Assembly (NCBI RefSeq): GCF_000214375.1
Contig: NC_015578.1
Location: forward strand, 2,542,001 to 2,606,000
Direction: 5' to 3'
DNA: 64,000 nucleotides
From: Treponema primitia ZAS-2
Lineage (GTDB): Bacteria > Spirochaetota > Spirochaetia > Treponematales > Breznakiellaceae
Below, piece by piece: positions 1-64,000 of the stretch; positions within the stretch are counted from its first letter, which is position 1, and each line of letters begins with the position of its first letter. Below the pieces are notes generated by a model, which saw only the letters and a list, made by a program, of their open reading frames with translations, made no database searches and was not told where the DNA came from. A program made the position numbers and the translations under genes.

Positions 1-476
1 GTCCGGACCTTTTCCAGACATTCGGGGATCAGGGGCTGCCCCCCGTAGCCGGGATTAACGGTCATCACCAGAATCAGGTCAATAAAGGGCAATAGGGGCT
101 CTATGGCAGAAACCGCCGTGCCAGGCACGATGCTGATCCCCGCTTTTTTTCCCTTTTCGTGGATGATCTGGAGTATGCGGTGGGAATGGACCGCCGCTTC
201 CGCATGAAAAGTGATATAATCCGCCCCGGCTTTAATAAAATCACCCACTAAATTCTCTGGGTTTTGCACCATAAGGTGCACATCAAAGATTTCCGAAGCA
301 TGGGGCCTGATATCCGCCACCAATTTGGGGCCAAAGGTCAGGTTGGGGACAAAAACACCGTCCATCACATCCAGATGGACCCATTCTGCCCCGGATGGCC
401 CGATAAGGGCCACCGCCTGGGCCATGGCGGAAAAATCAGCGGAAAGCACCGAGGGTGCAATGATTGGTTTACCCAT
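1..476 (-). CDS. rpe: Ribulose-phosphate 3-epimerase, 3' end outside the window
   Basis: This protein interconverts ribulose 5-phosphate and xylulose 5-phosphate in the cytoplasmic pentose phosphate pathway. The translated part begins MGKPIIAPSVLSADF and has the family motifs in order: HLDVMDGVFVPN (a metal-binding His and the catalytic Asp region), DVHLMV, and VNPGYGGQ near the window edge, where the TIM-barrel phosphate site starts. About 158 of the usual 215-225 residues are visible, so it is cut by the window and not truncated in the genome. The start is the ATG at 476. A plus-strand promoter for the divergent TPR gene lies just upstream. Confidence 0.95.
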   Translation of the reverse strand, partial: MGKPIIAPSVLSADFSAMAQAVALIGPSGAEWVHLDVMDGVFVPNLTFGPKLVADIRPHASEIFDVHLMVQNPENLVGDFIKAGADYITFHAEAAVHSHRILQIIHEKGKKAGISIVPGTAVSAIEPLLPFIDLILVMTVNPGYGGQPLIPECLEKVR

Positions 477-508
477 AATACGCTGATAATAGTGTGCCGG
501 GCCCCCTC

Positions 509-536
509 TTGTAAAGAACCGTAAAAATGGTATAAT
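509..536 (+). promoter_or_regulatory. Predicted sigma-70 promoter for the TPR gene
   Basis: TTGTAA (509-514) and a consensus TATAAT (531-536) are separated by 16 bases, 22 bases before the ATG at 558. The site sits in the short divergent gap next to rpe. The -10 box is perfect and the -35 is moderate. Confidence 0.55.
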
Positions 537-557
537 GGGAAAGATATTTTTATCAGA

Positions 558-1544
558 ATGCCGGTATTTATACAAGCCATGAACGAAGAACAGTCTGTAC
601 AGAGGCTCATTCAGAAAGCCTATGAAAACCTGAAAGCCTCTGATGCGGATTCGGCCATTACGGCCCTGGAGGAAGCGCTAAAGATAGATTTTGAGAACCC
701 TGAGGTGGTATACGCCCTGAAGTGCATACAATGGTGGCTGGACCGTATCAGGGTCACCGAAGATTCGACGCTATTAAAGCAAAGCGATACCTATGCCAGG
801 GGGGATTTCATCCTTTCTCAATGGGACGCCTTTTATAGTTTTCTGGATCGTATGGGGAATTCAGATGCTAGGGTATACGATCCCTGTCACTATGCGATAA
901 AGCGGTTTGTTTTTTCCACCGCCCTGCAATCCTTCGAGGATATCCTGGGGGACGGGAAAAACCGGCATGATCCGGGGCTGCTCTTACTGGTAGGCCGCTG
1001 TTACAAGGGGGTGGGGAACTACGAAGAGGCCCTGAAATACCTGGAACAGGCGGTAAAGTTCAAAAGGGAGGACGGGGGGGCCCTGTCGGAACTGGCGGAT
1101 GTAAATGCCCTGATGGAGGAAACCCGAAGCGCCAAGGCGCTGTTCCGGGAGGCATTTTTTATGGATGCCCAGAAGGTGGATCTCCGGTCCATGGAATCAG
1201 AGATGATACTCAGGCTGACCGACAGGGTGAAAGAACTGGGGTATAAAGGCAGGGAGCTTCTGGAATGGATACCCATTTACGGATGCTTGTACGGCATATT
1301 TTCGGTCAAGCGGGAATTAAAGCAGGTTGAACTGGGGCGCTTAAAACAATCCATATTCGCCCTGGAAAACACTGTCCGGGGGGGTCACGAGGATCTGAGC
1401 CTGCTCACCCCCCGGCTGATTAACCGGTATTTTTGGTTAATCGATCACTTTGAAAATATTCAGGAAGATCCCGGGAAGATTGAAGAGACCTTACTGAAAA
1501 TTAAAATTATAGACCCGGCCATATACGAACGGTATATGGGTTAG
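558..1544 (+). CDS. TPR-repeat protein of unknown role
   Basis: A soluble 328-residue protein with no signal peptide or membrane segment. Tetratricopeptide-like helical pairs are visible near residues 15-55 (AYENLKASDADSAITALEEAL) and 130-205 (LLLLVGRCYKGVGNYEEALKYLEQAV and the following helix pair). The rest is helical without a recognisable catalytic motif. Such repeats normally mediate protein contacts. A second in-frame ATG at 579 (MNEEQSV) is a possible start, since no strong ribosome site precedes 558. It lies 33 bases ahead of the GreA gene on the same strand, so the two are probably cotranscribed. Its specific function cannot be told from sequence. Confidence 0.8.
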   Translation: MPVFIQAMNEEQSVQRLIQKAYENLKASDADSAITALEEALKIDFENPEVVYALKCIQWWLDRIRVTEDSTLLKQSDTYARGDFILSQWDAFYSFLDRMGNSDARVYDPCHYAIKRFVFSTALQSFEDILGDGKNRHDPGLLLLVGRCYKGVGNYEEALKYLEQAVKFKREDGGALSELADVNALMEETRSAKALFREAFFMDAQKVDLRSMESEMILRLTDRVKELGYKGRELLEWIPIYGCLYGIFSVKRELKQVELGRLKQSIFALENTVRGGHEDLSLLTPRLINRYFWLIDHFENIQEDPGKIEETLLKIKIIDPAIYERYMG

Positions 1545-1577
1545 TTTGAGAAGCATGTTAATGCGAGGAGTTACGAG

Positions 1578-4271
1578 ATGTCTGAAGCTCTCCTGAAAAA
1601 TGTACAGGAAATGCTGAACGAGGAGAAATGGACCAGAGCCACCCTCAGCAATTATTCTACCAACCAGTTTAAAGAGCTGGATGTTCTTTTACAGGAAGCC
1701 CGGGATGCGCGGGCCTACGATGAATTAAAGAAACTCTGCGATGAGCACCTGGTGCATACCAAAAACAGTATCATTGCCCTCTATCTTTCCGGGATGATCG
1801 CCCTCTCCCGGCAGCTCATCGACGATTCCGCCCTGATCAACCTGGTTACTATTTTTGTGGATAACCACAAGTGGAACATCGTAAAGTATCTCTGCGAACG
1901 GATCCTGGATCACGGGGAATCGAAGTTCGCCCTCCGCACCCTTTCGGAATGCTACAAAAACGACAACGAGGAAGAGGCAATTTACGGCATCTGGGAACGG
2001 CTGGTCAAGGTAGACTATGAAGAAGCGGACCTGGCCAAGTCCCTGGCGGAGTATTACGAAAAGCAGGCCAGGCTGGAAGAGGCGGTGGACTTTTACAAAA
2101 AAGCCCTGCACAGGTATATCAACAAGGGCCTCTTTACCAATGTCCGGGAAATCTGGACCAAGCTTATTGAGTACTGCAAGGACGACATCGACTTTTTCCT
2201 CCATGTACAGAAGAAGATCGCCAAAAATATCAGCAAAGAAAAAGCAGTACTTCTGCTCAACGATGTATATGTGTTCTGCAAAGCCAAGGATGATATTGAT
2301 ACGGCCATCAGTATCTGTAAAATAATTCTCGAGTATGATGAAAGGGACGAACCGGCCCGCAAGGAAATTACCGAATGTTTCCGGAAGAAGTACGCCGATC
2401 ACAGCCAGCTGGAGGAATACATACGGATCTCCAACCTGGCCACCAAGTACCGGAACGTCCACGAGGCCATTACGGATTTTGAAAAGCACATCGCCTTTGA
2501 CAAGGGGAACTATGTGTTTCACCGGACCTGGGGGATCGGGCGCATTGCCAAGGTCCAGGGGGATGAGATCGTCATCGACTTTGCGAAAAAGCGGGAACAT
2601 TCCATGGGGCTGAAAATGGCAGTAAATGCCCTGCAAACCATATCCAAGAACCATATCTGGGTTCTCAAAGCCACCAAGAAAAAAGATGAACTCCATGACA
2701 AGGTCAAAGATGATCCGGAATGGGCTTTAAAAACGGTGATCAAAAGTTTTAACAATACCTGTGATATCAAGCGGATCAAAGCAGAATTTGTGCCCGCCAT
2801 TCTTTCCGCCGGCGAATGGACCACCTGGAGTTCCAAGGCCCGGGATATCCTCAAGGCCAATACCAGCTTCGGGGTAAGCCCGGATAACATTGATACTTTT
2901 ACTGTCCGGGACCGGCCCATCAGTATCGAGGAAAAACTCTACAACGAATTCAAGGCAGAGCGTAATTTCTTTGATCGGGTAGCAACCATACGAAGCTATG
3001 TGGCACAGAAGGACGTGGAGCTGGATTCCGAGTATTTTACCGAGATGTTCGCCTACTTCACAGGATATCTGCGTTCGAAAAACCAGCTTACCGAGCAGGT
3101 AGCTTCATACATTTTGGTAAAGGACTTGATCGGACGCTACCCCCATCTGGGCACAGGGCTGTCCCTTAATTTTCCTGAAGTTTTTGAAGAGATCGATGAT
3201 GTGCCCAGCCTGTTTTTAAACCTCAAGGATGCAAAGTTAAAAGAAGAATTTCTCCACCACATTCAGCTTTTTGTGCCCTCCTGGCCTGAGATCTACATCA
3301 AACTTTTTCCCTTTGCCCTTTCTGCGTCTATCATTAACAGCCTGAAAAAGGAAGGCTACGAGGATCAACTGGTAGCCATGACCCAATATTGTTTTGAAAG
3401 CTACCGGGATCACCGGGAAGCCCGGGATGCGGCGGTATGGATACTGAAAAACCTCAAGAGCGAACCCTGGTTTGAAAGAACCGGCCTCACCGAGGAACGG
3501 CAGCTCATCGTTCTGATTCATATTCTCAATGTCAGTTACCGGGAAATTGAAAATCACCGGGAAACCACGGAGAACCGGAAAACCAACAAACAGGTTTATA
3601 CCATACTTTTCAAGGATGAGGTGCTGATCAACTTTATTGAACAGGGCGATCCGGACACCATTACCCGTATTTACACCCTCATTGATGATGTAAAGGATCT
3701 GGACCCGGCGGATAAGCTGAACTTAAAAAACCGGATTATACAGAAATATCCCCAGTTCAAATTTCTTGGGGACACAGAAAAAACCGTCACTTCCCGGGGG
3801 CTCCTGGTTACCATGGGGATGTACGAGGAAAAACAGCGGCAGCTGGTCCATATCATGGACGTGGAAGTCCCGGCAAACTCAAAGGAAATCGCCTTTGCCC
3901 TTTCCCTGGGGGACCTGCGGGAGAATGCGGAATACAAGGCGGCCAAGGAAAAACAGGATATCCTCAACTCCACGGTAGCAAAACTGAAGGACGAAATCGA
4001 ACGGGCTCAGCTTTTTGATCCACAAACGATAAACGCCAACCGGGTATCCTTTGGTACCAAGGTAACCCTGGACAACGAATCTAACGGTGCAAAGGAAGAG
4101 TACACCATCCTGGGACCCTGGGAGTCTGATCCTGAAAACAAGATCATCTCCTACCTTTCCCCCTTCGGCAACGCTATCCTGAATAAAAAGGTGGGCGAAA
4201 AATTCAATTTTGCTATCAATGACGAGAAGATTGCTTATACGGTCAAGGAGATATCCGCAGTTTCATTCTAA
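1578..4271 (+). CDS. greA: GreA-type transcription elongation factor with long TPR-like N-terminus
   Basis: The last ~155 residues are a complete GreA: the coiled-coil region with LGDLRENAEYKAAKEKQ around residue 776 (the acidic tip that rescues backtracked RNA polymerase by stimulating transcript cleavage), then the FKBP-like C-terminal domain (TILGPWESDPENKIISYLSPFG). Ordinary GreA is ~158 residues. Here ~740 residues precede it, rich in helical-repeat segments (for example SLAEYYEKQARLEEAVDFYKKAL) and with a beta segment near 310-345 (YVFHRTWGIGRIAKVQGDEIVIDF) that resembles a small RNA polymerase-binding or SH3-like fold. A long GreA of this kind is known in treponemes. The ATG at 1578 has GAGGAG about 8 bases upstream. 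It follows the TPR gene closely, suggesting an operon. The role of the N-terminal part is inferred only as protein contact. Confidence 0.92.
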   Translation: MSEALLKNVQEMLNEEKWTRATLSNYSTNQFKELDVLLQEARDARAYDELKKLCDEHLVHTKNSIIALYLSGMIALSRQLIDDSALINLVTIFVDNHKWNIVKYLCERILDHGESKFALRTLSECYKNDNEEEAIYGIWERLVKVDYEEADLAKSLAEYYEKQARLEEAVDFYKKALHRYINKGLFTNVREIWTKLIEYCKDDIDFFLHVQKKIAKNISKEKAVLLLNDVYVFCKAKDDIDTAISICKIILEYDERDEPARKEITECFRKKYADHSQLEEYIRISNLATKYRNVHEAITDFEKHIAFDKGNYVFHRTWGIGRIAKVQGDEIVIDFAKKREHSMGLKMAVNALQTISKNHIWVLKATKKKDELHDKVKDDPEWALKTVIKSFNNTCDIKRIKAEFVPAILSAGEWTTWSSKARDILKANTSFGVSPDNIDTFTVRDRPISIEEKLYNEFKAERNFFDRVATIRSYVAQKDVELDSEYFTEMFAYFTGYLRSKNQLTEQVASYILVKDLIGRYPHLGTGLSLNFPEVFEEIDDVPSLFLNLKDAKLKEEFLHHIQLFVPSWPEIYIKLFPFALSASIINSLKKEGYEDQLVAMTQYCFESYRDHREARDAAVWILKNLKSEPWFERTGLTEERQLIVLIHILNVSYREIENHRETTENRKTNKQVYTILFKDEVLINFIEQGDPDTITRIYTLIDDVKDLDPADKLNLKNRIIQKYPQFKFLGDTEKTVTSRGLLVTMGMYEEKQRQLVHIMDVEVPANSKEIAFALSLGDLRENAEYKAAKEKQDILNSTVAKLKDEIERAQLFDPQTINANRVSFGTKVTLDNESNGAKEEYTILGPWESDPENKIISYLSPFGNAILNKKVGEKFNFAINDEKIAYTVKEISAVSF

Positions 4272-4301
4272 TCGGAAAGAGCAGCGGCGCCTAAGGGCAG
4301 C

Positions 4302-7084
<2,783 letters not shown>

Positions 7085-7194
7085 TTAACTATACCCTGGA
7101 AAAACGTTTATGTCAAACTTTGTGGAGAATATCTAGGGACCCTATGAATCGTATATAATTCTTGCATAGGGCTTGATCTTCCTTAGTATTTTAC

Positions 7195-7235
7195 ATATTA
7201 CTATAGTAATATAAATATGTCATTCGGTAATATAA
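7195..7235. promoter_or_regulatory. Predicted TetR operator pair upstream of the regulator
   Basis: A perfect 18-bp palindrome (7195-7212, half ATATTACTA) is followed 21 bp later by a further half-site, CGGTAATATAA at 7225-7235. The same half-site and the same 21-bp step occur at 7962-8004 in the promoter of the next genes. Position before a TetR gene suggests autoregulation; binding itself is inferred. Confidence 0.6.
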
Positions 7236-7302
7236 GACTTTGTCAAATCAGTATTGCCATGATATTCTGTGGTTTGGATTGCTTACCAAGCAGGGGATAA
7301 TT

Positions 7303-7923
7303 TTGGATATAGAACGCAACAATGAAACAAAACAAATGCTTATAAGCACCGCCTTGAAGCTGTTTAAGATATCGGGCTATGAAAAGGTAACGATAAACCA
7401 GATATGTACCGAGGTTGGCATAGCCAAAAACACCTTTTACTATTACTTTAATTCCAAGGAAGACCTGCTGGAAGCGTCAGTAGGGGCGGTCCAGAACATG
7501 ACCGTGACCAATCTTACGGAAATTCTCCTCTCCGGGGATGCCTATTTTGAGCAATTTTGGCAGATACAAAAGCCCATCTACGACTTTGTGACTGAGAGCG
7601 GCATAGGTATTTCCCAGCAATTTTTAATCCTCCGACCGGAAAAACGCCAGGAATTACTGCATGTATTGGACGAATTTTATGCGGTTATGGGTACCGTTTT
7701 GCAAAAAGCCCAGGAAACCGGGGAAATACGGAACAGTTCAAGCCCCCAGGAGCTCATCGCCGTAACCCGACTGCTCTTTGTGGGTATCATATCCCTCTGG
7801 ACCTCCTTTAAGGGCGGCTTTGAATTTACTGATGCCATGCGGGCAGCCCTGGAAGCCAGCCTTGATCTCCGCACTGATATGCGAAAAACCTCCCAGGAGT
7901 CTATTATCAAGCTTCCTTTTTGA
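7303..7923 (+). CDS. TetR-family transcriptional regulator
   Basis: A 206-residue one-component repressor. The N-terminal TetR helix-turn-helix is clear (ISTALKLFKISGYEKVTINQICTEVGIAKNTFYYYFNSKEDLLEA). The remaining ~150 residues form the variable ligand and dimer domain. The start chosen is TTG at 7303, because AGGGG lies six bases ahead (7292-7296) and translation then begins just before the HTH. A longer reading from TTG 7240 would place the operator half-site almost inside the gene and lacks a ribosome site. Matching palindromes before this gene and before the downstream phosphatase/outer-membrane genes make those its most likely targets. The ligand is unknown. Confidence 0.88.
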   Translation: MDIERNNETKQMLISTALKLFKISGYEKVTINQICTEVGIAKNTFYYYFNSKEDLLEASVGAVQNMTVTNLTEILLSGDAYFEQFWQIQKPIYDFVTESGIGISQQFLILRPEKRQELLHVLDEFYAVMGTVLQKAQETGEIRNSSSPQELIAVTRLLFVGIISLWTSFKGGFEFTDAMRAALEASLDLRTDMRKTSQESIIKLPF

Positions 7924-7952
7924 AGGGAAAAAAGGCGAAATAGGAAAAAACC

Positions 7953-8004
7953 TTGACACTTTTATATTACCATGGTAATATAATTTCGTATTATGGTAAT
8001 ATAA
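7953..8004 (+). promoter_or_regulatory. Promoter overlapped by a TetR operator pair
   Basis: TTGACA at 7953-7958 and TAATAT at 7976-7981 are spaced by 17 bases. A perfect 22-bp palindrome (7962-7983, half TTATATTACCA) lies between and across these boxes. The half TGGTAATATAA repeats at 7994-8004, exactly 21 bp (two helical turns) after its first occurrence at 7973. A protein bound here would block RNA polymerase. The arrangement copies the one before the TetR gene. Confidence 0.65.
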
Positions 8005-8016
8005 GGAGTTTTATTA

Positions 8017-8109
8017 ATGAAGAAATTATGGATGGTTTTGATTGGGGGCATACTGTTATGTTCCACGGTTTCTGCAATGACTACTTTTGAATCAACAACC
8101 TCGTCCTAA
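8017..8109 (+). CDS. 30-residue secreted peptide, probably a truncated gene
   Basis: An ATG with GGAG eight bases upstream opens a 30-residue reading frame starting MKKLWMVLIGGILLCSTVSA, a textbook signal peptide with an SxA cleavage site. It is followed by only ten residues ending ESTTSS. The last codons and the stop belong to a dispersed repeat (8089-8232), which suggests that a longer secreted protein was cut short when the repeat arrived. It is first in the TetR-controlled transcript. It could still be expressed as a short leader peptide. Confidence 0.45.
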   Translation: MKKLWMVLIGGILLCSTVSAMTTFESTTSS

Positions 8110-8232
8110 AGACTCCCCCGCGAAAGCGGGTTCTTAGGTATGTTGTTCTTATAAGGTATTTGTATTCGGGGTTTAATACCCTTTAAAACGCCCTAAAAGG
8201 CGGGGTATTAAACCCCTCAACACGAATAAAAA
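8089..8232 (+). repeat. Dispersed 3'-end repeat, copy 1 (stop-codon-supplying element)
   Basis: This 144-bp stretch matches 35885-35974 read on the other strand. Shared segments are GAATCAACAACC with the following stop, GTTGTTCTTATAAGGTATTT with the bases after it, and GGTATTAAACCCCTCAACAC through CGAATAAAAA. Two hairpins are visible: AACAAC paired with GTTGTT around a CCCGC-GAAA-GCGGG stem, and a 14-bp stem between 8175 and 8217 built on GGGTTTAATACCC. The first bases encode the end of the short peptide at 8017. Copy 2 lacks most of the second hairpin. Confidence 0.75.
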
Positions 8233-8245
8233 AGGAGATAATTCA

Positions 8246-9961
8246 ATGAAAATGACAAAATTAGCCCATTTTTTTGTCCCCCTGACAGCGGTTTTGACCC
8301 TGTTTGCGGCATGTTACCAGGAAGTTGAAGTGGATGATTACTCGCCGGGCAGTCTGGCGCGGATTGCAGGGGCGTACAATTTCCGTGATGTGGGTGGATA
8401 TACAACATTTAATAATACGTTATTTGCCGGACAAATACTACAAGCATATCAAGAATCCGGTGAAGCGCTGGGCGCTTTTCAAGCAGCGATTCAAGTGGAA
8501 GCGCCTAAGCTTGCAACCGTTGATGCGCTTACAGCGGCAGGAGCTATACAAACAGCATGGACGGCGCTAAAAAATGCGTTGCCAAGTTATGAACAAACAC
8601 TTGGTGCTTTGAATTTGGTGACTGATTTGGTCGACAATCCTAGCAATCCTGACAATGTTAGTAATATTGCGCTGAAACTTGGTACCATCGCCGGGCAGGA
8701 GTGGGGAAAAGTGCAGGCAGCTTTTCCTGAACCTGAATATGGCTTGTCCGCTATTACGGCTACCGACAGAGCCGCTATTTCCGCGGCGCTTGGCAAGGTT
8801 GCCGCAAACATGAATCCCAAGCGCATAAAACGCGGGGTTCTCTACCGTTCAGGGGACCTGAGCCGCCTTACAGACCGGGACATAAAATATATTGGGGGAT
8901 TGGGCATACAAGCGGTTATTGATTTTAGAGGGATTACGCCGCAATCAGGGAACCGTGCTGCGGAAAGATCCGGAGAGGACCTTGACAGAGTAATCCCTGG
9001 CGCATTGATGGGCCAGGACCTTGACCCGTATCCTATTACTGATTATCCCAAAGTTGGCGCAGCCATATCCACCGGTCTTGAAGGCAAATTCGGTAACCGC
9101 TTTGCCATCGAAGAAGGCGTTATAGGAAGCATGGCAGAGTATCTTGGCCCTGACAAAGCATCTGTTAACACTGCGCAGGTGATGATAGACGGATACAGAA
9201 ACTTCATGGAAAAAGAGGCAAAACTCACCAGCGATATATCAGCCTTTGGAGGATCAAAGCCTTACGAAGCATCCGGCAGACAGCAGATGCATAACTTTTT
9301 TATGTATTTGATTTATAAAGACGGCGCTCCTAACGATAGCGACCCGGCTAATTTCCGAAATGCCCCTGTTCCGGTAATAGCCCATTGCTCTGCGGGCAAA
9401 GACCGTACCGGCATTGCCACGGCTCTTTTTTACAGCGCCTTGGGTATTCCGCGGGAAACAATAATTTCTGATTATATGTTGAGCGCGCAATATGTTGCCG
9501 AAAAATACACGCCTGTTGTAAATGTTCTTGGCGCACAACTGGAGCCCCTTGTAAGCGTAAGACGTGAGTATATAGACTCAATGTTTAAATACATTGACGA
9601 TACATTCCCGGCAAACCGCTGGGAAACAGCCTCAGATGAAACGTCTGCTCTCAAAGAGCAGATAGCTACCATGGCAGCTAATCCTCCATTTAACGGTTAC
9701 GGGCTTGGCGCTTCCATTGCCGCAGCAGGTTATTTGTATGGCACAAAAAGCGCTGAAGCCGGAAAAAACATATTCCCCAATGCTGCTTACGATAAGAGCG
9801 CTGCTGTAATCAAGTTTTTAACAGAACCGTTGGCAAAAACAACTTTCTACACATATAGTTATACGGGTAACGTTATTACAGGAACGCCAGTTACACACAA
9901 CGGCGGTCTTGGCTTGACACCACAGGAAATCTATCAGCTTCGTAAGCTCTATTTAGAGTAG
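8246..9961 (+). CDS. Lipoprotein tyrosine phosphatase (Y_phosphatase3 type) with internal insertion
   Basis: A predicted lipoprotein: charged start, hydrophobic stretch, lipobox LFAAC near residue 23. The phosphatase signature HCSAGKDRTG has catalytic Cys381 and Arg387 and is followed by ALFYSALGIPRETIISDYMLS, as in the LipA/MptpB-type family of tyrosine or dual phosphatases. The usual N-terminal family motif is split: NFRDVGGYTT (about 46-55) is separated from KRIKRGVLYRSGDLSRLTD (about 192-210) by ~130 residues of Ala-rich helical sequence, where family members have only a short link. At 571 residues it is much longer than typical (~250-300). GGAG lies eight bases before the ATG. It is in the TetR-controlled transcript, 24 bases ahead of the beta-barrel gene. 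Substrate unknown. Confidence 0.85.
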   Translation: MKMTKLAHFFVPLTAVLTLFAACYQEVEVDDYSPGSLARIAGAYNFRDVGGYTTFNNTLFAGQILQAYQESGEALGAFQAAIQVEAPKLATVDALTAAGAIQTAWTALKNALPSYEQTLGALNLVTDLVDNPSNPDNVSNIALKLGTIAGQEWGKVQAAFPEPEYGLSAITATDRAAISAALGKVAANMNPKRIKRGVLYRSGDLSRLTDRDIKYIGGLGIQAVIDFRGITPQSGNRAAERSGEDLDRVIPGALMGQDLDPYPITDYPKVGAAISTGLEGKFGNRFAIEEGVIGSMAEYLGPDKASVNTAQVMIDGYRNFMEKEAKLTSDISAFGGSKPYEASGRQQMHNFFMYLIYKDGAPNDSDPANFRNAPVPVIAHCSAGKDRTGIATALFYSALGIPRETIISDYMLSAQYVAEKYTPVVNVLGAQLEPLVSVRREYIDSMFKYIDDTFPANRWETASDETSALKEQIATMAANPPFNGYGLGASIAAAGYLYGTKSAEAGKNIFPNAAYDKSAAVIKFLTEPLAKTTFYTYSYTGNVITGTPVTHNGGLGLTPQEIYQLRKLYLE

Positions 9962-9985
9962 CTCAATCAAAAGGGAGAAATTGAA

Positions 9986-10780
9986 ATGAAAAAAACACTA
10001 TTGGTTTTTTTGACCTTTGCCTTAACCGTGTCCGCTTATTGCGTGGAGTTTAGCTTGAGCGCCGGCGGCGGTTTAACCGGCATTGCGCACAGGAAACAGG
10101 CGGAAGTCAGGGATGAATTTAAAAATTATGAAGGGGATGGCCAATATGGCGGCCTGATAAAAATTCCTACACCTCAAACCATTGAGGCAACCCAGCAGGG
10201 CTTTTTCGATACCGATGAGATCGTAGGCGGAGTTGGGGCACACGGTTTTTTTGACGTAACCTATGTTGAAGTGAACGCCGCTTTTCTCGTCACCCGGATT
10301 GAGCAGACGGTCCATATCCCCGATCTTCCTAATATTAGCAGCAATTTTGCAGGAAGCGAAGTTTATGATCATTTGGTAACACAGGTTTATTTTTCGATGT
10401 TCGGTAAATATCCCTTCAAAATTAAAAACAGCGCTTGGACTATTTTCCCCTTAATTGGCGCCACCTATGAAGTCGCATTATCTGAAGAAGACGACAGATT
10501 TATTAACTCTTTTAAAAAAGTAGTGGCCTTGGGTTACGAAATGCCCAATTTGGGGGAGCTTTTGAATTCATTGTGGATAAAAGCCGGGGTCGGCGCTGAT
10601 TACAGCTTGGAAAAAATGGCCAATAAACCGCTGTTTCTTCGCACCGAATTGCTTTACGGCTTAAAGCTCCCTAATAATTATGAAAGTGATACTGCAGGGT
10701 ATTGGGAAGATAATCTCAAGGGAATGAGTAATGGACTAACCTTGTCTTTGGCGCTTGCCTACAAAATAAAAAGTTTCTAA
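9986..10780 (+). CDS. Predicted outer-membrane beta-barrel protein
   Basis: A 264-residue protein with signal peptide (MKKTLLVFLTFALTVSAYC). The mature part has alternating polar/hydrophobic strands: EFSLSAGGGLTGI, HGFFDVTYVEVNAAFLVTRI, YFSMFGKYPFKI, TIFPLIGATYEVAL, LFLRTELLYGL. The final strand LTLSLALAYKIKSF ends in phenylalanine, as outer-membrane barrels often do. No specific family is recognised. GGGAG precedes the ATG. It is last in the TetR/phosphatase transcript and is followed by a terminator-like hairpin, so it may act with the phosphatase at the cell surface. Confidence 0.7.
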   Translation: MKKTLLVFLTFALTVSAYCVEFSLSAGGGLTGIAHRKQAEVRDEFKNYEGDGQYGGLIKIPTPQTIEATQQGFFDTDEIVGGVGAHGFFDVTYVEVNAAFLVTRIEQTVHIPDLPNISSNFAGSEVYDHLVTQVYFSMFGKYPFKIKNSAWTIFPLIGATYEVALSEEDDRFINSFKKVVALGYEMPNLGELLNSLWIKAGVGADYSLEKMANKPLFLRTELLYGLKLPNNYESDTAGYWEDNLKGMSNGLTLSLALAYKIKSF

Positions 10781-10891
10781 GCAGACCCGGAAAAGTATCC
10801 CAAGGTTTTATTTTAAGGATGATAAGATAGCTACGGATATTAAAAAAGCGCTGAATACCGGTTTAAGATCTTCGGTAACCAAGCTATGAAA

Positions 10892-10929
10892 CAGGGGCTG
10901 TCCAAAAAGCAACAGACGGCCCCTGCTTT
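10892..10929 (+). terminator. Probable terminator after the outer-membrane protein gene
   Basis: CAGGGGC at 10892-10898 pairs with GCCCCTG at 10919-10925, with further imperfect pairing inside, and TTTT follows. It lies between the convergent barrel and kinase genes. Confidence 0.5.
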
Positions 10930-10969
10930 TAAATTGCCATAAGTGGCAATCCCATCCCTGGCACCAAGA

Positions 10970-13900
10970 TCATTCCTCCTTAAACATCCCCTGGATCTTT
11001 TCCACTGCCTTATCGTATTCAAAGAGCAGGATATCCTCTTTAATTTTGTTAACCAGATCCTTGGTATGGGAATCCAGGGGCATCATACTGTATTCCAGCA
11101 TGATTTTATTAACCGTTTCAATATCCATGTTTACCAGGGCTTCTTTCAGGGCTTCAAAATGAAGGGCGGAAATATCAATCTCCTCGGGTGTTTCCCGCGC
11201 AGCAGCGGAAGCCTGGGCAATAAATTCGGAAATAGTGGTGGTAAGGGTCTTTAGGTTTTCCAGAAATTGAGGCGTCTTTTCGGCTATTCCTACCGCATCT
11301 TGTGCTTTACCCAGCTCCTCCAAAGCAGCAGCGCTGTCCCCAAAGTCGTAGGCGCCGATGCTGCGGCCCGCGCTTTTCAGGGCATGGACCAGGGTGGTAT
11401 AGGAACGGTAATCCTTTTTCTCCACCGCTTCCTGTAGCTCACCGGACCGCTCCTGGGAGTCCCGGCAAAAAACAGCAAGGATATCAAGGTAGACCGCAAA
11501 AGTGCCGCCGGTATTTGCAAGCCCCCGGGAGACCTGAACCCCGGGTATTTCCATGGACGCCACTTTTTCGCTGTCTGCCCTTGAGGCGGTAATCGTCGTA
11601 TTGGCTTCCCTGCGTTTTGATTCGGGTATCCACCGCTTCAGAATGGCGTTTAGTTTTTGTACCTCAATGGGTTTTGCAAGAAAATCATTAACACCGTTTT
11701 TCAGAAAGATTTCCCGCTGGCCGAATACCGCATTAGCCGTAAGCATGACAATCGGCAAATTCTGATAGTAGTTGTCAGCATTGTTACTTTTTCTGATGAG
11801 CGACACCGCTTCTATCCCGTCCATGCCGGGCATCATGTGATCCATAAAAATGAGATCGTAGCGCTTATCTTGTACCATCTGCACCGCATCGGCGCCGTTT
11901 TGGCAGGTGTCAATCTGCATCTGGTAGGGGGCCATTAATTCTGCGGCCACCCTAAGGTTGGTGGGAATGTCATCCACAATCAAAATCTTCGACCAGGGGA
12001 AAGTAAAATAGGCCTCTTTGTCATAGGAAGAGTAGCCTTTGGTAACCACGCCGTTCAGGACATTCGCAAGGACAACTGAATAGATGGGCATAAGGATGCT
12101 GCCGGTCTCCCGGTATACCGCTATTTCTCCCAGTTCCGTCATAATGATCAGCTGCATGGAATTGCCCCGCTTGCCCCAGATTGGGATACAGTCCATGGCA
12201 TAGCGGGAGGAGACAAAGGCAAATGCGTAATCCCCCTCCCCCAGTTCTTTATTAAACGCCGCAAGATCCGGTGCATACACCGGGTTGAGGGCGAGATTGT
12301 TCATGGCGCTTTTCAGGAAGCCGCCATGAAGGGGGCGTTCTTCAAGCACCAGAATCTTTTTGCTTTCAGGGTTATCCACCCAGGCAATGCGCCGGTCATC
12401 GGAAAAGGCTTGAACCATGGTGGCGGTAAAGACCGAACCCTTGCCGTATTCGCTGGATACAGTGATCCCCCCTTCCATGGCCAGGCAAAGGTTGTTGGCA
12501 ATGGTAAGGCCCAGACCGGTTCCTTCGATGCCCTGGTTACGATCCACATCTACCCGGATAAAGTCGTTGAACAGATCCTTCATGTCCTCCGCTTTTATAC
12601 CGATGCCGGTATCGCTGATCCGGAACACAATATCCAGTTTATGGGGGCCGATCCGTTTCATCCCCGCATCCAGAGCGATATGGCCCTGCCGGGTATACTT
12701 CACTGCATTGTTGAGCAGGTTGATCAGTATCTGCCTGATCCGCGCTTCATCGCCTTGAAGCACTGCAGGGATATTGCTGTCCGCAGTTACAAAAAAATCC
12801 AGAGGCTTGTCCACCAAACGCACCCGGATTACGTTGACCACATCGTTTATGAGGGAGGCAAAGGAATAATCCTTTGATTCCAACTGGACATGGCCGGATT
12901 CTATTTTGGAAAAATCCAGGATATCGTTGATGATGGAAAGCAGGGTATTCCCCGACTGGCGTATAATGGAAATGTACTCAAAAATTTCACCGGAAATATT
13001 CTTGCGCAGTATAATTTCCGACATACCCAGAATGGAATTCATGGGGGTGCGTATTTCGTGGCTCATGCGGGCCAGGAAAGAAGTTTTACTTTTATTTTTC
13101 TCGTCAGAACGGATCTTTGCCATACTTAATTTGATAAGAATATAGCACAATATCGCCATAAGGATGGCGCCCACAATGGACAGCACCAGAATCATAAAAT
13201 TGACATCCCGATAATAGCTTTCCATGGGGTCCGCAATGCCGATATACCATCCGTTTTGCATTTTTTTGTAAAGGGCAACAACCTTAACCCCCTGGTTGTT
13301 CGTCAGGTTTACCCTGGAAATCCGGGTATTCCCCGTTTGAAGGTTATCCACAATTGCCGCATGTCCTTCGCTCAGTTCCTGCATTTTTCTGCCCAAATAG
13401 AACTCATCGGGGTGGGCGATAAACACAAAGTCGGGGCCCATGAGCATACCGTAGCCGGCTTTGGAAAACTGAAGGCCCTTGACATATTCAGAGATACTAT
13501 CGAGCACCATGTCGTAGGAAACAACTCCGTAATCGTTTCCGTCGCTTCCCCGCAGGGCTATGGAGGCGCTGATAATGACCGTGCCGTCTCTGGCATCCGG
13601 ATACGGAACGGTAAAGGCCACGGTGCCTTCGTGCTCTCTGGCGGCAACAACCCAGGGCCGCTCCTCAGGCCGGTAATCTTCCGGGGGTATCCACCGGCTG
13701 CCGTCCACAAATTGCCCGCCGAAAAGCCCGTAGAGGCTGATAAAATCCGTATCCCCCAGGGGCGTTTTAAGCCAGTCGGTCAGTTCGATGAGGTATTGCC
13801 CTATTCCCTCAGGGGACCCTCCTGCCTGCAAGCGATTGCGGACCGAAAAGGCAGTGTTGAGCACCGTAACTTCCGCTTCCTTGAATTCCGATTCGATCAG

Positions 13901-14059
13901 GGTTTCTGCGGTACTCAGTATGCCCTCCGCAGTGGTGGCCATATATTTTTCCACTATCCCGGCGGCAAAAAAGGAACTGATCAGGACCATCGCCAAAAAT
14001 GCCAGAACAACAAATATCAACTGTTTGTAATTTTCCTGGACTATCAGCCTGGGTTTCAT
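10970..14059 (-). CDS. Hybrid sensor histidine kinase (Cache sensor, kinase, receiver, HPt)
   Basis: An inner-membrane phosphorelay protein of 1029 residues. Order of parts: TM1 (LIFVVLAFLAMVLISSFFAAGIV), a periplasmic double-Cache-like sensor (about 40-285; DGNDYGVVSYDMVLDSISEYV, FIAHPDEFYLGRKM), TM2 near 290-312, then directly the H-box FLARMSHEIRTPMNSILGMSE (His near 332), the kinase ATPase with ISDTGIGI and GTGLGLTIANN, a degraded second module, a receiver (ILIVDDIPTN; phospho-Asp in DLIFMDHMMPGMDG near 737), and an HPt domain (LVHALKSAGRSIGA near 891). No HAMP is seen. There is no output domain, so phosphate must pass to another regulator. It follows the LuxR and solute-binding genes in one transcript; 19 bases separate it from the LuxR gene. 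Confidence 0.92.
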   Translation of the reverse strand: MKPRLIVQENYKQLIFVVLAFLAMVLISSFFAAGIVEKYMATTAEGILSTAETLIESEFKEAEVTVLNTAFSVRNRLQAGGSPEGIGQYLIELTDWLKTPLGDTDFISLYGLFGGQFVDGSRWIPPEDYRPEERPWVVAAREHEGTVAFTVPYPDARDGTVIISASIALRGSDGNDYGVVSYDMVLDSISEYVKGLQFSKAGYGMLMGPDFVFIAHPDEFYLGRKMQELSEGHAAIVDNLQTGNTRISRVNLTNNQGVKVVALYKKMQNGWYIGIADPMESYYRDVNFMILVLSIVGAILMAILCYILIKLSMAKIRSDEKNKSKTSFLARMSHEIRTPMNSILGMSEIILRKNISGEIFEYISIIRQSGNTLLSIINDILDFSKIESGHVQLESKDYSFASLINDVVNVIRVRLVDKPLDFFVTADSNIPAVLQGDEARIRQILINLLNNAVKYTRQGHIALDAGMKRIGPHKLDIVFRISDTGIGIKAEDMKDLFNDFIRVDVDRNQGIEGTGLGLTIANNLCLAMEGGITVSSEYGKGSVFTATMVQAFSDDRRIAWVDNPESKKILVLEERPLHGGFLKSAMNNLALNPVYAPDLAAFNKELGEGDYAFAFVSSRYAMDCIPIWGKRGNSMQLIIMTELGEIAVYRETGSILMPIYSVVLANVLNGVVTKGYSSYDKEAYFTFPWSKILIVDDIPTNLRVAAELMAPYQMQIDTCQNGADAVQMVQDKRYDLIFMDHMMPGMDGIEAVSLIRKSNNADNYYQNLPIVMLTANAVFGQREIFLKNGVNDFLAKPIEVQKLNAILKRWIPESKRREANTTITASRADSEKVASMEIPGVQVSRGLANTGGTFAVYLDILAVFCRDSQERSGELQEAVEKKDYRSYTTLVHALKSAGRSIGAYDFGDSAAALEELGKAQDAVGIAEKTPQFLENLKTLTTTISEFIAQASAAARETPEEIDISALHFEALKEALVNMDIETVNKIMLEYSMMPLDSHTKDLVNKIKEDILLFEYDKAVEKIQGMFKEE

Positions 14060-14078
14060 AAAATCCCTCCTGCGTCAG

Positions 14079-15518
14079 TTACGATCCGAATTTCAAAAAC
14101 AATTCCTGGCGGCTATTGATATCCAGCTTCCGGTAAATATTCTGGCAGTGGTTATTCACCGTGGCAAAGGCAATGAAAAGCTCGGCGCCAATCTCTTTGA
14201 TTGTATACCCTTTTAGCAGAAGTGTGCAAATTTCTTTTTCCCGTTTGGAAAGGCCGAATTTGTCAAAATTCGGGGGCGCCCGGGCGAATTGCTCCTGGAG
14301 TTTTGCAAGCTGCTCACCATAGGATGTCCGGTAGTAGTGGTTGAGCAATAATGAAACGGTGAATATCCCGCCGCCCAGGAGAATGAGGATTACCAAAAGA
14401 ATACTGTTGTGGGAAAAAAGCAGGCCCTTGTAATCCTGTTTGGGCATACCCAGGGCCACAGCCATCACCTTGTCCTTATAGGGGGAATTACCGGGATAGA
14501 GTTTGACGGCTTCGGTATCATCCAAAAATACAAAATCCGCAAATTGCCGGTCTTCCTTGTTCCCGGAGAAAAAGTACTGCCCCCCTTCAAATTCCTTTCC
14601 GTTGTGGGGGCCGAATATACCGAGAAGCTGCGGATAGGGATCCGTACTAGAATTGTGGATAGCCTTGAAATTCGCAGTACTCACTTCAAACCCGCATACC
14701 CCCAGGAACTCTCCCTGGGAACTGATGATAGGAACGCTGCAAAGTATGGTGGGTTCTTCTTCACTATACTCGCCAAAGAGGCCGTTAAAAGTCCAGTAAT
14801 AAGAACGGGCCAGGGGCAGGGAAGGATTTTCCTGGTGGCTTGCCTTGGGCGCCGTATAGAAATCCCTATCCGAAGTAATGGTAAATTCCAGTCGCCAGTT
14901 TGACAACAGGGAAAGATTATTCTGATATGCAAGATCCGCAAAACCCCGGAGAAATAATTTGTAAGAGCTGCTCGGCACAACAGGTTCTGCGTTCCGGATA
15001 AAAAAACCGGAATGGGAAACATCCGCCCCTTCAATATAGGGATTAACGGTTGCCGCAAGCACCACAAACACCCCGGACACCTTTGCCTTGTCCAGGGCAA
15101 AAAGGACCAGGTCAAGTTCGTCATTGGCTATTGCTTCAAGAATATCAGGGTGATAGGACAGCTCAGGCATACTCAGTTCTGAAAACCGCAGGTGGTTTTC
15201 AATATTCCGCGCCAGGCTTTGGGAAAACTGTATGGAATCCACCACAACTTCTCCCAGGCGCCGTTCCAGATCCAGGGCAATGCGGTGACGCTCCCGGAAG
15301 ATTTGCCCTTTCACTTCTTTGCCGCCGAAATTTATGGTCCCGTTTAAAAGCAGAATTATGAATACCACCAAACCCAGGGTATAGAGCGCCACGGGAATAC
15401 GGGTCAGAAACAAATGCTGCTTAAAGCTTCCCTTTTCCTTTTTTGCTATTTCCGGGTCGTTTTTAATTTCCGGGGGGGGACCTTTGGGCTTAGGGCGTTC
15501 GGTGGCGGATTCCTGCAT
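14079..15518 (-). CDS. Membrane-anchored LuxR-type transcription regulator
   Basis: A 479-residue protein with a short cytoplasmic start, TM1 (about 38-60, VALYTLGLVVFIILLLNGTI), ~310 residues of predicted periplasmic sensor resembling a Cache domain (IISSQGEFLGVCGFEVSTANFKAI), TM2 (about 375-398, SILLVILILLGGGIFTVSLLL), and a C-terminal LuxR/NarL HTH (LSKREKEICTLLLKGYTIKEIGAELFIAFATVNNHCQNIYRKL). It thus joins an external sensor directly to a DNA-binding domain and has no receiver domain. The gene starts three bases after the stop of the solute-binding lipoprotein gene, and the hybrid kinase follows. Regulatory targets are unknown; the inverted repeats upstream of the operon are candidates. 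Confidence 0.86.
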   Translation of the reverse strand: MQESATERPKPKGPPPEIKNDPEIAKKEKGSFKQHLFLTRIPVALYTLGLVVFIILLLNGTINFGGKEVKGQIFRERHRIALDLERRLGEVVVDSIQFSQSLARNIENHLRFSELSMPELSYHPDILEAIANDELDLVLFALDKAKVSGVFVVLAATVNPYIEGADVSHSGFFIRNAEPVVPSSSYKLFLRGFADLAYQNNLSLLSNWRLEFTITSDRDFYTAPKASHQENPSLPLARSYYWTFNGLFGEYSEEEPTILCSVPIISSQGEFLGVCGFEVSTANFKAIHNSSTDPYPQLLGIFGPHNGKEFEGGQYFFSGNKEDRQFADFVFLDDTEAVKLYPGNSPYKDKVMAVALGMPKQDYKGLLFSHNSILLVILILLGGGIFTVSLLLNHYYRTSYGEQLAKLQEQFARAPPNFDKFGLSKREKEICTLLLKGYTIKEIGAELFIAFATVNNHCQNIYRKLDINSRQELFLKFGS

Positions 15519-15521
15519 ACC

Positions 15522-16949
15522 TTAATCCCCAAAGGCGGCAATAAGCGCGGCAAGATCCTGCCTGTTCCGCGCCTCGCTGCTTGTGCCCTTTTGGATTCTT
15601 TCTTCCCGTGCGGCCTTTGCAATTTTTTGAATTTCTTCTATATATCCTCTCTGCATTTCGTCAAAACCATCAAAGACCGGAGGTATATAAAAACGGTATT
15701 CCTTTTGCATATCCAGAGCAGTCAGGAAGGCCTTTTTTACCATGGCATTTTCAATCGCCTGGAGGCCGTTTTCCATGACATCCTCAAAGGCCTGCTTCGT
15801 TACCGGCATATACCCGGTGGACGCAGTAAGCCTGAGGTTCTGCGCCGGAGCGGTAAACCATTTCAGGAATACCCCGGCAGCATATTCCTTTGCGGGGGTG
15901 GACTTTATAACGCACATACCGGCGCCCCGCTGGGCCGCGACTTTTTCCCCGCCCTTAAAAACGGGAAAGGGCAATACGATAAATTCCGCCCCTTCCTTGG
16001 TATTGTCCTTGTAGGTGATGGAATCGGGGTAATAGATGGCCGCCGCAGAGGTACCGGTAACGCAGGCCACTTCTCCGGTCATTGCCAGATAGTTACCAAA
16101 ACTGTTAAAAATTGCGGCATATCCCCAGACGGTGCTCTCGTAATAATTGTCCCAAATCCGCTGAAAAGCCGTGGAGTTCAGCCTGAGCTTCCGGTTCTGC
16201 ACAAAATGCTCGCCCATCTGTTCCATGCCGATCATCGTATAATTAAACAAAAGGTCGGGGAAATAAAAAGTTTTCCCCTCCGACCACTGGTAGTATTTTT
16301 CCGCCGCCTGGATAATGCCTTCAAAGGTCTCAAGCTGTTCCAGGCTGATACCGGGAACCTCAGCGGCAAAGCGGTCAAATATAGTTTTATTGAGGTACAG
16401 GACTTCGGTGGATTTTAAAATGGGCAGAAGGTAGAGCCTGCCGTCTATGGTCCCTTCCTGCACAAAATCGCTTACATAGCGGGAAATCTCATCGGCGCTG
16501 AATTGTGAAGCGAAATCCATGGCCAGTCCTTTTTGGGCAAGGGCAGCCGCTATGGAAGGGTACACCACCGCCATATCGGGGATTTCCGGCGCCCCGGGAT
16601 CCCCCTCGATGGCTGCAAACAGTTTTTCATTCAGGTTCGGCGCATCCGCAGTGGAGCTAATGGTGATAAAAACCCCCTCCTGCTTGCCGATGGTATCGTT
16701 GAACTCGTCCACCAGGGTCTTAAAGCCAAAGTCCATGGGCCGTACATAGGTATGCCACACCGTAAGACTCACGGGATTTTTTTTGCTGGGCCGATCAGGA
16801 TTTTGGCAGCCTGACAGAAAAGAGAGGGACACGCTAAAAAGGCTTATATATCCTAGTAATACTATAGGTTTTGTAGTATAATGTCCTCTTTGCTGCTGCC
16901 TGCGCGGGGAACTCCGTTGCAAGTAGCACGTTCCAAATTTGCCCAACAT
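15522..16949 (-). CDS. Extracellular solute-binding lipoprotein, family 1 (sugar-type)
   Basis: Resembles ABC sugar-binding proteins (SBP_bac_1): SLTVWHTYVRPMDFGFKTLVDEFN near the N-terminus, YPDSITYKDNTKEGAEFIVLPFPVFKGGEKVAAQRGAG, EYAAGVFLKWFTAPAQN, and STGYMPVTKQAF near the end. A lipobox (SFLSGC) at about residue 45-50 marks it as a lipoprotein. The drawn start (ATG 16949) gives a long, charged leader and lacks a clear ribosome site, so the true start may be further in. No transport permease or ATPase is nearby. The partners are a membrane LuxR and a hybrid kinase, so it probably presents a ligand to a sensor and does not serve import. 475 residues. Confidence 0.85.
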   Translation of the reverse strand: MLGKFGTCYLQRSSPRRQQQRGHYTTKPIVLLGYISLFSVSLSFLSGCQNPDRPSKKNPVSLTVWHTYVRPMDFGFKTLVDEFNDTIGKQEGVFITISSTADAPNLNEKLFAAIEGDPGAPEIPDMAVVYPSIAAALAQKGLAMDFASQFSADEISRYVSDFVQEGTIDGRLYLLPILKSTEVLYLNKTIFDRFAAEVPGISLEQLETFEGIIQAAEKYYQWSEGKTFYFPDLLFNYTMIGMEQMGEHFVQNRKLRLNSTAFQRIWDNYYESTVWGYAAIFNSFGNYLAMTGEVACVTGTSAAAIYYPDSITYKDNTKEGAEFIVLPFPVFKGGEKVAAQRGAGMCVIKSTPAKEYAAGVFLKWFTAPAQNLRLTASTGYMPVTKQAFEDVMENGLQAIENAMVKKAFLTALDMQKEYRFYIPPVFDGFDEMQRGYIEEIQKIAKAAREERIQKGTSSEARNRQDLAALIAAFGD

Positions 16950-17012
16950 ATTTAAGAGTATATCAAAACTATATAAATTCAGCTATCCCCCATAAAAACC
17001 AGGATTTTCCCC

Positions 17013-17064
17013 ATGATACGATCGTATCATATCCCCTGTTTTCCACCTGGTACAATCATACCAG
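17013..17064. promoter_or_regulatory. Two operator-like inverted repeats in a divergent gap
   Basis: A perfect 18-bp palindrome (17013-17030, half ATGATACGA) is followed by an imperfect one (17047-17064, CTGGTA...TACCAG), with centres 34 bases apart. They lie in the 285-base gap between the solute-binding gene (minus) and the small ORF/receptor genes (plus), where nothing else is evident. The neighbouring LuxR regulator is a candidate binder. Confidence 0.45.
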
Positions 17065-17234
17065 CTTCACTTGGAGCATCCGGTACGTTCATATCAAAGA
17101 AAAAATCGCTTCGTTTTTTTTTAAAATGATAAAAACGTACTGCTGTGCAGTTTCTGCATTCAGGCTATAAATCAGGTAATACATTTTTTTGAAGGAGATG
17201 AGCGATATGAAGAAAAAACACGGGGGAACCATTT

Positions 17235-17414
17235 ATGAACAATAATATTTTAGTGTTCAAAAAATTTATTATCCTACGGGAAAAAGGGTTCCGTTTTAAA
17301 ATCCTTTTTGCCAAATATTATAAGCCGGTTCACGAAACCAGCTTTTTTGAAAAGAGATTCAGGGCCTGTGGGGCCCTTGGCAAATTAACAAATTTTTCCG
17401 GAGGGGAGTTATGA
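17235..17414 (+). CDS. Small ORF (59 residues) coupled to the chemotaxis receptor
   Basis: ATG at 17235 opens 59 codons ([20 protein letters not shown]..., ending FSGGEL). The stop overlaps the ATG of the receptor by four bases (ATGA), and its last codons carry the receptor's GGAGGGGAG ribosome site. No signal peptide or known motif is seen; it is basic and aromatic-rich. A 12-codon frame ending at 17245 lies just upstream behind GGAGATGAGCG and could be a leader. Function unknown; it might exist mainly to couple translation. Confidence 0.4.
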
Positions 17415-19594
17415 AACTTAAAATCAGATTAAGTATCATCGTCATTGCCGTTTTGGTAGCTGTCGTAGCCACCATATCTATCGTTCTGCTTAACAAGGCC
17501 ACAGCAACCCAGATGGCCACGGCACTCAAGAGTACCGAACGCCTGGCCGCAGAGCAGGCAAAGGACATACAGCGCCGGGAGGAAATCTACCTCCAGACCG
17601 CCAAGACCCTGGCAAATATCATGGGGGATTACAAGTCGGTGGATCCATCGGTACGGCGCACCAGGTACAATGAAACCATGGAGGCCATCCTGGAGGCAAA
17701 TCCCAACTTTATCGGCATCTACTCGGTGTGGAAACCCAATGCCCTGGACGGCATGGACGCCGAATTTGCCGGACAGGCCGGCTATACCGACAGGGGCCAG
17801 TACGCCGCATGGTACAGCCGCGCCTCAGGAGAGATAGAGTATAAAACCTGGAAAAATTATCGATCCGTAACCATGATAGCCACCGAAGAAGTTCACGAAC
17901 CTGAAGCCCAGATAGTGAACGGAAAAACCGCCTATACCTTTAATATCTCTGTGCCCGTTATTGCCCAGGGGTCAAATGAAGTAGTGGGGGTAGTGGGCAT
18001 CAATGTTATCATCGACGGATTGCAGGGTTATGTAGAAAATATCATCAAAAATAACCATGAGATTGACGTCATGTCCGTATACAGCAAGAACGGGACTGTC
18101 CTTGCAAGTATTGTGCCGGAGCGGGTTGGCAAGGATATGCACGAAGCCGACGCCGCTCTTTACACCAATGAAATAGACCTGGCCTATGAAGCAATACAAA
18201 ACGGTAAAATAACCCACTTGCGGGAATATTCTCCGGTGCTAAAAATTAACCTGCGCATGGTCCTTTGTCCTATAGCTATTGGTACTTCCGAAAATCCCTG
18301 GACCATCATGATGTCAGTTTCTGAAGAGACTATACTGGCCGACATCAGACAGATGACGCTTTTTACCATTCTTATCGCAGGAATTTTTATAGTGGTATCG
18401 GCAGTTGGTATCTATTTTGTGGCCTCAGGCGTAACAAAACCCATTGTAAAAATTTCCGCTATGCTTAAGGATATTTCCGAAGGTGAAGGGGATCTTACCA
18501 AACGGCTCAATGTGGCAAGCAACGATGAAATCGGCGCCATGGCTCACTTTTTTAACCTGACCTTGGACAAGATAAAAAATCTGGTAATCACCATTAAGAA
18601 CCAGACCACTGCCCTTTCCTCCATCGGTACGGACCTCGCTTCCAATATGACCGAGACTGCGGCAGCGGTTAACCAGATTACTGCCAACATCGAAAGTATC
18701 AAGGGGCAAGTCATTAACCAGTCCGCCAGTGTGGTCCAAACCGGCTCTACCATGAGTCAAGTAACAACGAACATTGACAAGCTGAACAACCATGTGGAGG
18801 ACCAGTCCGCCAGCGTATCCCAGTCTTCTTCGGCTATTGAGGAAATGCTTGCCAATATCTCAAGCGTCACCCAAACCCTGATCAGGAATGCGGAAAATGT
18901 GCAGCACCTTGCGGAATCCTCACAGCTGGGCAGGAACGCGGTGCAGACCGTTTCCATGGACATACAGGAGATTGCCAAGGAATCCATGGGCCTGTCGCAG
19001 ATTAACGCTGTGATGAAGGACATATCGGCCCAGACCAATCTTCTTTCCATGAACGCCGCCATTGAGGCTGCCCATGCGGGAACTGCGGGAAAGGGTTTTG
19101 CGGTGGTAGCCGATGAGATCCGCAAACTTGCGGAATCTTCCTCCAATCAGTCAAAAACCATATCCGAAGTTCTGGTAAAGATAAAAGAAGGGATTGAAAA
19201 GATCGTCGGTTCTACAAATATGGCGTTAAACAAATTTGAAGCTATTGATATGGAAGTCAAAACTGTATCGGATCAGACTTCGAACATCAAAGATGCCATG
19301 GAAGAACAGCAAACCGGAAGCCGGCAGATCCTGGAAGCCGTCGGCCAACTGAACGAAATTACCCTGATGGTGAAGAACGGTTCCATGGAAATGCTTGAGG
19401 GCAGCAAGGAAGTTATAAGCGAAAGCGAAAACCTGGGGCGGGTAACCGAAGAAATCTCCAACGGGATGACTGAGATGGCCGCAGGGGCAAACCAGATTAA
19501 CGTAGCCGTGCACCGGGTCAATGAAATCAGCGTGGACAACCGTGAGCAAATCAACACCCTGGTTGCAGAAGTGGAGAAGTTTAAAGTCGCTTGA
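17411..19594 (+). CDS. Methyl-accepting chemotaxis protein
   Basis: A 727-residue transmembrane chemoreceptor. TM1 is at about 5-28 ([21 protein letters not shown]), a periplasmic double-Cache sensor spans about 35-305 ([44 protein letters not shown]), TM2 is at about 313-338, HAMP follows ([28 protein letters not shown]), then the cytoplasmic signalling rod with tip [21 protein letters not shown] and [18 protein letters not shown]. This Cache type usually binds amino acids or small organic acids, but the ligand cannot be told here. The HD-GYP regulator follows after three bases. Confidence 0.95.
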
Positions 19595-19597
19595 AAA

Positions 19598-20731
19598 ATG
19601 GATATTATTGGGTTAGGGAGAACCCAAAACAAAATGGAAAACATACGAAAAAAAATTGTTTTAGTGGATGACAATATCACTACCTTGACTCTGGGCAGTT
19701 TTACCTTGGGAGAAAAGTACGATATTTTTACCGTTCCTTCGGGAGAGAAACTTTTTATGCTCTTGAAAAGGGTATTCCCGGATTTAATTCTCCTGGATAT
19801 TGATATGCCCGGAATGGACGGCTATGAGGTAATAAAAAGGCTCAAGGCCGATACCATTACTACGGACATACCGGTTATTTTTCTTACCGGCAAAAATGAC
19901 ACCGGAAGTGAGCTGGAAGGCCTGACCCTGGGGGCCATCGACTATATCTCCAAGCCCCTGTCCCCTCCCCTGTTGCTCAAACGGATTGAGCTCCACCTTT
20001 TGGTAGAATCCCAGAAGAAGGAACTTTTGTTCTACAACAGCAGTCTTACGAAAACGGTCCTGGATATGCAGAACTCAGTGTTAAAAACCGTGGCGGATTT
20101 GGTGGAAAGCCGGGACGAGATCACCGGGGGCCATGTGGAACGGACCCGGATGTATCTGGAAATTCTCCTTGACGCGCTGATAGCTCAGAAGATTCACCTG
20201 GAGGAAATTCAATCCTGGGACCGGGATTTTCTGCTCCAGTCTTCCCAACTGCATGATTTGGGCAAGATCCACATCAAGGACGATATTCTGCTCAAACCGG
20301 GAAAGCTCACGGATGATGAATTCAACACAATGAAAAACCACACCCTGTTCGGGGTAAAGATCATCGACGAAATTGAGCGGCATACCCCGGAAAACAGTTT
20401 TCTTGAGCACGCCAAGATCTTTGCCGGAACCCACCACGAGAAATGGGACGGAACCGGATACCCCTACGGCTTGTTGGGAGAAAACATCCCCCTCCAGGGC
20501 CGTCTTATGGCAATAGCGGATGTGTATGACGCCCTCATTTCCACCAGGCCCTATAAGGCGCCGCTTACCCATGAGGAAGCCGCAAACATTATTATGAAGG
20601 GCACAGGTACCCACTTTGATCCGGTCCTGACGGAGCTATTTGCCGGTGTCTCAGGCGAGTTCAGCGAAATAAGCCAGAGCTGGAAAAAGGAGGGCCGCCC
20701 GGAAATAGCGGACTATACCGCAGTGGTATAG
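19598..20731 (+). CDS. Response regulator with HD-GYP phosphodiesterase domain
   Basis: A 377-residue cytoplasmic protein. The receiver domain (about 18-135) contains IVLVDDN and the phospho-Asp motif DLILLDIDMPGMDG. The HD-GYP domain (about 165-355) contains ITGGHVERTRMY, HDLGKIHIKDDILLKPGKL and THHEKWDGTGYPYGL, which provide the metal-binding His/Asp set and GYP loop for hydrolysis of cyclic di-GMP. The start may be ATG 19598, three bases after the receptor stop, or ATG 19634 (MENIRKK), which suits the receiver better. Position after a chemoreceptor suggests linkage of sensing to cyclic di-GMP levels. A strong hairpin follows. Confidence 0.94.
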   Translation: MDIIGLGRTQNKMENIRKKIVLVDDNITTLTLGSFTLGEKYDIFTVPSGEKLFMLLKRVFPDLILLDIDMPGMDGYEVIKRLKADTITTDIPVIFLTGKNDTGSELEGLTLGAIDYISKPLSPPLLLKRIELHLLVESQKKELLFYNSSLTKTVLDMQNSVLKTVADLVESRDEITGGHVERTRMYLEILLDALIAQKIHLEEIQSWDRDFLLQSSQLHDLGKIHIKDDILLKPGKLTDDEFNTMKNHTLFGVKIIDEIERHTPENSFLEHAKIFAGTHHEKWDGTGYPYGLLGENIPLQGRLMAIADVYDALISTRPYKAPLTHEEAANIIMKGTGTHFDPVLTELFAGVSGEFSEISQSWKKEGRPEIADYTAVV

Positions 20732-20740
20732 TCGAGGGGT

Positions 20741-20775
20741 AAGAACCCAGGAGCGCAGCTTGCTCCTGGGTTCTT
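20741..20775. terminator. Convergent hairpin after HD-GYP and asrC
   Basis: Perfect 14-bp arms (AAGAACCCAGGAGC and its complement) flank a seven-base loop, between two convergent genes. No clear T-run follows on either strand, so termination is likely but not certain. Confidence 0.6.
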
Positions 20776-20788
20776 CATTGCCCAGGGA

Positions 20789-21751
20789 CTAGTATATCTT
20801 CCCCCCCCAATACAGGGGGCTTGAAACTTCCGCTATGGGCGGAAGCTTAACGTCTTTAAACGCCCATTTTATATATTCAGGAACCCCGGTGCGGTCTACG
20901 ATGTAACCGATGTGTTCTTTGCCCCCCGGCGCCTGGGGGTTTATATACTGTTTTACATAGTCATAGGTATTAAGAATAATTTTAATGATACTGTCCTCGT
21001 CTATCCATTTTACAAAATCAATACCCAGCCGGGGATTCCGCTTTCCCGAGCGGCCTAAAAGGGTAAGGCGGTAATACTTCTGTTCGCTCCGGGTCCAGGC
21101 CGACATGGGGCAATTAAGTACACATTCACCGCAGCCGATACATTTTTCGCTATTCCGGCTGGGGCGGTAGTTTTGTTCGCTTAGGGCTTCCACGGATTTA
21201 TTCTTGCACGCCCTGATACAGCCCCGGCAGCTAACGCAGCGCTCTTTTTCAAACCGGGGTTCGGTCATACCAATGATACCAAAATCATGCATACGCACCT
21301 TAGCACAATCATTCGGGCAGCCTGTGAGGGCAATCTTAAAATGAAGATCGTTGGGGAATACCGCTTTTTCGATACGCTGGGCAAAGGAAGTGGTGTCATA
21401 ACAGGCAAAGGGGCAAACCCGGTTTCCGATACAGGCAACAATATTCCTGGTTCCCGATGACGGATAGCCTTCACCGGGTTTTTCCTGGTTTATATCAAGC
21501 CCGCTTATAAGAGGCTGCAACAGCTCATTAACCCTGGCCATCTGATCAAAAGGTATGCCGGGGATTTCAAAGCCCTGCCGGTTGGTAATATGCACCGTGC
21601 CATTCCCGTATGTTTCGGCAATATCCTGAAGCGCCAAAAGGTATTTAGCCTCTAAATGCCCGCCCGGGACCCTGATGCGGATGGCTGTAAAATCTCGCAC
21701 TTTTGTTACCCGGAAAGCGTTCTTCTTTAGTTTCTTTGTATTTACATCCAT
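20789..21751 (-). CDS. asrC: Anaerobic sulfite reductase subunit C (siroheme-type catalytic subunit)
   Basis: Catalyses six-electron reduction of sulfite to sulfide in the cytoplasm. The ferredoxin-like half domain is at about 20-80 (TAIRIRVPGGHLEAKYLLALQDIAE). The siroheme/4Fe-4S ligands lie in ACIGNRVCPFACYDTT and TGCPNDCAKVRMHDFGI. Two added 4Fe-4S clusters follow in CVSCRGCIRACKNKSV and CIGCGECVLNCPMSAW. The start chosen is ATG 21751 (MDVNTKKLKK): AGGGAG lies eight bases ahead, within the ten-base gap after asrB, and the earlier in-frame start lacks this. Last gene of asrABC. 320 residues, typical for AsrC. Confidence 0.95.
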   Translation of the reverse strand: MDVNTKKLKKNAFRVTKVRDFTAIRIRVPGGHLEAKYLLALQDIAETYGNGTVHITNRQGFEIPGIPFDQMARVNELLQPLISGLDINQEKPGEGYPSSGTRNIVACIGNRVCPFACYDTTSFAQRIEKAVFPNDLHFKIALTGCPNDCAKVRMHDFGIIGMTEPRFEKERCVSCRGCIRACKNKSVEALSEQNYRPSRNSEKCIGCGECVLNCPMSAWTRSEQKYYRLTLLGRSGKRNPRLGIDFVKWIDEDSIIKIILNTYDYVKQYINPQAPGGKEHIGYIVDRTGVPEYIKWAFKDVKLPPIAEVSSPLYWGGKIY

Positions 21752-21761
21752 GATAATCTCC

Positions 21762-22556
21762 CTAATCAATTAAATGGCGGCCGCGAGAAAAATTAAATAC
21801 CGGACCGTCAAGGCAAATATACACCTCGTTTACTTTGCAGTGCCCGCATTTCCCAATACCGCAGCACATCCTGCGTTCCTGGGAAATCCAAATATTGCTT
21901 TCCTTAAAACCGCGTTCAATTAAGCCCTTTGTACTAAAGCGCATCATGGGCGGCGGTCCCACGACAATAGCAGCGGCAGTGTTCAAATCCTGTATATCGA
22001 GTTTTGGTATATACTCGGTTACCAGTCCCACAGGATAGCCTCCATTACCCTCATCCTTATCTACGGTTAAAATAACGGCTGCCCTTTTTTTCCAAGCCTC
22101 AAAATCTTTTCTAAAGAGAATGTCCTCCGGTGTTTTGAAACCCGCTATAACGGTAAGCTTCTTTGCGTCGCTATTTTGGGACGCAAAATGGGTGATGACG
22201 CCGCGAACCGGAGAAACCCCGGTCCCCCCGGCAATAACAACCAGTTCCCGGCCGGCATAATCGCCAACCGCAAAACCGTTGCCGTAGGGCCCGCGCATAA
22301 AAAGCGCACCCCCTGGCCGGCGGGTAAATAGTTCACCAGTAACATTGCCAACCCGCCGTATGGTAAGGTCCACGCTGCCTGAATCAATGCCGCTTACGGA
22401 AATCGGCGCTTCCCCAAACCCGGGAATGGAAACTTCAAAAAATTGCCCGGGCAGCACTGCGCCGTTATAGGCCATTTTGAAGGTGTATTCCAGCTTGGTA
22501 TGGCGAATGATATCAATTACTTCGGAACGGAAAGGTAAGTAGTTATTCTCCTCCAT
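21762..22556 (-). CDS. asrB: Anaerobic sulfite reductase subunit B (FAD/NAD-binding)
   Basis: Passes electrons from NADH to the other subunits. A ferredoxin-reductase-like FAD fold (GQFFEVSIPGFGEAPISVSG; MRGPYGNGFAV) is followed by the NAD-binding half (VVIAGGTGVSPVRGVITHF), and a C-terminal 2Fe-2S-type Cys cluster in ERRMCCGIGKCGHCKVNEVYICLDGPVF. 264 residues, normal for AsrB/HydG-like subunits. Its start overlaps the end of asrA by 14 bases, indicating tight translational coupling. Confidence 0.94.
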   Translation of the reverse strand: MEENNYLPFRSEVIDIIRHTKLEYTFKMAYNGAVLPGQFFEVSIPGFGEAPISVSGIDSGSVDLTIRRVGNVTGELFTRRPGGALFMRGPYGNGFAVGDYAGRELVVIAGGTGVSPVRGVITHFASQNSDAKKLTVIAGFKTPEDILFRKDFEAWKKRAAVILTVDKDEGNGGYPVGLVTEYIPKLDIQDLNTAAAIVVGPPPMMRFSTKGLIERGFKESNIWISQERRMCCGIGKCGHCKVNEVYICLDGPVFNFSRGRHLID

Positions 22557-23571
22557 TTTGTGTTACCTCCCCGCTTAACCTGTTGATAATAGTTGAAAAG
22601 GATATGTATTCGGGACAAATATCGTCGCACCTGCCACAGCCGACGCACATGGTATACCCGAAACGTTGCTTAAAATCCAAAACCTTATGCAGCGCCTTAA
22701 AACGCATACGCTCGCCGTTCTTTTTCCGGTAAGCCCCGCCTCCCGCCACATCGGTAAAGCCGTCTACCATACATGAAGCCCACACGCGCCGCCGCTCCCC
22801 GGCGCGACCGTTGTCAGAATAGAACAGATCCTGCATGGTGTAGCAGGTACAGGTAGGGCAGGAAAAGTTACAGCGCCCGCAATTAATACAGCGCCCATCA
22901 TATTCGGCCCAAAACCCAAGGGCTGTTGCCTGAGCGGCGCTGAGCTGTTCCGGCACTGAAACCCTTGTTTTTGTTTCGACAACAAATGACGGCGTTACGG
23001 GCAGCACTTTTTGCGCAGCTTCTTTGAAAAAACAATCCCACTCATGGTTTTTGCAATCAATACAAACAGTGTTTTCCCCATCAATTTCCACACTCGCATC
23101 GTAGCTCTCTGTTTTATTGGACTGCATATCCACACAGAAACAGCTAGCAAAGGGTTCTTTACAGGGCAGCAGTACAAATTTGATTTTATCCCGCACCCGT
23201 TTGTAGTAATAGTCAGCTTCGCTGTTGTTTAAATAAATTTCGTCAAGCCGCTTTAGCGCGTGGATATCGCAGGAGCGCAGGAACACAATGGCGCCTTTTT
23301 GCCCCGCAAGGGGACTATCAGCTTCCTTTACTGCATCTTCGGTAAAGAAAAACAGGGTTTGGCTTATGGGCATAAAGGTTTCTTTGAACGAATTTGATGA
23401 TTTGGCATCAAAGGCTATTTCATCAACAGAGTTTACCCTGCCATAGCGGACCAGCGGCAAATCGGAAAACTTGTTCCCGTTCTCAAAAATTTTTGGTGCA
23501 AAAATCATGTATTCCTTCGACAATGCCGAAAGGATTTTGTTTAGCCCCTCTTTTGACAGTATATACCCCAT
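22543..23571 (-). CDS. asrA: Anaerobic sulfite reductase subunit A (4Fe-4S electron transfer)
   Basis: An iron-sulfur subunit of 342 residues. The C-terminal half has two ferredoxin-like cluster motifs: CINCGRCNFSCPTCTCYTMQD and CVGCGRCDDICPEYIS. The N-terminal half includes IVFLRSCDIHALKRLDEIYLN, a feature of AsrA/HycB-type subunits. AAAGGAG stands six bases before the ATG. It is the first gene of asrABC. A GTGA-N6-TCAC palindrome about 50 bases upstream suggests control by the adjacent Crp/Fnr regulator. Confidence 0.94.
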   Translation of the reverse strand: MGYILSKEGLNKILSALSKEYMIFAPKIFENGNKFSDLPLVRYGRVNSVDEIAFDAKSSNSFKETFMPISQTLFFFTEDAVKEADSPLAGQKGAIVFLRSCDIHALKRLDEIYLNNSEADYYYKRVRDKIKFVLLPCKEPFASCFCVDMQSNKTESYDASVEIDGENTVCIDCKNHEWDCFFKEAAQKVLPVTPSFVVETKTRVSVPEQLSAAQATALGFWAEYDGRCINCGRCNFSCPTCTCYTMQDLFYSDNGRAGERRRVWASCMVDGFTDVAGGGAYRKKNGERMRFKALHKVLDFKQRFGYTMCVGCGRCDDICPEYISFSTIINRLSGEVTQNGGE

Positions 23572-23616
23572 GTTTACTCCTTTTGATTCACCATACCATC
23601 AAAAAAAGAAGCGCAC

Positions 23617-23632
23617 CGTGAGATTTATCACG
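23617..23632. promoter_or_regulatory. Crp/Fnr-type binding site before asrA
   Basis: CGTGA-N6-TCACG, a perfect ten-base dyad of the Crp/Fnr class, is centred 53 bases before the asrA start and overlaps the stop codon of the adjacent regulator gene. A TATGGT stretch between it and the ATG could be the -10, which would put the site near -41, the activating position for this family. Confidence 0.55.
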
Positions 23633-24314
23633 CTTTATGAAAATAATCCATCAATTTTTCCCGGCTTGGGATGATAAAGCGGTTTTTACGGCGGATAATC
23701 AGCCCTGCTCCGGTTAAAATTTTCAGCTGCCGAGAAGTGGTTTCCCGCTGGGAACCTAAAAGCTCCGCAAGATAGGTAACCGTAAGGTCAAAATTGATTT
23801 CAATGCCCTCTGCTCGGGGTACACCATAATCACGGGAAAGTTTCCAAAGCCGGGCGGCAATTCGTTTATCGAGCCGGATGCTGTTAGAAGTGTTTTTGAT
23901 CTGATGATAGAGGCGGCGGATTTTCAGGGCCATGGAATCCATTATTGCTTTGGTAAGCTTAAAATCCTGTTCACAAATGCTTACAAACGCTGTTTTTTCA
24001 ATGCACAAAATTTTCACCCTGGTCAGGGCTTCGCAATTTATTGAGGCCGGTTTATTGTCTAAAATAAGCTCATTAAGAAAGGCCCCCTCTCCATAAATAA
24101 AAATCCCCCGTTTTTCACCGGCACTGTTGAGTTTATACAATGCCGCAACGCCTTCTATAATGCTATAAACATCGGCAACTTCATCCCTGTCAAAAAAAAG
24201 ATAGTCCCCTTTTTTAAATACCCTTACTGATGAATTGGATATTAGTTTGTCAATAGTCTTCCGGGATGCGCAGGACAGGAGGGTAATTTTCTTAACAATT
24301 GCTTCTGTTGTCAT
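23628..24314 (-). CDS. Crp/Fnr-family transcription regulator
   Basis: 228 residues. The N-terminal cyclic-nucleotide-binding-like barrel (about 20-125: FKKGDYLFFDRDEVADVYSIIEGVAALYK, GEGAFLNELILDNKPAS) is followed by a long dimer helix and a winged HTH (LTVTYLAELLGSQRETTSRQLKILTGAGLIIRRKNRFIIPS). The four-Cys N-terminal cluster of true Fnr is not seen, so it is not an oxygen-sensing Fnr of that kind. Placed directly ahead of asrABC on the same strand with a matching dyad between, it is the likely activator of sulfite reduction. Signal unknown. Confidence 0.9.
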   Translation of the reverse strand: MTTEAIVKKITLLSCASRKTIDKLISNSSVRVFKKGDYLFFDRDEVADVYSIIEGVAALYKLNSAGEKRGIFIYGEGAFLNELILDNKPASINCEALTRVKILCIEKTAFVSICEQDFKLTKAIMDSMALKIRRLYHQIKNTSNSIRLDKRIAARLWKLSRDYGVPRAEGIEINFDLTVTYLAELLGSQRETTSRQLKILTGAGLIIRRKNRFIIPSREKLMDYFHKA

Positions 24315-24333
24315 GTTGCTATCCTTTTTTCAG

Positions 24334-24351
24334 GCGATATTTATATATCGC
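24334..24351. promoter_or_regulatory. Inverted repeat before the Crp/Fnr gene
   Basis: GCGATAT-TTAT-ATATCGC, perfect seven-base arms with a four-base centre, lies 20 bases before the ATG at 24314. The position fits an operator or a 5' leader hairpin. Confidence 0.35.
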
Positions 24352-24493
24352 TTTTGCAAGAATAATGGCGGTACAGAAAACATTCAGTTGTATTTACAAC
24401 AAAATGAAGGAGTTTTGTATTTTTTATCTGATGTTAAGAGACCATGCCGGTTATACCAAATGGTAGGAAGAACAGCCGGAAGGCAATGGAATA

Positions 24494-24727
24494 TCACTCC
24501 CTTGTAAGCGCCATTTCACGGCGAACCATATCGCTGATAATTTCTGTGGGCGACTGCTTGGTAGCTAACATCTTTGCCGTAAGGTACTGGGCAGATAGTG
24601 GGTCAAGAAAGACCATCATATTTCGATGCGTGATGAACGGCCCCTTAACAGAGGGGTCTACCTCCGGGGTGGTTTTCGTCAAAAGCTCATCAAGTTCGTA
24701 TGCTTCTTCTTCGGTCATATCAGACAT
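24494..24727 (-). CDS. Small ribbon-helix-helix-like protein, possible antitoxin
   Basis: 77 residues, acidic at the N-terminus (MSDMTEEEAYELDELL) and ending in a strand-helix-helix pattern (HRNMMVFLDPLSAQYLTAKMLATKQSPTEIISDMVRREMAL) typical of MetJ/Arc-type antitoxins. The start at 24727 has GGAGG 12 bases upstream; a longer start at 24748 would put that site inside the gene. No standard toxin follows. A 33-codon ORF overlaps its start on the same strand. It could be an orphan antitoxin or a small DNA-binding regulator. Confidence 0.6.
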   Translation of the reverse strand: MSDMTEEEAYELDELLTKTTPEVDPSVKGPFITHRNMMVFLDPLSAQYLTAKMLATKQSPTEIISDMVRREMALTRE

Positions 24728-24821
24728 ACCAGCCGTTTTCCTCCGCATAATGGTAAAATTCTTTCCTGCATTTCATTGCATGAAAGATATTATAAGTTCC
24801 ATCTTTCCTAATATTATACAT
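24720..24821 (-). CDS. Tentative 33-residue ORF overlapping the RHH gene
   Basis: ATG at 24821 (MYNIRKDGTYNIFHAMKCRK..., ending GWYV) runs to a TGA inside the start of the RHH-like gene, overlapping by eight bases in the manner of coupled toxin-antitoxin pairs. It contains the RHH gene's GGAGG site. No ribosome site is obvious for it and it matches no family I know. It may be the tail of a decayed partner gene. Confidence 0.25.
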   Translation of the reverse strand: MYNIRKDGTYNIFHAMKCRKEFYHYAEENGWYV

Positions 24822-24965
24822 TATTTCGAGCAAATTACTATTCCGATCAAAGCCAATAAGCAAAAACTAAATATACCCCCTTTCCAGCCTTTTGGAAAGC
24901 CACTGTAAAGGATAAAATGTGGTTTTTAGGGGAATTATTGCCAAATTTTTCGTATCGGCCCCTCA

Positions 24966-25775
24966 TCACCCCAAGAGCATTTCGTCGTTGGCCAGTTCCT
25001 GTTTCTTAATATCCCTGAAGCGCTGCACAATATCTGCGGCAGTAAGCTTTGCCTTTTCCGCCGCGTCTATGTCCAGGATAATTTCCCCCCGGTCCATCAT
25101 CAGGAGCCGGTTACCGAATTCCAGGGCCTGGGTCATGTTGTGGGTGATCATCATCACGGTCAGGTGGTATTCTGCGGCAAATTTCAGGGTCAGGTCCATG
25201 ATCACCTCGGCGTTCCGAGGGTCCAGGGCGGCGGTGTGCTCGTCCAGGAGCAGTAGGCTGGGCTTGGACATTACGGTCATCAGCAAGGTCAGGGCCTGGC
25301 GCTGGCCGCCTGAAAAGAGTTCCACATTGTCGTTGAGCCGATTTTCCAGGCCCATGCCCAGGCGGCGCAGGTGTTCCCGGAAGTAGTCCTTCATGGTGTG
25401 GTTCAGGCTTATCTTGAGGCCCTTGTAGCCCTTTTTATGGCAGATCATCATGTTGTCCGCCAGGGTCATTTTTCCGGCGGTGCCCAAGAGGGGGTTCTGG
25501 AAGATGCGGCCGATATACCGGGCCCGCTTGTATTCAGCCTCCCGGGTAATATCTTTGTCGGTGTTCCGTTCCTCGTCCCGGATAAAGATGTGGCCCGTGG
25601 TAGGCGCCTCGGTTCCGGCGATTACATTGTACAGGGTGGTTTTCCCCGCGCCGTTGGAACCGATGATGGTGATAAATTCCCCGGCCTTGGCGGTGAGGCT
25701 GATGTTTTTCAGGGCAAGGTTTTCATCAGGGGTTCCCAGGCCGAACACTTTTTCTAAATTTTCAACCCGGATCAT
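24966..25775 (-). CDS. ABC transporter ATP-binding protein (TrpX-type importer)
   Basis: 269 residues with Walker A GSNGAGKTT, signature LFSGGQRQALTLL, Walker B LLLLDEHTAALDP and the switch His in MMITHNM. It energises the permease encoded immediately upstream, whose stop overlaps this ATG by four bases. With a PF04392-type binding protein, the set belongs to the family that includes tryptophan/tyrosine importers; the substrate here is not proven. Confidence 0.92.
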   Translation of the reverse strand: MIRVENLEKVFGLGTPDENLALKNISLTAKAGEFITIIGSNGAGKTTLYNVIAGTEAPTTGHIFIRDEERNTDKDITREAEYKRARYIGRIFQNPLLGTAGKMTLADNMMICHKKGYKGLKISLNHTMKDYFREHLRRLGMGLENRLNDNVELFSGGQRQALTLLMTVMSKPSLLLLDEHTAALDPRNAEVIMDLTLKFAAEYHLTVMMITHNMTQALEFGNRLLMMDRGEIILDIDAAEKAKLTAADIVQRFRDIKKQELANDEMLLG

Positions 25776-26704
25776 GGGCGGCCCCCAGGGGAATTGCCAT
25801 TGCTTCCCGGTTTTGCCCGCTTCCGTTTTCCCGTGAAAACGCCCTTCTGGGAAACCAGGATGCAGAGGATGATCAGCAGCCCGGTGATGAGCTTCAGATC
25901 GTTGGCGGTCATGTGGATGTAGTAGCCGTAGTTCCGGGCCAGGTACATCAGGGCCCGGTACAGGATGGAGCCCAAGATAACCCTGAGGGTCAGCATGCTG
26001 ATCCGGTTGGAAGGGATAAGGAATTCCCCGATCATCAGGGAGGCCAGCCCTGAGACTATCATGCCGCTTCCCAGGTTCACATCCGCAAAACCCTGGTACA
26101 TGGCCGCAAAGGAGCCTGAGACTGCCACTAGGCCGTTGGCCAGGCAGATGCCGCTTATCTTGAGCATGTCCGGGTTCATCCCCTGGGAGATAACCAACTG
26201 GGGATTTGCCCCCAGGGCCCCCAGGGAAAGGCCGTAGTCGGTGTGGAAGAACAAATCCAGGAGCAGCTTGATGGCCAGCACCACCAGGAAGCAGAGTATC
26301 ACCAGGGCGATGCCCGGGGGCATGAAGGGCTCGGCCCAGCTGCTGAGCTTAGTAAAGAGGGAAGGGACCCTGAGCAGGGACAGGTTTGCCCGGTTGGACA
26401 TGATCCGCAGGTTCACCGAATAGAGCATGGTCATGGTGAGTATCCCTGACAGCAGATCCGGTATTTTCAGCCGGGTATGGATCAGGGCAGTTACCAGCCC
26501 CGCTGCTGCGCCCCCAAAAAAGGCGACGGCCAGGGCGATACCCGAAGGCACACCCCGAACCAGCAGCACCGCCATGATGGCCGCTCCCATGGGGAAGGCC
26601 CCGTCTACGGTCATGTCCGCAAAATTCAGTACCCGGAAGGTGAGAAACACCCCCAAAACCATGATGCCGTAGATAAGCCCTTCAACCAGAATCCCCTGAA
26701 TCAT
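25772..26704 (-). CDS. ABC transporter permease (TrpX-type importer)
   Basis: 310 residues with about eight to nine hydrophobic helices (for example GLIYGIMVLGVFLTFRVLNF, AAIMAVLLVRGVPSGIALAVAFFGGAAAGLVTAL) and the LivH/BPD_transp_2-like segment GANPQLVISQGMNPDMLKISGICLANGLVAVSG. It forms the membrane channel of the import system. It starts 12 bases after the binding-protein gene and overlaps the ATPase gene by four bases. A cytoplasmic Lys/Arg-rich tail ends the protein. Confidence 0.9.
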   Translation of the reverse strand: MIQGILVEGLIYGIMVLGVFLTFRVLNFADMTVDGAFPMGAAIMAVLLVRGVPSGIALAVAFFGGAAAGLVTALIHTRLKIPDLLSGILTMTMLYSVNLRIMSNRANLSLLRVPSLFTKLSSWAEPFMPPGIALVILCFLVVLAIKLLLDLFFHTDYGLSLGALGANPQLVISQGMNPDMLKISGICLANGLVAVSGSFAAMYQGFADVNLGSGMIVSGLASLMIGEFLIPSNRISMLTLRVILGSILYRALMYLARNYGYYIHMTANDLKLITGLLIILCILVSQKGVFTGKRKRAKPGSNGNSPGGRP

Positions 26705-26716
26705 AAGCCAGTCCCG

Positions 26717-27712
26717 CTATTTGGTGTTTAGTTTGCCGTTTTCGTAGGTATAATTCGCCAGGGAAAGATACTTAGCCGGAATGGTGATACCGCAGTTTTT
26801 CGCTTCGTCCAGATCAAAGAGCAGGTCCGACTCAGAGGGGTCGGTGAGGAACTTTACCGGGATATCTGCGGGCTTTTTGCCCTCCAGGATATCGGCGACA
26901 ATATTCCCCGTGGCCAGCCCGGCCTTATAGTAATTGAACCCCGAGGCGATCACGCAGCCGCCGTTCAGGGCAGCGGTCACATCTCCGGAGAAGATGGGCT
27001 TCTTCGCGGCGCTAAAGACCTGGATCAGCGCAGGCAGGGCGGAATACACCGTATTGTCCGTGGTCAGGTAAATCCCATCCACCCGGTTGACAATAGCCTC
27101 CGCAGCCTGCCGGAGTTCGGCGGAAGTGCTGATAGCCTGGGTCACCAGCTGGAGACCTAAGGTTTTGCAGGCGTCCTCCACCAGGGTAAGGGCGGAGATG
27201 GAGTTGGCCTCGGAACTGGTGTAGATATAGCCCAGGGTCTTGATGTTGGCAATTTCCTTAAACAGGGCGATATGTTCCCCGGTGGGAATGGCGTCCGAAA
27301 GGCCGGTAACATTCCCGCTGCCGTTGGCCAGGGAGGAAACCAGGTTCGCCCCCACCGGGTCGGTTACTGCAGAAAAGACCACCGGGGTATCCGTAAAAGT
27401 GGTAGCCAGGGAAACCGCTATTGGGGTGGCAATCCCCACCGCCACGTCCACCTTGTCGCTTTTGAACTTGTTGGCGATCTGGGCGGCGGTGTTCATGTCC
27501 CCGTTGGCGTTCTGGTGGTCCAGAACCGCATCTATGCCCCGGGCTTTCAAGGCGTCCACCACCCCCTGCTCGCAGGCATCCAGGGCCTCGTGTTGGACAA
27601 TCTTGGCAATCCCGATCCGCACTTTCTTGTCACCGGAGCTGTCCCTACCTCCGGCAGACATCAGCAAAAGCGCGGTAAGACACAATCCTGCAATAGTAAC
27701 CAGCTTTTTCAT
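26717..27712 (-). CDS. ABC substrate-binding protein (PF04392-type)
   Basis: 331 residues, signal peptide MKKLVTIAGLCLTALLLMSAG but no lipobox Cys. Family features: VRIGIAKIVQHEALDACEQGVVDAL, ANKFKSDKVDVAVGIATPIAVSLA, TPVVFSAVTDPVGANLV, GNVTGLSDAIPTGEHIALFKEI, and DGIYLTTDNTVYSALPALIQV. Related proteins bind aromatic amino acids; the ligand here is inferred only by family. AGGAGGAG precedes the ATG. First gene of the three-gene importer. Confidence 0.9.
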   Translation of the reverse strand: MKKLVTIAGLCLTALLLMSAGGRDSSGDKKVRIGIAKIVQHEALDACEQGVVDALKARGIDAVLDHQNANGDMNTAAQIANKFKSDKVDVAVGIATPIAVSLATTFTDTPVVFSAVTDPVGANLVSSLANGSGNVTGLSDAIPTGEHIALFKEIANIKTLGYIYTSSEANSISALTLVEDACKTLGLQLVTQAISTSAELRQAAEAIVNRVDGIYLTTDNTVYSALPALIQVFSAAKKPIFSGDVTAALNGGCVIASGFNYYKAGLATGNIVADILEGKKPADIPVKFLTDPSESDLLFDLDEAKNCGITIPAKYLSLANYTYENGKLNTK

Positions 27713-27818
27713 AAAAATTCTCCTCCTTAGTGAGTACTTACGAGTGTAAGTGTTCTATTAAGGTATAAATCAGCCGGTATGATGTCAAGGGGAAGGAAAA
27801 AAAACGGGGGAAATGAAG

Positions 27819-27900
27819 AATATTACCACGGAGTTCACGGACCACAGGGACAAAGAGGGGGGGAAGGGGGAGGAGGAAGAGGAAGAGGAAGAGATTTACC
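27819..27900. repeat. Purine-rich low-complexity stretch with a dispersed intergenic motif
   Basis: ACCACGGAGTTCACGGACCA (from about 27823) and TTACCACGAAGGACACCA (from 27896) are near-copies of an intergenic motif common in environmental bacterial genomes. Between them is a run of (A)GGA and GGAAGA units (about 27860-27893). Frames through it are low complexity and not credible as genes. Confidence 0.45.
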
Positions 27901-27922
27901 ACGAAGGACACCAGGCGGCGTT

Positions 27923-28234
27923 TTACTGCGAGCCCTGTTCCGGTATGTTTTGGCTCAGATTCCGGGAACCATGCAAAATACGATATATCTCCACGAGGCT
28001 TTTTTCTTCATCAACTTTATAAAAAACAAGATAATCTGACAAAACAACTCTCCGAAAAGCCGGGTTATCCGGGTATAGGGCATACATAACGGGATTATTT
28101 TTGAGGTTTACCGTACACCGTTCCAGGGCGTCAAGAAATTTTTGGGGCGTACTTGGATAAAATTGGGATAAATATACTATGATGGAATCTACATCCTCCA
28201 GGGCGGAATCCAAAAACCGTATCTCATAGCCCAT
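27923..28234 (-). CDS. RelE/ParE-superfamily toxin
   Basis: 103 residues in the RelE/ParE fold: MGYEIRFLDSALEDVDSIIVYLSQFYPSTPQKFLDALE (strand, two long helices), then LKNNPVMYALYPDNPAFRRVVLSDYLVFYKVDEEKSLVEIYRILHGSRN (the beta sheet with the conserved Arg and closing His-Gly-Ser-Arg). Members either cleave mRNA on the ribosome or poison gyrase; which applies here is not clear. The start at 28234 overlaps the antitoxin gene by 11 bases; a longer reading from 28285 would be inside the antitoxin gene and is unlikely. Confidence 0.88.
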   Translation of the reverse strand: MGYEIRFLDSALEDVDSIIVYLSQFYPSTPQKFLDALERCTVNLKNNPVMYALYPDNPAFRRVVLSDYLVFYKVDEEKSLVEIYRILHGSRNLSQNIPEQGSQ

Positions 28235-28532
28235 GTTTTTCCCGAATGTTTTCCCGGAACTCTGCCCAGTTATACCATTTTGCATCAGGCCTGGCTGCGT
28301 AGTCTTCCGCTTCTTTTAGTTTTTCCAGGATATATCTTCGGTGCTCCCCTGACATTGCATCCTGGGCCGGCAATTTTACCTCGAAGGGTAAACCGCCTGT
28401 AAGCAGTACCTGATTCAAAAAAACCGTTATTGCTTCGGCGGTAGAAAGCCCTAATCGACTGAGTACCGCATCGGCCCCGGCTTTAAGCTCCGGTTCTATC
28501 CGCATATGAATCGTATCTATCTTAGGCATCAT
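28224..28532 (-). CDS. RelB/DinJ-family antitoxin
   Basis: 102 residues. The N-terminal ribbon-helix-helix (KIDTIHMRIEPELKAGADAVLSRLGLSTAEAITVFLNQVLLTGGLPFEV) is the DinJ/RelB DNA-binding and dimer region; the charged C-terminal tail (RRYILEKLKEAEDYAARPDAKW) should wrap the toxin. Gene order antitoxin-toxin with overlap is standard. GAGGT lies just before two adjacent ATGs (28532, 28529). Its own promoter region is compact, fitting autoregulation. Confidence 0.9.
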   Translation of the reverse strand: MMPKIDTIHMRIEPELKAGADAVLSRLGLSTAEAITVFLNQVLLTGGLPFEVKLPAQDAMSGEHRRYILEKLKEAEDYAARPDAKWYNWAEFRENIREKHGL

Positions 28533-28547
28533 GCTACCTCTAATTCA

Positions 28548-28576
28548 AATGTAGCACAAAATACTATAAAATGCAA
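28548..28576 (-). promoter_or_regulatory. Promoter of the toxin-antitoxin pair
   Basis: Read on the minus strand: TTGCAT (28576-28571), a 17-base spacer, TACATT (28553-28548), then the antitoxin start 15 bases on. The AT-rich spacer could hold the antitoxin operator. Confidence 0.5.
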
Positions 28577-28626
28577 CACATCTTTTAAGGGTAAACTAAA
28601 TCGTTGAAAACAAAATCTACCGGCAG

Positions 28627-30654
28627 CTACCGCAAAGTCCGCAGTAAGCTCCGCAGTTCCGGGTCCGCTGCAGCATCGCTTTGTGCCGGGGGAGGCTTTT
28701 CGCTTTGCAAAATAATCTCATCCCCTATCCCGATGCGGTCAAAAAATCCCTGCCTGGTGAGTATCCCTGTGGCCACTTCCTCGTCCGCTCGATCTATCTT
28801 GAGTTTGCCCACCACATCCGAGGGTGAGTAGACCAGGCCTATGCCTTCGTTCCGTATCTCCGCCTGGCCCTTCTTTACCAGCTCGTATTCCGTGTCGGCG
28901 CGGACCCCGTCTACCCGGCCTTTGTCGATAAGGCCCTGGGAGGAGCGGCGCTGTATCAGTTCCGCCCGGAAGGGCAATGCCGCGCCAAGCTGTTCCACCA
29001 GGCCCCGGGAGGCGTTCCGCAGCCGGTCGTCCCCGGTGCGGTAGGCGGCAAATGTGGCGGCAGGGGAGCCGGTGCGACCTACAAAGAGTTCCCCTTTGAG
29101 GGAGAGGTCCCGCTGGTTTTCGGAAACCGTGAGGATCAAAAAGTAATCAGCCCCGGCTTCCCGGGCGGCCCTGAAGGCTGCTGAAAAGGAGGGCTGCTTA
29201 AGTTCCAGGTCCAGGGAGGCCATGTTCCGATCATGTATGAGCAGGTCCCGGATGTAGGCGGAACCCACGGTCCCGGCATCAGCGTGGTAAAAGGCGCTCT
29301 GGGAGGCGATGGAAAACACCGCCAGTTTCCAGTGGCGCTTGGCGGTTTCCACGGGGTCAATATTCCAGCGCCGGTACAGGGCGTCGGTCAGCAGGGCGTC
29401 GTAAGCTTCTATGGCGTCGTCAATTGCGGGGTCAGTGAGGTTAAGGCTTTTAAGGAAACGCAGTTCCTCTAAATACCGGGCGGGGTAGCCCTGGAGGCGC
29501 AGTAATTCTGCGTATTCCCGGCGGTCCCTTGCATAGGGGTTAATCCTGAGCCCCCGGCGGTATTCAAACAGTGCCTGATCCGTCAGGTTCCGAGTGCGGT
29601 AGTCCCGGGCCCGGCCAAAGTGCCAGGCAGCCCAGCGGGCGCGGAGGGGATCTTCCAGGCCCGTGGAGGCGGCAATCAGGTCTTCCAGGGCGGCGCGGAC
29701 AAATTCATCGTTGGGATCCATGCCGGAAGCCTGGGAAAGCACCGATACTGCCTCGGCATTCCGGCCCAAGGCTTTGAGGGCCATGCCCTTGAGGTACCAG
29801 GCGCTTACATCGTTCCGGTCCTCCTGGATGGCCTGATCCGCCAACTGAGAAGCCTCGTCGTATTGGCCGGCGCGGTAGCGAAGGCTTGCCAAAAGGGCCC
29901 GGGCAGGTTTGTAAGCCGGCCTGAAGCCCAGGGCCTGTTCGCAGCGGGCAATAGCCTGGGGAAGCCTCCCCGCCTGGGCATCCAGGTAGGCGGCATAATA
30001 GTAAACCCGGTAATCCTCCCGGTGCTGCAGTAACGCCCGATCAATATAAGTGCGGGCGTTTTCCAGGTCCCCCAGGGAGCCAAGTACCAGGGCCAGGGAA
30101 AGGAGGAGCCGGCGATCATCGGGGAAGCGGCGGGCCACTTCCCGGTAACGGATCACCGCGTCCCCTGCCCTGCCCCGGGCAACGTCCAGCTCGGCCCCGG
30201 CAAAAAGCGCCTCAATGTTATAGGGTTCCCGGGCAAGGATTTCGCCGATTATGGTCTGGGCCTGATCCAGAGCGCCCAGGGAGATCAGGATGGACGCCTC
30301 CAGATTTGCCAGGGGCATACTCACCCGGGCCAGGGTCCGGGCTTTCCGCACCCAGCTCAGGGCCTGGTCAAATTCTCCCAGTTCGTAGTAACACTCAGCC
30401 AGGGCTGCGGTACCTTCCGCATGGGCGGGGTTGAGGCGCACACATTCCAGCAGAGCTTCTGCGGCGGCGTACCAGTCCTCACGGGCCATGGCGGCCCGTC
30501 CCTGGTTATAGAAGCTTCCTGCCTGGGGTGGCCCGCTCTGGGCTGCTGCCGGAAACACCGACAACAGGAACAGTGCCAGGAGCAGGGCCGGCAGAACCGG
30601 GCCGGGGTGTTTCAGGCAGACGGCAGAATGAACCGCTTCATCGCGCCGGCTCAT
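28627..30654 (-). CDS. Exported TPR-repeat protein
   Basis: 675 residues. An N-terminal hydrophobic segment after a 20-residue lead (VLPALLLALFLLSVFPAAAQ) looks like a signal peptide with an AxA site, so it is probably periplasmic. At least eight TPR units span about 45-330 (YNQGRAAMAREDWYAAAEALLECVRLNP, ALAECYYELGEFDQALSWVRKA, YLKGMALKALGRNAEAVSVLSQA). The C-terminal 250 residues are mixed alpha/beta with no recognised domain (FLILTVSENQRDLSLKGELFVGRTG, then a segment with DVVGKLKIDRADEEVATGIL). GGGAGGG precedes the ATG. It follows the corC-like gene by 51 bases. Confidence 0.85.
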   Translation of the reverse strand: MSRRDEAVHSAVCLKHPGPVLPALLLALFLLSVFPAAAQSGPPQAGSFYNQGRAAMAREDWYAAAEALLECVRLNPAHAEGTAALAECYYELGEFDQALSWVRKARTLARVSMPLANLEASILISLGALDQAQTIIGEILAREPYNIEALFAGAELDVARGRAGDAVIRYREVARRFPDDRRLLLSLALVLGSLGDLENARTYIDRALLQHREDYRVYYYAAYLDAQAGRLPQAIARCEQALGFRPAYKPARALLASLRYRAGQYDEASQLADQAIQEDRNDVSAWYLKGMALKALGRNAEAVSVLSQASGMDPNDEFVRAALEDLIAASTGLEDPLRARWAAWHFGRARDYRTRNLTDQALFEYRRGLRINPYARDRREYAELLRLQGYPARYLEELRFLKSLNLTDPAIDDAIEAYDALLTDALYRRWNIDPVETAKRHWKLAVFSIASQSAFYHADAGTVGSAYIRDLLIHDRNMASLDLELKQPSFSAAFRAAREAGADYFLILTVSENQRDLSLKGELFVGRTGSPAATFAAYRTGDDRLRNASRGLVEQLGAALPFRAELIQRRSSQGLIDKGRVDGVRADTEYELVKKGQAEIRNEGIGLVYSPSDVVGKLKIDRADEEVATGILTRQGFFDRIGIGDEIILQSEKPPPAQSDAAADPELRSLLRTLR

Positions 30655-30705
30655 GGCTCACCCTCCCCTGGACGGCCCCTTGGACGGCAGAAAAACTGCA
30701 CCACA

Positions 30706-31506
30706 TTACCGTCCGGACTCATGGCCTGAACTCCCCTGGGCTGTAGATTTTGAAGATTCCTGTTTCACCACTATCTTTACCGTATTGATCTTATGGCCTT
30801 CCATGTCCTGGATGATAAAATCACTGTCCCCGTAGACGGCCTTTTCATACTTAACCGGTATCTTCCCGAAGAGGTCAAACACAAAACCTCCCAGGGTATC
30901 AAAGTCATCCGCCGGCAGGTTCATCCCGGTTTCTTCGCAGAGATCTTCCATGTTTACCCGGGCGTCGCAGAGCCAGGTCCCCTCCCCCAGCTTGAGTATG
31001 TCCTCAGTTTCGTTGTCAAATTCATCTTGAATATCCCCGATGATCTCTTCAATGATGTTTTCCATGCAGATGATCCCCGACACCCCGCCGTATTCGTCCA
31101 CCACCACTGCGATATGCACCCGGCGTCGGCGCAGTTCTGTGAGCAGATCGTTTATATGTTTTGATTCGGGCACAAAGAAGGGCTTACGCAGCAGGTTTTG
31201 TACCGAAAGGTCCTCATTGCGAACCAGGGTTTTCAGCACATCCTTAACATAGAGTATGCCCACCACATTGTCGATGGTTTCCTTATACACGGGAAAACGG
31301 GAATGGCCCCCTTCGGTGACCCGTTCCAGCAACTCTTCCCGGGAGGCGTCCACAGAAACAAAGACCGTATCAATCCGGGGAACCATGATCTCCTTAACCG
31401 TGGTATCCGAAAGTTCCACCACCCCCCGGATCATTTCCTGTTGATCCGTTTCCAGGGACTGGTATGTTTTTTTGTCAATTTCACCCTTTTTGAAAAATAG
31501 TTTCAC
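30706..31506 (-). CDS. CBS-pair protein of the CorC/HlyC family
   Basis: 266 residues, cytoplasmic. TVKEIMVPRIDTVFV starts the CBS pair; second CBS motifs are NVVGILYVKDVL and VHIAVVVDEYGGVSGIICMENIIEEIIGDI. The C-terminal CorC_HlyC transporter-associated domain ends the protein (DARVNMEDLCEETGMNLPADDFDTLGGFVFDLFGKIP). Related proteins influence Mg/Co efflux, but this one lacks the membrane DUF21 part. The start is a GTG directly after the ybeY stop. The cluster phoH, 7TM-HD, ybeY, corC is a common bacterial arrangement. Confidence 0.92.
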   Translation of the reverse strand: MKLFFKKGEIDKKTYQSLETDQQEMIRGVVELSDTTVKEIMVPRIDTVFVSVDASREELLERVTEGGHSRFPVYKETIDNVVGILYVKDVLKTLVRNEDLSVQNLLRKPFFVPESKHINDLLTELRRRRVHIAVVVDEYGGVSGIICMENIIEEIIGDIQDEFDNETEDILKLGEGTWLCDARVNMEDLCEETGMNLPADDFDTLGGFVFDLFGKIPVKYEKAVYGDSDFIIQDMEGHKINTVKIVVKQESSKSTAQGSSGHESGR

Positions 31507-31977
31507 TCAAACTCCCGTTCCTGATAAGATGCGCTCCCCGGACAATTCCGAAAGGATACGTTCCTGCAATTCCAACATGGGCTCTTCCCCTTGGTTGGTT
31601 TTGTGATCCATGCCGTCCAGGTGCAGGATACCATGGATCAGCAAACGGCGTAACTCTTCGTCCCGGGAAACCTGAAAATATTCGGCGTTTTCTGCCAGGG
31701 TTTCCAGGGAAACGATAATATCACCGGGCAGGAACCGGGTTTCCCCAGCCTCTCCCTGCACCTCGCTTCCCAGTTCAAAGGAAAGCACATCCGTGGGTTC
31801 ATCAATAGTGCGGTACTGCTTGTTCAGGGATTGGATATAGGCGTTGTTGCAGAAGAGCACCGAAAGATCCCAGTTGTCCCGGTCCAGGCGGTCCAGGACT
31901 TTCAAAATATAGTCATTGGCTGCCCCTGACCACGGGGGAAGGGGAAGCTCCTGGGCGTTGATCTCAACCCGGTTCAC
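31507..31977 (-). CDS. ybeY: Endoribonuclease YbeY (rRNA maturation)
   Basis: 156 residues. The metal-binding signature LLIHGILHLDGMDHK (three His) is present, and the upstream YRTIDEPTDVLSFEL motif (TDVLSF) is diagnostic. YbeY cleaves RNA in 16S rRNA 3' processing and ribosome quality control. It begins with GTG immediately after the stop of the 7TM-HD gene, and its stop adjoins the GTG of the corC-like gene, so the three are coupled. Confidence 0.96.
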   Translation of the reverse strand: MNRVEINAQELPLPPWSGAANDYILKVLDRLDRDNWDLSVLFCNNAYIQSLNKQYRTIDEPTDVLSFELGSEVQGEAGETRFLPGDIIVSLETLAENAEYFQVSRDEELRRLLIHGILHLDGMDHKTNQGEEPMLELQERILSELSGERILSGTGV

Positions 31978-34392
31978 TCAAGTCTCCTTATCCAGGTCCT
32001 GAGGCGCTTCGGCATCCGAAGCCCCATGATCCGATAAATGCTGCCCGCTCAACCACCCGTGAGGGTTGGGACCCCGTTCATAGGGCCGGAACCCAGGACC
32101 CGCCGGATCCCCCGAATCCTCCTGGGTATCAAAACGCCAGTGGCCGCCATGGGGGCCGTGCTGGGCATGAACCTCATCCAGGGCTTCGTCCTTAATCTGC
32201 TTGGGGTATTCGATCCGGGAATGGTAGTACCCTGCCAGGACCCGGACAAAGGTATGTTCTATGTTCTGGAGTTCCCGGAAGGTCAAATCCGAATCCCAGA
32301 GCTGGCCGGACTCAAACTTGGATATGATAAGTTCATGGATAAATTTTTCCAGCCTAGCCGCGGTGGGTTTCTTTAGGGTCCGGGCCGCCGCTTCGGTCAC
32401 ATCCGCCAGCATCACCACCGCGGATTCACGGGAATGGGGAGGATCACCGGGGTAAGTAAAGTCCTCCACATTAACCTGGGCCTCCCGTTTGAGCGCCTCA
32501 TGGTAGAACCAGCTTATCACCGAGTTGCCATGGTGCTCGGCGATAATTTCCTGCACTTCCCTGGGCAATCCCAACTGCCGGGACCGTTCCACCCCCAGCT
32601 TCACATGGCTGCGGATCACCGTAGCAGAAAGCCGGGGGGGTATATCATCATGCTTATTGTAAGCCGTCTGGTTTTCCACAAAATAATCGGGCTGATCGAT
32701 TTTCCCTATATCGTGGTAATAGGCCCCCACCCGGGCCAGCAGGGGGTTCGCGCCGATTTCCTGACAGGCCGCCTCAGCCAGATTGGCTACCATCACCGAA
32801 TGGCTGTAGGTACCCGGGGCCGCCGTAAAGAGCCGCTTCATGGTGGGCGAATTGAGGTCCGAAAGCTCCGTAAGCCGGAACGTGGTGGGGGCGTTCAGGA
32901 GGTGTTCCAGCAGGGGAAGGAAACCCAGGACCAGCATACCCGAGGCGATGCCGTTAAACGCCGCCAGGAGCAGCACCGACGGGAAGGCTGCAAGGGGACC
33001 CCGCTGAATCAACAGCAACCCTGCGGCGGTAACAACATTGAGCGCACCCAGGATAAACCCGGCTATGATCAGGTCCATGCGTTTTTCCGCGCCCTGAAGC
33101 ACATAGGCGGACACTATCCCTGAGCTGATGGCAAACACAAAGGAAGGCACGTCGAAAGAGCCCGATATAAAAGCCCCCAAAGGCAGGGCTACGGCCATCA
33201 CCATAGCCATCCGGGAGCCGATAAGGATAGCCGGAAGCATCACCGCCAAGGCGGTAGGTATCAAAAGGGACACAGAAAAATAATTTCCCAAAGAAGCTGT
33301 GCGCAGAAATACTGCGCCCACAATGTAAAACGTCGAAAGAACCGAAATAAGGTAAATTTCCTCCGGTTTGAGGAGACGCCCCACGGTCCGTTTGCCCCCC
33401 AGGTACACCAGCAAAGCGAACACCAGCAATAGTATCAACAGATGGCCTATCACCGGCCGGGGATCGTACCCGGGCAGGGATGCGCCCAGGGCACGGAGTT
33501 TGGTCATATCCCCATCGCTGACGATAAAGCCCTTGCGGATCACCCGCTCACCTTCTTCGATATACCGTATCACCGGCTTAACCTGAGCGCGGACCTCCGC
33601 CAGCAGGAGGCTGGTTTCCTGGGGGGAGAAGAACACATTTTCTGTGATAAAGGGATCGAGCAGCGGGTAGGCCAGGGCTGCGAAAGAAGCGGGATAGCCC
33701 CCGCCAGCGATATACCGGGTTACTGCGCTCCGAACATCATCGTAGGTGATGAGCTTGTCGTAGGGGGCCCGCTCCCGCTCGATCCGGCTGCCATTATAGT
33801 GGTAGAGTTCCACCACATCGGGGTTGAACATTTCAAGGCCTATCTGGGGCAGGGCAACCACCCCCTCGTCCAGGAGTTTCTCCAGCACCGTAGCGCCGTA
33901 TTCCAGGATACGGTCCCTGCCGGAGTCCCGGAAAAGGGCATCCAGGGTATCCGGGTCGAAGGCTCCGGGTAACTGGGCTTGGACCGCCAGCTTATAGGTC
34001 TCTGCAGAACTGCGTTTGGAAAAGGTATCCAGGGAAAGGGCGGCAAAATTCTCATAGGACTTACGCACTCCCCCAGTAGCCTCCCGGGAAAAGGCAAAAA
34101 CCGCCGGCACCAGCCGCTCCTCTGCCTCTATCCTGAGCCGGGTAGCGTCTTCGTCCACATAGGAGATGGTCTGTTCGGCGATAATATCCCTGTCGGCTAC
34201 CCGCCCAACCTCAAATTCGCTGTAGCCCCCGGCCTCCACAGCATCACTGCGCATACTGCCGCCGATAATCGCGGCCCCGGAAATAAGAAAGGCCAGGGTA
34301 CTCGCCAGGGCCGGACCCAGACGGAATTTCGGGGGGGTAAATTTTCTGAAATAAGCGCCGTCCCGGCTATTGCGGTTTTTTTTCATTGTCAT
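31978..34392 (-). CDS. 7TM-HD family membrane phosphohydrolase (PgpH-like)
   Basis: 804 residues. Order: TM1 (LGPALASTLAFLISGAAII), a ~270-residue extracytoplasmic 7TMR-HDED domain, seven membrane helices (about 310-490), then a cytoplasmic HD domain with TYSHSVMVANLAEAACQEIGANPLLARVGAYYHDIGKI and LPREVQEIIAEHHGNSVISWFYHEAL. The HD in YYHDIGK and the HHG supply the metal ligands. Listeria PgpH of this family degrades cyclic di-AMP; that activity is likely here by family. The C-terminal ~50 residues are His/Pro/Gly-rich and probably disordered. The start overlaps phoH by 26 bases. Confidence 0.93.
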   Translation of the reverse strand: MTMKKNRNSRDGAYFRKFTPPKFRLGPALASTLAFLISGAAIIGGSMRSDAVEAGGYSEFEVGRVADRDIIAEQTISYVDEDATRLRIEAEERLVPAVFAFSREATGGVRKSYENFAALSLDTFSKRSSAETYKLAVQAQLPGAFDPDTLDALFRDSGRDRILEYGATVLEKLLDEGVVALPQIGLEMFNPDVVELYHYNGSRIERERAPYDKLITYDDVRSAVTRYIAGGGYPASFAALAYPLLDPFITENVFFSPQETSLLLAEVRAQVKPVIRYIEEGERVIRKGFIVSDGDMTKLRALGASLPGYDPRPVIGHLLILLLVFALLVYLGGKRTVGRLLKPEEIYLISVLSTFYIVGAVFLRTASLGNYFSVSLLIPTALAVMLPAILIGSRMAMVMAVALPLGAFISGSFDVPSFVFAISSGIVSAYVLQGAEKRMDLIIAGFILGALNVVTAAGLLLIQRGPLAAFPSVLLLAAFNGIASGMLVLGFLPLLEHLLNAPTTFRLTELSDLNSPTMKRLFTAAPGTYSHSVMVANLAEAACQEIGANPLLARVGAYYHDIGKIDQPDYFVENQTAYNKHDDIPPRLSATVIRSHVKLGVERSRQLGLPREVQEIIAEHHGNSVISWFYHEALKREAQVNVEDFTYPGDPPHSRESAVVMLADVTEAAARTLKKPTAARLEKFIHELIISKFESGQLWDSDLTFRELQNIEHTFVRVLAGYYHSRIEYPKQIKDEALDEVHAQHGPHGGHWRFDTQEDSGDPAGPGFRPYERGPNPHGWLSGQHLSDHGASDAEAPQDLDKET

Positions 34393-35425
34393 AGGCTTGT
34401 ATAATTTTCTTGATCAAGGGGTGCCGCACCACATCGCCGGTATTGAGGTAGGCGAAGTGTATCCCCTCCACTTCCGAAAGGAGGGAGATAGCGTGGAGCA
34501 GCCCCGAATCAACCCGCTTGGGCAGGTCGATTTGGGTAGCGTCCCCGGTAATCACCGCCCGGGCGCCCTGGCCCAGTCTGGTGAGGAACATCTTCATCTG
34601 TTCCTTGGTGGTATTCTGTGCCTCGTCCAGAATAATGACGCAGTCATTGAGGCTTCTCCCCCGCATATAAGCCAGGGGCGCTATTTCTATGGCATGACTT
34701 TCTTCCATGCGGCGTATCAGCTCGAAGGGTATCAGGGACTCCATGGCATCGTAGAGGGGCCGCAAATAGGGGCTTATCTTCTGGGCCAGATCTCCGGGCA
34801 GGAAACCCAGGCTTTCACCGGCCTCCACCACCGGCCGGGTCAGGACCAGCTTGCGCATTTTTTTTGAAAGCACCAGGTACAGCGCCTCCGCAATGGCGAG
34901 GAAGGTTTTCCCCGTACCCGCCGGGCCCACGCAAAAGGTAATGTCATAGGAGCGCATCCCCTGGACGTACCGCGCCTGGTTCCTTCCCCGGGGAAACACC
35001 TTGCCGAAGCCGTGGGGTATGTGGATTACCGCATCCTGTATGGCTTTCAGCCCGTCCTGGGGCCCATCTTCCGGGGACTCATCGCCCCCTTCAGAAACGG
35101 GCTCCACCCCGGTTTCAGCCGGAGACCCGGCAGTTTCCCGGGGCTCAGTAAAGCCCCTTTCGCTTATCAGGGTCCTTGCCAAAGCCCGGACATACTCCGG
35201 AGAAGGGCTATCCCCCTGCCTGACTGCGGCTATTAGACTGTCCATCATGGTTCTGAAACGCCTGGCTCCGGCCTCATCGACCCCTTCCAAACGAATCTCA
35301 TTCCCCCTGGCCGCGATACGGCCTCCCAGAGAACCTTCGATAACCTTCAGGTTTCCGTCATTTGCCCCGCAAACGCCGGACAGAACTTCACGGCTATCCA
35401 GTACAACGGTTATACTATCGTCCAA
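34367..35425 (-). CDS. PhoH-like ATPase
   Basis: 352 residues. A small N-terminal KH-like region is followed by a disordered Glu/Pro/Gly-rich stretch (about 105-140), then the P-loop ATPase: GPAGTGKTFLAIAEAL (Walker A), RPVVEAGESLGFLPGDLAQKISPYLRPLYDA, IILDEAQNTTKEQMKMFLTRLG (Walker B) and VITGDATQIDLP. Probably acts in RNA metabolism, given the usual association with ybeY. First gene of the cluster. The gap before it (35426-35653) shows no gene or motif I can support. Confidence 0.93.
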   Translation of the reverse strand: MDDSITVVLDSREVLSGVCGANDGNLKVIEGSLGGRIAARGNEIRLEGVDEAGARRFRTMMDSLIAAVRQGDSPSPEYVRALARTLISERGFTEPRETAGSPAETGVEPVSEGGDESPEDGPQDGLKAIQDAVIHIPHGFGKVFPRGRNQARYVQGMRSYDITFCVGPAGTGKTFLAIAEALYLVLSKKMRKLVLTRPVVEAGESLGFLPGDLAQKISPYLRPLYDAMESLIPFELIRRMEESHAIEIAPLAYMRGRSLNDCVIILDEAQNTTKEQMKMFLTRLGQGARAVITGDATQIDLPKRVDSGLLHAISLLSEVEGIHFAYLNTGDVVRHPLIKKIIQAYDNEKKPQ

Positions 35426-35653
35426 AGAAACCTCTAAGGTAAAAGTGTATAGCCCCCATTACCAGCCCGTCAAGGGCGCTAAGGGCAATTCTTGGTTTAT
35501 GGTGGGTGGATTGGGGTACTGACCGGGGAGGGGTGGGCAATTCGCTCCTGCCCGACCTCTATCCCTATGCAGCTACCTAAAACGATTGCCATAGCTATAC
35601 CATGGGGTGCATTTGACCCGCAATACGCCATCCGGCAAACCCTTCCCATGAAC

Positions 35654-35885
35654 AGCAGTAAGTTATTTTCTTTTCCTAAATGTTGACCCCAAGCCCGGGA
35701 GGGGCGGGGATGCCTCTGGAGGCGTCTATGGAATTCCCAAGAACCCACTTGCGTGGGGGAGGTAGCAGACCCGCGAAGCGGGGCTGACGGAGGCGGACTC
35801 AACATGTTAGCCTTCAGAGGCATCCCCGCCCCTCCCGGGGAATTAGCGTAACCATTGAGTCAAACAGAGAGACCAACTTACTGCT
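35654..35885. repeat. Nested inverted-repeat region containing core element copy A
   Basis: The inner element is 35694-35839 (146 bp) with perfect 25-bp terminal inverted repeats beginning CCCGGGAGGGGCGGGGATGC. Its core contains CTATGGAATTCCC and an AGCAGA-CCCGC-GAA-GCGGGG-CTGACGG hairpin. A second pair, AGCAGTAAGTT (35654-35664) and AACTTACTGCT (35875-35885), encloses it. Related cores occur at 63153-63288 and 63616-63740 with different but self-matching arms. No coding frame fits; this fills much of the 528-base gap between phoH and alr. Confidence 0.75.
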
Positions 35886-35974
35886 TTTTATTCGTGTTGA
35901 GGGGTTTAATACCTCGAATACAAATACCTTATAAGAACAACAACCTCGTCCCTTTAGGGCGCGGTTGTTGATTC
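35885..35974 (-). repeat. Dispersed 3'-end repeat, copy 2
   Basis: A 90-bp copy of the element at 8089-8232, in the same orientation relative to the gene before it. Read on the minus strand it begins GAATCAACAACC, encoding the end of alr (ESTTAP and stop), forms an AACAACC...GGTTGTT hairpin with a CCC-TAAA-GGG tip, and continues through TTATAAGGTATTTGTATTCG to CGAATAAAAA. The left arm of the second hairpin seen in copy 1 is missing. Confidence 0.75.
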
Positions 35975-37075
35975 CACATACACCCTGGGTACCCGCTTGT
36001 TGATCCCGCAGGTAATCTCGTAAGAAATAGTCCCCAGCTTGGCAGCAATTTCCGCAGCGTTCAGAGCGTCAGCGCCCATCAGGGTTACCTTGTCCCAGCG
36101 CTTTACCGCGCTTTCACTTCCCAGGTCAATCATACACTGGTCCATGCAGATGCGGCCCACCTGGGGGTACCAGGCGCCGTTGATCCGCACTTGCAGCGCC
36201 CCCCCGCTCAGCCTGCGGGGCAGGCCGTCGCCGTAACCGATGGGGATGGTGGCTACCGTGGTGTCCTTATCGGCGGTCCAGATCCGGCCGTAGGAAACGG
36301 TTTCTCCCTTTTTGACTTGCTTGATATATACGATTTGGGTGATAAGCTCCATCACCGGCTTTACAGGCAGGGTCTTTTCTGCGCCATCCGGGGCATAGCC
36401 GTAGAGGAGTATGCCCGGACGGACCATGTCAAAGAAGGAGTCCTCGTGAAAGGCTACCCCCCCGGTGTTGGCCGCGTGGACCAGGCCCGGATCTACACCT
36501 GCTTTCTTTACCCGCTCCACCCCGTCCCGAAGCCGGGCAAGCTGTTCCTTTGTATAGCGGCTATGATCCGCCTCCTCAGAATCGGAAACCGCCAGATGGG
36601 TAAGGATGCCCCCCAGGCTGAGGTTCTTAAACCCTGCAATATAGGCGGCGATTTCCCCGGCTTCCTCGGGGCGACAGCCTACCCGGCCCATGCCGGTATC
36701 CAGCTTGAGGTGCACCGTCAAGGCGGTTTCCCCGGCAGCTTCGGACAGAGCCTGGATAAATTCCCGGTCCCAGACCAGGGGGGTCAGTTTGCTTGAAACC
36801 AGCTCGGGCAGTTCTTCGGGGATGGGCGCAGAAAGGAGCAAAATGGGGGCGTCAATCCCCGCCTTCCGCAGCTCGGTCCCCTCCCCTACGGTGGCCACCG
36901 CCAGGTATGCGGCTCCTGCTTCCAGGGCGGCTTTCGCCATGGGGACCGCCCCGTGACCGTAGGCATCGGCCTTAACCGGGGCGCAGATCTTCGGGCCGGG
37001 ACCAACCCGGTTCCGGACCAGACGGATATTGTCACGGAATGTGTTTAGGTGAATAAGAGCTCGGGTAGCGCGCAT
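35954..37075 (-). CDS. alr: Alanine racemase
   Basis: PLP enzyme that supplies D-alanine for peptidoglycan. 373 residues from ATG 37075 (MRATRALIHLNTFRDNI), which shares its A with the stop of the TRAP permease (TAATG); an earlier in-frame start would lie inside that gene. PLP Lys35 is in PVKADAYGHGA. KLDTGMGRVGC, HAANTGG, RPGILLYGY, GETVSYGRIW (catalytic Tyr), and GRICMDQCMIDLG are family motifs. The last six residues (ESTTAP) come from a dispersed repeat also found at 8.1 kb, so the native C-terminus was altered at some time. Confidence 0.96.
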   Translation of the reverse strand: MRATRALIHLNTFRDNIRLVRNRVGPGPKICAPVKADAYGHGAVPMAKAALEAGAAYLAVATVGEGTELRKAGIDAPILLLSAPIPEELPELVSSKLTPLVWDREFIQALSEAAGETALTVHLKLDTGMGRVGCRPEEAGEIAAYIAGFKNLSLGGILTHLAVSDSEEADHSRYTKEQLARLRDGVERVKKAGVDPGLVHAANTGGVAFHEDSFFDMVRPGILLYGYAPDGAEKTLPVKPVMELITQIVYIKQVKKGETVSYGRIWTADKDTTVATIPIGYGDGLPRRLSGGALQVRINGAWYPQVGRICMDQCMIDLGSESAVKRWDKVTLMGADALNAAEIAAKLGTISYEITCGINKRVPRVYVESTTAP

Positions 37076-38985
37076 TAAAAAAACCTTGTTAAATAGGTGG
37101 AGAACCAGGGCACATAAGTAACCAGGATCAGCACCACCAGCTGTATCAGCAGGAATGGAAACACATACCGGCAAATCTCCACAAAGGGTTTCTTAAAACG
37201 GTAGCTTGCCAGGAAAAGGTTAAGCCCCACCGGGGGGGTGAGGAAACCCAATTCCAGGTTAGTAATAAAAATGATCCCCAGGTGTACCGGATCTATACCG
37301 TAGGCCTGACCCAGGGGGGCGACCAAAGGAAGCACAATGAGGATCGCAGAAAAAATATCCATCAAACAGCCTGCCACCAGAAGAGCCAGGTTCAGGAGCA
37401 GGAGGAAAATATATTTGGATTCAACCGTATGCAGCATCCACTGGGCCAAACGATCCGGCGCCTGGGAGTCTACAATATAATACGACAGGGCCATGGACAG
37501 GGCGATAATGGAGAGCACCCCTCCGATGATGGGCAGAGCTTTGGTCAACACCCGAAACACATCCCGGATAGTAAGGTCCCGGTGGATCAGAACCTCTACA
37601 ATAAAAATATAGATCAGGGCCACCGCAGCGATCTCTACCAGGGAAAAAATCCCTGAAAAGAAACCCGCAATAAGCAGGAAGGGAAGGATAATCTCAAAGA
37701 AAGAGCTTTTGATGCCCCCCAGGGCTTCCCGGAGACGGAAGGGGGTCACGGGTATTTTTATTTTTATTGAAGAAGAAATTCCAAAGATGATCATCGCAAC
37801 TACCAGGATGAGCCCCGGAATAATGCCCCCCAAGAAGAGGTGCATGATATTGGTCATGGTGGTGGCCCCCACCAGAATGATGGGGAGGCTCGGCGGGAAG
37901 AGCAGCCCCACGCTTCCCGATGAAGTGAGGAGCCCTATGGAAAATTTTTCCGGGTATTTTGTATGCTCCGAAAGCACCGAAAAGAGTATGCCCCCCAATG
38001 CCAGGATGGTTACCCCGGAAGCGCCGGTAAAGGATGTAAAAAAGGCGCAGATGATCACCGCGGCGATGATCATCCCCCCGGGAAGCCAGGAGAACAGCCC
38101 CCGGAAGGTCTGCACCAGCCGTTCACCGGCCTTGCTTTCCGAAAGGAAGAACCCCACCAGGGTAAAGAGGGGTATGGGGATCATGCTGTCCTGGGTAAGG
38201 GCTATGTAAACCTGGTTGGCCACCACGTCGATCTCCCCCCAGGAAGCCTGGATCAACAGCAGGGAAAGCCCGCCCATGACCACAAAAAGAGGAGTCCCCG
38301 CAAAGGCAGACAGTATAAGAATGATGGCTCCGGGAATCCGTATGTAATACGCTGCGGCGTATAAAAAATCGGAAAGGTCATAGAAAAAAGGCGGAAGATC
38401 AAAGCTCCAGATCGACTTGGCAATGATGGGTAGGGCGCAGAAACTTCCCAAAAGGAGGGTTAAAAACGGAAGAACCCGGGCTTTCCCCTTAAGGGGGGTC
38501 AAACGGGCAAAACGGAAGGCGATTACCCCAAAGCCGATGGGGATGATTAGGGCAAAAACCTTATCGGGGATAAAACCAATGGCACGGCCAATAAGCCCGA
38601 TTCTGATGAAGGAAACCGAACTCCAGGCAATGATGGTAACCACAAAAGCGGAAAGGCAGTGGGTGAATACCCGCAGGTACTGCTTGATCTTACTGTCAGG
38701 GAGATACTGGACCAGGGCGATTGAAAGATGTTCGTCGCTCCTGGTAGTGATCATCGCCGAAAGAAGCCCCATGACCAGTAAAAGATGGACTAAATATCCC
38801 GAAGAATCGGGTATACCGGTTTTCAAAACCAGACGGATAATAACTTCCGCAGCCGGGAGCAGGGCCAGGCAAAACAGGGAAAAATAACAGAGCCCGTCTT
38901 CAACGCCCCACAGTACCCTTTGTAAAGGGCCCTGCGGACCTACTGGGTCCGGCGGACGCCCTAGGTCCGGCTTTTTTGAATCCAC
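37075..38985 (-). CDS. TRAP transporter fused small and large permease (DctQM)
   Basis: 636 residues with about 16-17 membrane helices. The first ~190 residues match the DctQ four-helix unit (MGLLSAMITTRSDEHLSIALVQYLP). The rest is DctM, with GGLSLLLIQASWGEIDVVANQVYIALTQDSMIPIPLFTLVGFFLSES, SFTGASGVTILALGGILF, LTSSGSVGLLFPPSLPIILVGA, and IFITNLELGFLTPPVGLNLFLAS. It imports a solute delivered by the receptor, driven by an ion gradient (normally sodium). It starts five bases after the receptor gene ends and overlaps alr by one base. Confidence 0.94.
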   Translation of the reverse strand: MDSKKPDLGRPPDPVGPQGPLQRVLWGVEDGLCYFSLFCLALLPAAEVIIRLVLKTGIPDSSGYLVHLLLVMGLLSAMITTRSDEHLSIALVQYLPDSKIKQYLRVFTHCLSAFVVTIIAWSSVSFIRIGLIGRAIGFIPDKVFALIIPIGFGVIAFRFARLTPLKGKARVLPFLTLLLGSFCALPIIAKSIWSFDLPPFFYDLSDFLYAAAYYIRIPGAIILILSAFAGTPLFVVMGGLSLLLIQASWGEIDVVANQVYIALTQDSMIPIPLFTLVGFFLSESKAGERLVQTFRGLFSWLPGGMIIAAVIICAFFTSFTGASGVTILALGGILFSVLSEHTKYPEKFSIGLLTSSGSVGLLFPPSLPIILVGATTMTNIMHLFLGGIIPGLILVVAMIIFGISSSIKIKIPVTPFRLREALGGIKSSFFEIILPFLLIAGFFSGIFSLVEIAAVALIYIFIVEVLIHRDLTIRDVFRVLTKALPIIGGVLSIIALSMALSYYIVDSQAPDRLAQWMLHTVESKYIFLLLLNLALLVAGCLMDIFSAILIVLPLVAPLGQAYGIDPVHLGIIFITNLELGFLTPPVGLNLFLASYRFKKPFVEICRYVFPFLLIQLVVLILVTYVPWFSTYLTRFF

Positions 38986-38990
38986 CGGGA

Positions 38991-40082
38991 TTACCGCCCA
39001 TTCCTGTATGCCGTTACCAGGGCAAGAATTTTTTCGTAGGCATTCCGGTCAAAAGTGGTGTCCACCAGGGTGGGGATAACCCGGTTCATATCATCATACC
39101 ATTCCTGCAACTGCCGGTCGTTTAGATCATTGATAACAAGCCCGTGCTTACCCATGGTAAGGATCGCCTCAGTTTCAAGATCCATCATGGATTTTTCAAT
39201 TTCCTCCCCAAACTTTTGGGTTATCCGGAGAATATCGGCCCGATACTGTTCGGGAATTGAGTCCCAGGTATGCTTGTTCAGGATCACGCTCCCCAGGAAG
39301 GGAGCGAGATTCAGGGATGCCATGTTTTTGGCCACCCCGAACAACTGGAGTCCCGCCGCTCCTATGGGGCTGCCATATATAGCATCAATGGTTCCCCCGT
39401 TCAGGGCGATGAGGACCCGGTTACCATCAATAGGAGTAACCTGGTACCCCATGGACTTAAAAGCCTGGGTCATGGCCGGTTCCTGGGGATCGCTGCCCAC
39501 TCTCTGGCGTTTCAGATCTGCGGGAACAAAAACCGGGGATTTGGAAAAGATCTTTATCCACCCTCCCTTGACTATGGCCAGGGGATATAAACCCTGGGCG
39601 CTAACCTTAGCTTCCAGTTCGGGTTTCAAATTCGCAAAGACCAGATCCATTTCAGCATTACTACGGATCAGAAAGGGACAGCTCAGGGTTAAAAATTCCG
39701 GGGCGATTCTGTTCAACCCGAAGGATGTAAATACCGCCGCCTGGATTACATTCATATTGAGTTTCTGCAGCATATCCGCCTCGTTGCCCTGGGTACCATT
39801 GGGGTAGATCTGAAGCCGTACCTGCCCGTTGGTTGCTGCAGCCCATTCTGCGGCCATGCGGTTTAAGGCAGCGCCCCAGGGGGTACTGGCGGGAACCTGG
39901 GTAGCCAGCTTTATAGTAATCTGCCCTCCCGGCCTCCTTTGAGAATATGCCGGAAAAGAAATGAAAAACAGCAATACAATCAACAATCCCACCGCAAGCG
40001 GTCGGGGTCTGTTGTTCTTATAGGTACATCCCTTTATTAACCCCACACCGCGAAACAGTAAAACTACGTCATTTTTTCTCAA
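38991..40082 (-). CDS. TRAP transporter solute receptor (DctP/TatP type)
   Basis: 363 residues. Mature protein motifs: ITIKLATQVPASTPWGAALNRMAAEW, NEADMLQKLNMNVIQAAVFTSFG, FLIRSNAEMDLVFANLKPEL, and KRQRVGSDPQEPAMTQAFKSMG. The start chosen is TTG 40082, preceded by AAGGAG at seven bases and after the end of the TatT gene; longer frames run into TatT. This gives an odd ~35-residue lead before the signal peptide core (LLIVLLFFISFPAYS). That lead contains a segment like the dispersed 3'-end repeat (GTTGTTCTTATA on the plus strand at 40011). With TatT it forms the treponemal TatPT pair; the ligand may be hydrophobic by analogy. Confidence 0.88.
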   Translation of the reverse strand: MRKNDVVLLFRGVGLIKGCTYKNNRPRPLAVGLLIVLLFFISFPAYSQRRPGGQITIKLATQVPASTPWGAALNRMAAEWAAATNGQVRLQIYPNGTQGNEADMLQKLNMNVIQAAVFTSFGLNRIAPEFLTLSCPFLIRSNAEMDLVFANLKPELEAKVSAQGLYPLAIVKGGWIKIFSKSPVFVPADLKRQRVGSDPQEPAMTQAFKSMGYQVTPIDGNRVLIALNGGTIDAIYGSPIGAAGLQLFGVAKNMASLNLAPFLGSVILNKHTWDSIPEQYRADILRITQKFGEEIEKSMMDLETEAILTMGKHGLVINDLNDRQLQEWYDDMNRVIPTLVDTTFDRNAYEKILALVTAYRNGR

Positions 40083-40116
40083 AATAATTCTCCTTTTTGG
40101 GTGTACCGAACCTTTC

Positions 40117-41049
40117 TCAGGGGTCCAAATCGATAAAGATGTCAGGTGCCGAATCCAGGAGGTACCGGGCTTTCCGCTGGGATAAAATATTGACCAGCCG
40201 GTTCGGAGGGTCCTTCTCAATGTCTATGGCAAGTGCGGATTCCAAACAGCTTTTAAAGGTAGCATAATCTTGAGCGGGAACACAAACCGCCGTGGCGTAA
40301 GAAACGTAAGGTCCCGGAGCAAGCCCCTTTGTTTTTTCAAGGGCGCGACGGTAGTGGAGTTCCACCTTTGAAGGGTCGCCTCCCATTCCTTCGGGCACCG
40401 AAGAGTAGAATAACACATAAAAATCGTCCAGGGCGCCGGAATTAAAATCCGGGTCCAATTCGTAGGCCCGGGCAATAGCTGCGGTCAGTTCCGGAAGCCG
40501 CATTCCCAGATCCAAATCAAAGGGATTCATGGCGTAGGCGGAAAGAACCCCCGCGGCGTGCCAGTAGATGAAGGGGACATCCGCCTTTTTCAGCTTGGCC
40601 AGATACTTGTCCAGGACACCCTTTTCATAGGCATCCCCCCATCCGGGATATTTTTGCTCCAGCCCCGAGGCGAGTATTGCGGCCCCGCGGAGGTAGAGCA
40701 GCCTGGCCCGCTCCAGTTGAATCAGCTTCTCTTCAAAGGCCTCCACAGGAAGCATCTCCGCCGGCCCCTGGATAAAGGCGTTGGCGTACATGATAAAAAG
40801 TGAGCCCGTAGTGAGGATCAGCCCCTGGTGACTGGGCTGCATGGAAAGCAGGGCTTCGTACATTTTGATGGCAAAGGGCAGGGCGCCGGCCACAAGCTCA
40901 GGGTCCGAATCGCCGGTGAATACATCACTGCTTCCCGTACCGGAGAGGGCATTGGCCACCGCCTTGGTGGCTACTTTATTCAAGGAACAGGAAGAAAACA
41001 GGATCCCCATGCAAAGAAAACAAGATAACAGGACTGAACGAAATTTCAC
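40117..41049 (-). CDS. TatT-type TRAP-associated TPR lipoprotein
   Basis: 310 residues. Lipobox LFSSCS near residue 20, then NKVATKAVANALSG. The helical repeats include DPELVAGALPFAIKMYEALLSMQPSHQGLILTTGSLFIMYANAFIQ and YWHAAGVLSAYAMNPFDLDLGMRLPEL, like the treponemal TP0956 protein, which forms a trimer that binds its TRAP receptor. It precedes the receptor gene by 34 bases and follows the phosphohexomutase gene by eight, so one transcript is likely. Confidence 0.9.
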   Translation of the reverse strand: MKFRSVLLSCFLCMGILFSSCSLNKVATKAVANALSGTGSSDVFTGDSDPELVAGALPFAIKMYEALLSMQPSHQGLILTTGSLFIMYANAFIQGPAEMLPVEAFEEKLIQLERARLLYLRGAAILASGLEQKYPGWGDAYEKGVLDKYLAKLKKADVPFIYWHAAGVLSAYAMNPFDLDLGMRLPELTAAIARAYELDPDFNSGALDDFYVLFYSSVPEGMGGDPSKVELHYRRALEKTKGLAPGPYVSYATAVCVPAQDYATFKSCLESALAIDIEKDPPNRLVNILSQRKARYLLDSAPDIFIDLDP

Positions 41050-41057
41050 CGGCCCTC

Positions 41058-42836
41058 CTAATCGCCAATTACCTGACGTATATCCTTTTTGATGGCCTCA
41101 AGTTTTCGGGCCGCCTCGGACTTGGCTGCTTCCAGCCCCCCCGGTCCCAACTGGGTGCAACTGGAGGCGTAGAACTTTATCTTAGGTTCCGTACCACTGG
41201 GACGGGCGCTGACCACAGTCCCGTCGGACAGGTAAAACTGTAGCACATCACTCTTGGGTAAGTCCACCGGGTCGGTCTTGCCGGGCTCTGCCGGGTATTT
41301 CCACACCGATTCCTGGATATCCCGGACTTTCTCAACCCCAAGTCCCCCCAGGGTTTTTGGCGGGTTTTTCCGGTATCCTTCCATAATACCCTGCATAATA
41401 GCCGGTCCCTGGGGCCCCTGGAAGTATTTGGAGATCCCCGCCTCCTCCCAGTAGCCGTGGGCTTCGTAGAGTTCGTCCAGCCGGTCCAAGAGGCTTTTCC
41501 CTTTGCTCCGCCAGTACAGGGTCATTTCGGCGGTCATGGCTGCGGCGGATACCCCGTCCTTGTCCCGGACCTCGTTCTCCACCAGGAAGCCATAGCTCTC
41601 CTCGGTGCCAAACACCACGTTGGCGCTGCCGTCTTTTTCTGTTTCAGCCATTACGCTGGCTATCCACTTAAAGCCCGTAAGACACTCGTAACATTTGGCC
41701 CCGTAGGATTCGGCAACCCGCTTCTGCATACCCGTAGTAACGATGGTATTAACCATCGCCGCCTTGGGGGGCAGCTTTCCGGTTTCCTTGAGCGAAAGGA
41801 ACACATAGTCCGCCAGGAGGGTCCCCAGCTGGTTCCCGGTGATCAGGGTAAAGTCACCCGGGGCGCCCCGCTTGCCCGAGGGCACCGCAATGCCCAGCCG
41901 GTCCGCGTCGGGGTCCGTGGCCATAACCACATCGGCCCCCTTTTCTTTGCCCAGCTTTACCGCCAGTTCCAGGGCTGCGGCTTCCTCAGGGTTGGGGAAG
42001 GATACCGTGGGGAAGTCCCCGTTGCCCTCCCGCTGCTCCGGCACAGTGATGACCTTAAGGCCCAGGCTGCCCAGAACCGCCTCCACATGCAAGGCCCCGG
42101 TCCCGTGCAGGGGGGTGTAGACGATCTTCACTTCAGCGGCCTTGGCCTTGATCAGCTCAGGCCGGAAAAGGCGGCTGCGTACCATTGCCTGATAGGGATC
42201 GTCTATTTGTTTATCGATAATTTCCAAAAGTTCCTGGGAAAAGGCCTCTACCCGGGTAAGCTCCCGAATCTCCTTCACCCCATTGACCTCCCGGATGATC
42301 CCCTCGTCGTGGGGGGGGATCACCTGGGAACCGTCGTTCCAATAGGCCTTGTAGCCGTTGTACTGGGGCGGGTTATGGCTGGCAGTGACCACTATCCCCG
42401 TGTCGGCCCCCAGCTTCCGTATGGCGTAGGACAGCTCCGGTGTGGGCCGGAGGGCCGAAAAGAGGTAGGCTTTGATGCCGTTCCCCGCAAAAATCAGGGC
42501 GGCGGCCTCGGCAAATTCCGGGGAATAGTGGCGGCTGTCGTAGGCGATAACCGCAGCAAGCTTCCCCGCAGCGGCCTTTTCCGGAAAAGCCTTGCGCAGA
42601 TAGGTGGCAAGCCCCTGGGTGGCGCTTTTTACCACCAGGGTATTCATCCGGTTATACCCCCCGCCAATGACCCCCCGCAAGCCTCCGGTGCCAAATTCCA
42701 GGTTCCGGTAGAACCGGTCTTCCAGTTCCTTCCAGTCCTGTTTGGCTAGAAGGGCTTCTACTTCGGCCTTAAAAAACGCATCCTGTTCTCTGGCTATATA
42801 ATCCTTTGCTTGGGCAATAACTTCGGTTTGGTCCAT
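41058..42836 (-). CDS. Phosphoglucomutase/phosphomannomutase
   Basis: 592 residues, the long form seen in PgcA-type enzymes. The phosphoserine loop is GIVVTASHNPPQYNGYKAYW, the metal loop is ATDPDADRLGIAV, the sugar-binding loop is GTEESYGFLVENEVRDKDG, and the phosphate-binding loop near the C-terminus is SARPSGTEPKIKFYASS. N-terminal FGTGGLRGVIGGGYNRMN is the usual start of the fold. It interconverts hexose 1- and 6-phosphates in the cytoplasm. It begins the minus-strand run that continues with TatT and TRAP; substrate preference cannot be read from sequence. Confidence 0.95.
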   Translation of the reverse strand: MDQTEVIAQAKDYIAREQDAFFKAEVEALLAKQDWKELEDRFYRNLEFGTGGLRGVIGGGYNRMNTLVVKSATQGLATYLRKAFPEKAAAGKLAAVIAYDSRHYSPEFAEAAALIFAGNGIKAYLFSALRPTPELSYAIRKLGADTGIVVTASHNPPQYNGYKAYWNDGSQVIPPHDEGIIREVNGVKEIRELTRVEAFSQELLEIIDKQIDDPYQAMVRSRLFRPELIKAKAAEVKIVYTPLHGTGALHVEAVLGSLGLKVITVPEQREGNGDFPTVSFPNPEEAAALELAVKLGKEKGADVVMATDPDADRLGIAVPSGKRGAPGDFTLITGNQLGTLLADYVFLSLKETGKLPPKAAMVNTIVTTGMQKRVAESYGAKCYECLTGFKWIASVMAETEKDGSANVVFGTEESYGFLVENEVRDKDGVSAAAMTAEMTLYWRSKGKSLLDRLDELYEAHGYWEEAGISKYFQGPQGPAIMQGIMEGYRKNPPKTLGGLGVEKVRDIQESVWKYPAEPGKTDPVDLPKSDVLQFYLSDGTVVSARPSGTEPKIKFYASSCTQLGPGGLEAAKSEAARKLEAIKKDIRQVIGD

Positions 42837-42931
42837 GGGGTATCCTCCGAGTTTAGTATAGTAAGCGGGTAAGTCCTGTGCAAGGGGAATGGGGAACCAG
42901 GCTTGCCCCGCCCTTGCCCATTCCCCATTGC

Positions 42932-43348
42932 TTAATAGATATATCCCACCGGTTCGTCACCGTGGACGCCGACCAGTTGCAGCCGTTTCGGGTCCACCAT
43001 AAGGTCCATGTCTTCCAGGGGGATTGCCCCGAGGAGCAGCAAATCGGCGCCGGGAATCACCCAGGGTTCGCAGGTCATGGAGCGGTCCTTCCAGCATACC
43101 TTGACGGTCTCGACTACCTTGCAGACCACCGGATCACCATTCACCATGCGGGACTTCTTCATGTGCTCGGTCCGCAGACCCAGTTCTTTCTGCACCGCCT
43201 CGTTGATTATCAGGGTCGGCGCGCCGGTATCGACCACGCACTGTACCGTCATTTGCCGGATTTCCGATTCCTTGAGATGTCCATCTCCAACTCTCGTTAT
43301 ATCACCCACGTTTTTCAGGGTGATTTCTTCAAACACGGTTCCCATCAT
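42932..43348 (-). CDS. Small retropepsin-like aspartyl protease family protein
   Basis: 138 residues (ATG 43348 or 43345). The core has the single-domain aspartyl protease motif QCVVDTGAPTLIINEAVQKELGL (D-T-G-A) and a hydrophobic second motif ADLLLLGAIPLEDMDLMVDP, as in bacterial clan AA proteins that work as dimers. No signal peptide or membrane part is seen. It has its own promoter and a hairpin-rich gap behind it (42842-42931, arms of AATGGGGAA/TTCCCCATT). Its target is unknown. Confidence 0.82.
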   Translation of the reverse strand: MMGTVFEEITLKNVGDITRVGDGHLKESEIRQMTVQCVVDTGAPTLIINEAVQKELGLRTEHMKKSRMVNGDPVVCKVVETVKVCWKDRSMTCEPWVIPGADLLLLGAIPLEDMDLMVDPKRLQLVGVHGDEPVGYIY

Positions 43349-43372
43349 TTTGCCTCTTCTCCACTAAGATTT

Positions 43373-43402
43373 AGTATACCATGCCGGGTTTAATTTTGAC
43401 AA
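43373..43402 (-). promoter_or_regulatory. Promoter of the aspartyl protease gene
   Basis: On the minus strand TTGTCA (43402-43397), an 18-base spacer, and TATACT (43378-43373), 24 bases before the gene start. Confidence 0.45.
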
Positions 43403-43532
43403 ACTCCTCCCGGCTGAGGGGCCGCCGGGCCAACGGCCGGACTTCTCCCTGCACCCTGTATGGCGCCACCCCATAAAATGCTTTAGTCCCTGTGCTCCCC
43501 TGCGTAAGCAGGTTCTTCGTGGTTCTTCCTTC

Positions 43533-43670
43533 TCCGGAATCGAAGACCGTCCCCAGGCGTATCTCCTTGAGGACGGCGCGTACCGGGGGCGCAGCTACAA
43601 GGCCGACGCTGTGCTGCCGGTCCAGGTGCTTGAGGGGCTTACAGTTAGCCTGGGGGATATTTTTCAGTAG
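43533..43670 (+). pseudogene. C-terminal fragment of a Uma2-family (DUF820) nuclease-like gene
   Basis: The frame reads SGIEDRPQAYLLEDGAYRGR and on to SYKADAVLPVQVLEGLTVSLGDIFQ before a stop at 43670. This is the usual ending of Uma2/DUF820 proteins, where the last strands carry 'YxLEDGxY' and 'LPGLxLxLxxIF'. The required N-terminal body and catalytic residues are absent in all frames upstream. The rest of the 750-base gap (43349-44102) has no other gene I can support; a 68-codon minus-strand frame at 43645-43851 overlaps the fragment and lacks recognisable features. Confidence 0.45.
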
Positions 43671-43928
43671 CTCCCAGCAGAAAAACGGCTGACACCTTTT
43701 TGACCAAAACAGAGCACTCGGCCTCGCCTCTGCTGTAAATTTGGGCGGTGTTTTTGTTGCCAGCGACGGTGAATTCGTTAAGCCGGAAGCCGCCGAACAC
43801 GCCCCGATCCACTGGTTCCGCCCTCCGAAAAAGAAATAAATTTATACCCATAGCCTCTTCCCCCCATCAGTACGATCCATCACTTAAAAGTTCACCTGGC
43901 ACTTTTTTGGGCTTTTCTTTACGCGCCC

Positions 43929-43958
43929 TTGAACAATAATAGATAAATTTGGTATTAT
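43929..43958 (+). promoter_or_regulatory. Possible promoter of the oadGAB operon
   Basis: TTGAAC (43929-43934), 18-base AT-rich spacer, TATTAT (43953-43958), about 145 bases before oadG. Confidence 0.35.
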
Positions 43959-44102
43959 TACCCAATTATTTTCAGAATGAATCTTCTTTCGTAACCGGAA
44001 CAAAGAGGTTATCGCAAAGTTCGATTATACTGCAAGTAACGATTTTACGGGTACTTTCCCTTGAAAACACCCGGAATTGCTTTCAAAACAGAGGGAGGCT
44101 TT

Positions 44103-44363
44103 ATGACCATAGTGGAAATGCTGGAACAAAGCGGGGTTCTGACCCTGCTCGGCATGGGAGTCGTGTTCGGTTTTCTCGTCATTCTGATTGTGGCGGTAAC
44201 CCTGATGGGCAAGCTCATCCATGCCATTGGGGCGGACAAGGACCTGAATCAGCCGGCAAAAACGGGATCCGGCGCTGGGCCCGCTAAGGCCGCTGCCTCG
44301 GCTACCGCAGTCACGGCGGCTATCACCGCAGCGGTGACCGAATACCGAAAAACCAACCCATAA
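44103..44363 (+). CDS. oadG: Oxaloacetate decarboxylase gamma subunit
   Basis: 86 residues from ATG 44103, with GAGGGAGG seven bases upstream. One membrane helix near the N-terminus (LTLLGMGVVFGFLVILIVAVTLMGKLI) has the OadG pattern with the GMGVVF motif, followed by an Ala-rich cytoplasmic tail. The subunit anchors the alpha subunit to the membrane beta subunit. First gene of oadGAB, 16 bases before oadA. A longer frame from 44061 lacks a ribosome site. Confidence 0.9.
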   Translation: MTIVEMLEQSGVLTLLGMGVVFGFLVILIVAVTLMGKLIHAIGADKDLNQPAKTGSGAGPAKAAASATAVTAAITAAVTEYRKTNP

Positions 44364-44379
44364 ATAAAGGAGTTCAAAA

Positions 44380-46437
44380 ATGGCAAAAGTACAATTAACT
44401 GATTTAGTTCTCCGGGACGCCCATCAATCTCTGATTGCGACCCGGATGGTAACTGCGGATATGCTTCCTATTGCGGAAAAGCTGGATAAAGTCGGCTATT
44501 ACGCCCTGGAAGCCTGGGGGGGCGCCACTTTCGATACCTGTATACGGTTCCTGAACGAGGACCCCTGGGAGCGGCTTAAGAAACTCAAGGCCGCCCTGCC
44601 CAATACAAAGATCATGATGCTCCTCCGGGGGCAGAACCTGCTGGGATACCGGCACTATGCGGATGATGTGGTGGCCAAATTCGTGGAGATTGCTGCTAAA
44701 GACGGGGTGGACATCTTCCGCATCTTCGACGCGGTGAACGATCCCCGGAACTTCCAGGCCGCCACCGCCGCCGCCAAAAAGACCGGCAAGCACATCCAGG
44801 CGGCCATCTCCTACGCGGTGACCCCCTTCCATACTATAGAAAAGTATGCCGAACTGGCAAAGCAATACGCGGATATCGGGGCGGATTCCATCTGTATCAA
44901 GGATATGTCCGGGCTATTAAAGCCCTATGAGGCATATAGCCTGGTGAAGGCCATCAAAAAGGTGACCGACCTGCCCATCGAAATCCACTCCCATGCCACC
45001 ACGGGTATGTCCGTGGCCACCCTGACCAAGGCTGCCGAGGCGGGGGCGGAGATTCTGGACACGGTCATCTCTTCCCTGGCCATGGGCACCAGCCACAGCC
45101 CCACTGAAACCATGGTGGAGATTTTCCGGGGCACCGAATTTGACACGGGCCTGGACATCAAGCTCCTGCTGGAAATTGCCGCCTACTTCCGGGATGTCCG
45201 GAAGAACTACAAAAAATTCGAATCCAGCTTCCAGGGTGCAGACACCCGGATCCTGCTCTCCCAGGTTCCCGGGGGCATGCTCTCCAATCTGGAAGGCCAG
45301 CTTAAGGAACAGGGCGCGGCGGACAAGATCGACGATGTGCTCAAGGAAATTGCCGTAGTCCAGAAAGATTCCGGCTACCCGCCCCTGGTTACCCCCACCA
45401 GCCAGATCGTGGGCACCCAGGCGGTGTTCAATGTCCTCTTCGGCAGGTACAACAAACTGTCCGGGGAATTCCAGGACCTCCTGGCGGGCAAATACGGCGC
45501 CTGCCCGGCTCCCAAAAATCAGGATGTGGTCAAAAAAGCCCTGGAAGCCCTGAAACTTGAAAAGGAAGTCACCCACCGCCCGGCGGATGATATTCCCCCC
45601 GAATACAGCAAACTGGAAGATGAAGCCAAAAAAGTCCTGGGGACCAGCTCGGTTTCCGTGGAAGATGTGCTTACCTACGCCATGTTCCCCAAGGTTGCCC
45701 CGGAATTCTTCAAGAAGCGTTCCCAGGGCCCGGTGGTGTTCAAGCCCGAGCCTGCGGCTCCTGCCGGCGGCGCTGCCCCTGCGGCGGCTCCCGGCCAGGC
45801 GGCCAAGTATGTGGTCAATGTAAATGGCGCCAACTACAACGTGGTGGTCCAGCCTGCGGGTACCGTGGCGATAGCGCCCGCTCCCGGAGCTGCCGCTTCA
45901 AGCGGCGCTGCCCCTGGGGCGGCCCGTTCCGGCGGCGGCGTTACCATCCCCGCACCCGTAGCAGGCACAGTTCTGCGCTATGCGGTGAACGAAGGCGAAG
46001 AGGTCAAATCCGGAACCACGGTGCTGATCATCGAGTCTATGAAAATGGAGCTGGAGATCAAGGCGACCTCCGCCGGGCCGATCCACTTCCTGGTTCCCAC
46101 GGGAACCCAGGTGGCGTCCCAGCAGCCTGTGGCGGAAGTCGGCGGTTCCGGTGGAAGCGAGCCTGTACCGGCTGCTGCCCCTGAAGCCGCTCCGGCGGCG
46201 CCTGAGGCTGCGGCCCCTTCTAGCGGCGGCACGGTAATCCCCTCCCCGGTGGCGGGGACAGTCCTGCGCTATGCGGTGAACGAGGGTGCAGCGGTAAAAC
46301 CCGGGGACACGGTGGTGATCATCGAGTCCATGAAGATGGAACTGGAAATCAAGGCCACTGCGGCCGGAGCCGTCCACTTCCTCGCCCCCACCGGAGCCCA
46401 GGTAGCCTCCCAGCAGCCCCTGGCGGAAATTGGTTAA
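44380..46437 (+). CDS. oadA: Oxaloacetate decarboxylase alpha subunit with two biotinyl domains
   Basis: Transfers the carboxyl group of oxaloacetate to biotin in the cytoplasm. The carboxyltransferase TIM barrel has TDLVLRDAHQSLIATRM, LEAWGGATFDTC, FRIFDAVND, SICIKDMSGLL (carbamylated Lys) and IHSHATTGMS (metal His pair). The helical PYC_OADA domain follows to about 460. Two biotin-carrier domains then stand in tandem, each with ESMKMELEIKA: biotinyl Lys555 and Lys652, 97 residues apart, joined by Ala/Pro-rich linkers. Most OadA proteins have one. AAGGAG precedes the ATG. The product pairs with OadB to export sodium. Confidence 0.96.
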   Translation: MAKVQLTDLVLRDAHQSLIATRMVTADMLPIAEKLDKVGYYALEAWGGATFDTCIRFLNEDPWERLKKLKAALPNTKIMMLLRGQNLLGYRHYADDVVAKFVEIAAKDGVDIFRIFDAVNDPRNFQAATAAAKKTGKHIQAAISYAVTPFHTIEKYAELAKQYADIGADSICIKDMSGLLKPYEAYSLVKAIKKVTDLPIEIHSHATTGMSVATLTKAAEAGAEILDTVISSLAMGTSHSPTETMVEIFRGTEFDTGLDIKLLLEIAAYFRDVRKNYKKFESSFQGADTRILLSQVPGGMLSNLEGQLKEQGAADKIDDVLKEIAVVQKDSGYPPLVTPTSQIVGTQAVFNVLFGRYNKLSGEFQDLLAGKYGACPAPKNQDVVKKALEALKLEKEVTHRPADDIPPEYSKLEDEAKKVLGTSSVSVEDVLTYAMFPKVAPEFFKKRSQGPVVFKPEPAAPAGGAAPAAAPGQAAKYVVNVNGANYNVVVQPAGTVAIAPAPGAAASSGAAPGAARSGGGVTIPAPVAGTVLRYAVNEGEEVKSGTTVLIIESMKMELEIKATSAGPIHFLVPTGTQVASQQPVAEVGGSGGSEPVPAAAPEAAPAAPEAAAPSSGGTVIPSPVAGTVLRYAVNEGAAVKPGDTVVIIESMKMELEIKATAAGAVHFLAPTGAQVASQQPLAEIG

Positions 46438-46482
46438 AACCCCTAAAGGGGTTTTAACTTGGAGTTTGCTATGCAAACTCCA
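46433..46482 (+). other. Two tandem hairpins between oadA and oadB
   Basis: GTTAAAACCCCT (46433-46444) pairs with its complement 46447-46458 across a two-base loop. TGGAGTTTGC (46460-46469) pairs with GCAAACTCCA (46473-46482) around TAT. No T-run follows, so they are more like RNA processing or stability elements than terminators. The first overlaps the oadA stop codon. Confidence 0.55.
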
Positions 46483-46507
46483 TGACATTAAGGACAAAGG
46501 ATAAAAT

Positions 46508-47911
46508 ATGTTGAACCTTAAAAAAGATCCGATACTGGTTACCAAGATATGCCTGCTCGTGCTGATTGGGGCCTTTGCGTTTACCTTGGTGAGCGCATCC
46601 TTCTCGCCCCGGGCCCATGCGGCGGGCGAACAGACTAGTGATTCAAGCTCGGAACTGCCGTCCTTCAGAAACCTGAACGGGATAATCCCCAACAGCCGGG
46701 ACCTTCCCCGGGTTTCCGTTGCCAGTTTTGCCCGTAATATCCTGGAAACCACCGGGATATACGCCTTCATACACGATGCCATATCCGGGGAAACCCCCGC
46801 AGGGCTTCCTATCACCGTTTTCGGCTGGCAGGAACTCCTCATGGTGGCGGTGGGCTTTCTCATCGTCTACCTGGGGGCGGTCAAGGGCTTTGAACCTCTG
46901 CTCCTGATCCCCATCGGCTTCGGCACCATCTTTGTGAACATCCCCTTTGCCGGCATGGGGGAGGCGCCCCACGGGTTCCTCAACATCATCTACGAATCCG
47001 GGGTGGGGAACGAATTCTTCCCCCTGATTATTTTCATCGGTATCGGGGCCATGACCGACTTCGGCCCCCTGATCGCCAACCCCAAGACCGCCATCCTGGG
47101 CGCCGCAGCCCAGTTCGGGGTCTTCGGCACCCTCTTCGGCATCTCCCTAGCCAACTACCTCCCGGGGGTTGCCTTTAACCTCAAGGAAGCTTGCTCAGTG
47201 GCCATCATCGGCGGCGCCGACGGCCCCACCACGATCTACATCGCAGCAAAGCTGGCCCCCCACCTCCTGGCTACCGTGGCAGTGGCGGCCTACTCCTACA
47301 TGGCCCTGGTGCCCATCATCCAGCCGCCCATCATGAGGGCCCTCACCACCAAGCAGGAGCGGCTTATCAGGATGCGCCAGCTACGGCCGGTGTCCAAGGT
47401 AGAAAAAGTGTTCTTCCCCATGGTGGTCTTTGCCCTTACCCTGTTGATTATCCCTTCCGCGGCCCCCCTTATCGGCTGCCTCATGTTCGGCAACTTCCTG
47501 CGGGAATGCGGAGTGGTGGATCGGCTTTCCAATACCGCCCAAAATGATCTGATGAATGTGGTGTCCCTGTTCCTCTCTCTGGGAGTGGGCAGCCAGATGA
47601 CCCCGGAGAAGTTCCTCAACCCCTCCTCCCTGATCATCGTGGTCATGGGTCTTTTGGCCTTTTCCATCGCCACCACTTCAGGAATCCTGGTAGCAAAACT
47701 GATGAATGTATTCCTCAAAGAAAAGATCAATCCCCTAATCGGTTCCGCCGGTGTATCCGCGGTACCCATGGCCGCCCGGGTTTCCAACAAGGTAGGTCTG
47801 GAAGAGGATCCGGGGAACTTCCTCCTGATGCACGCCATGGGCCCCAACGTGGCCGGTGTTATCGGCACCGCAATTGCGGCAGGAGTATTGATAGCGGTTT
47901 ACGGCGGCTGA
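46508..47911 (+). CDS. oadB: Oxaloacetate decarboxylase beta subunit (sodium pump)
   Basis: Membrane subunit of 467 residues that decarboxylates carboxybiotin and exports Na+. Hallmarks: [83 protein letters not shown], and [23 protein letters not shown], with the conserved Asp of GAMTDFGP. About ten helices. An extra ~95-residue front includes a first helix ([19 protein letters not shown]) and a polar stretch, making it longer than the common 375-435. Ribosome site is weak (AAGGACAAAGG). Confidence 0.94.
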
Positions 47912-47950
47912 TACCAAAAACCACTACGCATAGCAGAACTACTGCGGTGC

Positions 47951-48070
47951 CGCCGGCTCCGCCATTGCGGCGGGAGTCCTGATGACGCAGCTCCGCCGAA
48001 TGGCGGAGCTGTTAATCCTTCCTATCGGCAAACGGACCGAAGGGACGTATAGCGGTTTATGGCGGCTGAT
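47951..48070 (+). repeat. Interrupted duplicate of the oadB 3' end
   Basis: 47951-47984 resembles the oadB codons for G(T/S)AIAAGVL, and 48047-48070 resembles its last codons (ATAGCGGTTTATGGCGGCTG). Between them sit 62 bases with a 10-bp hairpin (CAGCTCCGCC-GAAT-GGCGGAGCTG, 47988-48011). The original tail is at 47867-47911. It looks like a short duplication later split by a small insertion. The rest of the 47912-48407 gap holds hairpins and a promoter, with no gene. Confidence 0.5.
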
Positions 48071-48134
48071 TGTATACGCGTCCGTATGGACGCGTATACA
48101 AAAATTTCCTATACAACCAGCCCCGAAGGGGCTG
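48071..48134. repeat. Two further hairpins downstream of oadB
   Basis: 48071-48100 has perfect 13-bp arms (TGTATACGCGTCC) with a GTAT loop. 48118-48134 has CAGCCCC-GAA-GGGGCTG. Neither has a T-run. Confidence 0.5.
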
Positions 48135-48160
48135 ATTAATCAAGACAGTATCACCGATTG

Positions 48161-48217
48161 CAAAAGCCTTCTAAAATTCCCGATAGGGTTTTAGAAGGCT
48201 TTTGTTTTGTTTTGTTT
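48161..48217 (+). terminator. Strong terminator after oadGAB
   Basis: Perfect 16-bp arms (48161-48176 CAAAAGCCTTCTAAAA and 48189-48204) with a 12-base loop, followed by TTTTGTTTTGTTTTG. Confidence 0.85.
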
Positions 48218-48290
48218 TGAAGGTATTGAAAAGCCTAATCAGGGGTTGAAAGGCCATTTTGTGTTTGTCCGGGGAGAAATAGTTTCTACA

Positions 48291-48343
48291 CATAACAAAA
48301 CATAACAAAACCTATTGACATCTTCTTAAAAGAATGCTAGAGT
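48291..48343 (+). promoter_or_regulatory. Promoter of the binding-protein/ABC operon with tandem 10-mers
   Basis: TTGACA (48315-48320) and TAGAGT (48338-48343) are 17 bases apart. Two exact tandem copies of CATAACAAAA (48291-48300, 48301-48310) lie directly before the -35, one helical turn apart, a plausible activator or UP-like site. The leader (48344-48407) contains a CAGGA...TCCTG inverted repeat and a duplicated CATGAT. Confidence 0.5.
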
Positions 48344-48407
48344 CCCATGATATGGAAGCATGATCTTCAGGACGGAGAATTCCTGATGAAAATAAGGAGA
48401 CAAAGAA

Positions 48408-49502
48408 ATGCTTAAGAAAAAAATCATCCCGGGAGTAGCGCTTGTAGTAATACTGTTCAGCGCTGTTTCATGCGGAGCGAAAAAGCAAAATACCCCGGAC
48501 AGGGTAGAGAACGAGGAAAAGGGCATACGAACGATCACCGATCTTGCGGGCCGTACTGTGAAAGTCCCCATCAACCCGGAAAGAGTCGCCCCCCTAGTGG
48601 GTCCAGGTTATGAAAAGATCATCCTTCTGGGTGAGGTTGATAAAGTAGCTGTTACTGGTAACCGTATGGCGGTTACCAGTTGGGCGCCGGTGATCGCCCC
48701 GGCATACAAAAACAAACCGGTGATAAACTCCGCCACGGAGCCCAATATTGAAGAACTGGTAGGGCTGGGGGTTGATGTGGTTTTTTATTGGGATTCCTAT
48801 CCTGATGTGATCGCAAAACTTGACGAGGTAGGGATACCAGTGGTGGTAACCCAGCTTGGTAATGGTAATCCGGGAAGCATTGATGAATTTATTCGGTTTC
48901 AAAAGGAGGAGGTACTCCTTTTTGGGGAAGTTCTGGGAGACAAGGCGTTTGCCCGGGCAAATGAGTGGTGTACTTTTTTCGATGAAAAGGTAAATTTTAT
49001 TCGTTCCCGTGTAGCATCCTTAAGGGCGGATCAAAAGCCGGATGTCTATTATGTAAGAGGTCCTGACGCCCTGACCATCCATGGTCGGAATTCCTATACC
49101 ATGTGGCTTGTTGAATTAGCGGGAGGAAATCTGGTAAGCAAAAACAGCCAGATTGAACTTCTCTATACCACCACTATGGAAGATGTGGTGAAATGGAACC
49201 CGGAATATGTCTTTATGGGACGGGTAAACAGCACCGATATCATTACAAAAGATCCTGCCTGGAGTGGAATTCGGGCGGTGCGGGAAAACAAGGTTCTGGT
49301 CAATCCCAAAGGGATAATGATGTGGGATTACAGCAGCGAAGGACTGCTACTCATGGAATTTATCGCTAAAACCCTGCACCCGGATCTTTTCCCTGATCTG
49401 GATATACGGCAGGAAATAAAAGAGTATTTCAAACGATTTTACGGATATACCCTTTCAGATGATGAAGCTGACCGGATCTATCACTATCAAGATCCTGCAT
49501 AA
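48408..49502 (+). CDS. ABC substrate-binding lipoprotein 1 (class III, FecB/BtuF/MolA fold)
   Basis: 364 residues. Signal peptide with lipobox FSAVSC near residue 22. Class III binding-protein features: IRTITDLAGRTVKVPINPERVAPLVGPGYEKIILLGEVDKVAV, EPNIEELVGLGVDVVFYWDSYPDVIAKL, and EDVVKWNPEYVFMGR, with MWDYSSEGLLLMEFIAKTLHPDLFPDLD near the end. The family carries iron-siderophores, corrinoids, or molybdate/tungstate. A moeA gene at the end of this cluster favours molybdate or tungstate, but that is inference. AAGGAG precedes the ATG. A second, related binding protein follows the ATPase gene. Confidence 0.9.
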   Translation: MLKKKIIPGVALVVILFSAVSCGAKKQNTPDRVENEEKGIRTITDLAGRTVKVPINPERVAPLVGPGYEKIILLGEVDKVAVTGNRMAVTSWAPVIAPAYKNKPVINSATEPNIEELVGLGVDVVFYWDSYPDVIAKLDEVGIPVVVTQLGNGNPGSIDEFIRFQKEEVLLFGEVLGDKAFARANEWCTFFDEKVNFIRSRVASLRADQKPDVYYVRGPDALTIHGRNSYTMWLVELAGGNLVSKNSQIELLYTTTMEDVVKWNPEYVFMGRVNSTDIITKDPAWSGIRAVRENKVLVNPKGIMMWDYSSEGLLLMEFIAKTLHPDLFPDLDIRQEIKEYFKRFYGYTLSDDEADRIYHYQDPA

Positions 49503-49505
49503 CCC

Positions 49506-50558
49506 GTGAAGAACCAGCAGTTTGCGGGGAAGCTCCCTGTACCGCCGAAGCGTATGCATCCCCGGTCACTTATAACCATACTGCTCATTCTGTTGCCGGC
49601 CATCTCCCTCTGTGCCCTGGCAATGGGCCGGTATAGGGTGCCCCTGCCCCAGGTTGCCGCCATCCTGGCAAACCGCCTGCTGCCCCTTTCCCCCTCATGG
49701 ACCGCCCAGATGGAAAATGTGGTGCTTAACATACGGCTGCCCCGGATTTTTGCGGCGATCCTGGTGGGGAGCGCCCTGGGCCTGTCCGGGGCGGTATACC
49801 AGGGTATGTTCCGAAACCCCCTGGTTTCTCCGGATATCCTGGGAGTTTCCTCCGGCGCCTGTGTGGGGGCCGCCGCCGCGATTTTATACCACCTGGGACC
49901 CTGGGCTATCCAGCTATTGGCTCTGGCCGGGGGGCTTGCAGCGGTACTCCTCACGGTTACTATTCCCAAGCTCTTTAAAAATGCGTCATCCCTGATGCTG
50001 GTCCTGGCGGGGGTGGTTGTTTCGGGGTTTATGAACGCCCTGTTGGGGGCCATGAAGTATATTGCGGATCCGGAAAATGAACTGGCCGCCATTGTGTACT
50101 GGACCATGGGGAGTCTCGCTTCAGCACGGGGGACCGAAACCCTTATCATGGCCCCGGGTATACTGACTGCCCTTGTTCTGGTTCTGCTCCTGCGCTGGCG
50201 GATCAATCTGCTCGCCCTGGGAGACGCCGAGGCCCATTCCCTGGGCGTCAATGTCCGGGCCCTACGGGGCCTGATGATCCTCTGTTCGACCACCCTTACC
50301 GCCTTGGCGATCTGTCTGTCCGGAACCATAGGTTGGGTAGGGCTGGTGATCCCCCATTTGGGACGGCTCCTGGTGGGGCAGGATCACCAGCATCTGCTTC
50401 CCGCATCGGCCCTGATAGGGGCGGTGTTTATGGTAATCGTTGATACCCTGGCCCGGAATATTTCAGGCTCCGAAATCCCCTTGAGCATCCTGACCGGGCT
50501 TTTGGGAACCCCCCTCTTTATCTGGCTGCTCCTGCGCCAGAGGGCGAGGATTGGATGA
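49506..50558 (+). CDS. ABC transporter permease (FecCD/BtuC type)
   Basis: 350 residues from a GTG three bases after the binding-protein stop; about ten membrane helices. Family motifs: RLPRIFAAILVGSALGLSGAVYQGMFRNPLVSPDILGVSSGA, YWTMGSLASARGTE, LGVNVRALRGLMILCSTTLTALAICLSGTIGWVGLVIPHLGRLLVG, and PLSILTGLLGTPLFIWLLLR. It is the membrane channel of the importer. Its stop overlaps the ATPase start. Confidence 0.94.
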   Translation: MKNQQFAGKLPVPPKRMHPRSLITILLILLPAISLCALAMGRYRVPLPQVAAILANRLLPLSPSWTAQMENVVLNIRLPRIFAAILVGSALGLSGAVYQGMFRNPLVSPDILGVSSGACVGAAAAILYHLGPWAIQLLALAGGLAAVLLTVTIPKLFKNASSLMLVLAGVVVSGFMNALLGAMKYIADPENELAAIVYWTMGSLASARGTETLIMAPGILTALVLVLLLRWRINLLALGDAEAHSLGVNVRALRGLMILCSTTLTALAICLSGTIGWVGLVIPHLGRLLVGQDHQHLLPASALIGAVFMVIVDTLARNISGSEIPLSILTGLLGTPLFIWLLLRQRARIG

Positions 50559-51370
50559 TCACAGAAAAACTGTCGACCTGCACTCCAGCGCTGCTGGAGA
50601 TTGACAATATCAGCTTCGCCTATGAAAAAGAACGGAATGTATTTACCGGAGTGAGCTTTGTTTTGTATCCCGGGGAGGTTTACACCATCCTTGGCGCTAA
50701 TGGGGCGGGAAAATCAACCCTGCTCGCCTGCCTCCAGGGGCTGCTGCAGCCGGATACCGGCTCTATCAGGATTGACGGCATAAACGCCGGGGATATGCAT
50801 GCCGGGGAATATGCCCTGAAGGTCGGGGTGGTGACCCAGTCTCAGGCTTTGACGGTGGATTTTACGGTGAGAGATTATCTGATTCTGGGGCATGCGCCGC
50901 ATATTGGTTTTCTGAAAATACCGGGAAAAGCAGAATATGACGCTGTAGATTGTGTCATGGAACGGATGGGTATCCGGCACCTTGCAGATAAGTCCATACT
51001 CCAAATATCCGGGGGGGAGCGCCAGCAGGCGCAGATTGCCCGGGTCTTGGTACAGAATCCCAAACTCATCCTTATGGATGAACCCACAAACCATTTGGAT
51101 TACGGCAACCAGATTAAGGTTCTGAGAATTATTGCGACCCTGGCGGAGGAGGAGGGAATTGCGGTAATTTTGACCACCCACACGCCGGACCATGCCATAC
51201 TGCTTGATTCCAGGGCGGGGATTCTTGACAGGGAAGGTCATTTTGTTTCAGGTAATGCGGAAGATATTATCACGGTAGAAAACCTGCAGGGGATCTATCA
51301 GGCAGATATCGCCATGCCTTTTATTCCGGAAGTAAACCGCCGGGCCTGTGTGGTCCGGGGCATACGATAG
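50555..51370 (+). CDS. ABC transporter ATP-binding protein (FecE/BtuD type)
   Basis: 271 residues. Walker A LGANGAGKSTLL, signature ISGGERQQAQIARVL, Walker B LILMDEPTNHLD and switch His in TTHTPDHA. Energises the FecCD-type permease; the start ATG lies four bases within the permease gene end. Length and sequence type match importers of chelated metals, corrinoids or oxyanions. Confidence 0.94.
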   Translation: MITEKLSTCTPALLEIDNISFAYEKERNVFTGVSFVLYPGEVYTILGANGAGKSTLLACLQGLLQPDTGSIRIDGINAGDMHAGEYALKVGVVTQSQALTVDFTVRDYLILGHAPHIGFLKIPGKAEYDAVDCVMERMGIRHLADKSILQISGGERQQAQIARVLVQNPKLILMDEPTNHLDYGNQIKVLRIIATLAEEEGIAVILTTHTPDHAILLDSRAGILDREGHFVSGNAEDIITVENLQGIYQADIAMPFIPEVNRRACVVRGIR

Positions 51371-51391
51371 TATTTCTGAGGAGGAAATCTT

Positions 51392-52465
51392 ATGAAAAAG
51401 TTTTTTGTTCCAATGATAACAGTGCTGTTTTTATTCAGCAGTGTTAGTGTGTTCTCGTCTCCCCGTAAGGATACTGCCCAGCCAGCATCAGGCAGTACAA
51501 TTACCGACCTGGCCGGGAGGCAGCTTACCCTGAAGACCCCGGTAAATAAAGTGGTTGCCCTGGCAGGGCCGTCCTACGAAAAGGTGTTTCTCCTGGGCCA
51601 GGCAAGCCGCCTTGTGGGGGCTCACTTCTACATGGTTGACCGGCCCTGGGTTATTGCCACCAATCCCGGCATTGCGAAAGTAACGCCCGTGCGGAGTCCT
51701 GCGGAGCCTAATGTGGAGGCCCTGCTCGCCCTGGGGACGGACTGTGTGCTTTTTTGGGATTACGCTGACGCGTTAAAAAATCTGGAAAACGCCGGACTTC
51801 CCACAGTGGTGGTTCAGCAGTCCGTAGGAAACCCCCAAAACACCGATGAGTTTATCGCCTATCAGAAACGGGAAGTCCAGGTATTCGCCGATGTGCTGGG
51901 ACCGGAAGCCCAGGCAAAAGCAAAGACATGGTTTGATTATTTCGACCAGAAAGTAGCCTATGTACAGGGCCGTATCACAAGCATTCCGGCTTCCCAGCGA
52001 AAAACAGCCATCTATGCCTACGGTGAAGAGGGGTTGGGGGTATTCTCCCAGTATTCCTACGTTTCTTACTGGCTGCAATTAGCCGGAGGCAGAAATATTG
52101 CCGATGAGACCGGCATGGAGATGGATACCGAAGTTACCATGGAGCAGGTCATTGCCTGGGACCCGGATCTGATCTTCATGGGCCGTATGGATTCTGCAGA
52201 TCCGGTACTCCATGGAACAACCTGGGCTCAGCTTAAGGCAGTGAAGAACAATGATGTGTATATCTGTCCCGATGGGGTCATGTACTGGGACTATTCCAGT
52301 GAAGGGGTATTACTGATGCTGTTCCTGGCGCAGAAAATGTATCCCGATCTGTTTACAGAACTTGATATGGTTGCCGAAACCCAGGGGTATTACCAAAAAT
52401 TCTACAGCTACAGCCTGAGCGCAGAAAATGCCCGGCAGCTGCTGAATCACCTGCCACCGCAGTAA
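51392..52465 (+). CDS. ABC substrate-binding protein 2 (class III)
   Basis: 357 residues, signal peptide (MKKFFVPMITVLFLFSSVSVFS) without a lipobox Cys, so it is probably soluble in the periplasm, unlike protein 1. It is clearly a paralog of the 48.4-kb protein: TITDLAGRQLTLKTPVNKVVALAGPSYEKVFLLGQASRLV, EPNVEALLALGTDCVLFWDY, EQVIAWDPDLIFMGRMD, YWDYSSEGVLLMLFLAQKMYPDLF. GAGGAGG precedes the ATG. Two receptors for one permease suggests two ligand forms or a duplication under way. It is convergent with moeA. Confidence 0.9.
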   Translation: MKKFFVPMITVLFLFSSVSVFSSPRKDTAQPASGSTITDLAGRQLTLKTPVNKVVALAGPSYEKVFLLGQASRLVGAHFYMVDRPWVIATNPGIAKVTPVRSPAEPNVEALLALGTDCVLFWDYADALKNLENAGLPTVVVQQSVGNPQNTDEFIAYQKREVQVFADVLGPEAQAKAKTWFDYFDQKVAYVQGRITSIPASQRKTAIYAYGEEGLGVFSQYSYVSYWLQLAGGRNIADETGMEMDTEVTMEQVIAWDPDLIFMGRMDSADPVLHGTTWAQLKAVKNNDVYICPDGVMYWDYSSEGVLLMLFLAQKMYPDLFTELDMVAETQGYYQKFYSYSLSAENARQLLNHLPPQ

Positions 52466-52481
52466 GAATGTCCCGATATTA

Positions 52482-53693
52482 TTACAAAAAATATTCCTGG
52501 CCGTAGAGAAGTTCTACGTCTACTTCACTGCCCCTGGTGAAGACGCCGGGTCCCTTGACCGTACAGTGACCGGGATGAAAGCCCATGGTCCGTTTCCCTT
52601 CCACATGATCGAAGGAAACGGGCCAGGCTTCATACCCGCCGCTTTCAGTACGGGTCAGAATAATGCGGCAAAAGAATTCGAATCCTTCGGGAAAAAACCT
52701 TCCACCGGCGACATCGGCACTGAGGACAGCCTTGACCTTGGTCCGTATTGGCACAGGGATGCCCAGGGCATGACAGATGATGCCCCGGACGCACCAATCC
52801 AAGCCGTAGTAGGCGGCCAGCATGGGACCCGGCAGGTTTACTACCGGCTTGTTATCAATAAGCGCAAGGCACAGGGGCCGGCCGGGAGCGGCAAGGACCC
52901 CATGGCAGATCAGGGTTCCCATTTTCGCAAGAAGCGCAGCATTGTAATCCTCGGCGCCTTTAGAGGAACCTCCGTTCAGGATCACCAGGTCCGCAGTTTT
53001 GAGAGCTTCGGACAAAACAGACTCAAGCTGTGCAGGTTCGTCTTTACGGATAGGGTATAGCATCGGTTCCGCCCCCATTTCCCGGAACATCTGTTTTGCC
53101 ATGATACTATTGGTGTCGATGTTATCCCCCCGCCCCGGGACCTGCCCCAGAGGGATAAGCTCGTTCCCCGTGGGGATAAATGCAACCCTGGGTACTCTCA
53201 GCACCGGGACTTCCCAGAGACCGCCCCTGGCCAGGGCGCCAAGATCACAGGCGCGTATAGGAAGCCCTTTTTCCAGGATCAGTTCCCCTTCCTCAATAGC
53301 GCTTCCCCGGCCATTCACATTCATTCCCGGTTTTACTTCCGTGCCGGAAGCCAATCGCAGCCCCCCGTCCCCGGTAAAGCTAACCGCTTCTATCATAATA
53401 ACCGTGTCGAACCGGTCGTCAAAATCGTCCCCGGTATCCGCCCGGACATAATCCTTTCCAAGCCTCCAGCCCGCAGTATCCGGGGCGCCCTGGGCAAAAT
53501 CGGCGCTCCGTACGGCAATACCGTCCCCGGCGGAAGAACGGAATACCGGCAGGGTAAACCGTGACCTGAGATCCTCCGCGCTGATACGGCCCAGGGCATC
53601 CTCCAGGGGAACTCCTTCAGTTTGCTTTTTCGGCTTCCAGAGGGAGAAAAGTTTTTCCAACGCTTCGGTACGGCTGTAATTATCAAATTCCAA
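52482..53693 (-). CDS. moeA: MoeA-type molybdopterin molybdotransferase, divergent
   Basis: 403 residues. Inserts molybdate into molybdopterin in the cytoplasm. Family order: EALEKLFSLWKPKKQTEGVPLEDALGRISAEDL; RSSAGDGIAVRSADF in place of the usual S-x-MDGYA; IPTGNELIPLG and GDNIDTNSIMAKQMFREMGAEP; VILNGGSSKGAEDYNAALL where GGVSVGDYD is common; PGRPLCLALIDNKPVVNLPGPMLAAYYGLDWCV for the substrate-binding GxP...NLPGxP loop. The Asp of the first motif is kept. It is convergent with the ABC importer, a neighbour that suggests molybdate or tungstate supply. Confidence 0.85.
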   Translation of the reverse strand: MEFDNYSRTEALEKLFSLWKPKKQTEGVPLEDALGRISAEDLRSRFTLPVFRSSAGDGIAVRSADFAQGAPDTAGWRLGKDYVRADTGDDFDDRFDTVIMIEAVSFTGDGGLRLASGTEVKPGMNVNGRGSAIEEGELILEKGLPIRACDLGALARGGLWEVPVLRVPRVAFIPTGNELIPLGQVPGRGDNIDTNSIMAKQMFREMGAEPMLYPIRKDEPAQLESVLSEALKTADLVILNGGSSKGAEDYNAALLAKMGTLICHGVLAAPGRPLCLALIDNKPVVNLPGPMLAAYYGLDWCVRGIICHALGIPVPIRTKVKAVLSADVAGGRFFPEGFEFFCRIILTRTESGGYEAWPVSFDHVEGKRTMGFHPGHCTVKGPGVFTRGSEVDVELLYGQEYFL

Positions 53694-53788
53694 TCTGATC
53701 CTCCAGGGACTGCCAGTCCGTTATTTTTTAAATTATACCACATATTTTTTTTGACAGACAAGGGATCTATTCAGCAAATTCCCTGGGC

Positions 53789-56700
53789 TTAATCCAGGGC
53801 CTTCATAGATTCCGCCATTTTGATACGCCGTATCTTTCCTAACATCAGTATATCTACCAGGACGGAAAAGCCCAAGGTTATAATGGCGGAAAAAACAAAA
53901 CTAAGGGGGGCAATTTTCCGGCCGAACATAAGGTCCGTATTTTCCGCCACCCCGATAATAAACCGGTGCAGGGGGAGCCCCAGAAGCAGCCCCGCAGCGG
54001 CGCCGGTGATGCTGAGGACAGAGATCTCCCGGAAGATATAGGCTGCAGCCTCGTTCCGGTGGAAGCCCAGTACCCTGAGGGTTGCCAGCTCCCGGCTGCG
54101 CTCGTTGATGTTAATATACGTGAGGTTGTAGAGCACAATGATCGCAAGCCCTCCGGCAGCGGCGATGAGGAGCAGCACCACATAATTGATGCTGGTTAAA
54201 AGGTTGTTATAAGCTTTCTGCATCTGGGAGGTAAATTCGGCGCCACTGACAAGATCGCTTTCCAGGACCCTCCGGGTGATTTCATCCTGCCCCGCAAGGT
54301 CCCTGACCCCGGTATTCACCAACAGGGTTCCGTAGGAGAGGCTGCCGCCGAAAGCATCCTGGTACGCCCCGGAACCGAGGTAAAGGTAATTACCCACATA
54401 GTTTTCAGTAAATCCCGTGAGGGCGATCTCTGCCCTTCTGCCTTCGGCATTTTCCAGGGTAAAGGTTTCCCCCGGTGAGAGCCCCAGAACTTCCGCCATT
54501 TTTTCGGTGATAAGCGCCGATTCAGCAGTAAAACTAATGGGCGACCCGGTACGGCGATTTTTCAGGCCGATAAAATTCCCCAATGCCCCACTGTCTTTGG
54601 GAATAAAAACAGAAGCACTAATCCTATCGCTGCCCTTTATCACATAGCCGTTACTGATATACACTTCTGCATAGCCCCCGCTTTGCGTTGCATTGGTGTG
54701 GGCCAGATAGGCATGGACAAGCTCCTCCCCCGCCCCAAACCCTGCTTCTTCCAGTTCCAGCCGCAGGTCGTATTTCAGGATGTCCTCAAACTGGTTGCGG
54801 GCTATGTTGACAATAGAATCCCTGAGGCCGAAGCCGGTGAGCATCAGGGCGGTGCAGCCGGCTATGCCTATCACGGTCATGAAGAAGTGTTTCTTATACC
54901 GCATCAGGTTCCGGGCGGTTACCTTGTGGGTGAATTTCATGGGCACCCAGATGAAGGGCAGGAATTCCAGAAAGATCCGTTTTCCAGCCCGGGGAGGACG
55001 GGGCCTCAGTAAAGCTGCTGGTTTTTCCCAGAGGGAACTGTAGCTGGCATAGATCGTGGCGCCCATGGTGCAGATCAGCACCGCGCCGCAGGCGATAAGG
55101 CCGAAGGGCCAATTAAATTCCGTAACCAGCGGGGGCAGCCGGTACATGGTGCCGAAGGCGCTGTAGATGATCATGGGGAGCCCCCAAAACCCGCTGACCA
55201 TGCCCAGGGCTGAACCCAGCACACCGGTCAGGCTGCAGTAGATAAGGTATTTGGCGGCGATAATCCGTTTCTGGTAACCCAGGGCTTTTAATGCCCCTAT
55301 CTGGGTACGTTCTTCCTCCACCATTCTGGTCATGGTGGTAAGGGCCACCAGAGCCGCTACGAGCAGAAAAAATACCGGAAACACCCGGGCCAGGTCGGCG
55401 ATCTTTTCGGCATTGGCCCTGAAATTGGCGCACCCTACATTGGAATTGCGGTCCAGCACATACCACTGGGGCAGGTCAATAGTAATAGTGCCGACCTGCC
55501 GCTGGGCATCCAGGAGCCCTTCCTCCCCCTCCCGGAGCATACGCTCCGCCCTGATCCGGGCGGCATTGTACTCCCCTTCCCCGGCGCTCAGTTCCTCCCG
55601 GGCCTCCAGCAGTTCCAGCCATCCTGCCTCTATCTCCGCTTCCCCTGCATCAAGTTCCGCTTCCGCCTTGGCAAACCCTTCCCGGGCCCGGACACGGCCC
55701 TGCTCAAGCTCCGCCCGGCCTTGGCGCAGTTCCCGTTCCTTGGCCGCTACCAGGGCGCTTCCATCTTCCCATTCCTTCAAGCCCTGATCGTACTGGGCAA
55801 CCCCTTCCCGGCCCTGACGGGTGGCCATCCTGGCCCGGGATACCCGGGTCTTCTCCACCTCATCCCGCGCTGCATCCAGCCGGGTCTTAGCCTCAGCCAG
55901 GGTCCGACCTGCAGCGGCCAGTTCGGCTTCTCCATTTCTGAGCAGTATTTCTGCGTCATCCATTTCCTTTTTCACCCGGGCCTGTTCCAGGGCCAGGGTT
56001 TCCCGACCCCGGGCGATACCCTCCTCACCTTCTGCAAGTTCCACTTCCCCCCGCTCAATTTCCAAAGCCCCTTCATCCAGTTTTTGCCGAGCCGCGGCCA
56101 GTTCCCTCAGGGCGGTAACCCGGCCCTGCTCATATTCGTCGCTGCCCTGGTTGATTGCATCCCGGCCACGAGACCGGGCTTCGGTGAGTATCTCCTCATA
56201 GCGTATCCGTGACCGCTCGGTTCCCAGGGTTTCGATAGCAATCCTGGCGGCGTCCACAGCCTTCTGGTAGGGGTCCGTAAAGGCCCTGAGCGGGCGAGCA
56301 TCTTTCAGGGTAATATAGAGGTCGGTCCAAACCGGAAGGGCAAAACTGGTATCCCGGGCATAGATGGCAGTCCCCAACCTGCCGTTTCCAACCCCCGTAG
56401 GTTCCCGCTCAAAGGAAATAAACAGGGGGTTTTTCACTATTCCGGTAACAGTATAACTGTTAACATGGTAGATTTTCTGTTCTTCATCTAAAATGGGGGC
56501 AGGGGGAATAATGGTAAAAATCGTGTCTATGGGAAATTCCTCAAAATATCCGCCCCCCTGCTGGACCAGGCATTCATCGTCCGCTTCGGGGAAACGGCCT
56601 GCAACAAGTTCCAGGCGATTGACGAAGCCTTTGTCCCGGGCTGCTTCCAGGGGGAGCCCGTAGATGCGGGCGGTGATCAGCTCCTCGCCGCGGGAAGCGC

Positions 56701-57031
56701 CGCTTTCGGCCGGAACGGCGGAAGTTCCGCTGGCCCGGACCAGGGTATCCATGGCATAGGCCGGGAGTACCAGGCTGATTTCTTCCAAGGCTTCCAGCGC
56801 CCGGACATCGTCCCCGGTGACACCCATGGTCGCCTTGATGAAGATATCCATCATATTGGTTTCGTCAAAATATCGGTCCAGGGAAAGTTTCATGTCCGGA
56901 GTGGTGGCAAGAAGCCCGGCGAGGAAACCCACCCCCAGGGCGACGATGGCAAAAATCGCCACAAAGCGGCTGAAACTACCCCGTATTTCCCGGAGTATGG
57001 TTTTAATATAGGTCTTGCCGAAGGGCCGCAT
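53789..57031 (-). CDS. FtsX-family ABC permease with large coiled-coil insert
   Basis: 1080 residues. TM1 (FSRFVAIFAIVALGVGFLAGLL), ~240-residue extracytoplasmic domain, then a long charged coiled coil (about 270-530; repeated EIERGEVELAEGEEGIARGRE-like heptads), the first FtsX domain (VFPVFFLLVAALVALTTMTRMVEEERTQIGALKALGYQKR and helices), another external part, and a second FtsX domain (VLLLIAAAGGLAIIVLYNLTYININERSRELATLRVLGFHRNEAAAYI). It belongs to MacB/LolC-like mechanotransmission systems. Start at ATG 57031, which shares its A with the ATPase stop (TAATG). Confidence 0.92.
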   Translation of the reverse strand: MRPFGKTYIKTILREIRGSFSRFVAIFAIVALGVGFLAGLLATTPDMKLSLDRYFDETNMMDIFIKATMGVTGDDVRALEALEEISLVLPAYAMDTLVRASGTSAVPAESGASRGEELITARIYGLPLEAARDKGFVNRLELVAGRFPEADDECLVQQGGGYFEEFPIDTIFTIIPPAPILDEEQKIYHVNSYTVTGIVKNPLFISFEREPTGVGNGRLGTAIYARDTSFALPVWTDLYITLKDARPLRAFTDPYQKAVDAARIAIETLGTERSRIRYEEILTEARSRGRDAINQGSDEYEQGRVTALRELAAARQKLDEGALEIERGEVELAEGEEGIARGRETLALEQARVKKEMDDAEILLRNGEAELAAAGRTLAEAKTRLDAARDEVEKTRVSRARMATRQGREGVAQYDQGLKEWEDGSALVAAKERELRQGRAELEQGRVRAREGFAKAEAELDAGEAEIEAGWLELLEAREELSAGEGEYNAARIRAERMLREGEEGLLDAQRQVGTITIDLPQWYVLDRNSNVGCANFRANAEKIADLARVFPVFFLLVAALVALTTMTRMVEEERTQIGALKALGYQKRIIAAKYLIYCSLTGVLGSALGMVSGFWGLPMIIYSAFGTMYRLPPLVTEFNWPFGLIACGAVLICTMGATIYASYSSLWEKPAALLRPRPPRAGKRIFLEFLPFIWVPMKFTHKVTARNLMRYKKHFFMTVIGIAGCTALMLTGFGLRDSIVNIARNQFEDILKYDLRLELEEAGFGAGEELVHAYLAHTNATQSGGYAEVYISNGYVIKGSDRISASVFIPKDSGALGNFIGLKNRRTGSPISFTAESALITEKMAEVLGLSPGETFTLENAEGRRAEIALTGFTENYVGNYLYLGSGAYQDAFGGSLSYGTLLVNTGVRDLAGQDEITRRVLESDLVSGAEFTSQMQKAYNNLLTSINYVVLLLIAAAGGLAIIVLYNLTYININERSRELATLRVLGFHRNEAAAYIFREISVLSITGAAAGLLLGLPLHRFIIGVAENTDLMFGRKIAPLSFVFSAIITLGFSVLVDILMLGKIRRIKMAESMKALD

Positions 57032-57732
57032 TACCACTCAATCTGTTCCACCGGCAGGGGGCTCGCATTCCGGTGGATTTTGATAATTTGTCCGTTTTTA
57101 AGCTCAATCACCCGGTCCGCCATGCCCGCAATGGCCAGGTTATGGGTGATCACGATAACTGTCTTCCCGTTTTCCCCGCAACAATCCTGGAGCAGCCTGA
57201 GTATGTGTTTCCCCGTCTCATAGTCCAGGGCGCCGGTGGGTTCATCGCAGAGCAGTATCCGGGGGTTTTTCGCCAGAGCACGGGCCACGGCGACCCGCTG
57301 CTGTTCCCCCCCGGAAAGCTGGCCCGGGAAATTGCCCATCCGTTCCCCCAAGCCCACCGCCGTCAGGGTTTCCCCGGGGTCCCGGCTTGCCTCACATATT
57401 TCCGAGGCAAGTTCCACGTTTTCCAGGGCCGTAAGGTTCTGGATCAGGTTGTAAAACTGAAAAACAAATCCCACATCGTAACGGCGGTAATCGGTGAGCT
57501 GCCGCTCGTTTAGGGCGCTGATCTCCCGGCCGTCCAGGAGTATTACCCCTTCGTCACAGGAATCCATACCCCCCAGCATATTGAGGAGGGTGGTTTTTCC
57601 TGCCCCGCTGGGTCCCAGGATGACGCAGAATTCGCCCTTCTCAATCTCAAAATTGAGATGATCCGCCGCTGCTATCCTGATTTCCCCCATGGTGTAGTAT
57701 TTGCATACCCCCCGAAATTCTACATATCCCAC
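57031..57732 (-). CDS. ABC ATPase of MacB/LolD type
   Basis: 233 residues. Walker [14 protein letters not shown], signature [15 protein letters not shown], Walker [13 protein letters not shown], switch His [24 protein letters not shown] and [20 protein letters not shown] are typical of the LolD/MacB/FtsE branch, which pairs with FtsX permeases. The coupled FtsX gene follows, with a one-base overlap. The system would drive release or export from the membrane; cargo unknown. Confidence 0.95.
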
Positions 57733-57866
57733 GGAAAACCCCTAAATATGCCAACAAATTCAGCTTGCAAAGTCTTTTAAAGTATACTATCGGTATTTTA
57801 CCGGTTTTTCTATATTGCCACAGAGTGCCCGGATAGTACAGAATAGAAAAATGCCGGGAGCATAGC

Positions 57867-59156
57867 TTGATAAAAAAGGTCCGCGTCCTCAGTATCCTGA
57901 TTCTTCTCCTCCTGATGCCGGTCATCCCCGTTTTTGCCCAGCTGGGTGGCTTGCCCATGGATAACGACAACCTTACCATCCGGGTCAGCGTCATGGGTCC
58001 CGGGGATGAACTGTACTTCTGGTGGGGCCATATTGCCCTCATTATAGATGACCGGGTCAGCGGGGAAAGCAAGCTCTACGATTATGGGCTCTTTTCCTTT
58101 GAAAATACCAACTTTTTCGTAGACTTCGCCTTTGGCAGGCTGCTCTACAGCTGCGGGGTTTCCTGGGCGGCCCCTAATATTGCCAGGTACATTTACGAAA
58201 ACCGGGATGTAACCTTTTATACACTAGACCTTCCCCGGGAAACCAAGGAACGGGTACGGGAATTTGCGGAAACAAATGTGCGGCCCGAAAACCGTAACTA
58301 CTGGTACCACCATTTTAAGGATAACTGTTCCACCCGGATCAGGGACATTATCGACCTGGCAACCGGGGGGCAGTTCGCCGAAGCCTTTGAAGAAGCCCCG
58401 GGCCGCTTTACCCTGCGCCAGCATGTACGCCGGCACACCTGGTTTTCCCCCGCGACGGACTGGCTGCTCAATTTTCTTATGGGCCAGGATATTGATGTTC
58501 CCATCACGGTCTGGCAGGAGATGTTCCTCCCTTCGGAACTTGGTAAGCGTATTACCAATTTCAAGTACCGTGATGTGTACGGCCAGGAGCGGAACCTGGT
58601 ACGTTCGGTGAATGTGATCAGCGAAGCAATAGGCCGGCCAGCCGTCCTGGAAGCCCCCCGGTGGCAATGGCCCCGGGAACTTGCCCTGTCCCTGATCATC
58701 TCCCTTGCCCTGGGTCTGCTGCTATCCTTCCGGGAACGGTCAAACCGGCTCAAGGTTTTACTGGGCATAAGCCAGAGCCTTCTGGGGCTCTTCTTCGGCT
58801 TCTCGGGCCTTTTGGTCTATTTTATGTCCCTTTTCACCAACCACGACTATACTTGGCATAACATGAACCTCCTCTTTGTGAGCCCCCTGATCCTGGCGGC
58901 AGTCCCCCTGGGTCTCCTCTACGCCTTCCCCGCCGACCCCTTCCGGCGCAATCTCTGGGCCTTCCTGCTCAAAATCCTTTGGACCCTGGTATTCCTGGGG
59001 GGGATCCTTTCCATAATTCTCCACGTTCTGCCCCAGTTCTGGCAGCAAAACCAGGTAACCCTGGCCCTGGTCCTGCCCTTCACGGCGGTTCTGAGCTTAG
59101 TCCCCGATTGGATCGCCGCCTACAAGCGAGAATATCTGTGGCGGCGCTTTAATTAA
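57867..59156 (+). CDS. DUF4105 membrane protein
   Basis: 429 residues, TTG start with GGGAG seven bases upstream. Signal peptide (VLSILILLLLMPVIPVFA). Residues about 30-260 match DUF4105/Lnb-type periplasmic domain: LYFWWGHIALIIDDRVSGESKLYDYGLFSF, FGRLLYSCGVS, NRNYWYHHFKDNCSTRIRDIID (conserved His and Cys, as in cysteine-peptidase-like proteins). Five or so membrane helices follow (about 265-410). The His and Cys positions suggest hydrolase activity, but this is not shown. Divergent from the ABC exporter genes. Confidence 0.88.
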   Translation: MIKKVRVLSILILLLLMPVIPVFAQLGGLPMDNDNLTIRVSVMGPGDELYFWWGHIALIIDDRVSGESKLYDYGLFSFENTNFFVDFAFGRLLYSCGVSWAAPNIARYIYENRDVTFYTLDLPRETKERVREFAETNVRPENRNYWYHHFKDNCSTRIRDIIDLATGGQFAEAFEEAPGRFTLRQHVRRHTWFSPATDWLLNFLMGQDIDVPITVWQEMFLPSELGKRITNFKYRDVYGQERNLVRSVNVISEAIGRPAVLEAPRWQWPRELALSLIISLALGLLLSFRERSNRLKVLLGISQSLLGLFFGFSGLLVYFMSLFTNHDYTWHNMNLLFVSPLILAAVPLGLLYAFPADPFRRNLWAFLLKILWTLVFLGGILSIILHVLPQFWQQNQVTLALVLPFTAVLSLVPDWIAAYKREYLWRRFN

Positions 59157-59243
59157 AAGAAGATTTACCCCAGAGATACACGTGCCATCTATCCAAAACC
59201 CCTCAAATAGCATTTAATTATGATTAATTGGAGAATATATAGA

Positions 59244-61319
59244 ATGACTATTTCTAAACGCATCTCAATCCTGGTGGGCCTTTTGGTGCTGCTTTTTTCA
59301 GTCAGCCTGGGGTTCATTTCTTTGACAATTTCTTCAGGAATTGTGCAGAAGAATATGTATAATACCCTGACCACGGAAGCTAAACTTGGCGCAGATTTAG
59401 TCTCTTCTACCCTCCATGCCCAGCTTGACACCCTGCAGGAACTGGCCAACCGTGCAAGGACCCAGTCATTGATCTTTGAAACCCAAAAAAGCTCCCTGGC
59501 CCCGGATATAAAGCGCCTGGGGTACCTGGCTATGGCCTTTGTGGATATGGGCGGGGTAGCCCATTATTTTACCGGCGATCCCGATACAAACCTCTCTGAC
59601 AGGGATTATATTCAAAAGGCCCTGCGAGGGGAGCAGGCAATTGCGGTATTGCTCAGCAAAACTATTGGGAAGATGGTGGTAATGTATGCGGCGCCGGTCT
59701 GGAATAACGAGAACCACGACAGGGTTGTGGGCGCACTTCTGGTGCGGAACAGCGCCGATACCCTGAGCAATGTTACAAAAAGTGTGGGTAAGTACGATGA
59801 GACTATGCATGCCTATCTCTTTGACGATACCGGAACCTTTATTGCCCATGACGATGAAGCATTGGTGATGAATCAATTCAAGCCCATAGAAGCAGCAAAA
59901 GACGATCCTTCCGTACAGTCCCTAGCCGATGCCATGAAAACCATGCTCAGTGCTAAAGCAGGATCAGTCGAATACGATTTCTTGGGAAAGAAGAATATCT
60001 GTGTGTATGCCCCGGTGCCGGATTTCTCCATAACCTTTGCCAATGCTGTGTATACCGACGTCCTCATGCAGGAAGTTAACGGGCTTAGAAACATTACCAT
60101 TATCCTGGTAACCGTTTTTTTGATTATAGGAATCGCCATTGCCATTCTTATAGCCCGATCCATAAGTAAGCCGGTGAACTATGTCATGGGCGGCCTTAAA
60201 GCCCTGGGCGAAGGGGATTTGACCAAAAAACTTAAAATAACTTCAAAAGATGAAATGGGGAAGCTCGAAGAATACGTAAATAATACGGTGGACCAGATTA
60301 AGAATATGGCCTTGTCCATTAACCGGGAGGCCGGCGCCCTGTCCGACATAGGGAGCCAGCTTGCCGCCAATATGACGGAAACAGCCGCTGCGGTCAATCA
60401 GGTTACCACGAATATCCAGAGCATCAAGGTCAGGGTGCTAAACCAGTCCGCCTCGGTTACTGAAACTAACGCTACCATGGAACAGATCACCGGGAATATT
60501 GCCAAGCTCAACAGTAATATTGACAGGCAGACTGAAAGCGTGGCCCAGTCTTCATCAGCTATTGAAGAGATGCTTGCCAATATCAGCTCGGTTACCCAAA
60601 CTTTGATGAAGAATACCGAAAATGTCGATACCCTGGCAAACGCATCGGAAGTGGGACGTTCAGGATTGCAGGAAGTGGCCCAGGATATCCAGGAGATCGC
60701 CCGGGAATCCGAGGGTCTCCTGGAAATTAACGGCGTCATGGAAAACATTGCAAGCCAGACCAACCTTCTGTCCATGAATGCCGCCATTGAGGCAGCCCAC
60801 GCCGGGGAGGCGGGAAAGGGCTTTGCAGTGGTGGCCGATGAAATCCGCAAGCTGGCAGAATCTTCAAGCGAGCAGTCAAAAACCATTTCCAGCGTTCTCA
60901 AAAAGATAAAAGAATCTATCGATAAAATTTCCAGGTCCACCAATAATGTTCTCCTCAAGTTCGAAGCCATAGACGGCGGCGTCAAGACCGTGTCCCAGCA
61001 GGAAGAAAATATCCGCAGCGCCATGGAGGAACAGGGACAGGGCAGCCAGCAGATACTGGAAGCAGTGGCCCGCTTGAACGAGATCACCCGGCAGGTTAAG
61101 GATGGTTCCACAGAGATGCTTGAGGGCAGCCGTCAGGTCATTACCGAAGGCAGAAACCTGGAGATGGCCACCCAGGAAATAACCAACGGTATGAACGAAA
61201 TGGCTGCCGGGGCGGACCAGATAAATAGCGCGGTTAATCAGGTGAACAATATCAGCGGTGAAAACAGGGACACGATTGCCATGCTATCCAAGGAAGTATC
61301 CAAGTTTAAAATAGTATAA
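59244..61319 (+). CDS. Methyl-accepting chemotaxis protein
   Basis: 691 residues from ATG 59244, with GGAG ten bases upstream; the earlier ATG 59220 has none. TM1 ([21 protein letters not shown]), a double-Cache periplasmic sensor of ~240 residues ([49 protein letters not shown]), TM2 ([21 protein letters not shown]), HAMP ([24 protein letters not shown]) and a signalling rod with [39 protein letters not shown]. The rod closely resembles that of the 17.4-kb receptor, while the sensors differ. Confidence 0.95.
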
Positions 61320-61424
61320 TGCCCTGGAGTGCACGCAGCGCCCGATAAAAGCAGCCGCAAGGCTGCTGACACTATACCGGCGATACGGCGTGGACCCCAA
61401 TAAAGTCCCCTATACCATCAAATG

Positions 61425-61446
61425 CCGCCGATCTTTAGATCGGCGG
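61425..61446. other. Hairpin in the gap after the receptor gene
   Basis: CCGCCGATC-TTTA-GATCGGCGG with perfect nine-base arms. A smaller AGCAGCC-GCAA-GGCTGCT hairpin lies upstream near 61350. No T-run follows either, so termination is uncertain. Confidence 0.45.
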
Positions 61447-61501
61447 TGGGTCCGCCGTTTAGCCCTTCACTATCCGCCCTTTTTTTAGCTATACTACCCC
61501 C

Positions 61502-62737
61502 ATGTACCCCCGGTCGATCCTGATCCTTTTGCTTCTCGCGGTTGTTTCCCTTGCACCCCTCCTTGCCCAGCAAACTGTCACCCAGCCGGGGACATCCCAG
61601 GCTTCTGCCGCTCAAACCGGGCCTGAACCCCCAACTGGGGAAGCTCCCGTAGCTGAAACCGTCCCGGGCCTCTTTCCTCTGAACCTGCTCTTGGACGCCC
61701 TGGAATCAGGCGGCTCCCCCTGGCAGCCCGACTGGCCCCTGGTCATGCCTCCGGACGGTTTTACCCTTTCCGGTGGCTACGCCCTGTCTTTGACCATCAC
61801 CCTGCCCGCAGAAGACCCCGGTACCGAGGCCGCCGTTACAGAGGCCCCAACTGCGGGCGCCGGTACGGGGAACACCGCTGCGGCGAAAGCTGCCGCTACA
61901 GGAGCCTCGGATACCAGCGCGGAAGCTGCTGGAACAAGCGCCCCAAGCCAATACCGCTTCGCCCGGAATCCCGGGGGGCGTATACTGGCCTTCCCCTTCT
62001 TCATAAACGGAAACTTCTATCAAGCGGAAATAGTCTACGATCAGGCGGGGCTTATCAACACCATCACCCTGGACAACCCTGCAAACCCGGATCCTTGGGA
62101 GTTTGAATTCCTCCAGTATGAGCAGGGAGAAGGCGCCCTGGCCCGGATAAACCACAGTGGGACCTGGTACTTCGCTGCCCTGGAATACCTGGACAAACGG
62201 GCCAATGAAACCTGGTACGATCCCGAAGGACAGGCCCTGGCCTTCTTTTCCCTGGAATACCGGGAGAAAGCCCTACTCGCCCAGCAAAACCCGCCTGAAA
62301 AACGGCTTATCTCCCTGGACAGCCGGGATGAACAAGGCCAGGGTATATGGGTCTACAACTACGATAGTTTCGACCGCGTCAGCGCCTTGGATACCCCGGA
62401 CGGAAGCTATTCGGCCCTTTATGCCGCCTCGGAACGCTTTGCTGCAAAAGCCCGATCAAGCTTTCCCCGCTACTGGGAGCGGCCGGAAAGTAACTATACC
62501 CTGCAATGGGATGAGCGGGGCCTGTTGGTCCGCCTCACGGAACACGCAAAACCCGGAAGTCCCCCTCCGGTACTTCCGGAATCAGCTTCAGCCGGAGACA
62601 TACGCTACGAATACACCCTGGATTCCCGGGGAAACTGGACCGAGCGGCGGGAAATCTCCCTTATCCGCCGCTTCGGGCGGCTGGTACCGGGTTCGGAAGG
62701 GGTAATAACCCGTGCCATCAATTATGGAGACGAATAA
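61502..62737 (+). CDS. Secreted protein of unknown function
   Basis: 411 residues with signal peptide (ILILLLLAVVSLAPLLAQ). An Ala/Thr/Pro-rich region (about 110-145) separates a short N-terminal part from a C-terminal region with YD-type beta repeats: IVYDQAGLINTITLDNPANP, FLQYEQGEGALARINH, WVYNYDSFDRVSALDTPDGSY, and YEYTLDSRGNWTERREISLI. These resemble Rhs/YD units, but the protein is far shorter than Rhs toxins and has no toxin tail. The start ATG at 61502 is weakly supported by a ribosome site. It is coupled by one base of spacing to the next gene. Confidence 0.75.
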   Translation: MYPRSILILLLLAVVSLAPLLAQQTVTQPGTSQASAAQTGPEPPTGEAPVAETVPGLFPLNLLLDALESGGSPWQPDWPLVMPPDGFTLSGGYALSLTITLPAEDPGTEAAVTEAPTAGAGTGNTAAAKAAATGASDTSAEAAGTSAPSQYRFARNPGGRILAFPFFINGNFYQAEIVYDQAGLINTITLDNPANPDPWEFEFLQYEQGEGALARINHSGTWYFAALEYLDKRANETWYDPEGQALAFFSLEYREKALLAQQNPPEKRLISLDSRDEQGQGIWVYNYDSFDRVSALDTPDGSYSALYAASERFAAKARSSFPRYWERPESNYTLQWDERGLLVRLTEHAKPGSPPPVLPESASAGDIRYEYTLDSRGNWTERREISLIRRFGRLVPGSEGVITRAINYGDE

Positions 62738-62738
62738 A

Positions 62739-63119
62739 ATGGCTGAAACTGTAGACTGGCGGGACACTCTATACACCAAGACCTTTGAACAGGAACTCCG
62801 GGGCCTCCTGCGGCGCCGGGAAGCCGACCCCTCCTGTACCATCGGAGACATCGAGGGTACACTCAAGCACCTATACGTGATGGACGGGGCTGACTGGCTT
62901 GGCCGGGGCGAAGTGGGGGACATCACCATGGCCGCCACCATTGCCGCCTATGAACATATGGTAAGTGAATGGAAAGCTGAAAAAAAAAGTGTGAAAAAAT
63001 GTTACCCTTCGGGGGTACCGTTTGTTTCAGAGTTAGGCAAACGGTTGGCACTGTTTCCTATTCCTCCTTTCCTTTTTATCTGCCCCGGAGAAAGTTTTTC
63101 CCCGGGGCTCTTTTTTTGA
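62739..63119 (+). CDS. Small hypothetical protein, C-terminus uncertain
   Basis: Begins MAETVDWRDTLYTKTFEQEL at ATG 62739, one base after the previous stop, with GGAG ten bases ahead. The first ~80 residues are compact and helical (DIEGTLKHLYVMDGADWLGRG, TMAATIAAYEHMVSEWKAE) with no family I recognise. After a nine-A run (62980-62988) the frame becomes atypical and runs through a terminator to 63119 (126 residues). With one A fewer it would end EKKV at 62994 as an 84-residue protein, which is more plausible. Length variation of the run or slippage should be considered. Confidence 0.65.
   Translation: MAETVDWRDTLYTKTFEQELRGLLRRREADPSCTIGDIEGTLKHLYVMDGADWLGRGEVGDITMAATIAAYEHMVSEWKAEKKSVKKCYPSGVPFVSELGKRLALFPIPPFLFICPGESFSPGLFF
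63082..63117 (+). terminator. Rho-independent terminator
   Basis: GCCCCGG (63082-63088) pairs with CCGGGGC (63102-63108), followed by TCTTTTTTT. It overlaps the end of the long reading of the gene before it. Confidence 0.75.
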
Positions 63120-63152
63120 CAATTCACAGTTTAATCAAAAGATGGCTCATTC

Positions 63153-63288
63153 ACCGGGAGGGGTGGGGATTAGCCCCGGCCCCTAACCTGTAGAGCCTGC
63201 TTACGGAGCCCGCAACATTCTTTTACGCGGTCTCCTCCAGCAGAGAATTCCAGAGACGGGGCCGGAGCTAATCCCCACCCCTCCCGGT
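63153..63288 (-). repeat. Core repeat element, copy B
   Basis: 136 bp with perfect 22-bp terminal arms starting ACCGGGAGGGGTGGGGATTA. Read on the minus strand the core has CTCTGGAATTC, a CCGC/GCGG stem with a 13-base loop, and CTCTACAGGTTAGGGG, matching the cores at 35.7 and 63.6 kb. Confidence 0.7.
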
Positions 63289-63410
63289 ACCATAGGTCAA
63301 CAGTAATAAACAGATATTTCGTGCTGTTAGCAGTAGGTCGAGGCTCATGCATGAGGGAGAACCTCCCACAGGCTGGGGCGCTCACCTACGCAAGCAGCTT
63401 CTCGACGATT

Positions 63411-63629
63411 CCCCAGCACCACCCGGAAACCAAGCCCATTGAAAAAAGGCCCCCCATACCGTATGTACAGCAATCGCTTTACGGTAGGTATATTGGAATA
63501 ACGGCCGGGGCGGGCAAATCCCCAGCACCACCCGGAAACCAAGCCCCCATTGAAAAAAGCCTCCCATACCGTATGTACAGCAATCGCTTTACGGTAGATA
63601 TACTGGAATAACGGCCGGGGTGGGCGGGG
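63411..63629. repeat. 109-bp tandem duplication
   Basis: Units 63411-63519 and 63520-63629 are near-identical, each starting CCCCAGCACCACCCGGAAAC and containing ACCGTATGTACAGCAATCGC and GGAATAACGGCCGGGG. A CCGTA...TACGG-type dyad (ACCGTATG...TTTACGGTA) is inside each. The second unit runs into element copy C. No credible gene lies in 63120-63838. Confidence 0.8.
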
Positions 63630-63740
63630 ATTTCCCCCCTCCCCCGTCTCTGGAATTCCCCGCCGTAGCAGACCGCGTAGCGGGCTGACGGAGGCGGACT
63701 CTACAGGTTAGGGGGAGGGGGGAAATCCCCGCCCACCCCG
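63616..63740 (+). repeat. Core repeat element, copy C
   Basis: 125 bp with perfect 30-bp terminal arms starting CGGGGTGGGCGGGGATTTCC. The core contains GTCTCTGGAATTCCC and AGCAGA-CCGC-GTA-GCGG-GCTGACGGAGG, nearly identical to copy A, whereas the arms differ from copies A and B. Confidence 0.75.
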
Positions 63741-63838
63741 ATCACTTACCCCATTACACCTATCACAAACAGCGAATTGCCATCCAGGAGGATAGATGGA
63801 TTTTCATGACTATGTTATAATGATCCAGAGGTGTAACC

Positions 63839-64000
63839 ATGCCTGAAACAAACGAGGAAACAGAAGTATTTAACGGGGAAAAATACCTGATATTTACCAT
63901 TTTGGGGAAATTCTATACCTTCCCGTCCCGGATAATAAGCGAAGTTACCGCTTTTGATACGGTTTATCCTCTGCCCCTGCTGCCGGAATATGTGATGGGG
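63839..64000 (+). CDS. cheW: CheW-like chemotaxis coupling protein, 5' part
   Basis: Fifty-four residues are visible (MPETNEETEVFNGEKYLIFT... ending LLPEYVMG); the gene continues past the window. The pattern KYLIFTILGKFYTFPSRIISEV-x-x-F and PLPLLPEYVMG matches the CheW domain start, where the adaptor links receptors to CheA. AGAGGTG precedes the ATG, and TATAAT at 63816-63821 is a likely -10 box. Two receptors in this window are potential partners. Confidence 0.8.
   Translation, partial: MPETNEETEVFNGEKYLIFTILGKFYTFPSRIISEVTAFDTVYPLPLLPEYVMG

Follow-up and report, generated by a model that had tools for sequence, protein, structure and literature searches.

Mobile palindromic repeats of Treponema primitia and its relatives keep the fold of one strand while their arms drift in sequence

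Palindromic repeats in bacteria are commonly regarded as selfish DNA, with their structure a by-product of the inverted repeats. Among them, intergenic MITE-like repeats with stem-loop transcripts are well known, examples being ERIC, YPAL, NEMIS and BOX (PMC2229807, PMC2267715, PMC3049150). We analysed a window of 64,000 nucleotides of Treponema primitia ZAS-2, positions 2542001-2606000 of a host genome of 4,059,867 bases in a single contig. It contains three hairpin elements: A (35694-35839), B (63153-63288, minus strand) and C (63616-63740). A first-pass annotation, made from the letters of the window, knew no named family that would fit them. This holds for Rfam, which gave no match above the gathering score in the window (Termite-flg and Termite-leu included) and only microRNA-like chance hairpins, below the gathering score, at four loci. 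It does not hold for the general kind, MITE-like intergenic stem-loop repeats, which is known. A literature search found no published description of these particular repeats.

Inspection of the sequence bore out the shared core of the three elements at the positions first assigned to them, and also the inner hairpins: CCCGC-GAA-GCGGG in A, CCGC-GTA-GCGG in C, and CCGC with a 13-nt loop in B. The arms had been measured at 25, 22 and 30 bp and are in fact longer (30 bp in A, 31 bp in B and 30 bp in C). They had also been called perfect inverted repeats, which is true of C (100% complementary); A and B, at 97%, have a single mismatch each. The elements lie in two islands of outward-facing pairs with imperfect terminal repeats (Table 1). 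Element A is further enclosed by a locus-specific outer inverted repeat of 24 nt (35648-35671 / 35868-35891, 79% complementary), which stands outside the usual flanks of the family and is perhaps a former terminator or dyad target. Element C is adjoined by a direct duplication of ~110 bp (63422-63515, 63532-63625) that takes in the start of the element flank and arm (CGGCCGGGGCGGGCAAATCCCC).

Table 1. Coordinates of the repeat islands and their parts, numbered from the first position of the window.
Feature	Position	Strand	Remark
Island 1, outward-facing pair: core-less hairpin (minus) and element A (plus)	35485..35876	.	imperfect GCAATTCTYRGTTTA-like ends
Core-less hairpin, flank type 2 (GGGGAGGGGTGGGC-AATT-CGCTCCTGCCC)	35524..35555	-	
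Element A, 5' arm, 30 nt	35694..35723	+	
Element A, core (GTCTATGGAATTC ... GACTCAACATGTTA)	35724..35809	+	covariance model match at genome 2577708-2577825
Small hairpin module AAGAACCCACTTGCGTGGGGGAGG inserted in core of A	35739..35762	+	
Element A, 3' arm, 30 nt	35810..35839	+	
Island 2, outward-facing pair: B (minus) and C (plus)	63119..63781	.	imperfect terminal inverted repeats
Element B, 5' arm, 31 nt	63258..63288	-	
Element B, core, 13-nt apical loop	63184..63257	-	covariance model match
Element B, 3' arm, 31 nt	63153..63183	-	
Element C, 5' arm, 30 nt	63616..63645	+	
Element C, core	63646..63710	+	covariance model match
Element C, 3' arm, 30 nt	63711..63740	+	

The annotation had proposed building a covariance model from the copies, searching related genomes with it and looking for significant covariation. 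After a DNA search of the host genome we built the model from 38 host copies. It gave 51 matches at E<=1, corresponding to ~48 distinct elements, and the host copy counts rest on both searches. Every parsed host copy is intergenic, with genes called heuristically. The outer flanks are of three kinds, and copies are often paired outward-facing, with their 5' sides facing, inside one intergenic island. The 3' side of the core usually lies 30-160 bp from a gene. Counted over the host copies, 24 of these genes share the strand of the element and 22 are convergent with it, an even split that led us to reject a role as cis-regulator of neighbouring genes.

Several host copies are rearranged. The small hairpin module AAGAACYCRCTTGCGYGRGGGAGG occurs at differing places inside several elements, and once alone (within A, and at genome positions 940685, 1034008, 1351951 and 2256192). 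Three copies (L083, L084 and L019/L022) share ~110 bp (AAGGGGGCTTGATGCC...GCGTCC), placed identically within the core internal loop, and degenerate repeats of ~40 bp (CCATACC...GCAATACC) lie between the paired elements of islands L005, L026 and L070. The element at genome 2822099 (L004) has one normal arm and one expanded to over 30 consecutive G/C, and an arm at genome 114384 holds a run of ~20 G. In a core-less element at genome 3614333-3614520 (L086), a perfect short hairpin, GGGTCTGGGGGG-CAATT-CCCCCCAGACCC, replaces arms and core. Core-less hairpins suggested an inverted duplication of the target arm through core insertion, a scenario that we rejected, as loss of the core accounts for them just as well.

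Outermost in the fold is the variable arm helix of ~28 bp. There follow, going inward, a small loop (GTC/TTA in the host genome) and a 4-bp helix of U-G, N-N', U-A and G-C, with C-G, A-U or U-A as the second pair. Next comes the conserved internal loop GAAUUC / AYUCWA, followed by a 5-bp helix that covaries and a 3x3 loop GNA/GNA; the fold is closed by an apical hairpin of variable length and sequence. The conserved internal-loop core, UGGAAUUC / AYUCWACA, sits between the apical hairpin and the copy-specific stem. Covariation is massive in four helices. In the 38 host copies, aligned by MAFFT without structure, pairing holds in 99.5% of cells. Shuffling lowers this to 73.7%, and sliding the partners by 1-3 columns to 39-53%; doubly changed cells number 265, against 76 in shuffled alignments (0/500 shuffles). 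These values exclude chance pairing. For 85 aligned matches from many genomes, in an alignment fitted to the covariance model and hence leaning towards structure, 93.3% of cells are paired against 64.8%, with 635 doubly changed cells against 180. The significant covariation that the annotation had asked for is therefore present, far beyond the shuffled and slid controls. The 3x3 loop takes forms such as GTA/GGA, GGA/GTA, GGA/GCA and GGA/GGA, in which the middle base and the order vary. Watson-Crick GGA/TCC stands in its place in 4 of the 85 matches and in 1 of the 38 host copies. Such variation is compatible with a 3x3 loop that holds two sheared G-A pairs, and tandem sheared G-A pairs are the probable, predicted form of this loop.

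The element is present in 46 of 200 genomes of the host's family, spread over 17 of its 57 genera, and several of these genomes hold at least 20 copies each among the matches listed. The core can still be recognised where the arms are entirely different. Among 393 genomes sampled across the phylum, all matches fell within the host's family. Over 84,980 species the exact core pattern recovered 98 stretches, and all of the matches listed are spirochaete records, nearly all of them Treponema or Spirochaetaceae MAGs, plus Spirochaetia bacterium MS502-68. Carriers are mostly from termite guts, as we presume from the isolate codes of the MAGs. The repeat family is therefore lineage-restricted, confined to one family of Treponema relatives.

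Mobility is visible in one relative (G138, whose contigs match Treponema sp. Roe453_bin134), where copies align end to end and the arms are nearly identical throughout. There the element is a clean MITE of ~243 bp with the terminal inverted repeat (TIR) CTAAACTTGACCCAC, its outermost ends typically ~243 bp apart. The TIR CTAAACTTGACCCRCAA occurs at both ends (59 forward, 62 reverse; 0 for the reversed-pattern control). Target-site duplications (TSDs) of 8-9 bp, one mismatch allowed, border 16 of 30 full-length copies, against a shuffled mean of 0.6 and a maximum of 5 in 2000. Exact TSDs are of 8 bp in 4 copies and 9 bp in 5, with no other length from 4 to 11. Two marks of a MITE as a non-autonomous DDE element, terminal inverted repeats and a TSD of fixed length, are thus present in G138. 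The core is found in 28 of the 30 full-length copies, and the outer stem of the hairpin there forms between the right TIR and a TIR-like copy inside the element. The host genome has only imperfect GCAATTCTCAGTTTA ends and no recognisable TSDs, and its copies are older. No transposase with matching ends was found in the DNA examined, which included the surroundings of PF01609/PF00872 matches and, for G138, a MAG that is 71% complete. The annotation had set a folded structure and a transposon against each other. The element is both: a mobile palindromic repeat, with a single-strand fold as its body that selection has long maintained.

The strand that folds can be read from the mismatches. Copying of one arm from the other, or selection on a cruciform, would make G-T and A-C mismatches equally common. 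Over the inner 27 arm pairs of 39 host copies we counted 45 G-U against 7 A-C (p=7e-8), with 27 elements showing an excess of G-U and 3 an excess of A-C, and the arms in other genomes gave 40 against 16 (p=0.002); both p-values are somewhat optimistic because related copies are not fully independent. The core helices in other genomes gave 49 G-U against 6 A-C. Of 46 copies, 42 also fold more stably on the core strand than on the complementary strand (mean -7.7 kcal/mol). These counts argue that the fold of one particular strand, the one carrying UGGAAUUC, has been preserved. With the covariation in four helices and the conservation of GNA/GNA in either order, the strand-specific wobble supports the folded structure under selection that had been suggested at first. 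It fixes the strand but not the choice between RNA and single-stranded DNA, because G-T is also stable in DNA.

On balance we favour a MITE-like mobile repeat with a strand-specific fold, most likely of RNA, that is recognised by a protein. The body is an irregular hairpin of 150-200 nt within a non-autonomous MITE-like unit, probably moved in trans by a DDE-type transposase, a class suggested by the TIRs and TSDs. The hairpin would act as a single-strand fold of the UGGAAUUC strand, most likely as RNA; its transcription would start from a neighbouring promoter or one present by chance. Its internal loop GGAAUUC / AYUCWAC and the 3x3 GNA/GNA loop would be bound by a protein, be it a host RNA-binding protein, a nuclease or the transposase. 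The variable arms may serve only as a long helix, which would explain why they drift yet stay paired. We hold only tentatively, and as rather unlikely, a more far-reaching reading: a new class of structured RNA, defined by a conserved internal-loop core of its own that would bind protein (or even be catalytic), carried as the payload of mobile repeats and functional at nearly all of the dozens of loci per genome.

RNA is the likelier acting form, and single-stranded DNA its main rival. Covariation, tolerance of wobble pairs and non-canonical loops are marks of structured RNA and count for it. The host genome counts against it, since promoter scores upstream of the hairpins there show no signal (mean 6.5, against 6.4 for shuffled sequence) and the elements have no preferred orientation relative to genes; the promoter-like TTGACC-18-TTTATT upstream of the copies in G138 is shared by them and counts as a single event. 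The same two points speak for a core strand that would fold as DNA during replication or transposition and be recognised by a transposase or recombinase, by analogy with integron attC sites, which likewise combine variable sequence, a conserved fold and strand preference (PMC2727003). The mobility of the element, with a strand-specific fold at the end of the mobile unit, would also suit this explanation. However, TSDs of 8-9 bp and TIRs are in keeping with double-strand DDE transposition, for which a fold is unnecessary; the Y1 transposase genes of the host genome have no element in the ~3.3 kb around each; and pairing is still kept in old copies that no longer move. Hence we regard single-stranded DNA as a possible acting form, though an unlikely one.

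The repeat might simply spread itself, as an ordinary MITE or terminator-like palindrome with no further function, its structure following from the inverted repeats. TIRs, TSDs, intergenic location and copy number all agree with this, as do the G138 arms, nearly the same in every copy. The age of the host copies points the other way. In 17 host copies with type-2 flanks, mean identity is 69-74% in the flanks, 72-77% in the arms and 81% in the core, yet the arms, taken as reverse complements, match at 94% within a copy against 74% between copies. Neutral arms in copies this old would have lost their pairing, and the core is conserved across 17 genera, so we consider mere self-spread improbable. 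These comparisons argue for selection at most loci, or else for continuing turnover of active copies. The annotation had described the arms as differing between copies. They do pair better within a copy, but they are not unrelated to one another; nor do they evolve faster than the flanks, an idea that we rejected given the similar divergence of the two. Slightly less probable still is that palindrome self-correction, by template switching or intrastrand repair, keeps the arms complementary with no selection on the fold (the annotation's element that rebuilds its own ends): sequence drifting while pairing stays, and the odd replication events seen in the poly-G expansions and swapped small hairpins, are what it would give, but it predicts strand-symmetric mismatches where the host arms have a strong G-U excess, and it leaves the conserved internal loops and the GNA/GNA motif unexplained.

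Several described repeats resemble the family in kind. YPAL/RU-2 of Yersinia and ERIC/RU-1 of enterobacteria are likewise dispersed and intergenic, of ~130-170 bp, with a long stem-loop, target duplications and transcripts that fold (PMC2229807, PMC2267715). They belong to another host lineage, and YPAL duplications are of 3-26 bp, unlike the 8-9 bp here; a conserved internal-loop core with hypervariable paired arms does not appear in the parts of their descriptions considered here. BOX, RUP and SPRITE of Streptococcus pneumoniae are small interspersed MITE-like repeats with extensive predicted RNA structure, some of them transcribed (PMC3049150). BOX differs in its modular boxA-B-C make-up and its host, and the portion of its description used here contains no strand-specific wobble test. 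Correia/NEMIS elements of Neisseria are MITEs with TIR and TSD, and NEMIS RNA hairpins are proposed substrates of RNase III (PMC2229807); NEMIS differs in its 24-bp TIR, its 5'-TA termini and its restriction to Neisseria.

Two further kinds share features with the family and were rejected. Unlike integron attC sites, the copies here are dispersed in MITEs with TSDs, have no cassette arrays and lack paired R boxes at the base; the core GTTA faces GTC in the internal loop and not RYYYAAC (the attC R boxes are RYYYAAC/GTTRRRY). REP/REPIN-RAYT systems are likewise GC-rich intergenic hairpins, and the host has 3 Y1 transposase genes. The elements are, however, far longer than the tagged palindromes of 20-40 bp and carry TIR plus TSD, and none lies in the ~3.3 kb around each of the 3 Y1_Tnp genes.

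Because dozens of copies per genome have drifted yet keep a one-strand fold, selection at most loci becomes directly measurable, and the long-standing question of whether repeats of this kind act as RNA, or solely as DNA, becomes testable in a cultivable termite spirochaete. The family is a distinct, lineage-restricted variant that resembles ERIC, YPAL and BOX in kind and is set apart from them, as far as the cited portions of their descriptions go, by a conserved internal-loop core and lasting strand-specific covariation; it is absent from Rfam and confined to one spirochaete family.
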